From a virus, in IMG/VR virus record IMGVR_UViG_3300025769_000795, positions 1 through 24,775 of that record: a stretch of 24,775 nt of DNA; one strand, written 5' to 3'. The notes under the pieces are model-generated. The model was not told the origin of the DNA. It saw only the letters and a list, made by a program, of their open reading frames with translations, and searched no databases. Below are positions 1 to 24,775 of the stretch, piece after piece. Made by a program: the position numbers and the translations under genes. Within the stretch, counting starts at the first letter, position 1, and each line of letters begins with the position of its first letter.

Positions 1-1
1 T

Positions 2-58
2 GGTTTCTATAATGATAGTGGTCAAAATTCAATATATATGGCATTTAAAATAAACTAA
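2..58 (+). CDS. C-terminal end of a tail-fibre-like protein (partial)
   Basis: Only the last 18 codons are in the window, in a frame that is open from the left edge. The peptide ends SIYMAFKIN. Endings of the type (Y)IYMAF are common at the C-termini of phage tail or receptor-binding proteins with a lectin-like beta-sandwich, and the gene sits directly upstream of tail genes, which fits. The 5' part is missing, so the family cannot be confirmed. Confidence 0.45.
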   Translation, partial: GFYNDSGQNSIYMAFKIN

Positions 59-83
59 TGATTAATGATTAAAAAATAATAAA

Positions 84-236
84 ATGAATGGATTTGAACC
101 AACATTATTAGGAATAGTTACTTACGTTATAACAATATCACAATTAAACGAAGCACTACAATCACTTCTAATAATAGCAACGTTGGTTTATACAGTAATT
201 AAGATTATACAACTTTTAAACGATAAGAAATGGTAA
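84..236 (+). CDS. Small membrane protein, holin candidate
   Basis: This 50-residue protein is too short for usual ORF cut-offs but is well formed. It starts MNGFEPTLLG, has a hydrophobic stretch at about residues 6-17 and a second one at about 21-44 (ending in Ile/Leu/Val/Tyr-rich helix), and finishes with the charged tail NDKKW. One or two membrane-spanning helices with a cationic C-terminus is the general look of small phage holins, which permeabilise the inner membrane for lysis. It lies 25 bases after the tail-fibre-like gene and its last 7 bases overlap the next small ORF, as in compact lysis cassettes. No endolysin is visible in the window, so the holin role is an inference. Confidence 0.45.
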   Translation: MNGFEPTLLGIVTYVITISQLNEALQSLLIIATLVYTVIKIIQLLNDKKW

Positions 237-334
237 GAATATTAAGAATTATAGCAGATTGGTTAGAGAAACAAAAAAACAATTTTAAAATTTGGTGGAA
301 TAAAATCATCTCAAAATTATTATTTAAAATTTAA
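230..334 (+). CDS. Tiny cationic amphipathic protein, unknown
   Basis: This 34-residue ORF overlaps the end of the upstream membrane-protein gene by 7 bases. It begins MVRILRIIADWLEKQ and is rich in Lys, Ile and Trp, which could form an amphipathic membrane-associated helix. It ends 2 bases before the TAnnTTTG element of the tail tube gene, so it fills the gap exactly. Such a short ORF could arise by chance in A+T-rich DNA; its position is the only real support. A lysis accessory or membrane peptide is possible but not shown. Confidence 0.25.
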   Translation: MVRILRIIADWLEKQKNNFKIWWNKIISKLLFKI

Positions 335-335
335 T

Positions 336-343
336 TATATTTG
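336..343 (+). promoter_or_regulatory. Bacteroidetes-type -7 element (TATATTTG) for the tail tube gene
   Basis: TATATTTG matches TAnnTTTG, the known -7 element of Bacteroidetes primary-sigma promoters. It ends 20 bases before the ATG at 364. No clear -33 TTG is visible. It probably drives the major tail protein gene, which needs strong late expression. Confidence 0.5.
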
Positions 344-363
344 TAGTATAAAAATTATAAGCT

Positions 364-783
364 ATGGCAAGTACAGTATTTAACGGAACAAATTTATTAA
401 TCAAAATTGCGGATGATGCAGGTTCACCAACTACAATAGGACACACAACATCTTGTTCAATTTCATTTACTAACGATATGGCAGATGCCACTACAAAAGA
501 TTCAGCAGGATTTTCTGAAGTTATACCTGCAGTAAGAAGTGCAGAAATTTCTTTTGATGGTTTAATGGATTATACTGATACTAATGGTGGGCAAGAAATC
601 GCACATAAATTACTTACAAGACAAAAATGTGATTTTTCATTTGGTACAGCAGCAACTGGTGATACAGTTTACACAGGAGAAGGATATTTATCTTCAGTAG
701 AAGTATCAGGTGCAATGGAAGAAGCAGTTACATATTCAGGAACAATTACAGTTACTGGAACAATTGTAGAATCTACAAATTAA
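364..783 (+). CDS. Major tail tube protein
   Basis: At 139 residues this has the size and composition of a siphophage major tail protein of the TP901-1 type: Thr/Ser/Gly-rich, few Lys, and probably all beta. The N-terminus MASTVFNGTNLLIKI is followed by a TSCSISFTNDMADATTKDS segment, a form seen in tail tube subunits, and later the FDGLMDY and VSGAMEEAVTYSGT segments. Subunits stack as rings around the tape measure to build the tail tube. It is followed after 10 bases by the tail chaperone genes and then the tape measure, the canonical siphophage order, which strongly supports the call. A TAnnTTTG element precedes it. No sheath gene adjoins it, as expected for a non-contractile tail. Confidence 0.85.
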   Translation: MASTVFNGTNLLIKIADDAGSPTTIGHTTSCSISFTNDMADATTKDSAGFSEVIPAVRSAEISFDGLMDYTDTNGGQEIAHKLLTRQKCDFSFGTAATGDTVYTGEGYLSSVEVSGAMEEAVTYSGTITVTGTIVESTN

Positions 784-793
784 TAAATAATAA

Positions 794-1162
794 ATGACCA
801 AACAAAGAGGTTATTACACCCTAGAAATAGGTGGTAAAAAAAGAACACTCCATTTTAGTATGAACTTTTGGGCAAATTTTACTGATATGCTCAATATATC
901 TCTTGCTGAAATTGGAGATGTTTTTTCTAATGGAATTTCTATAAAAGGTTTAAGAACATTAATTTATAGTGGTCTATTAGCTTATGACCAAGAGAATAAA
1001 AAAGAAATAGATTATGATGAGTTTGATATTGGTAATTGGTTGGAAGATATTGAAGCGACAGAAATCGAAAAAATTGTCGTAGCAATGACAGAATCTAAAA
1101 TATTAGGTAATTCTTTAAACGGAGGTTTAGAAAGAAATCCTACTGATTCAAAAAAAAAATAG
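794..1162 (+). CDS. Tail assembly chaperone, short form (gpG-like)
   Basis: This 122-residue protein sits between the tail tube and tape measure genes, the place of the tail assembly chaperone in siphophages. It starts MTKQRGYYTLEIGGKKRTLHFSM; a core beginning with an EIGGKKR-type strand and a helix-rich middle is usual for these proteins in Bacteroidetes phages. The reading frame stops at TAG 1160-1162 immediately after ten A residues. The -1 frame continues without a stop for about 108 codons, so this is the unshifted product of a G/GT pair. In lambda, gpG and gpGT bind the tape measure protein and tail tube subunits during assembly and are absent from the virion. Confidence 0.8.
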   Translation: MTKQRGYYTLEIGGKKRTLHFSMNFWANFTDMLNISLAEIGDVFSNGISIKGLRTLIYSGLLAYDQENKKEIDYDEFDIGNWLEDIEATEIEKIVVAMTESKILGNSLNGGLERNPTDSKKK

Positions 1163-1488
1163 CAGATAAACTTTCTTGGGATGATATAACTGATTTTTAT
1201 ATTGGTTATGTAGGTGTAAATCCAAATGAATTTTGGTGCAATACTTTTAAAGAAAATATTCTTGTTTCTGAATCTTTTTTTATTAAAAACAATTTAAAGT
1301 GGGAACAAACGCGTTTTGTTGCTTCAATGATACATAATGTCAATTGCTCAAAGAAAAGCCAAATGGTGAAGCCTCAAGACCTTATAGAGCTACCTCAAGA
1401 TAAAGTAAAAAAATTACAACCAAAAACATCTAAAGAGGAATTTGAAAAGTACCAAGAACTTATTAATAGTAAGTTGAATAAAAATTAG
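794..1488 (+). CDS. Tail assembly chaperone, -1 frameshift long form (gpGT-like)
   Basis: If ribosomes slip back one base on the A-run at 1150-1159, translation passes the TAG at 1160 and continues as ATA-GCA through 1162-1488, giving a fusion of about 231 residues. The extension reads ADKLSWDDITDFYIGYVGV at its start, then a WEQTRFVASMIHN segment and a C-terminal PQDLIELPQDK segment. Aromatic-rich helices followed by a Pro/Leu tail are typical of T domains of tail chaperones. The T frame has no ATG until about 1330, well inside the domain, so separate initiation is unlikely. The T frame is protein-like over its whole length and ends 2 bases before the promoter element of the tape measure gene. 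Confidence 0.75.
1150..1159 (+). other. Slippery A-run for -1 ribosomal frameshifting
   Basis: Ten consecutive A residues precede the TAG at 1160-1162. In the zero frame they encode the A of TCA plus three AAA Lys codons; the heptamer A-AAA-AAA is a classical -1 slippery sequence. I see no convincing downstream hairpin; the stop codon immediately behind the run could itself provide the pause. Reiterative transcription on the A-run could give the same product. Confidence 0.7.
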
Positions 1489-1489
1489 T

Positions 1490-1497
1490 TATTTTTG
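1490..1497 (+). promoter_or_regulatory. -7 element (TATTTTTG) abutting the tape measure start
   Basis: TATTTTTG matches TAnnTTTG and ends 4 bases before the ATG at 1502. If transcription starts at the usual distance, about 5-8 bases further on, the mRNA would begin at or next to the start codon and be essentially leaderless. A TTG at 1474-1476 is closer than the usual -33 spacing. Confidence 0.45.
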
Positions 1498-1501
1498 TAT
1501 T

Positions 1502-3766
1502 ATGTTAGGAGCCGAACACAATTATAATCTTAAAGTAAATCTTACTGGTAATGCAACTCAATTAAATATTGCATTACAAAGTTCAACATCTAAACTTCAA
1601 CGATTTGCGGCAAGAGCAAAATCAATAGGTAGCACATTATCTAGAAGTTTAACATTACCATTAGCTTTAGTAGGTGGTGCATCTGTAAAAATGGCATTGG
1701 ACTTTGATAAATCAATGACTAAAATAAAAACATTAGTAGGTGTAGCAAGTGATGAAGTAGATGCAATGGGTGGTGCAGTTAAAAGGTTAGCAGTCGATAC
1801 AGGTGTTAATGCTAATGATGCTGCAGACGCATTGTTTTTTATTACTTCAGCAGGTTTACGAGGTGCTGATGCTATGAAAGTTTTAGAAGCAGCAACAAAA
1901 GCTAGTGCAATTGGTCTTGGTGAAGTTAAGACAGTAGCAGATGCAGTTACTAGTGCAGTTAATGCTTATGGTCAAGAAAATTTAAGTGCCGAAAGTGCAA
2001 CAGATATTTTAACTGCTGCAGTTCGTGAAGGTAAATTAGAAGCAGATAGTTTAGCACAATCAATGGGTAAAGTATTACCTGTATCATCTCAATTAGGTGT
2101 AGGATTTGAAGAAGTAGGTGCAGCTTTAGCGGCAATGTCAAGAACAGGTACAGATGCAGCGATGGCAACAACTTCGTTACGTGGTATTTTATCTGCACTA
2201 TTAAATCCATCTTCACAAGCTAATGAAGAATTAGAAAATTTTGGTTTATCAGCACAAGGATTAAGAGAACAATTAAAAGAACAAGGTTTGCTATCTGTAC
2301 TTAAAACTTTAACAGATAGATTTGGTGACAATCAAGAAGCAGCAGGTAAAGTGTTTGGTAATGTTAGAGCATTGACAGGTGTTTTAGATTTAATGGGAAA
2401 TAATGTCGGTACAACTGAACAGATTTTTGCCAGTATGACAGACACAACAGGAACTTTAAATACTGCATTTACAGAATTAGAAGATGAATTAAGTTTTAAA
2501 TTTAAAAAATCATTAGAAGCTGTAAGAACTTCTTTTACAGAATTAGGTAAAACTTTAGCAGTTACAATTTTACCTTTTATACAAAAATTAGCAGGATTTT
2601 TAACTACTGCAATAAACAAGTTTAACAATTTAGATACCTCAACACAAAATCTTGTTTTAACATTAGTAGGATTAACTGCAGCATTAGGTCCTGCTATATT
2701 AATTATTTCAAATTTAGCAGCTGCATTTGCTTTATTAGCATCACCTGTTGTTTTAGTTTCAGCAGCAGTAGTTGCACTAGTATTAGCTTTTGAACACGTT
2801 CAAACTAATATACAAATGGTTGGTTTACAATTAGCAAAATTTGCAGAAAAAAGTATTGCAAAAATTATGGCAATAGTTGAAATAGGCAAATCAATATTTG
2901 GTAAAAAAACTCGTGAAGAAATTGAATCTAATTTAGATAAAACATTAAAAAGCATAGATGATAAGTTTGACTCAATGATTGAAGCATTAGACCCATTAGG
3001 TGAAAGTATTTTAGAAAAAATATCATCTGCAGTTGGTAGTTTAATGGATGAATTTAAACAAGTAGGTGTAGGAATTGGAGGTGCAATTAGTGATGGAATA
3101 CAACAAGGCATTACAAAAGAAAGAGGAATTGATACAAGTATGTTTGCTGATAATCCTAAAATAACTTCTGACACTAGTGGTTTAGATGAATTACTTGTAC
3201 AAGGAACAAAAAAGACTAGAGAAGAATTAAATAAATTAGCAGAAGCTACAACACAAGCAGGTTCTGTAGCAACAAGTGCTTTACAAGCAATGTTTAATAC
3301 ATTGTCAGGTCAATTAGCAAAAGTATTTTCAGGTGGAACTGCATCATTCGAACAATTTGCACAACAAGTATTTTCAATAATAGGCGATTTGTTAATTCAA
3401 TTAGGAATGATGGCAATTGCATCTGCTGATATATTTGCAGCTTTTGGAAATCCTTTTACTTCAGTCGTAGCAGGTCTTGCAGCTATCGCATTAGGTGCAG
3501 CTATAAAAGGAATTGTAAATAAAGTTCGTGGTGGTAAAGTTATGGAGTTTGCAAATGGTGGAATTATAAGTGGACCAACATTAGGTCTTATGGGGGAATA
3601 TTCAGGTGCAAGACACAATCCTGAAGTTGTAGCACCATTAGATAAATTAAAAAATATGATAGGTTCAAATGGTTCTCAAAACTTATCAGGTGAGTTTGTA
3701 GTTAGAGGACAAGATTTAGTTGTTGCATTACAAAGAGCAGAAAGAAACCGAAACAGATTTAAATAA
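1502..3766 (+). CDS. Tail tape measure protein
   Basis: This 754-residue protein sets tail length and is threaded in the tube lumen. Its N-terminal half is a long Ala/Gly-rich helical region matching the TP901/PhageMin tail domain: the LTGNATQLNIALQSSTSKL start, an AFDKSMTKIKTLVGVA-like core (here MALDFDKSMTKI), and repeats such as AADALFFITSAGLRGADAM and TSLRGILSALLNPSSQA. A strongly hydrophobic block at about residues 384-430 could form membrane segments used in DNA entry. The C-terminus has a second Ala/Gly-rich hydrophobic block and then IISGPTLGLMGEYSGAR, a motif typical of tape measure C-termini. By the usual 0.15 nm per residue it predicts a tail of roughly 110 nm. The stop codon overlaps the next gene's start by one base (TAATG). 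Confidence 0.93.
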   Translation: MLGAEHNYNLKVNLTGNATQLNIALQSSTSKLQRFAARAKSIGSTLSRSLTLPLALVGGASVKMALDFDKSMTKIKTLVGVASDEVDAMGGAVKRLAVDTGVNANDAADALFFITSAGLRGADAMKVLEAATKASAIGLGEVKTVADAVTSAVNAYGQENLSAESATDILTAAVREGKLEADSLAQSMGKVLPVSSQLGVGFEEVGAALAAMSRTGTDAAMATTSLRGILSALLNPSSQANEELENFGLSAQGLREQLKEQGLLSVLKTLTDRFGDNQEAAGKVFGNVRALTGVLDLMGNNVGTTEQIFASMTDTTGTLNTAFTELEDELSFKFKKSLEAVRTSFTELGKTLAVTILPFIQKLAGFLTTAINKFNNLDTSTQNLVLTLVGLTAALGPAILIISNLAAAFALLASPVVLVSAAVVALVLAFEHVQTNIQMVGLQLAKFAEKSIAKIMAIVEIGKSIFGKKTREEIESNLDKTLKSIDDKFDSMIEALDPLGESILEKISSAVGSLMDEFKQVGVGIGGAISDGIQQGITKERGIDTSMFADNPKITSDTSGLDELLVQGTKKTREELNKLAEATTQAGSVATSALQAMFNTLSGQLAKVFSGGTASFEQFAQQVFSIIGDLLIQLGMMAIASADIFAAFGNPFTSVVAGLAAIALGAAIKGIVNKVRGGKVMEFANGGIISGPTLGLMGEYSGARHNPEVVAPLDKLKNMIGSNGSQNLSGEFVVRGQDLVVALQRAERNRNRFK

Positions 3767-6700
3767 TGGCTTACGGAGTTAAATATGAACTTGATTTCTC
3801 TGATGTAAAAGGTAATCAAAGAAGTTTACAGATACTAAAAAAAAATTATGTTGGTGATGTAAATCCAATTGTTGGTACTGCTAACCCTGTGATTATTAAA
3901 TACACTAATGATGATGATTTTTATAATCCAATTATTGGTTCTTCTTGTATAGTTAATTTAAAAAATACAGACACAATTTCTTATGATGAGTTTATAAACT
4001 TTGATGAAAGAGAATATAAAATAAGAGTTAATATCGGTGTTGAAGATGAAGCAGCAGATATTGATTCACCACTTTGGCAAGTTGCAGATACAAATTGGGA
4101 TGCAACAGATTACAATTGGGCAACAGGAACAATATTTCAAGTTTATTGGGAGGGGTTTTTAGTTTCAGACACTTTTACAGAAGCAATACAATCTAAACCT
4201 TTTGATATAAGTTTACGAGCAATAGATAATTTAGGTACACTTGATTCATTTTTAATACCTGATGGAAGAATTAATACAAATGCAGATGGTACAATAAAAG
4301 TTGCAGCAGGTGAACAAACTTTATTAGATTCAGCTTTTTATTACATACATAAAATATTAGCATTTACAGGTCTTGATTTTGATATCTATATTCAAAATAA
4401 TATTAGAAAAATAAATCCATCTACAGGTAGTGTAGAAACTGAAAATAATAATTTATTTCAAGATATATTAATTAATGAGTTTGCATTACAAGAAAACTTT
4501 TCAAAATTATCATCAAAAAAAGTTTTAGAAAATATTTTAAGAATTACTAATTCAAGAATTTATCAAGCTAATGCAAGTTGGTATATTGTTTCAAATAGTA
4601 ATTATTATGATACCTCTATTTCAGGTGCTTTAACAACTACTGAAGATTCTACTGGAGAAAATCAAGATAACACAGTGTTTAATCCTGATGTTACAACACT
4701 TTCTATTGGTACTCCTACGAACACGAGTGGAATTTTACAAGGACTAATAATTAGTGATAGAGGTTTAACAATTATAGAAAGAGGATTTTATTTTGGTAAA
4801 AATCCAATTATATTATCTAATCCTAAAGTAGTTTCAACAGATACATCAACAACTTTTACTTCAACACAAACATCTTTAGATACCGGTGATACGTATTATA
4901 TAATGGCTTATGCTAAAAATAATGCAACAACAGAAGGAACAGGCGGTGTAATAGAATATGTTCCAGGAGGTATAACACCAGACCCTGAACCTGACCCAAT
5001 ATCACCAACATTAACATCTATACAACCAAATGGTTATAATGTAACAAATACATCTATACCTTGTGCAGCACAAGTTGATAATGTAGGAACAAGTAATGTA
5101 ACTAAATATGGTTTTTACTTTGGAACAAATAGTAATCTATATACAGAAAATACAAGGTATGAAGTAGCTACTGGTCAAAATTTATCAAATCCTTTTGGTT
5201 TTGTTACTGATACATCCGGTGCTCCATTTAATTTAACTTTAACTGCAGGAACACCATATTACATAACACCATTTGCAGTAAACAGTACTGGTGAAGGTGT
5301 TGGAACGACAATCACACAATATACTTGGAATGCTTGGGAGTTAAGAAAACAATCAGATTCATCTCAAGAATTTGTTCCATATACAAATGATTCCAGAACA
5401 GATAATGTTTATATTTCAACTTCATCAAGTTCTGCTGAATGTTATACAATAATGATTGGTGCTTTTAGGGCAAGTTTAGCAGGTTTGCCAACAATATCAG
5501 GTGCTTGTCAGGATGATACAACTGAACCAGAAGAATCAGTAGAACAAACTTGTGTTAAAATAAGATTATATAGGAGTAATACTGCAAAAGATTTATGTTG
5601 TGAAACACCAACAAGTAGAGATGCATATATAAATGGAACTGATTTTTATAGTAATACAGGAACAACTAAAGTATTTATTAATGATGATTGTAGTACACTT
5701 TTAACAAGCAATCAATATTTATCAAGCGATTTAGTAAATTACAGATATTGGAATGGTACTAATTTACAAAATACAATTGGTTGTCAATCAACATCAGTAG
5801 ATAAATGTGAAGAAGATGTTGTAACTCCATCAGCATTTGTTGTTAAAAATGAAATTACAAATGAAGAAGATTTTGTTGTATATAATGCAGCATTTTCTAT
5901 TGAAGAAAGAGTAACAATTTCAAATGATGTTCAAAATGAATGTTGGACAATAATTCAAGAATATCCTGCTTCTGCAAATCCTACAAGAACAATAACTGCA
6001 AGTTGTACTACACCGAAACCTACACCAACTGAATCTTGTCCAACAATGACATTTTTTGCAAGATATTTAAAATGTAATGATGATAGAATAGAAATAATTG
6101 GGAATAATACTGAAAACTTTCCAAACTATATAAAACAAAAATCTACAGGTGATTGTTGGTCATTTATAGATAGGACAGGTCAAACACAAAGTGATGATAA
6201 TTTTAATTTAGGATGTACACCTACTAATAAATTTGAAATAGATTTTTTAAGTTGTGATGATTGTTTAGGAATATCTACAACAACACAATTACCACCACCA
6301 CCTACAACTACAACACAACCATCTATATTTTATAGAATATATCAAAGTTTGCAATCTAATTGTAGTGCAGATGATACTATTATAGAAGTTTTTAATCAAA
6401 CAAATGATTTTCCAACAGTTATTACAAATGGTTCTATATGTTACACATCACTACAAGATGGTGGAGCAGGTGAAAGTGGTGATGTAGATAATTTCTTGGA
6501 TTTTGCAGATTGTGCAGCTTGTCAAGCATATTTAAGCACAACAACAACACAAGCACCTACTACGACACAAGCACCTTGTATTGCAATACAGGCGAATGTA
6601 ACAACAAGTGCATTAAATGCTTGTTGTGGTGGAAAAGCAATAACTATATATATTAATTCTACTTCATTATCTACTACTACTGTGGTTTATACAAATTCAA

Positions 6701-6822
6701 ATTGTACTACAATACTAGGAGCAGGTAATTTTATAAAACATAGTGAAGGATTATTTTACTGGAATGGAAATACTTTATCATCTTCAACTTGTCCTGGTTG
6801 TTCAGATGGTGCAATACAATAA
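3766..6822 (+). CDS. Large modular tail-tip / receptor-binding protein with mucin-like linkers
   Basis: This 1018-residue protein follows the tape measure, the place of distal-tail, hub and receptor-binding proteins. Residues 1 to about 285 look like a baseplate-type domain (LDFSDVKGNQRSLQILKKN; WQVADTNWDATDYNWATG). Two FN3-like beta units follow at about 312-401 and 413-520, sharing an RGFYFGKNP/YGFYFGTNS strand and a GDTYYIMAYAKN/GTPYYITPFAVN strand. The rest is a mosaic of Cys-rich units, each in two copies: C1 524-581, A1 596-673, C2 689-747, B1 758-833, B2 854-919, A2 938-1012. Pro/Thr linkers lie at about 402-412, 748-757, 837-853 and 924-937. The many paired Cys suggest disulphides or metal sites outside the cell. 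A glycosyltransferase gene begins at the next base. A role in host attachment is inferred from position and architecture; the exact receptor is unknown. Confidence 0.7.
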   Translation: MAYGVKYELDFSDVKGNQRSLQILKKNYVGDVNPIVGTANPVIIKYTNDDDFYNPIIGSSCIVNLKNTDTISYDEFINFDEREYKIRVNIGVEDEAADIDSPLWQVADTNWDATDYNWATGTIFQVYWEGFLVSDTFTEAIQSKPFDISLRAIDNLGTLDSFLIPDGRINTNADGTIKVAAGEQTLLDSAFYYIHKILAFTGLDFDIYIQNNIRKINPSTGSVETENNNLFQDILINEFALQENFSKLSSKKVLENILRITNSRIYQANASWYIVSNSNYYDTSISGALTTTEDSTGENQDNTVFNPDVTTLSIGTPTNTSGILQGLIISDRGLTIIERGFYFGKNPIILSNPKVVSTDTSTTFTSTQTSLDTGDTYYIMAYAKNNATTEGTGGVIEYVPGGITPDPEPDPISPTLTSIQPNGYNVTNTSIPCAAQVDNVGTSNVTKYGFYFGTNSNLYTENTRYEVATGQNLSNPFGFVTDTSGAPFNLTLTAGTPYYITPFAVNSTGEGVGTTITQYTWNAWELRKQSDSSQEFVPYTNDSRTDNVYISTSSSSAECYTIMIGAFRASLAGLPTISGACQDDTTEPEESVEQTCVKIRLYRSNTAKDLCCETPTSRDAYINGTDFYSNTGTTKVFINDDCSTLLTSNQYLSSDLVNYRYWNGTNLQNTIGCQSTSVDKCEEDVVTPSAFVVKNEITNEEDFVVYNAAFSIEERVTISNDVQNECWTIIQEYPASANPTRTITASCTTPKPTPTESCPTMTFFARYLKCNDDRIEIIGNNTENFPNYIKQKSTGDCWSFIDRTGQTQSDDNFNLGCTPTNKFEIDFLSCDDCLGISTTTQLPPPPTTTTQPSIFYRIYQSLQSNCSADDTIIEVFNQTNDFPTVITNGSICYTSLQDGGAGESGDVDNFLDFADCAACQAYLSTTTTQAPTTTQAPCIAIQANVTTSALNACCGGKAITIYINSTSLSTTTVVYTNSNCTTILGAGNFIKHSEGLFYWNGNTLSSSTCPGCSDGAIQ
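5335..6006 (+). repeat. Internal duplicated protein modules C1-A1-C2 in the tail-tip gene
   Basis: Module C occurs at 5335-5508 and 5830-6006. Both copies show K...(Q/E)(E/D)FVxY, a VxIS segment, ECxTI, and end with a TI-x-(G/A)-(A/S)-C motif. Between them lies module A1 (5551-5784), with CC, YINGT, a T-x-V-x-I-N-x-x-C strand and YRYWNG. The copies are diverged at DNA level, so this is an old duplication. Confidence 0.6.
6037..6801 (+). repeat. Internal duplicated modules B1, B2, A2 separated by Thr/Pro linkers
   Basis: B1 (6037-6264) and B2 (6325-6522) share a FFARY/IFYRIY start, a Cys, a D-x-I-I/E strand, an (N/D)FPxxI turn, an internal Cys and a closing CDDC/CAAC pair. Linkers STTTQLPPPPTTTTQPS (6274-6324) and STTTTQAPTTTQAP (6535-6576) flank B2. 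A2 (6577-6801) repeats module A1 from upstream: CC, YINST, V-x-Y-T-N-x-x-C, FYWNGNTL and a final C-x-x-C. Confidence 0.6.
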
Positions 6823-7737
6823 ATGAGATATATATGCTGTCAACCATCTAATATTTATTATTCGTGGCAAGTAGACACTATGATTTATAGTTTTATAAAT
6901 AATGGTATAAATCAAGAACAAATAGACATAGTTTTCTCAATCAAATCTGCGAATGAAAATTCTTGTCTTTACTTATTAGATAAATATCCTAATGTTAATT
7001 TTTATTTTTATCCTGATACAAGAAAAAGTGTTAAATATATTTCTAGTGTAAGACCATATACATTAAAAAAACATTTTTATAAATACCCTGAATTGTATAA
7101 AGGAACTTTTATGTATCACGATTGCGATATAGCATTAACTAAACCATTAGAAATAGATAATTATTTATGTGGGTGCGACCAAACTTGTTATTTAAGTGAT
7201 ACGATTAGTTATATTGGACACAATTATATATTGTCTAAAGGTCAAGATGTTTTAGATTTAATGTGTAGTGTAGCAAATATTGATAAAGAAGTTGTAAAAC
7301 AAAACGAAGAAAATTCAGGTGGTGCTCAATATGTTTTAAAAAATATAGATTATACTTTTTGGGAAGAAGTAGAAAAAGATTGTGAGAATTTGTTTTATGA
7401 AGTTGTTAAACTTAATACTAAAAAAGTTGCAAAAGATGATAGACATCACCCATTACAAATATGGTGTGCTGATATGTGGGCAGTACTTTGGAATTTATGG
7501 AAAAGAGATAGAAAAACAAAAATCATAAAAGAATTAAATTTTACTTGGGCAACAGAACCTATTGTTAAATGGGGTGAAAATTCTATATTTCATAATGCAG
7601 GTATTAACAATAATAAAGACAATGCATTTTATAAAGCAAACTATATAAGTAAGATTCCACCTAATAATTTAGAGATAAATCCGACATTAACTTCATTTAA
7701 ATATTATGAATTAGTTAAAAATATATTAAATAATTAA
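6823..7737 (+). CDS. Putative glycosyltransferase (GT-A-like) in the tail cluster
   Basis: This 304-residue protein starts at the base after the tail-tip stop codon. The segment TFMYHDCDIALTKPL (about 96-109) contains a D-C-D motif after a hydrophobic strand, the metal and nucleotide-sugar binding DXD of GT-A glycosyltransferases. The N-terminal RYICCQPSNIYYSWQVDTM resembles the first Rossmann-like strand and helix. Further on come SGGAQY (about 165) and a His/Trp-rich DDRHHPLQIWCADMWAVLW segment that could shape the acceptor site, and a late HNAG motif near 258. No signal peptide or membrane helix is visible, so it should act in the cytoplasm. Placement between two tail genes suggests it glycosylates a virion protein, plausibly the Thr/Pro linkers of its neighbour; that target is inference. 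Other nucleotide-sugar or nucleotidyl transfer activity is possible. Confidence 0.6.
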   Translation: MRYICCQPSNIYYSWQVDTMIYSFINNGINQEQIDIVFSIKSANENSCLYLLDKYPNVNFYFYPDTRKSVKYISSVRPYTLKKHFYKYPELYKGTFMYHDCDIALTKPLEIDNYLCGCDQTCYLSDTISYIGHNYILSKGQDVLDLMCSVANIDKEVVKQNEENSGGAQYVLKNIDYTFWEEVEKDCENLFYEVVKLNTKKVAKDDRHHPLQIWCADMWAVLWNLWKRDRKTKIIKELNFTWATEPIVKWGENSIFHNAGINNNKDNAFYKANYISKIPPNNLEINPTLTSFKYYELVKNILNN

Positions 7738-7740
7738 AAA

Positions 7741-7763
7741 AATATTTTCTTATTTAAAATATT
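7741..7763 (+). other. A+T-only inverted repeat upstream of the accessory gene
   Basis: AATATTTT (7741-7748) and AAAATATT (7756-7763) form a perfect 8-bp inverted repeat with a 7-base loop. It follows the glycosyltransferase stop codon and runs into the shared control element at 7756-7778. It could be an operator or a weak terminator; there is no following T-run, so a terminator is less likely. Confidence 0.3.
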
Positions 7764-7778
7764 CTTTGTATATTTATA
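7756..7778 (+). promoter_or_regulatory. Putative promoter/control element shared with 17411-17433
   Basis: A 23-base stretch here is identical, apart from one base, to 17411-17433. The core reads CTTTGTATATTTATA here and CTTTGTATCTTTATA there. Both lie 17-27 bases upstream of the ATG of a small unknown gene. TATATTTA/TATCTTTA resembles TAnnTTTG with a changed last base; the exact -7 assignment is ambiguous. The matching distance to start codons supports a common promoter or operator. Confidence 0.5.
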
Positions 7779-7805
7779 CTATAAATAATAATAAAAACAA
7801 TTAAA

Positions 7806-8288
7806 ATGAAAACACAAAATAATAAAGAAATAAATTTAAATGATTATCCAGTTGGAACTGGAGTTACACATAGAATAGGTTCAGACTGCTATCCATACGA
7901 AGTTGTTGAAAATATATCATCTAAAAAAATTAAAGTTAGAGAATTAAAAGAAATACCTACTAAAAATAACGATTACTATAGTAATCAAGATTATACTTAT
8001 AAATCTACAAATGCTAAACCAATCGAATTAATTTTAGGAAAACATAAAGGTTATCCTTGTATTAAAAAAGTTTATTATACAGTTGAATATGTAGAAAATT
8101 TTGATAAAATTATAATAGAAAAATATGGTTCTTTAAAAAATTATTGGGATTCTGATAGTTTTGAAACATTAATGGATAATAAAGATAAAGGTATTTCTAC
8201 AGATGGTTTAACTTATATAAAAAGAAATACAAGTTTACAATCATTTCATTTTGGTAATGCAAGATATTATCAAGACCCTTCTTTTTAA
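7806..8288 (+). CDS. Conserved-looking small accessory protein, function unknown
   Basis: This 160-residue protein has no clear catalytic motif. It begins MKTQNNKEINLNDYPVGTGV, followed by a YPYEVVENISSKKIKVRE segment that looks like a small beta-rich (SH3-like) fold. The C-terminus is KRNTSLQSFHFGNARYYQDP. The gene has its own control element upstream and a strong terminator 23 bases downstream, unlike the tail genes around it, so it looks like an inserted expression cassette. The theme of a charged beta segment of the type FYKV/YEVV followed by a strand of alternating Val/Lys recurs in the protein at 18176-18505, and the two genes' operons share the control element. A role in early takeover or defence evasion is only a guess. 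Confidence 0.6.
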   Translation: MKTQNNKEINLNDYPVGTGVTHRIGSDCYPYEVVENISSKKIKVRELKEIPTKNNDYYSNQDYTYKSTNAKPIELILGKHKGYPCIKKVYYTVEYVENFDKIIIEKYGSLKNYWDSDSFETLMDNKDKGISTDGLTYIKRNTSLQSFHFGNARYYQDPSF

Positions 8289-8310
8289 AATTTAATTACT
8301 TAAAAATTAA

Positions 8311-8338
8311 GCCCTCTTACACTAGAGGGTTTTTTTTT
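8311..8338 (+). terminator. Rho-independent terminator after the accessory gene
   Basis: CCCTCT (8312-8317) pairs with AGAGGG (8324-8329) around a 6-base loop and is followed by nine T residues (8330-8338). This is one of only a few G+C-rich hairpins in the window. The last T of the run is the first base of the next promoter element. Confidence 0.85.
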
Positions 8339-8345
8339 ATCTTTG
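8338..8345 (+). promoter_or_regulatory. -7 element (TATCTTTG) fused to the terminator T-run
   Basis: TATCTTTG matches TAnnTTTG, begins on the last base of the terminator's T-run, and ends 5 bases before the ATG at 8351. It would restart transcription of the tail operon with almost no 5' leader. Confidence 0.5.
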
Positions 8346-8350
8346 TATTT

Positions 8351-9646
8351 ATGGGTACAATTAGAACAGAGCAGACAAGATTACTACAAGATAATGGTAC
8401 AGAGAATATTGAATTTTTTGTTTACGATAAAGATGGTGTTGCTAAAACAACACTTAATCAAACTAAAGATGTATTAAAACAAATACCAAGTAATCTATCA
8501 CCAATTAATTCAAATCTATCAGTTGAGTATTTAAGACCATTAAGAGATGCAATAAAAACAACAACATCAGAAGATTCTCAATTATTAAATAAAAATCCAA
8601 ATTTTAGATATGGAACTTTTAATTGGGATATTAATTCTGTAGGTGGAAATGCTTTAGCAGAAGTTGCATTACCTAGTCAAGTTTTTGCAGGTATAAATCC
8701 GATAACTGGAATTTATTGTTTAATTCAAAATGAAGTACCAAATACTGCTGAAAAAACAAATTACATGATAAAAAATATTTTATCAGACACACCAATAATT
8801 AGTGGTGAAGATTTAGAGATAAGTTATAATTATTATTTTTTTACTTTAGGTTTTTTTGTATTTAATGTTCAACAATATATATCTGTTGGTTTAGATTCTA
8901 CTAGTGATGGAACGATAAATAAAATGTATAATTTTGAAGAAAGTAAATTTGAAACAGGAACATTTACGGATGATAAATTTTTTAAAAAAATTGATATTAG
9001 ACAATTTGATTCTTGGAATAAATTTAGCACCACAATACAATGTAATTTAAGTGATACAGAAACAGACCCACACATTGAAGTAAAATTATTTAGAACAACA
9101 AAAGGTCAAGGATTAACAAGTCCAAAAATGATTTATGATGGTTTAGCTATAACACAAAAATCTGCATCGAAAAATAGAATACATACCAAAAGAAAAGGTG
9201 CGATATTTTCAAATATTGATGGAACTGTAACTATTGCAAATGATAATATTAGTGGTGAATATGAACAAGAAGAAACAATATTATCAAATGAAGTTAATTT
9301 ACAAAACACAAATTCAATCTTCGGAACATTTGCGAGAAAAGACAGACCATTATCATTACAACAAAACACTTTAGACAAATGTATTTTACAAGAATTTATA
9401 AATGATTATAGAAGTCCAATAAAAAGATATGAAGGAGAATTTTATAAAGATGATTCAGATGTAGTTCCTATTTATTTTTATCATAAACTTTGGGTAAACT
9501 TTGGTACTACAATTTTACAAGAGCCAGTTAGTTGTATTATTGATAGTTTAGAATATAATGTTAAACAAAATTCATATAATATTATTATGCACGTTCCTAA
9601 TGCAGATGATGATGTTATTTCTTATGACACTTATAAATTAGATTAA
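8351..9646 (+). CDS. Minor tail / baseplate protein with a carbohydrate-binding-like middle domain
   Basis: This 431-residue protein closes the tail region. The N-terminus (GTIRTEQTRLLQDNGTENIE) is strand-rich. From about residue 80, NPNFRYGTFNWDINSVGG resembles the first strand of galactose-binding or CBM-type jelly rolls (pattern N-P-x-F-x-x-G), and the domain may run to about 275. The C-terminal part (about 300-431) contains RPLSLQQNTLDKCILQEF, RYEGEFYKDD, PIYFYHKLWV and a final HVPNADDD segment, a pattern of tail-tip proteins in Bacteroidetes phages. It follows the terminator/promoter junction, so it may be expressed at a different level from the upstream tail genes. Structural role is probable; the sugar-binding role is an inference from one motif. 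Confidence 0.55.
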   Translation: MGTIRTEQTRLLQDNGTENIEFFVYDKDGVAKTTLNQTKDVLKQIPSNLSPINSNLSVEYLRPLRDAIKTTTSEDSQLLNKNPNFRYGTFNWDINSVGGNALAEVALPSQVFAGINPITGIYCLIQNEVPNTAEKTNYMIKNILSDTPIISGEDLEISYNYYFFTLGFFVFNVQQYISVGLDSTSDGTINKMYNFEESKFETGTFTDDKFFKKIDIRQFDSWNKFSTTIQCNLSDTETDPHIEVKLFRTTKGQGLTSPKMIYDGLAITQKSASKNRIHTKRKGAIFSNIDGTVTIANDNISGEYEQEETILSNEVNLQNTNSIFGTFARKDRPLSLQQNTLDKCILQEFINDYRSPIKRYEGEFYKDDSDVVPIYFYHKLWVNFGTTILQEPVSCIIDSLEYNVKQNSYNIIMHVPNADDDVISYDTYKLD

Positions 9647-9673
9647 ATATTTTTTTTATTTAAAAATAAATTT

Positions 9674-9681
9674 TATATTTG
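9674..9681 (+). promoter_or_regulatory. -7 element (TATATTTG) at the head of the replication region
   Basis: TATATTTG matches TAnnTTTG and ends 5 bases before the ATG at 9687. It stands at the border between tail genes and the replication/recombination genes and is the likely start of that operon. The surrounding A+T-only sequence shows no -33 TTG. Confidence 0.5.
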
Positions 9682-9686
9682 TATAT

Positions 9687-9944
9687 ATGTTACTTAAAGA
9701 AATTTTAGAAGGTTGGGGTAATTGGGCTAGATTACAATTTAAAACATTAGACCAAGAAATCGTACACTTATCTAAAACAAGATTGCTAATTTGTGATGTC
9801 TGTGAAATTCGTTCAGGTCATATTTGTAATCCTAATAAAAGTGGTGAACATTTACAATCAAAAAAAATAAAAAATGGTTGTGGTTGTGCAATACCACCTA
9901 AGACATTAGCACCAACTGCAAAATGTCCTTTAGGTAAATGGTAA
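9687..9944 (+). CDS. Small Cys-rich zinc-binding protein
   Basis: This 85-residue protein carries Cys at positions 36, 39, 47, 65, 67 and 80: a CDVC knuckle, GHIC, a CGC-x-I-PPKT segment and a C-terminal CPLGKW. Small zinc-ribbon-like proteins ending in CPxxKW occur widely in phages of Bacteroidetes, but no biochemical role is known to me. The N-terminus (LLKEILEGWGNWARLQF) is a hydrophobic amphipathic helix. It is the first gene of the replication region behind its own -7 element, which suggests early expression. DNA, RNA or protein binding through the zinc fold is possible. Confidence 0.6.
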   Translation: MLLKEILEGWGNWARLQFKTLDQEIVHLSKTRLLICDVCEIRSGHICNPNKSGEHLQSKKIKNGCGCAIPPKTLAPTAKCPLGKW

Positions 9945-9954
9945 ATTAATATAT

Positions 9955-10227
9955 ATGAATAAATTTAGAATTGATTTTATAACAAGTTTAGAAAATTTAA
10001 AATTTCAAAAAACTTTTGTAGCTAGTAAATTAAATATGACTATGCCTACATTAAATAGTAAGGTGTTAAATCCTGAAAAATTAACTTTAAAAGATTTAAG
10101 TAAATTATTAGAGTTAGGATTTCAAATTGACATAATTAATATATTAAAAGAAATAAAAGAAAAAGAAAATGCAAACAACAAAGAGGGAAAGGCTAAAAAA
10201 CCTTTACGAAAAATATCAGCTTTCTAA
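9955..10227 (+). CDS. Small HTH-like DNA-binding protein
   Basis: The 90-residue protein has a helix-turn-helix-like core at about residues 18-60: KTFVASKLNMTMPTLNSKV, in which the second helix begins after MTM, then a third helix LTLKDLSKLLELG. The pattern fits Cro/CI-type XRE domains, with a Lys-rich C-terminal tail. The gene follows the zinc protein after 10 bases and its last 59 bases overlap the start of the next gene in another frame. It could be an early regulator or replication accessory protein. I cannot assign it to a named family. Confidence 0.5.
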   Translation: MNKFRIDFITSLENLKFQKTFVASKLNMTMPTLNSKVLNPEKLTLKDLSKLLELGFQIDIINILKEIKEKENANNKEGKAKKPLRKISAF

Positions 10228-10597
10228 AGAAGATATATTTTCATTAAAATTTGGTAGTATATCAACTCCAATAATTACACGAACAGGTATTGATAAAATT
10301 CAAGGAATTGCTAAAATTAAAATACAATTTAATGAAATAGAATATCAACCTGGAATTTCTGCAGCAGTTAAAGCAACTGCAACTTTAGGTGACAATTATG
10401 TTGAATCTTATGGTGAAGCAAATAATAAGAATAATAAAAATCCTTATCCATTAGCTATGGCAGAAAAGAGGGCAATGTCCCGAGTTATACTAAAACTGAC
10501 TGGCTTTTATGAGTTAGGAGTTTTTGGTGAAGATGAAAGTGATACTTTCAAAAAAGAAGAAACTGTTAAAGTTTTAAATAATAAACCTGTAAAATAA
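10169..10597 (+). CDS. Candidate ssDNA-annealing recombination protein (unassigned family)
   Basis: This 142-residue protein has an alpha/beta layout: ITRTGIDKIQGIAKIKIQFN (about 36-55), a strand-rich segment AVKATATLGDNYVESYGEA, and then YPLAMAEKRAMSRVILKL followed by GVFGEDESDTF. A strand region followed by a conserved Tyr/Pro-Ala-Glu-Lys-Arg-Ala helix and an acidic tail recalls phage annealing proteins (Rad52-like, ERF and RecT groups), where a basic helix sits against the DNA groove. It is followed at once by a DUF3127 ssDNA-binding-like gene and then a RecE-like exonuclease, the partners expected for an annealing protein. The family match is not certain, and Lys/Arg-rich DNA-binding proteins of other kinds could look similar. 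The start overlaps the upstream gene by 59 bases. Confidence 0.45.
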   Translation: MQTTKRERLKNLYEKYQLSKEDIFSLKFGSISTPIITRTGIDKIQGIAKIKIQFNEIEYQPGISAAVKATATLGDNYVESYGEANNKNNKNPYPLAMAEKRAMSRVILKLTGFYELGVFGEDESDTFKKEETVKVLNNKPVK

Positions 10598-10601
10598 TAA
10601 T

Positions 10602-10934
10602 ATGGAAATTAAAGGCACAATTAAAGTAATTGGTAATACTGAAAATTTTAAGGATTCATTTACAAAAAAATCAATAGTTGTAACAACTGATGAAAAATAT
10701 ACAAATGATATTCAAATAGAATTTATTAAAGATAAAATTGAATTAATAAATAATTTAAGTGTTGGCGATTATGTAACAGTAGGTATAAATATTAATGGTA
10801 GAGGGTGGTTAAATCCCGAAACTAAACAAACAAAATATTTTGTATCTATTAATGGTTGGAAAGTTGATGTTGGTGAAAAACAAACCGAATCAATTCCAGT
10901 TGGTCAGCATTCAGAAGATGACTTGCCATTTTAA
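10602..10934 (+). CDS. DUF3127-type ssDNA-binding protein (SSB-like)
   Basis: The 110-residue sequence follows the DUF3127 pattern: MEIKGTIKVIGNTENF, a Lys-rich strand (KKSIVVTTDEKY), an IELINNLSVGDYVTVGININ segment and a FVSINGWKVDV strand. This is an OB-fold family common in Bacteroidetes and their phages and thought to bind ssDNA. The C-terminus is acidic and ends EDDLPF, which parallels the acidic Phe-ending tip through which bacterial SSB recruits partner proteins. It lies 5 bases after the candidate annealing protein and ends in front of a strong terminator. ssDNA binding is the probable role; the partner is unknown. Confidence 0.75.
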   Translation: MEIKGTIKVIGNTENFKDSFTKKSIVVTTDEKYTNDIQIEFIKDKIELINNLSVGDYVTVGININGRGWLNPETKQTKYFVSINGWKVDVGEKQTESIPVGQHSEDDLPF

Positions 10935-10937
10935 CAT

Positions 10938-10962
10938 AAGGGGTGCTTTGGCACCCTTTTTT
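10938..10962 (+). terminator. Rho-independent terminator after the SSB-like gene
   Basis: GGGTGC (10941-10946) and GCACCC (10951-10956) form a 6-bp stem around TTTG, with flanking A/T and G-T pairs and a run of six T residues (10957-10962). It follows the SSB-like stop codon by 3 bases. Replication genes continue beyond it, so it may lower rather than stop downstream expression. Confidence 0.85.
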
Positions 10963-10973
10963 AATAAAATATT

Positions 10974-11132
10974 ATGACAGGAAAAAATGATTTAATAAAG
11001 TTTTTGCTTTACAGAATTGAAGCATTAACAATAGAATTAGAAAAAAAGAATAACCTTTTAAATGGTTATCAAGCAGTTAATAAAGAACTAAATAAACAAT
11101 TAAATGTTAATAGAGAATTTAAAAAAAGTTGA
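10974..11132 (+). CDS. Small coiled-coil protein, unknown
   Basis: This 52-residue ORF fills the gap between the terminator and the exonuclease gene. It starts MTGKNDLIKFLLYRIEALTI and continues as a Lys/Glu/Leu/Asn-rich helix with heptad-like spacing, so a short coiled coil is likely. Its last 29 bases overlap the exonuclease start in another frame. No family is recognised. It may be an accessory or leader peptide for the exonuclease. Confidence 0.45.
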   Translation: MTGKNDLIKFLLYRIEALTIELEKKNNLLNGYQAVNKELNKQLNVNREFKKS

Positions 11133-11877
11133 AGATGATATTAAAGATTATCATTCAAAAGATTGTATTTCAGCAAGTGGGTTGAAATTAATATATAAAA
11201 GGTCAATATATCATTATTTAAATAAAGAATTTAAAAAAACACCTGCAATGGATTTAGGTAATGCAGCACATATATTATTATATGAAGGTTTAGAAAAATT
11301 TGAAAACGAATATTTTGTTTTACCAAAATTAGATATGCGAAAAAAAGAAGATAAATTATTAAAAGAAAAATTAATAAATAAAAATATTGGTAAAGAAAAT
11401 GTTTCTAATGAACAATATAAAGTGTTAATGAAACTATATTCTAATTTAAATAATTATGAAGATGCTCTTTTTTTTACACAAGGTAAATATGAAATCAGTC
11501 ATTATGGTACATACGAAGGTATTCCTGTAAGAGTTAGACCTGATTGTATGGGTAAAGATTGGATAAGTGATATTAAAACTTGTCAAGATAGTTCACCTAA
11601 AGAATTTAAAAACACTATATGGAAATTTTCATATATGGTACAAGCAGTTTTTTATTGCGATATGTTAGGTTATGATGCTAGAACATTTAGATTTATAGCT
11701 TGTGAAACTAATCCACCTTATACAGTACAACATTATGCATTAAGTGATGATATGATTGAAGTTGGTAGAAAAGGTTGGAAAAAAGCATTTTATTTTTGGA
11801 AAAAATATGTCAATGAAAATAAAATTACATATTTTGAAGGTTATGATAAAACATCTGATAATGCAATAATATTATGA
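11104..11877 (+). CDS. PD-(D/E)XK exonuclease, RecE/ExoVIII-like
   Basis: This 257-residue protein matches the phage exodeoxyribonuclease VIII-like fold (DUF3799 group of PD-(D/E)XK nucleases). An early SASGLKLIYKRSIYHYL segment and LGNAAHILLYE (51-61, with the conserved His56) precede VRVRPDCMG (143-150), DIKTC (156-160, the D-x-K pair) and YMVQAVFYCDML (177-188, conserved Gln180). These are the expected catalytic signatures in the expected order. The enzyme would resect double-stranded ends 5' to 3' to give ssDNA for annealing or recombination, acting with the SSB-like and candidate annealing proteins just upstream. The start at 11104 overlaps the coiled-coil gene; the stop overlaps the next gene by 4 bases (ATGA). 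Confidence 0.8.
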   Translation: MLIENLKKVEDDIKDYHSKDCISASGLKLIYKRSIYHYLNKEFKKTPAMDLGNAAHILLYEGLEKFENEYFVLPKLDMRKKEDKLLKEKLINKNIGKENVSNEQYKVLMKLYSNLNNYEDALFFTQGKYEISHYGTYEGIPVRVRPDCMGKDWISDIKTCQDSSPKEFKNTIWKFSYMVQAVFYCDMLGYDARTFRFIACETNPPYTVQHYALSDDMIEVGRKGWKKAFYFWKKYVNENKITYFEGYDKTSDNAIIL

Positions 11878-12554
11878 GTGAAGTAGAAAAAATTAAAAGA
11901 ATTTGCGATAATCATTTTAGTATTGATATATCTAAAAGAACTAGAGCAAGAGAATATGCAGATGCTAGAAAAATATATTATAAATTATCTAGAGATTTAT
12001 TACGAATACCTGTTAAAAAAATTGCTAGTACAGTAAATGTAGACCATTCAACTGTTGTTGTTGGTTCACAAAGGTTAAATGAATTAATGAGTTACGATAA
12101 AAATATTAAAGAAAATTATTTAACTTTAAGAGATAAATGTTTAAATGATGGTTCAATTTTCAACATACATACAACAGATATAAATAATATGGCGAATCCT
12201 TATTTAAAATATTTAGGAAAAGAAGATATTTTACAACATAGTGTAATGGAGTATATGAAAAATAAATATCCTGATGTGTATTGTATACACGTACCAAATG
12301 AAGGTAAAAGAACACCTTTTATGCAATTTAAATTTAAATATTTAGGTGGTAAAAGTGGTATACCTGATATATTAATATTTCAACAAAATAAAGAAGGTAA
12401 ATGTGGTTTAGCAATTGAACTAAAAGTTGGTTATAATAAACCTACAAAGAATCAGTTTGAAGCATTAGAAAGTTTAAAAAAAGGTAATTGGGAGTGTCAT
12501 TGGCTAAATGATTATGAAAAAACTATTCAAATAATAAATGAATATTTTAAATAA
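11874..12554 (+). CDS. DnaA domain IV-like HTH fused to a VRR-NUC nuclease
   Basis: This 226-residue protein joins two domains. Residues about 21-75 look like the C-terminal DNA-binding domain of DnaA: REYADARKIYYKLSRDLLR, then IASTVNVDHSTVVVGSQRL, with the DHSTV signature (57-61) that contacts the DnaA box. Residues about 115-226 match VRR-NUC, a PD-(D/E)XK nuclease family of Holliday-junction-resolvase type: HVPNEGKRTPF (139-149), GIPDILIF (162-169), AIELKVGYNK (180-189), Gln194, and a final W-x-x-x-W region. The catalytic Asp165, Glu182 and Lys184 are present. An origin- or site-specific nuclease or junction enzyme is inferred. The 4-base overlaps on the 5' side show translational coupling with the exonuclease. 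Confidence 0.75.
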   Translation: MSEVEKIKRICDNHFSIDISKRTRAREYADARKIYYKLSRDLLRIPVKKIASTVNVDHSTVVVGSQRLNELMSYDKNIKENYLTLRDKCLNDGSIFNIHTTDINNMANPYLKYLGKEDILQHSVMEYMKNKYPDVYCIHVPNEGKRTPFMQFKFKYLGGKSGIPDILIFQQNKEGKCGLAIELKVGYNKPTKNQFEALESLKKGNWECHWLNDYEKTIQIINEYFK

Positions 12555-12559
12555 TTATT

Positions 12560-12808
12560 ATGCAAAAAAAAATGCTTTTTTGGAATCAAGAAAGACAAAG
12601 ATTAAAATACACTAACAATATTAAATACCTCGATGAAGATTTTTTTTATGTAGGTAAACTTACATTAGCTGAATTCGATTTATTTTTAGAATCAATATTT
12701 ATAGTTTATGAAGATGATTATATTTCTTTTGAAGATATTGTCATTATGTACACAAAATTAATTAATTTCATAAGTGAATTAAAAAGAATAACAGATGAAG
12801 AATTATGA
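12560..12808 (+). CDS. Small acidic protein, unknown
   Basis: The 82-residue protein starts MQKKMLFWNQERQRLKYTNN and continues in an acidic, aromatic-rich part (YLDEDFFYVGKLTLAEFDLF). It is probably helical. It lies 5 bases after the DnaA/VRR-NUC fusion and overlaps the HTH replication gene by 4 bases, so it belongs to this replication operon. I recognise no family. Confidence 0.5.
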   Translation: MQKKMLFWNQERQRLKYTNNIKYLDEDFFYVGKLTLAEFDLFLESIFIVYEDDYISFEDIVIMYTKLINFISELKRITDEEL

Positions 12809-13476
12809 AAAGAACATATTATGCTGTTATACCTGCTTATGTTAGGTATGATAAAGATTTAACTCCAAATGCTAAATTAATGTTTGGTGAACTTACTGCA
12901 TTAAGTAATGATAAAGGTTATTGTTATGCATCTAACAAATATTTTTCAGAGCTTTATCAAGTATCTACTGTATCGATTTCAAAATGGATTAATCAATTAA
13001 AAGACAAAAAATATATTAAAGTTTCTTTCACTTATAAAGCAAATTCTAAAGAAATAGAATCAAGAAATATCTATATAAGTAATCTTAAAGAGGTATCTAA
13101 TATTTCTTTAACACCCCATAAAGAAAAGTTTAAAGATAATAGTAATAATACTATTATTAATAATAAAGAGATAATATATAATGAGTTAATTGAAAAATCT
13201 TTTTCTCATTTAATTAAACTTTTTCCTTTAGCAGTTCAACCAAGAACTGCAATTGATATTCGAAACTGGAAAGATTGTTTAGACAAACTTGATAGAATAG
13301 ATGGTTATGATACTCGGGCAGTTTATTATATAGTTAAAAAAGTAAGATTAGATGAATTTTGGAAAGATAATTTTTTTTCAATATTGAAACTTCGTAAAAA
13401 AAATAATTATGGAGTAAAATATATTGATATGTTTAAAGCAAAATTTGCAAAAGATTATCAGTTTAATAAAAAATGA
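12805..13476 (+). CDS. HTH replication protein (replisome organiser / initiator-like)
   Basis: The 223-residue protein begins MKRTYYAVIPAYVRYDKDLT, then NAKLMFGELTALSNDKGYCY and NKYFSELYQVSTVSISKWI, LKDKKYIKV. This is the HTH_36 winged-helix pattern of phage replication initiators and DnaD-like proteins, where the second helix reads TVSISKWINQLK. The C-terminal part (about 140-215) has WKDCLDKLDRIDGYD and FWKDNFFSILKLRKKN, typical of the helical tail that contacts the helicase or origin in such proteins. It sits between two nuclease genes and close to the primase-helicase, so an origin-binding or helicase-loading role is likely. The middle (about 95-135) is Asn/Lys-rich and probably a flexible linker. 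Confidence 0.65.
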   Translation: MKRTYYAVIPAYVRYDKDLTPNAKLMFGELTALSNDKGYCYASNKYFSELYQVSTVSISKWINQLKDKKYIKVSFTYKANSKEIESRNIYISNLKEVSNISLTPHKEKFKDNSNNTIINNKEIIYNELIEKSFSHLIKLFPLAVQPRTAIDIRNWKDCLDKLDRIDGYDTRAVYYIVKKVRLDEFWKDNFFSILKLRKKNNYGVKYIDMFKAKFAKDYQFNKK

Positions 13477-13910
13477 TTTTTGATTTAATAATATTAGATA
13501 TAATGGAAAATATGAGTTTAATTAAAAATAGTAAAAGAATAAAACAATCAATGGATTTTACAGGTGTACAAAATAAAGCTATACATCCTAGCGATATTGA
13601 TGGAGTTTTAGAATTTGATGATAAATATTTATTTCTTATAGAAATGAAATTTATAGCAACTGATATTCCTATAGGTCAAAGATTAGTTTTAGAAAGAATT
13701 ATAAATGCTTGGGAAGAATCAGGAAGAATTGGTGCAATTTTAAAAGTTGAACATAAATTCAGAGATGAAGAAATTGATGTACCATTACATCAGTGTTTTG
13801 TAACAAAAGTTTATAGTAATAAAAAATGGTTAAAAATAAAACCACAACAATTTTTAAAGTATTTAAATAGAATTGGTAAAAAACATAAAATAAATAAATG
13901 TGTTTTTTAG
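13473..13910 (+). CDS. Small PD-(D/E)XK nuclease-like protein
   Basis: This 145-residue protein contains the pattern PSDIDGVLEFDD (39-50), then FLIEMKF (54-60) and DIPIGQRLVLERI (64-76): the spaced Asp, E-x-K and Gln of a PD-(D/E)XK core. The family includes Holliday-junction resolvases and RecB-like enzymes; the small size suits a resolvase or DNA-end processing enzyme. The start at 13473 is supported by an ATGA overlap with the upstream stop codon, though Met11 or Met14 is also possible. It is the third nuclease of this fold within 3 kb. The substrate is unknown. Confidence 0.6.
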   Translation: MIFDLIILDIMENMSLIKNSKRIKQSMDFTGVQNKAIHPSDIDGVLEFDDKYLFLIEMKFIATDIPIGQRLVLERIINAWEESGRIGAILKVEHKFRDEEIDVPLHQCFVTKVYSNKKWLKIKPQQFLKYLNRIGKKHKINKCVF

Positions 13911-13914
13911 TGGC

Positions 13915-13945
13915 CTTTAGGAAAAAAAATTAAATTAGCCTAAAG
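13915..13945 (+). other. Inverted repeat in the leader of the primase-helicase gene
   Basis: CTTTAGG (13915-13921) and CCTAAAG (13939-13945) are perfectly complementary around a 17-base, A-rich loop. The repeat fills the gap between the PD-(D/E)XK gene and the ATG at 13954. It lacks a T-run, so it is not a terminator; an operator or a leader hairpin that affects translation is possible. Confidence 0.35.
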
Positions 13946-13953
13946 AAAAAGAA

Positions 13954-15627
13954 ATGAGAGAAAAGTTTTTAGATATAGGAATCGATATTGGTAGTCGTGT
14001 AGGAAATTATCATATAGTTTGTCCTAAATGTAGTCATACTAGAAAAAAATCAAAAGATAAATGTTTAAGTATAAATGTAGAAAAAGGTTTATATAATTGT
14101 TTTCATTGTAATTGGTCAGGTAATGTTAATGTTAGAACTAAAAAAGAATATGTAAAGCCTATAAAAATATTATCACCTTTAAATAAAAAAACTATAAGTT
14201 GGTTTAAAAGAAGATGTATTTCAGAAAATACTTTAGTTAATTGGAAAATAACAGAGAGTCAAGAATATTTTCCACAAGTAAAAGAAAAACGTAATGCTAT
14301 TAATTTTAATTATTATCGAGAAGATGAATTAATTAATATAAAATTTCGTGATGGTAGCAAAAATTTTAAACTTTATAAGAATGCTGAATTAATATTTTAT
14401 GGTATAGATAGAATCAAAACTATGGATAAAATATATATAACAGAAGGCGAAATTGATGCATTGAGTTTATTCGAAGCAGGAATATTTTCTGTTTGTAGTG
14501 TTCCTAATGGTGCTAATGTTGGAAATCAAAGACTAGAATATTTAGATAATTGTTGGGAATATTTTGTTGATAAGAAAGAAATTATTTTATGTACAGATAA
14601 TGACCAAGCAGGTTTATCATTAAGAAAAGAACTAGCAAGAAGATTTGGTAGGGGAAGATGTAAGTATGTAGATTTTGGAGAATATAAAGATGCTAACGAA
14701 ATATTAATTAAATTAGGAAGTACAGAATTAAGAAGTATATTAGATAAAGCAAAGAATTTCCCAATTGAGGGAGTTCTTAATATTAATGACATTTGGGATA
14801 GTGTTTTAAATTTTAATGAAAATGGGATTACAAATTACAATGTGCGACTTGGCGACAGTCGAGAATATTATAACATTAGCTTCGGAGAATGGTCTGTATG
14901 CACAGGGATTCCAAATGCAGGAAAAAGTGACGTCATCGACCAAATATGTGTTAATCTTGCACTACACGAAGATTTTCGCATAGCAATGTTTTCTCCTGAA
15001 AGTTATCCTTATGAAGCACATATAAAAAGATTAGCTAATAAAATAAATGAAAAAGATTGTGATACAGATGCACTTAATAATACAAAAGATTTTATAATAG
15101 AACATTTTGATTTTGTTAAAATAGATTTAGAAAATTTAACACTAAAAGGAATATTAGATGCATTTAGGCAATTGGTATTTCAAAAAGGAACTAATGTTTG
15201 TGTAATTGACCCTTGGAATATGTTAGACCATTCAGCACAAAGAGATTTTACTTATGTTGGTAAACTACTTTCAGAGATTACACAGTTTTGCCAACAAACG
15301 AATACTCATTTATTTTTAGTAGCACACCCAAGAAAAATGGAAAGTGTTGACGGTAAATATAGAGTTCCAAATCCTTACGATATTTCTCAATCATCTGATT
15401 TTTTTAATAAAGCATATAATTGTATTACAGTTTATAGAAATCTTGGTCAGCAAACTCAATACTTAAGTGATAGTGTTTCTATATATATACAAAAAGTAAA
15501 AAGAAAAGAAAATGGAAAACAAGGAGATTTTATGGTTGCTCCTGATTTTAAAAATGGAGGAGTATATAAAGAGATAAATGAATATGAACAGAAAATCAGT
15601 AATCAGAATAGTGACATACCATTTTAA
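13954..15627 (+). CDS. Primase-helicase (T7 gp4-like)
   Basis: The 557-residue protein has all parts of a phage primase-helicase. The zinc-binding domain shows CPKC (23-26) and CFHC (49-52). A TOPRIM fold follows: ITEGEIDALS (162-171, catalytic Glu164) and CTDNDQAG (213-220, metal-binding Asp215/Asp217), then KDANEIL. The RecA/DnaB-type helicase has Walker A GIPNAGKSD (318-326), FSPES (346-350), Walker B VIDPWN (417-422) and AHPRK (457-461). It unwinds DNA 5' to 3' as a ring and makes primers. The C-terminus ends NSDIPF, close to the DDLPF end of the SSB-like protein. Around 14840-14960, covering the Walker A region, base composition and codon use shift (GAC, GGC, CGA, GTC, ATC codons), unlike the rest of the gene. 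Confidence 0.92.
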   Translation: MREKFLDIGIDIGSRVGNYHIVCPKCSHTRKKSKDKCLSINVEKGLYNCFHCNWSGNVNVRTKKEYVKPIKILSPLNKKTISWFKRRCISENTLVNWKITESQEYFPQVKEKRNAINFNYYREDELINIKFRDGSKNFKLYKNAELIFYGIDRIKTMDKIYITEGEIDALSLFEAGIFSVCSVPNGANVGNQRLEYLDNCWEYFVDKKEIILCTDNDQAGLSLRKELARRFGRGRCKYVDFGEYKDANEILIKLGSTELRSILDKAKNFPIEGVLNINDIWDSVLNFNENGITNYNVRLGDSREYYNISFGEWSVCTGIPNAGKSDVIDQICVNLALHEDFRIAMFSPESYPYEAHIKRLANKINEKDCDTDALNNTKDFIIEHFDFVKIDLENLTLKGILDAFRQLVFQKGTNVCVIDPWNMLDHSAQRDFTYVGKLLSEITQFCQQTNTHLFLVAHPRKMESVDGKYRVPNPYDISQSSDFFNKAYNCITVYRNLGQQTQYLSDSVSIYIQKVKRKENGKQGDFMVAPDFKNGGVYKEINEYEQKISNQNSDIPF

Positions 15628-15632
15628 ATTTT

Positions 15633-15640
15633 TACATTTG
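15633..15640 (+). promoter_or_regulatory. -7 element (TACATTTG) abutting a small gene
   Basis: TACATTTG matches TAnnTTTG and ends 3 bases before the ATG at 15644. It points to 15644 rather than the in-frame ATG at 15578, which lies inside the primase-helicase gene, as the real start. Confidence 0.45.
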
Positions 15641-15643
15641 TAT

Positions 15644-15808
15644 ATGTTTGAAATTGAAGTGGCTACTTGTTATGGTTTTGGAATTGGTATATATTATACG
15701 AACGAAGATATAGAAGGTATGGAAAAAGTTGCTGACAATTTAAGAAACACAATACAAATAGCATTTTTTTTTGTTATTATAAACATAAATTATTACACAG
15801 ATGCCTAA
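15644..15808 (+). CDS. Small protein of unknown function
   Basis: This 54-residue ORF begins MFEIEVATCYGFGIGIYYTN, a short beta-hairpin-like segment, followed by a helix and a hydrophobic strand-like end (IQIAFFFVIINI). An in-frame ATG at 15578 would extend it, but that part lies inside the primase-helicase gene and the -7 element stands directly before 15644. Its last 8 bases overlap the ParB-like gene. I recognise no characterised family. Confidence 0.5.
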   Translation: MFEIEVATCYGFGIGIYYTNEDIEGMEKVADNLRNTIQIAFFFVIININYYTDA

Positions 15809-16547
15809 AAAAGTAAAAATAAATACATTAATAAAAAATACTGATAATCCTAGATATATAAAAGAGGATAAATTTAATAAACTTGTAAAATCTATTAAAG
15901 AATTCCCTGAAATGTTAGAAAAACGACCAATAATTGTAGATGAAAATATGATTGTATTAGGTGGTAATATGAGATTAAGAGCTTGTTTAGATGCAGGATT
16001 TAAAGAAGTTTGGATTGAGCAAGTTACTAATTGGACTGATAAACAAAAAAAAGAATTTATAATAAAAGATAATGTGGGATTTGGTGAATGGGATTGGGAC
16101 ATATTAGGTAATAATTACACTTTTGAGGAATTAGAAAATTGGGGTTTAGATATAAACTCGTTTGATATGGAAGATGAACAAACAGATTTACAAGAAGCAT
16201 ATACAAATAAAATTGATGCACCAACATATACACCGTCTGATGAAAAACCAAAATTAACAGAATTATTAGATGATGAAAAAACCAACCTATTAATTAAAAA
16301 AATAAAAGATTCAAAATTAAAAAAAACAGAAAAAGATTTTTTAACAAATGCAGCTTACAGACATTTAAAATTTGATTATGCAAAAATAGCAGATTATTAT
16401 GCACATAGTGAAAAAGATACACAAGAATTAATGGAAGATTTATCATTAATTATTATTGATTTTCAAAAAGCAATTGCACAAGGTTATTTGCAATTACGAG
16501 AAGAAATAACAAATCAATATATAGAAGAATATGGAGAAGAAGAATAA
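15801..16547 (+). CDS. ParB-like DNA-binding/nuclease-domain protein
   Basis: The 248-residue protein has an N-terminal ParB/sulfiredoxin-type domain: NTDNPRYIKEDKFNKLVKSI (13-32), the RPIIVDENMIVLGGNMRLRA segment (43-62), where GGNMRLRA corresponds to the GG-x-R-R-x-x-A motif, and the usual trailing NVGFGEWDWDIL. A mostly helical C-terminal region includes NAAYRHLKFDYAKIADYYAH and LSLIIIDFQKAIAQGYL, a pattern found in stand-alone phage ParB-like proteins. There is no ParA or segregation operon here. Aravind and colleagues described phage ParB-like domains as partners in DNA base-modification operons, and the next gene is a glycosyltransferase of the type they described. Function is inferred from that context. 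Confidence 0.65.
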   Translation: MPKKVKINTLIKNTDNPRYIKEDKFNKLVKSIKEFPEMLEKRPIIVDENMIVLGGNMRLRACLDAGFKEVWIEQVTNWTDKQKKEFIIKDNVGFGEWDWDILGNNYTFEELENWGLDINSFDMEDEQTDLQEAYTNKIDAPTYTPSDEKPKLTELLDDEKTNLLIKKIKDSKLKKTEKDFLTNAAYRHLKFDYAKIADYYAHSEKDTQELMEDLSLIIIDFQKAIAQGYLQLREEITNQYIEEYGEEE

Positions 16548-17394
16548 TGAATATGTAGTTTTTATTTTAACTTATGGTCGTTCTGCTAAAGTACATACGT
16601 ATGAAACTATAAGAAAACAAGGTTATAAAGGCAAAATATATTTAGTCTGTTCTGATGATGATAGTCAAGTAAATGATTACAAAAAAAACTTTCCTAATGA
16701 AGTCGTTGTATTTAATAAACAAGAATATGCAAATACATTTGACATTGGTGATAATTTTAATGATAATAGAGTTGTAGTTTATGCAAGAAATGCAATATTT
16801 AGCATTGCTGAAAAATTAGGATACAAATATTTTATTGTATTGGATGATGATTATACTGCTTTTAGATATACTGCAGATGCTAATGGAACATATTTAACCA
16901 AAGCAAGAAATGCTAAAAATTTAAGTGTTTTATTTGATATGATGCTTAAATATTACAAAAAAACCAATGCAGTGACTTTATGTATTGCACAAGGTGGTGA
17001 TTTTATTGGCGGTGAAAATTCAAGAGTTTTCAAAAAGAAATTAAGCAGAAAAGCTATGAATTTTTTTATATGTTCTACTGAAAGAAAGTTTCCATTTATA
17101 GGAAGGATAAATGAGGATGTTAATACCTATGTAAGATATGGCACATTAGGTCATATATTTTTAACAATTTGTGATTTACGACTAGAGCAATTAGACACAC
17201 AAAGCAACACAGGTGGCTTGACTGAATTTTATTTAGATGGTGGTACTTACGTTAAATCGTTTTATACAGTTTTATTTAATCCTTCTTGTACAAAAATAAA
17301 TCTAATGGGAAATAAAAATAAAAGATTACATCATATGATTAAATGGAATAACGCAGTTCCTAAACTTTTACAAGAAAATATTAAAAAAGTGTAA
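16531..17394 (+). CDS. GREB1/TET-associated-type glycosyltransferase, candidate DNA-base glycosyltransferase
   Basis: This 287-residue GT-A-type enzyme shows FILTYGRSAK (11-20), a GYKGKIYLVCSDDD segment (31-44), FNKQEY, ARNAIFSIAEKLGYKYF (85-101) and the LDDDY metal-binding motif (104-108), with NEDVNTYVRYGTLG (194-207) in the position of the acceptor or catalytic acidic loop. This layout resembles the TET-associated/GREB1-like glycosyltransferases, which include the base J glucosyltransferase of kinetoplastids and several phage enzymes that glycosylate modified DNA bases. It overlaps the ParB-like gene by 17 bases, so the two are translated together. No TET/JBP oxygenase or base hydroxymethylase is visible in the window; one may lie outside it. 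A protein substrate is the main alternative. Confidence 0.6.
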   Translation: MEKKNNEYVVFILTYGRSAKVHTYETIRKQGYKGKIYLVCSDDDSQVNDYKKNFPNEVVVFNKQEYANTFDIGDNFNDNRVVVYARNAIFSIAEKLGYKYFIVLDDDYTAFRYTADANGTYLTKARNAKNLSVLFDMMLKYYKKTNAVTLCIAQGGDFIGGENSRVFKKKLSRKAMNFFICSTERKFPFIGRINEDVNTYVRYGTLGHIFLTICDLRLEQLDTQSNTGGLTEFYLDGGTYVKSFYTVLFNPSCTKINLMGNKNKRLHHMIKWNNAVPKLLQENIKKV

Positions 17395-17410
17395 AAAAAC
17401 TTTCATATAT

Positions 17411-17433
17411 AAAATATTCTTTGTATCTTTATA
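17411..17433 (+). promoter_or_regulatory. Putative promoter/control element shared with 7756-7778
   Basis: Apart from one base this 23-base stretch is identical to 7756-7778, with the core CTTTGTATCTTTATA. It ends 17 bases before the ATG at 17451. It probably starts the accessory operon of small genes that ends at the terminator near 18945. Confidence 0.5.
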
Positions 17434-17450
17434 TTAAATAAAACAAAGAA

Positions 17451-17654
17451 ATGAAAGCTATCGCAAATAAAAATATAATTAGAAAATCAGGTACTAACAT
17501 TAAAAAAGGTACTATGGTAATTGTAAAAGATAAAAATTTGGTAATAAATTCTAAAGTTATGCCAGAAGTGTTAACTGATATAACTTTACCAAATGGTGAA
17601 AAGTTTCACACAACTAAAAGAATAGCAGATAAATATTTTAATTGGATAGTATAA
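17451..17654 (+). CDS. Small basic protein of unknown function
   Basis: The 67-residue protein starts MKAIANKNIIRKSGTNIKKG and is rich in Lys and Val/Ile, with the strand-like pattern TMVIVKDKNLVINSK and a C-terminal FHTTKRIADKYFNWIV. A small beta-rich basic fold is likely. It is the first gene of the accessory operon behind the shared control element. I recognise no family. Confidence 0.5.
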   Translation: MKAIANKNIIRKSGTNIKKGTMVIVKDKNLVINSKVMPEVLTDITLPNGEKFHTTKRIADKYFNWIV

Positions 17655-17661
17655 ACAATAT

Positions 17662-17744
17662 AGATACTGATAACCCGAGTATCGCAGAAACAGTTCCGAA
17701 ATTAGTCAGAACGTAGTCAAGTGAAAAAGGGCAGTATCTTTTTA
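17662..17744 (+). ncRNA. Candidate structured RNA / cis-regulatory element
   Basis: About 80 bases between two small genes fold strongly. The ends AGATACTG (17662-17669) and CAGTATCT (17732-17739) form a perfect 8-bp closing stem followed by TTTTT. Inside, CCC (17674-17676) can pair with GGG (17729-17731) next to the closing stem, leaving ATAA as a bulge. GTTC (17693-17696) pairs with GAAC (17709-17712) around a 12-base loop, and CGA/TCG at 17676-17684 can form a small hairpin. A second AGTATC at 17678-17683 competes for the 5' GATACT (17663-17668), so two folds exclude each other. The segment is about 41% G+C, clearly above its surroundings, and has no start codon. It matches no tRNA and no riboswitch or ribozyme that I recognise. 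Confidence 0.55.
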
Positions 17745-17755
17745 AAACAAAAAAA

Positions 17756-18019
17756 ATGAAAAAAACTTTTAATCCACCAATAAATAACTTTTTTACACCT
17801 TTAGCATATTATTTAGATTATTACAATATGGATAATAAATTTATAGGAAGTTTAAAATTAGAAGAACCAGTATCTAATAAAATAGGTTTTTATAGTAAAA
17901 CATATATTACACCAAAACACAATATAACATTAGATAATAAAAAGGTTATAAAAGCAGGTACAGATGTATATTATAAGCAAGAACAATTACAAGGTAAATT
18001 AATTTTAAAAAATATATAA
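17756..18019 (+). CDS. Small accessory protein, unknown
   Basis: This 87-residue protein begins MKKTFNPPINNFFTPLAYYL and continues with strand-like segments (FIGSLKLEEP, GFYSKTYITPKHN) and a Lys-rich end. It follows the structured RNA by 11 bases, so its translation or transcription could depend on the RNA fold. The stop codon overlaps the next start (TAATG). No family recognised. Confidence 0.5.
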   Translation: MKKTFNPPINNFFTPLAYYLDYYNMDNKFIGSLKLEEPVSNKIGFYSKTYITPKHNITLDNKKVIKAGTDVYYKQEQLQGKLILKNI

Positions 18020-18174
18020 TGTATATATTAAAATTAGGAGATAAGTTTATAATAAATAAAATATCTAGGTATGGTAAAAAAATAACTCAAAATGTTACAA
18101 TAATAGCTATTGTAAATAATAGAGTTGTATTAAGTAATGGTGATGAATATCACAAAAATAAAATAAATATATAA
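18019..18174 (+). CDS. Small beta-rich protein, unknown
   Basis: The 51-residue ORF starts at the ATG of a TAATG overlap and ends just 1 base before the next ATG, so it fills the gap exactly. It begins MYILKLGDKFIINKISRYGK and ends with NNRVVLSNGDEYHKNKI. The GDKF...VVLSNGDEY pattern suggests a small barrel similar to KOW or SH3-like folds. Spacing supports it as a real gene; its function is unknown. Confidence 0.5.
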   Translation: MYILKLGDKFIINKISRYGKKITQNVTIIAIVNNRVVLSNGDEYHKNKINI

Positions 18175-18175
18175 A

Positions 18176-18505
18176 ATGTCAGAAACAATAATAAAGTTAG
18201 AAGAAAACGATATTCTTTACAGTAGTTGGGGATATGAACAAACCAATATTAATTTTTATAAAGTTAAAAGGTTATGCGGCAAGACACAAGTCGAGCTAGT
18301 TAAAATAGAAAAGAAATATGCAGATGTACAAGATTCTCATACTACAGATAGTGTAATTCCTTATCCTGCATCAGAATTCCCTAAAAAGTTTAGAAGAAAA
18401 GTTTATAATCATACAAGACCAGGTGTAATGATAAAGTCTTATGAATGGGCTACTTTATGGGATGGCAAACCTAAACATCAAACAAATGCTCATTATGGGC
18501 ATTAA
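18176..18505 (+). CDS. Small conserved-type protein (WGYEQTN motif), unknown
   Basis: This 109-residue protein contains SSWGYEQTNINFYKVKRL (about 16-33) followed by a strand-like VELVKIEKKY segment, a pattern I associate with an uncharacterised family on plasmids, prophages and phages. The C-terminal part has a basic stretch (KKFRRKVYNH) and ends WDGKPKHQTNAHYGH. The family has no known function that I can cite. It lies inside the accessory operon. Its central segment resembles in layout that of the accessory gene at 7806-8288. Confidence 0.55.
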   Translation: MSETIIKLEENDILYSSWGYEQTNINFYKVKRLCGKTQVELVKIEKKYADVQDSHTTDSVIPYPASEFPKKFRRKVYNHTRPGVMIKSYEWATLWDGKPKHQTNAHYGH

Positions 18506-18515
18506 AAATATAAAT

Positions 18516-18887
18516 ATGGAAAATAAAATAATTACAAAAGAAGAAATCGAAAAATATATAATTTTAGAATTCGATAAAGAATTACATAAAATATTACAAT
18601 ATAAATACAATAATTTTATATATAATATGTATAATAACTATGACCAATCAGAAAAAGAATTAGATATTATTATTAAAAAAATTATTTTAAGTAGTTGGTT
18701 TATTAGAAATAAAAAATTACATAAACAAATATGTGAATTATTTAGATATGATGAAAACCACGCTTCAACAAATGTATTTAAACATATGAAAGCAAATTTA
18801 TATGAATATGAATTCTTTTTAGAAGATTGGTATGATGAACAAATAGAAAAACAGAATAAAAATATTAGTGTTTGGAAAAATAAATAA
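18516..18887 (+). CDS. Small helical protein, unknown
   Basis: The start at 18516 (MENKIITKEEIEKYI) avoids overlap with the previous gene; an in-frame ATG at 18441 would overlap it by 65 bases and encode an unlikely Met-rich leader. The 123 residues are rich in Ile, Lys, Glu, Asn and Tyr and predicted to be helical, with aromatic patches (YNNFIYNMYNNY; EYEFFLEDWYDE). It is the last gene of the accessory operon, ending 32 bases before the terminator. No family recognised. Confidence 0.5.
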   Translation: MENKIITKEEIEKYIILEFDKELHKILQYKYNNFIYNMYNNYDQSEKELDIIIKKIILSSWFIRNKKLHKQICELFRYDENHASTNVFKHMKANLYEYEFFLEDWYDEQIEKQNKNISVWKNK

Positions 18888-18915
18888 TAAATAAATATTT
18901 CATTTTTTGTTTTTA

Positions 18916-18945
18916 AAAGTCCTCTTGCAAAAGGGGATTTTTTTT
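18916..18945 (+). terminator. Rho-independent terminator with GCAA tetraloop
   Basis: TCCTCTT (18920-18926) pairs with AAGGGGA (18931-18937), including one T-G pair, around the stable tetraloop GCAA (18927-18930). Eight T residues follow (18938-18945). It separates the accessory operon from the packaging genes. Confidence 0.85.
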
Positions 18946-18948
18946 ATG

Positions 18949-18956
18949 TAATTTTG
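18949..18956 (+). promoter_or_regulatory. -7 element (TAATTTTG) for the terminase genes
   Basis: TAATTTTG matches TAnnTTTG, begins 4 bases after the terminator's T-run and ends 4 bases before the ATG at 18961. A TTG at 18925-18927, inside the terminator stem and loop, lies about 21 bases upstream and could be a -33 element. Confidence 0.5.
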
Positions 18957-18960
18957 TAAA

Positions 18961-19314
18961 ATGAAAACGAACAAAATCGAACATACTAAAAAAGCAATTC
19001 TTGAAGCATTAGAAAAATCTTTAGGTGTAGTTACAACTGCCTGTAAACAGGTTGGAGTTGGTAGAACTACATTTTATGAGTATCTTAACAAAGATGAAAG
19101 TTTTGCAAACAAAGTTGCTGATATACAAAACATAGCACTTGACTTTGCTGAATCACAATTACATAAACAAATACAAGATGGTAATACATCAGCAACAATA
19201 TTTTATCTTAAAACAAAAGGAAAGAAACGTGGTTATGTTGAACGTAGTGAAATAGTTCACGATGGTGCAATTAAATCAACACTAATAGAATGGAAACCCA
19301 GTCAAGAAGAATAG
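18961..19314 (+). CDS. terS: Small terminase subunit
   Basis: The 117-residue protein begins MKTNKIEHTKKAILEALEKS. It has a helix-turn-helix-like N-terminal domain (LGVVTTACKQVGVGRTTFYE, about 21-40), the pattern of phage small terminases that bind pac or cos DNA, then a helical part (ALDFAESQLHKQIQDGNTSA) and a KGKKRGYVERSE segment near the C-terminus. The large terminase gene starts before its stop codon (25-base overlap). Small terminases form rings that start packaging and regulate the large subunit's ATPase. Confidence 0.82.
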   Translation: MKTNKIEHTKKAILEALEKSLGVVTTACKQVGVGRTTFYEYLNKDESFANKVADIQNIALDFAESQLHKQIQDGNTSATIFYLKTKGKKRGYVERSEIVHDGAIKSTLIEWKPSQEE

Positions 19315-20477
19315 AACAACATTGCAATAGGCAATTTTATGATTTAATAAATTCAGAAAAAAGATTTAAAGTACACCAAGGAGGAACAAGAAGTGGGAAA
19401 ACTTATGCAGTATGTCAATACTTAACATATCTGTTAACTAAATCAAAAGAGCCTTTGGTTATATCTATTATTAGAAAAACATTACCTGCTTTAAAAGGAA
19501 GTGTATTAAGAGATATAATTACGATTCTTGAAAAAACAGGTTTGTATTATTTAGGTGTTCATAATAAATCAGCAAACACTTTTGAATATGGCAAACATCT
19601 TATTGAATTTTTATCAGTAGATGAACCACAAAAAATTCGTGGTCGGAAAAGAAACATTGCATTTTTAAATGAGGGCAATGAATTAACTATTGAAGATTTT
19701 CGACAAATTAATATGAGGACATTAGATATGGTTATTGTTGATTTTAACCCAAGTGACCCGATACATTGGATTTATGATGATTTAGTACCTCGTGATGATT
19801 GTGACACTTGGATAACAACATATAAGGATAACAAATTTCTTTCTAAAGATTTAGTATATGAAATAGAAAGAATGAAATTAAAAGACCCTGATTATTGGAG
19901 AGTATATGGAGAAGGGCAAAAAGCAATATTTAGTGCTAGACAAATATTTAATAATTGGAATTTTATTAATTATAGTGACTTTCCAGAATTTGATATTAAT
20001 AATGATGGTATAATCGGCATTGATTTTGGTTTTAGTAATGACCCTACTGCAATAGTCATTGGATTTAAAAAAAATGATAAACTATTTTTTCACGAATTAT
20101 TATATAATAAAGGAATGACAAATGATGAAATAGCAGAATTTATTAAAGCTAGTGGATATGAACAAGTAATTTGTTATGGTGATTCAGCAGAACCAAAATC
20201 AATAGAAGAAATAAAAAGAAAAGGTTTATATATCAATCCTGCTCGTAAAGGTCAAGGAAGTGTAAATGCAGGAATTAGTTTATTAAAAGAATATGAAATA
20301 TATATAAGTAAAGAATCATTAAATATTGTAAAAGAATATCACAGTTATTATTGGACTGAAATGAAAGATGGAACTATAATTAACAAGCCTTTAGATAGAA
20401 TGAATCATTGTATGGATGCTATGAGATACCTCACTTTTAGTAGTTTTGGAAAGCAACAAAACTTCTTTGTAATATAA
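19290..20477 (+). CDS. terL: Large terminase subunit (ATPase and nuclease)
   Basis: The 395-residue protein has the motor and nuclease of phage large terminases (Terminase_3 type). Walker A is GGTRSGKT (31-38), followed by the ISIIRKTLPALKGSV segment and Walker B IAFLNEGNE (123-131, catalytic Glu). The RNase H-like nuclease domain shows GIDFGFSNDP (243-252), the GDSAEPKS metal-binding motif (297-304) and NHCMDAMRY (372-380, final Asp376). The enzyme pumps DNA through the portal and cuts concatemers. It overlaps the small terminase gene by 25 bases, so the two are co-translated. The portal gene follows. Confidence 0.95.
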   Translation: METQSRRIEQHCNRQFYDLINSEKRFKVHQGGTRSGKTYAVCQYLTYLLTKSKEPLVISIIRKTLPALKGSVLRDIITILEKTGLYYLGVHNKSANTFEYGKHLIEFLSVDEPQKIRGRKRNIAFLNEGNELTIEDFRQINMRTLDMVIVDFNPSDPIHWIYDDLVPRDDCDTWITTYKDNKFLSKDLVYEIERMKLKDPDYWRVYGEGQKAIFSARQIFNNWNFINYSDFPEFDINNDGIIGIDFGFSNDPTAIVIGFKKNDKLFFHELLYNKGMTNDEIAEFIKASGYEQVICYGDSAEPKSIEEIKRKGLYINPARKGQGSVNAGISLLKEYEIYISKESLNIVKEYHSYYWTEMKDGTIINKPLDRMNHCMDAMRYLTFSSFGKQQNFFVI

Positions 20478-20481
20478 TTAT

Positions 20482-20489
20482 TATTTTTG
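20482..20489 (+). promoter_or_regulatory. -7 element (TATTTTTG) upstream of the portal gene
   Basis: TATTTTTG matches TAnnTTTG and ends 19 bases before the ATG at 20509. A TTG lies at 20467-20469, closer than the usual -33 spacing. It likely gives the head genes an extra promoter behind the terminases. Confidence 0.45.
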
Positions 20490-20508
20490 TAAGATAAATC
20501 GTAAGCGA

Positions 20509-22410
20509 ATGGCATCTATTTTTTCAAGAGTTGGAGATATACTTAAAAAGAATTTTCAAAATACAAACACAGGATTTAACAAAATTATTTATAATTATCT
20601 AGGACAGTCAATAATTTGGAATCCTGAAAATGATGATACATATATTAAAAAAGGATATATGTTTAATTCAACAGTTTATTCTATTGTTAATTTAATAGCT
20701 AAAACTGCAAGTAATATTCCTTTTCAAATTTATGAGGTTAAAAATGAAAATGAGTTAAAAAAATACAAAGCAATGACAAGTGGTTTAATGAATGGAAACA
20801 TTTTACATAAATCATTATTACAAAGAAAACACGCTTTAGCAGAATTAGATAGTACAGATTTGCATAAACTTTTAGAAAGACCGAACCCAGCTCAATCTTA
20901 TAGCAGTTGGATTCAAGAAATTATAGCATTTGGTAAATTAACTGGTAATAGATATGTTTATGGAATAAAACCAGAATCAGGACCAAATCAAAGTAAATGG
21001 CAAGAACTTTATGTATTACCAAGTCAATCAGTAGAAATAAATAGTAATGGAATATTTGAACCAGTTGCAGGGTATAGTTTAGATTATTCAGGTCAATATA
21101 AAATTGATGCAGAAGATATATGTCATATAAAAGATTTTAACCCATATTATGATGGTACAGGTTCACACCTTTACGGAATGTCACCACTTAAAGCAGGTTT
21201 AAGAAGTTTAGACACAAATAATGAAGCAGTAACAACGGGTGTAAAATATTTACAAAATCAAACTTCAAGAGGTGTGTTAATGTCAGATGAAGGGGATTTA
21301 AATGAAGTACAAGCACAACAATTAAAAGATAAATTTAGACAACAATATCAGGGTAGTGATAATGCAGGTGATATTATTATAACACCTAAAAAATTAAGTT
21401 GGGTAAACTTTGGTTTAAATGCAACAGATGTTTCTTTAATTCAACAGTATAATGCAAGTATTAAAGATTTATGTAATATTTACCAAGTACCTGTACAATT
21501 ATTAAATAATACAGATACATCTACATATAATAATATGATAGAAGCTAAAAAATCATTATATCAAAATGCAATAATTCCTGAATTAAATAAAATTAAAGAT
21601 GAATTAAATAGATGGTTAGTTCCATCATTTGGTGATAATCTTTATTTAGATTTTGATTATTCTAATATTGCAGAACTACAAGAGGAAATGGATAGTGTGG
21701 TAAAACAAATGGGTAGTGCTTGGTGGACTACACCAAATGAAAAAAGACAAGCAATGAATTATGGTGTAGATGAAGAAAATGAAGAAATGAATGATTATTA
21801 TATACCTGCTAATCTTATGCCTTTATCTAATGATATAATAGAGGAAGAAGTAAAAAGTGTAGATATAGATTATAATGCTATACCTAAAGAAGAATTACGA
21901 AATGATGTTTATACAACATCACAAGAAGCTCAACAAAGAGCAAATGATTTAGGGTGTGTTGGAACTCATAGTCATACTGAAAATGGACAAACAATTTATA
22001 TGCCTTGTGCTACTCACGAAGATTATGAAACAATAACTAATCGAGAATTAAAACCAGGTGACCACGAATATACATCTAAACAAGATTCATATAATAATTA
22101 TCCTCAAGGAGCAACTAACAATGCAAAAAGAATGTTAGATTGGAGAGAAAAATATGGTCGTGATGTTGTAAAAGGTGGAACTGAAGTTGGTTGGAAACGA
22201 GCAAATCAATTAGCAAACCGTGAATCTTTATCAATAGATACAATTAAACGAGTTAATAGTTTTTTAGCAAGACACGAAGATAATGCTAAAATATCAGAAG
22301 AATATAGAAATGAACCTTGGAAAGATAGAGGTTATGTAGCTTATAATTTATGGGGTGGTAAATCTATGGTTGCTTGGGCAAAAAGAATTTCTGAAAGAGA
22401 TGATTCATAA
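20509..22410 (+). CDS. Portal protein with fused C-terminal extension
   Basis: The 633-residue protein has a portal of HK97 type in residues 1 to about 445: STVYSIVNLIAKTASNIPFQIY, the stem region and the DLCNIYQVPVQLLNN pattern, with the usual portal C-terminal NEKRQAMNYG. Portals form a dodecameric ring at one capsid vertex for DNA passage. After an acidic linker the sequence carries about 165 further residues: a module with YTTSQEAQQRANDLGCVGTH and SHTENGQTIYMPCATHEDY (467-505), then one with YPQGATNNAKRMLDWREK, GTEVGWKRANQLANRES, FLARHE and WGGKSMVAWAKR (531-628). The second pattern is common in phage head regions as a separate protein or fused to the protease. The gene overlaps the MuF-like gene by 11 bases. 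Confidence 0.88.
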   Translation: MASIFSRVGDILKKNFQNTNTGFNKIIYNYLGQSIIWNPENDDTYIKKGYMFNSTVYSIVNLIAKTASNIPFQIYEVKNENELKKYKAMTSGLMNGNILHKSLLQRKHALAELDSTDLHKLLERPNPAQSYSSWIQEIIAFGKLTGNRYVYGIKPESGPNQSKWQELYVLPSQSVEINSNGIFEPVAGYSLDYSGQYKIDAEDICHIKDFNPYYDGTGSHLYGMSPLKAGLRSLDTNNEAVTTGVKYLQNQTSRGVLMSDEGDLNEVQAQQLKDKFRQQYQGSDNAGDIIITPKKLSWVNFGLNATDVSLIQQYNASIKDLCNIYQVPVQLLNNTDTSTYNNMIEAKKSLYQNAIIPELNKIKDELNRWLVPSFGDNLYLDFDYSNIAELQEEMDSVVKQMGSAWWTTPNEKRQAMNYGVDEENEEMNDYYIPANLMPLSNDIIEEEVKSVDIDYNAIPKEELRNDVYTTSQEAQQRANDLGCVGTHSHTENGQTIYMPCATHEDYETITNRELKPGDHEYTSKQDSYNNYPQGATNNAKRMLDWREKYGRDVVKGGTEVGWKRANQLANRESLSIDTIKRVNSFLARHEDNAKISEEYRNEPWKDRGYVAYNLWGGKSMVAWAKRISERDDS

Positions 22411-23170
22411 ATTAAATAAAAATTATTATACTGATTGGACTAAACAATTAGAAATAGCAGAATCTAAACAAGACAGAATTTGGTCAAGTTATTTTAATAA
22501 AGAATCTAATAAAATTATAAATTCTTTTATGGTAGGTAGAATAATTCCAAATCTCGATACTTATTACCAATTAAAAGATTTACAAAAATTATATATAGAA
22601 TTATATAAAACTATTGGATTAAGAATGGCTAATTGGTATTATAGACATTATGAAAAATATATAACAAAAGATAACCCACAAGCATATCAAAGTATTTGGG
22701 AAGAAAAATTTGCTTATATAGGAAAAACAATAGCAGGTGAAAGAATTGTAAGTATAGCAGATAATCGTAAAAAAGAATTTAATAAAATTATTAGAAGATA
22801 TATGCAAGAAGAATCTTTTATGGCATTAAATGAAGTAAGTGCTGAAAGAATATTACGAAAGAAATTTAAAGGTATGAGCATATCGAATGGTAAAAGAATA
22901 GTAAGAACTGAAAGTGTAAACGCAGCAAACTACGCAACAAATGAAAGTGCAGCTAGTTTATTTGGTGCTAATAATTTACAGAAAGAATGGATTTCAGGAA
23001 ATGATGGTAGAGTTAGAGATGCACATTTAATGGCTAATGGTCAAAGAAGGCCGATGAATGAAAAATTTAGTGTTATGGGTGAACAACTTAATCACCCAGG
23101 AGATAGTGCAGGGTCTGCAGCTAATGTTATTAATTGTAGATGTGCAAGTGCTCCAATACCAATTATTTAA
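22400..23170 (+). CDS. MuF-like minor head protein
   Basis: The start at 22400 (MIHKLNKNYYTDWTKQ) overlaps the portal stop codon by 11 bases; an upstream ATG at 22355 would overlap more deeply and is less likely. The 256 residues are helical in the first two thirds. The C-terminal part matches the phage Mu F domain: VRTESVNAANYATNESA, then KEWISGNDGRVRDAHLMANG and GEQLNHPGDSAGSAANVIN, ending in the NCRC motif. Such proteins lie inside the head near the portal and assist head assembly or ejection; some carry toxin domains, not seen here. Portal, MuF, protease and capsid is the usual head order. Confidence 0.85.
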   Translation: MIHKLNKNYYTDWTKQLEIAESKQDRIWSSYFNKESNKIINSFMVGRIIPNLDTYYQLKDLQKLYIELYKTIGLRMANWYYRHYEKYITKDNPQAYQSIWEEKFAYIGKTIAGERIVSIADNRKKEFNKIIRRYMQEESFMALNEVSAERILRKKFKGMSISNGKRIVRTESVNAANYATNESAASLFGANNLQKEWISGNDGRVRDAHLMANGQRRPMNEKFSVMGEQLNHPGDSAGSAANVINCRCASAPIPII

Positions 23171-23176
23171 AATAAT

Positions 23177-23184
23177 TATCTTTG
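23177..23184 (+). promoter_or_regulatory. -7 element (TATCTTTG) abutting the protease start
   Basis: TATCTTTG matches TAnnTTTG and ends 4 bases before the ATG at 23189. It would give a near-leaderless mRNA for the protease and capsid genes, which are needed in large amounts. Confidence 0.5.
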
Positions 23185-23188
23185 TACT

Positions 23189-23887
23189 ATGAATATAATA
23201 TATAAAACAAGTCCAATAGGTGAACTAAAGGACATAGATGAAAAGTCAGGAATTGTAAAAGGCTATGGTTCTATTTTTGGAAATATAGATTCTGATGGTG
23301 ATATAATCTCGAAAGGTGCATATACTAAAACTATTAAAGAAAATGGTGAAAGAGTGAAATATCTTTATCAACATCAAATGGATAAACCACTTGGTAAAAT
23401 GATAAATTTATATGAAGATGAAAAAGGTTTAATGTTTGAAGCATCTATTCCAAAAACACAATTAGGAACTGATGTTTTAGAATTAATTAAAGCAGGTGTT
23501 ATTACTGAAAATAGTGTTGGAATATTACCATTACAAAAAGAATCTTGTTCAGGTGATAAATGTTTTAGAAAATTAACAGAGGTTAAATTATATGAAATCT
23601 CTGCAGTTACATTAGCAGCAAATGATGAAGCAATGATATTAGATGTAAAAGGAAATGTTGATGTAGATAAAGTATTATCGAGATATGATAACTTGGTGAA
23701 ATTAATTCGCAAAGGTAATATATCTGATAATTTAGGTTATGCTATTGAAGCAGAACTGATTAAACTCAAATCAATTTTTTCAAAGAGTATCACTTTGCCG
23801 ACTGATATTGAAGTCACAGAGCCGATTGAAGTAAAAAATAACGATAATGAGATTTATAAATATTTGTTTAATAAATTAAATTCGTAA
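23189..23887 (+). CDS. Prohead protease (HK97 family, peptidase S78)
   Basis: The 232-residue protein matches the capsid-maturation serine proteases. GIVKGYGSIFGNIDSDGDII (21-40) with SKGAYTKTI follows the usual N-terminal pattern, then YLYQHQMDKPLGK with the catalytic His62, and GVITENSVGIL (103-112) with the nucleophile Ser109. The TEVKLYEISAVTLAAND segment is also typical. Cleavage of the capsid protein's N-terminal scaffold during maturation is the expected role; the capsid gene begins 4 bases after its stop codon. The C-terminal part (about 160-232) is Lys/Ile/Glu-rich and may be a removable scaffold. Confidence 0.9.
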   Translation: MNIIYKTSPIGELKDIDEKSGIVKGYGSIFGNIDSDGDIISKGAYTKTIKENGERVKYLYQHQMDKPLGKMINLYEDEKGLMFEASIPKTQLGTDVLELIKAGVITENSVGILPLQKESCSGDKCFRKLTEVKLYEISAVTLAANDEAMILDVKGNVDVDKVLSRYDNLVKLIRKGNISDNLGYAIEAELIKLKSIFSKSITLPTDIEVTEPIEVKNNDNEIYKYLFNKLNS

Positions 23888-23891
23888 TAAA

Positions 23892-24775
23892 ATGAATGAC
23901 GATATAAAAAAAGAATTAGACCAAATCGGTGATTTAGTTGATTCTAAAATTGAAAAAGCATTCAATTCGGCTCAAGAAAATGCGAAAGGTGAGATTGAAG
24001 AATCACTTAAAAGTGAAATTTCTAACTTATCTAACGAATATCTTGCAAAGAATGATGAAATGCAAAAAAGAATGGATACTATCGAAATGGCAGCTAAAAA
24101 AAATGCTATCGAAAGTAAGCCAGTAAACTTTAAAGGTGCTTTAAAACAAGCTATCGAAGGTGGTGCTATTGAAGGTCTTAAAAAAGGACAAACAAGAGCA
24201 GCTTCATTTGAAGTAAAAGCTGATATGACAACTGGTGCAGATTATACTGGTGAAGTTATTGCAGCAACAAGAGTACCTGGAATAAAGTATGACCCAAGCA
24301 ATGAGGTTCACGTTAGGTCTATCGTACCTGTTGGAACTACAAACTCTGACACAATAAGATATATTAAAGAATCTGCTTATACACAAGGTGCTGCTGCAAC
24401 AGCAGAAGGTAATGCACTAGGACAAACTGACTTTAACTTAACTGCTTCTACTGCTAATGTAGAATTAATTGGTACTTATTTAAGATTATCAAAGCAAATG
24501 CTTGATGATACAGAGCAATTAACTTCTTACATCTCTGCAAGAGTGCCAAGCAAGTTAATGGCAGTTGAAGATGACCAGTTATTAGGTGGAAATGGTACTG
24601 CACCAAATTTAGAAGGATTAAGAAATTCTGCTACTATTTGGTCTAATGCTGCTTCAGGATTTGCTGATGGTGTTATTGCAAACCCACAAAACATTGATGT
24701 ATTAATTACTGCACTTAACCAAGTTGCAAAAGCTAATTATACTTCAGATGGGATTTTAATGCACCCAACAGACTT
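23892..24775 (+). CDS. Major capsid protein, HK97 fold (5' part only)
   Basis: The gene runs off the window after 294 complete codons. Residues 1 to about 85 are a Lys/Glu/Ser-rich coiled-coil region (MNDDIKKELDQIGDLVDSKI), the scaffold-like delta domain expected to be removed by the upstream protease. The core follows with TTGADYTGEVI, a RSIVPVGTTNSDTIRYIKES strand and EGNALGQTDF, then LTASTANVELIGTYLRLSKQ and LDDTEQLTSYISARVPSKLM, a classical HK97 capsid pattern. The A-domain begins with DDQLLGGNGTAPNLEGLRN. Composition is more balanced (more Ala, Thr, Gly, GCT/ACT codons) than in the neighbours, typical of a highly expressed gene. Confidence 0.9.
   Translation, partial: MNDDIKKELDQIGDLVDSKIEKAFNSAQENAKGEIEESLKSEISNLSNEYLAKNDEMQKRMDTIEMAAKKNAIESKPVNFKGALKQAIEGGAIEGLKKGQTRAASFEVKADMTTGADYTGEVIAATRVPGIKYDPSNEVHVRSIVPVGTTNSDTIRYIKESAYTQGAAATAEGNALGQTDFNLTASTANVELIGTYLRLSKQMLDDTEQLTSYISARVPSKLMAVEDDQLLGGNGTAPNLEGLRNSATIWSNAASGFADGVIANPQNIDVLITALNQVAKANYTSDGILMHPTD

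Follow-up and report, generated by a model that had tools for sequence, protein, structure and literature searches.

Results

Gene content of the phage and its accessory operon

The window, by which we mean the whole 24,775-base IMG/VR virus record analyzed here, carries tail genes, a replication and recombination block, an accessory operon and the genes for the small and large terminase subunits; it also encodes a portal protein and the beginning of the major capsid protein, recognized partly by inspection. The best-ranked named phages for the terminase share less than 40% identity with it and have Bacteroides as hosts, so the phage probably infects a member of the Bacteroidota. A TET-associated glycosyltransferase (16531-17394; PF20691, E = 1.1e-35), with relatives in more than 500 viral stretches, has a PHROG match to beta-glucosyl-HMC-alpha-glucosyltransferase, which suggests that the phage DNA is modified. 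The window further encodes a DUF3799 PDDEXK protein, for which a role in recombination is only a guess. The features of the accessory operon are as follows.

17400-17450, + strand: presumed promoter plus 5' leader, from inspection of the sequence
17451-17654, + strand: 67-aa accessory ORF, first gene in the slot
17662-17744, + strand: structured RNA element, type A member (fold z score, covariance model match, homologues)
17662-17669, + strand: 5' strand of stem P1, AGATACTG; compensatory changes with 17732-17739
17670-17673, + strand: AUAA bulge between P1 and P2; invariant columns in alignment A1
17674-17676, + strand: 5' strand of P2, CCC, partner 17729-17731; C-G becomes U-A in relatives
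17678-17681, + strand: conserved AGUA word, shared with the alternative local hairpin
17678-17683, + strand: AGTATC, alternative partner for 17663-17668; predicted for nascent RNA, in part of the family only
17682-17685, + strand: 5' strand of P3, partner 17721-17724; double changes in 3 of 4 pairs
17693-17712, + strand: inner hairpin P4, GTTC/GAAC plus GA/TC, loop AATTAG; double changes in 4 of 6 pairs
17729-17731, + strand: 3' strand of P2, GGG; covariation
17732-17739, + strand: 3' strand of P1, CAGTATCT; compensatory changes
17739-17743, + strand: T run, terminator-like tail; five or more T at every one of the 41 sites
17756-18019, + strand: 87-aa ORF immediately 3' of the RNA
18019-18505, + strand: two further ORFs, of 51 and 109 aa
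18441-18887, + strand: final ORF, listed with 148 aa; true start probably more internal
18915-18942, + strand: ordinary intrinsic terminator closing the accessory operon ahead of the terminase genes

The leader holds TATCTTTA (17424-17431), which resembles a Bacteroidota -7 box and is the presumed promoter. The 67-aa ORF matches no Pfam or PHROGs family. At the other end, the ordinary terminator lies 27 nt past the last stop codon of the operon, which places the structured RNA inside the operon. Small proteins of 51-53 aa (GDKFxINKISRYGKKITQN..) recur behind the RNA, in the window at 18019-18174 and in the related locus L092 from about 2465; L092 has no 87-aa gene, so the gene 3' of the RNA is exchanged too. 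Other relatives carry a tRNA-like gene upstream of the same operon (L087, 2582-2652, also L088 and L089); the L087 copy scores 32.2 bits with the Rfam tRNA model, is not called by ARAGORN and has an odd anticodon loop around AATCCA.

A strongly folded RNA between two accessory genes

The first-pass annotation had described 17662-17744 as an undescribed structured RNA with two mutually exclusive folds in an accessory operon. Its sequence elements lie where it placed them: GATACT at 17663-17668 faces AGTATC both at 17678-17683 and at 17733-17738, the distal pairing extends to an 8-bp closing stem (AGATACTG, 17662-17669, with CAGTATCT, 17732-17739) followed by T to position 17743, and the CCC/GGG (17674-17676 with 17729-17731) and GTTC/GAAC (17693-17696 with 17709-17712) pairings are present. 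Two of its figures needed correction. The G+C content, given as about 41%, is 38.6% (27.3% for the window), and the next gene, at 17756, starts 12 rather than 11 bases after the T run; a terminator-like end directly 5' of a gene is indeed present.

Folding bore out the proposed structure. At -21.1 kcal/mol, the minimum free energy of 17655-17750 lies below the -10.95 +/- 2.71 of shuffled sequences (z = -3.75), and none of 200 shuffles did as well. The corresponding fold consists of the distal 8-bp stem, CCC/GGG and the inner hairpin. In full-length RNA the P1 pairing probability is 0.96-1.0 in all 12 members of the family (described below) that were tested. Our covariance model R1 matches the window at 17660-17744.

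The element is absent from Rfam, as a check proposed at the outset confirmed: Rfam 15 at gathering thresholds gives no match to a known class anywhere in the window, the type A element finds nothing up to E = 10, and types B and D find chance-level matches only. An apparent resemblance to words of hammerhead, twister and hairpin ribozymes was dropped given the empty Rfam search even at E = 10. We likewise do not claim a sarcin-ricin-like AGUA/GAA internal loop, as the position of GAA is inconsistent within type A.

An RNA family with constant ends and a variable interior

Homologues were reached step by step. The 87-aa neighbor led to loci L084-L086 and the 67-aa ORF to L092; pattern scans then added members from other phages, a search with the conserved small membrane protein encoded behind these yielded many more, and two more pattern scans rounded off the set. 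The resulting family, all of it from IMG/VR phages, comprises 28 distinct RNAs, occupies 41 distinct sites and falls into six size classes of 46-106 nt. Measured from P1 to its 3' strand, type E is 46 nt long (F is close to this), C 76, A 78-80 (the window type), D 104-105 and B 106.

The ends are constant and the interior varies. P1 has 7-10 bp in all types, and a run of at least five T ends every element (41/41 sites). Most members have the AUAA bulge, a short C/G stem and the AGUA word: types A, B, E and F run from P1 through the AUAA bulge and CCC/GGG to the AGUA word (AUAUA in F, so that AGUA itself is found in types A-E), and types C and D have a P1 of up to 10 bp and no AUAA bulge. AUAA, AGUA, AGAAAC and GUAGUC are conserved internal words. 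One member, L302, is a hybrid that joins a type C/D 5' half to a type A/B 3' half. A covariance model built on eight type A members reaches types B and E at E values of 1e-13 to 1e-8 and types C and D at 0.0004 to 0.002.

Model R1 detects at most one element per virus record (records up to 34 kb), a count that is a lower bound because its cut-off misses some type C and D copies. A tandem pair comes on top of the 41 sites: L379 (397-450 and 268-379, - strand), and L383 alike, carry two different family RNAs, each with its own T run, behind a single promoter-like box.

Searches outside these phages did not find the element. DNA similarity searches with types A, B and D against 50,697 phage records gave no matches or chance matches; among 84,980 genomes of bacteria and archaea, a pattern scan turned up 61 hits, none of which combined closing stem, bulge and T run; and 296 genomes belonging to the same order as an Aequorivita genome, searched with a model but without a positive control, yielded no hits. 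The literature on phage structured RNAs in marine Bacteroidota and on conserved flanks of accessory slots yielded nothing on the element.

Covariation in the long-range fold

The homologues show covariation that supports the distal-stem fold. In A1, an alignment of seven distinct close relatives made without a model, 11 of 23 pairs show double changes and 98.1% of cells are paired; the covariation score is 0.373 against 0.160 after shuffling, no shuffle out of 500 reached either the score or the paired cells, and slid controls scored 0.03-0.10. In A3 (21 distinct members), which is fitted to the model and therefore biased towards the structure, the figures are 18 of 23 pairs and 0.354 against 0.151, again with 0/500 shuffles as high. 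Type B alone adds two further double-change pairs, both in P3.

These changes come from several lineages: the window in P1, L092 and L139 in P1, P3 and P4, L142 in P4 and L092 in P2. Where the window has AGATACTG/CAGTATCT, P1 of L092 reads AGGTGCTG/CAGCACCT, and CTT/AAG takes the place of CCC/GGG. Counts of GU against AC pairs, which could tell selection on RNA from selection on a DNA strand, are uninformative on A3 because this alignment imposes the type A register on the inner helices of type B.

We treat the family as non-coding. Actual or remnant protein coding would account for one observation, a frame 2 that stays open for 35 codons through the whole type B element in 16 of 16 variants, yet it is very improbable and was rejected: of the variable sites in type B, 5 are synonymous and 12 non-synonymous, a proportion close to what the absence of selection predicts (20% synonymous), the frame is broken in types C and D, the 78-nt type A members and L330, and double changes track the helices. 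The window segment, which has ATA in place of ATG, contains no ATG start and no conserved frame, in agreement with the earlier statement that it lacks coding potential. The type B open frame (for example L261, 3779-3891) reads on in several cases, without a frameshift, into the small membrane protein that comes next.

The RNA borders an exchangeable accessory-gene slot

The RNA occurs at three genomic places: 5' of the terminase small subunit gene (the window and L092), 3' of the large subunit gene TerL (23 sites with RNA, 11 with an accessory ORF and 12 without) and 3' of the major capsid protein gene (11 sites with RNA, all with an ORF, and 16 without RNA). These counts are not frequencies, some loci having been chosen by RNA patterns. 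Always in sense, the RNA follows a presumed promoter and precedes a conserved gene in one of two layouts, promoter-RNA-gene or promoter-ORF-RNA-gene, with promoters inferred from sequence and shared position. In many relatives that lack the RNA the promoter leads directly to the gene; in L084-L086 the leader runs straight into the 87-aa gene, with neither the 67-aa ORF nor the RNA.

The variable small ORFs that precede the RNA form 19 sequence clusters. Eight of them were scanned against Pfam, with hits for two: one to a DUF7258 domain, the other a weak SH3-like match. A 38-aa zinc-ribbon-like ORF is also seen repeatedly. From the stop codon to P1 there are 6-30 nt (median 8), with at most 9 nt at 22 of 31 sites, and the next gene mostly follows 15-39 nt past the U run. 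The downstream genes vary between sites.

The window and L092 share an identical 67-aa ORF (0 of 204 nt differ), while their RNAs differ at 26 of 87 columns. Recombination of ORFs and of RNA halves is evident from this pair, from the occurrence of one RNA behind many ORFs and from the hybrid L302. Just 5' of position 2852 in L264, at the capsid-gene slot, an unrelated hairpin (GGTTAGGGG..AAACCCC..TTTTT) replaces the RNA behind the same 5' flank, AACAATATAG, and the preceding ORF is related to that of L352; no other hairpin type at the slot was convincing.

Such exchange raises the question of a DNA-level recombination site that captures ORF cassettes, as integron attC sites do. In both cases a single exchangeable ORF is followed by a hairpin of variable length, and the 19 ORF families, the same ORF with different RNAs in the window and L092, and the joined halves of L302 would all fit. 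We nevertheless rejected this explanation, which is largely refuted and highly implausible: the core sites RYYYAAC/GTTRRRY occur in none of 38 element sequences with flanks, no Phage_integrase domain (PF00589) was found in nine virus records, possibly fragments, with 14 of 14 controls positive, and a recombination site would leave the U run and the sense orientation unaccounted for.

A free-standing small RNA gene is the main, though somewhat unlikely, alternative. Here an RNA extending from P1 to the U run (80-110 nt in most types) would be released to act in trans on a host or phage mRNA or protein, and the ORFs would merely be inserted between the RNA and its promoter. At the 12 TerL-slot sites without an ORF, a promoter-like box directly followed by an RNA with its own U run is the layout of such a gene, and the single detected RNA per record of up to 34 kb, the four conserved internal words and the record with two different RNAs in tandem count in its favor. 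Against it, the RNA is always in sense and never apart from a downstream operon gene, and sizes of 46-106 nt with the same ends but divergent interiors argue against a single conserved target-pairing region.

Alternative folding of the nascent RNA

Of the two mutually exclusive folds proposed by the first-pass annotation, the local one is predicted in the window and in part of types A and B, but is not conserved across the family. In the window it appears in the unfinished transcript only, with a probability of about 0.9-0.98 up to about 64 nt; it falls to 0.00 once the distal strand is made, and at full length the distal stem forms instead. In the close subtype of the window, the local helix has 6-7 bp and -5.6 to -6.3 kcal/mol. 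It can form across A1 (with a G-U pair) and is thus not an accident of the window. When successive prefixes were folded, the hairpin dominated the nascent RNA in the window, L115 and L142, was partial in L092 and one type B member (it varies within type B) and was nearly absent from L139, L283 and types C, D and E. A two-state switch thus does not characterize the family as a whole. At most, the switch would be a feature of one branch.

An attenuator controlled by a ligand or protein, in which this 5' hairpin (UGCU with AGUA) competes with P1, was the reading first suggested for the locus, and we consider it quite unlikely. The dominance of the hairpin in three nascent RNAs until the 3' strand of P1 is made, and one hairpin pair changed on both sides in A1, speak for it; that one pair, however, is matched by 259 of 500 shuffles, the helix scores barely above shuffles, the pairing probability is near zero in L139, in types C, D and E and in some type B members, and the downstream genes share no function. 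A metabolite riboswitch is likewise not indicated, since the downstream genes are differing small proteins of unknown function.

Discussion

We propose, with about even confidence, that the RNA is a cis-acting structured terminator or attenuator at an exchangeable accessory-gene slot of phages that probably infect Bacteroidota. Transcription would start upstream, cross the small variable ORF if there is one, and then produce the RNA, in which P1, P2 and the inner helices would form one long interrupted hairpin. With a U run right after P1, RNA polymerase may terminate in a fraction of passages. At most sites the next gene follows soon after the U run and leaves no room for a promoter, so its expression from the upstream promoter needs read-through. 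The RNA could thereby act as a valve that sets the output of the accessory operon.

The tight spacing between stop codon and P1 suggests that ribosomes finishing the ORF counteract P1: a ribosome terminating 6-9 nt before P1 would hinder its formation and favor read-through. In E. coli, ribosomes repress a terminator almost completely if it lies a few bp past a gene (PMC4824070). The variety of downstream genes fits general operon control rather than one pathway. Several points count against the valve. The link to ribosomes is inapplicable at the 12 TerL-slot sites without an ORF; the many relatives without the RNA indicate that it is dispensable; and a plain hairpin would suffice for termination, which leaves the conserved internal loops unaccounted for. 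A more elaborate version, which we hold only tentatively and regard as unlikely, would make the RNA a new kind of phage operon valve: a receptor-like RNA domain inside the terminator stem, reused behind many ORFs, with read-through governed either by ORF translation or by a factor that may bind the internal loops.

The component parts are of known kinds: terminator, accessory slot and conserved border sequence. The loop of an intrinsic terminator is short, 3-8 nt. Intrinsic (Rho-independent) terminators resemble the RNA in having a GC-containing closing stem directly before at least five U; here, however, the stem closes a domain of about 30-90 nt whose internal loops are conserved and whose inner helices covary, and the closed region of about 62 nt is why a + strand terminator scan misses the window RNA. 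Riboswitches and attenuators also place a structured RNA with a terminator stem 5' of a gene; the present family differs in having no conserved downstream pathway, an alternative helix that is not family-wide and no Rfam class.

Phage morons are small accessory genes with a promoter and a terminator that lie between structural genes. The slot likewise holds a small accessory gene between structural genes with a presumed promoter and a terminator-like end, but the same promoter serves the downstream operon, and a conserved family found behind 19 ORF families makes up the 3' element. The element called PeSL reportedly joins an early phage promoter and a stem-loop terminator at one gene junction. 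As cited in PMC4503421 (Arbiol 2010; Comeau 2014), these promoter-terminator cassettes of T4-like phages also are conserved regulatory sequences bordering genes exchanged between related phages. Our case differs in that the RNA and the promoter-like box flank the exchanged ORF on opposite sides, a large conserved RNA takes the role of the stem-loop and the phages do not belong to the T4-like group.

The RNA family is new to Rfam and occurs in no named phage among those searched. With it, a marine virus group without a close cultured relative gains an RNA family backed by covariation. The RNA also marks the 3' border of a slot that exchanges many unrelated small ORFs, providing a sequence handle for spotting such accessory genes in metagenomes. 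If the more elaborate valve reading is true, any gene entering the slot would automatically be coupled to the rest of the accessory operon; and if the RNA sets operon read-through, it would show how phages swap accessory genes under common control.
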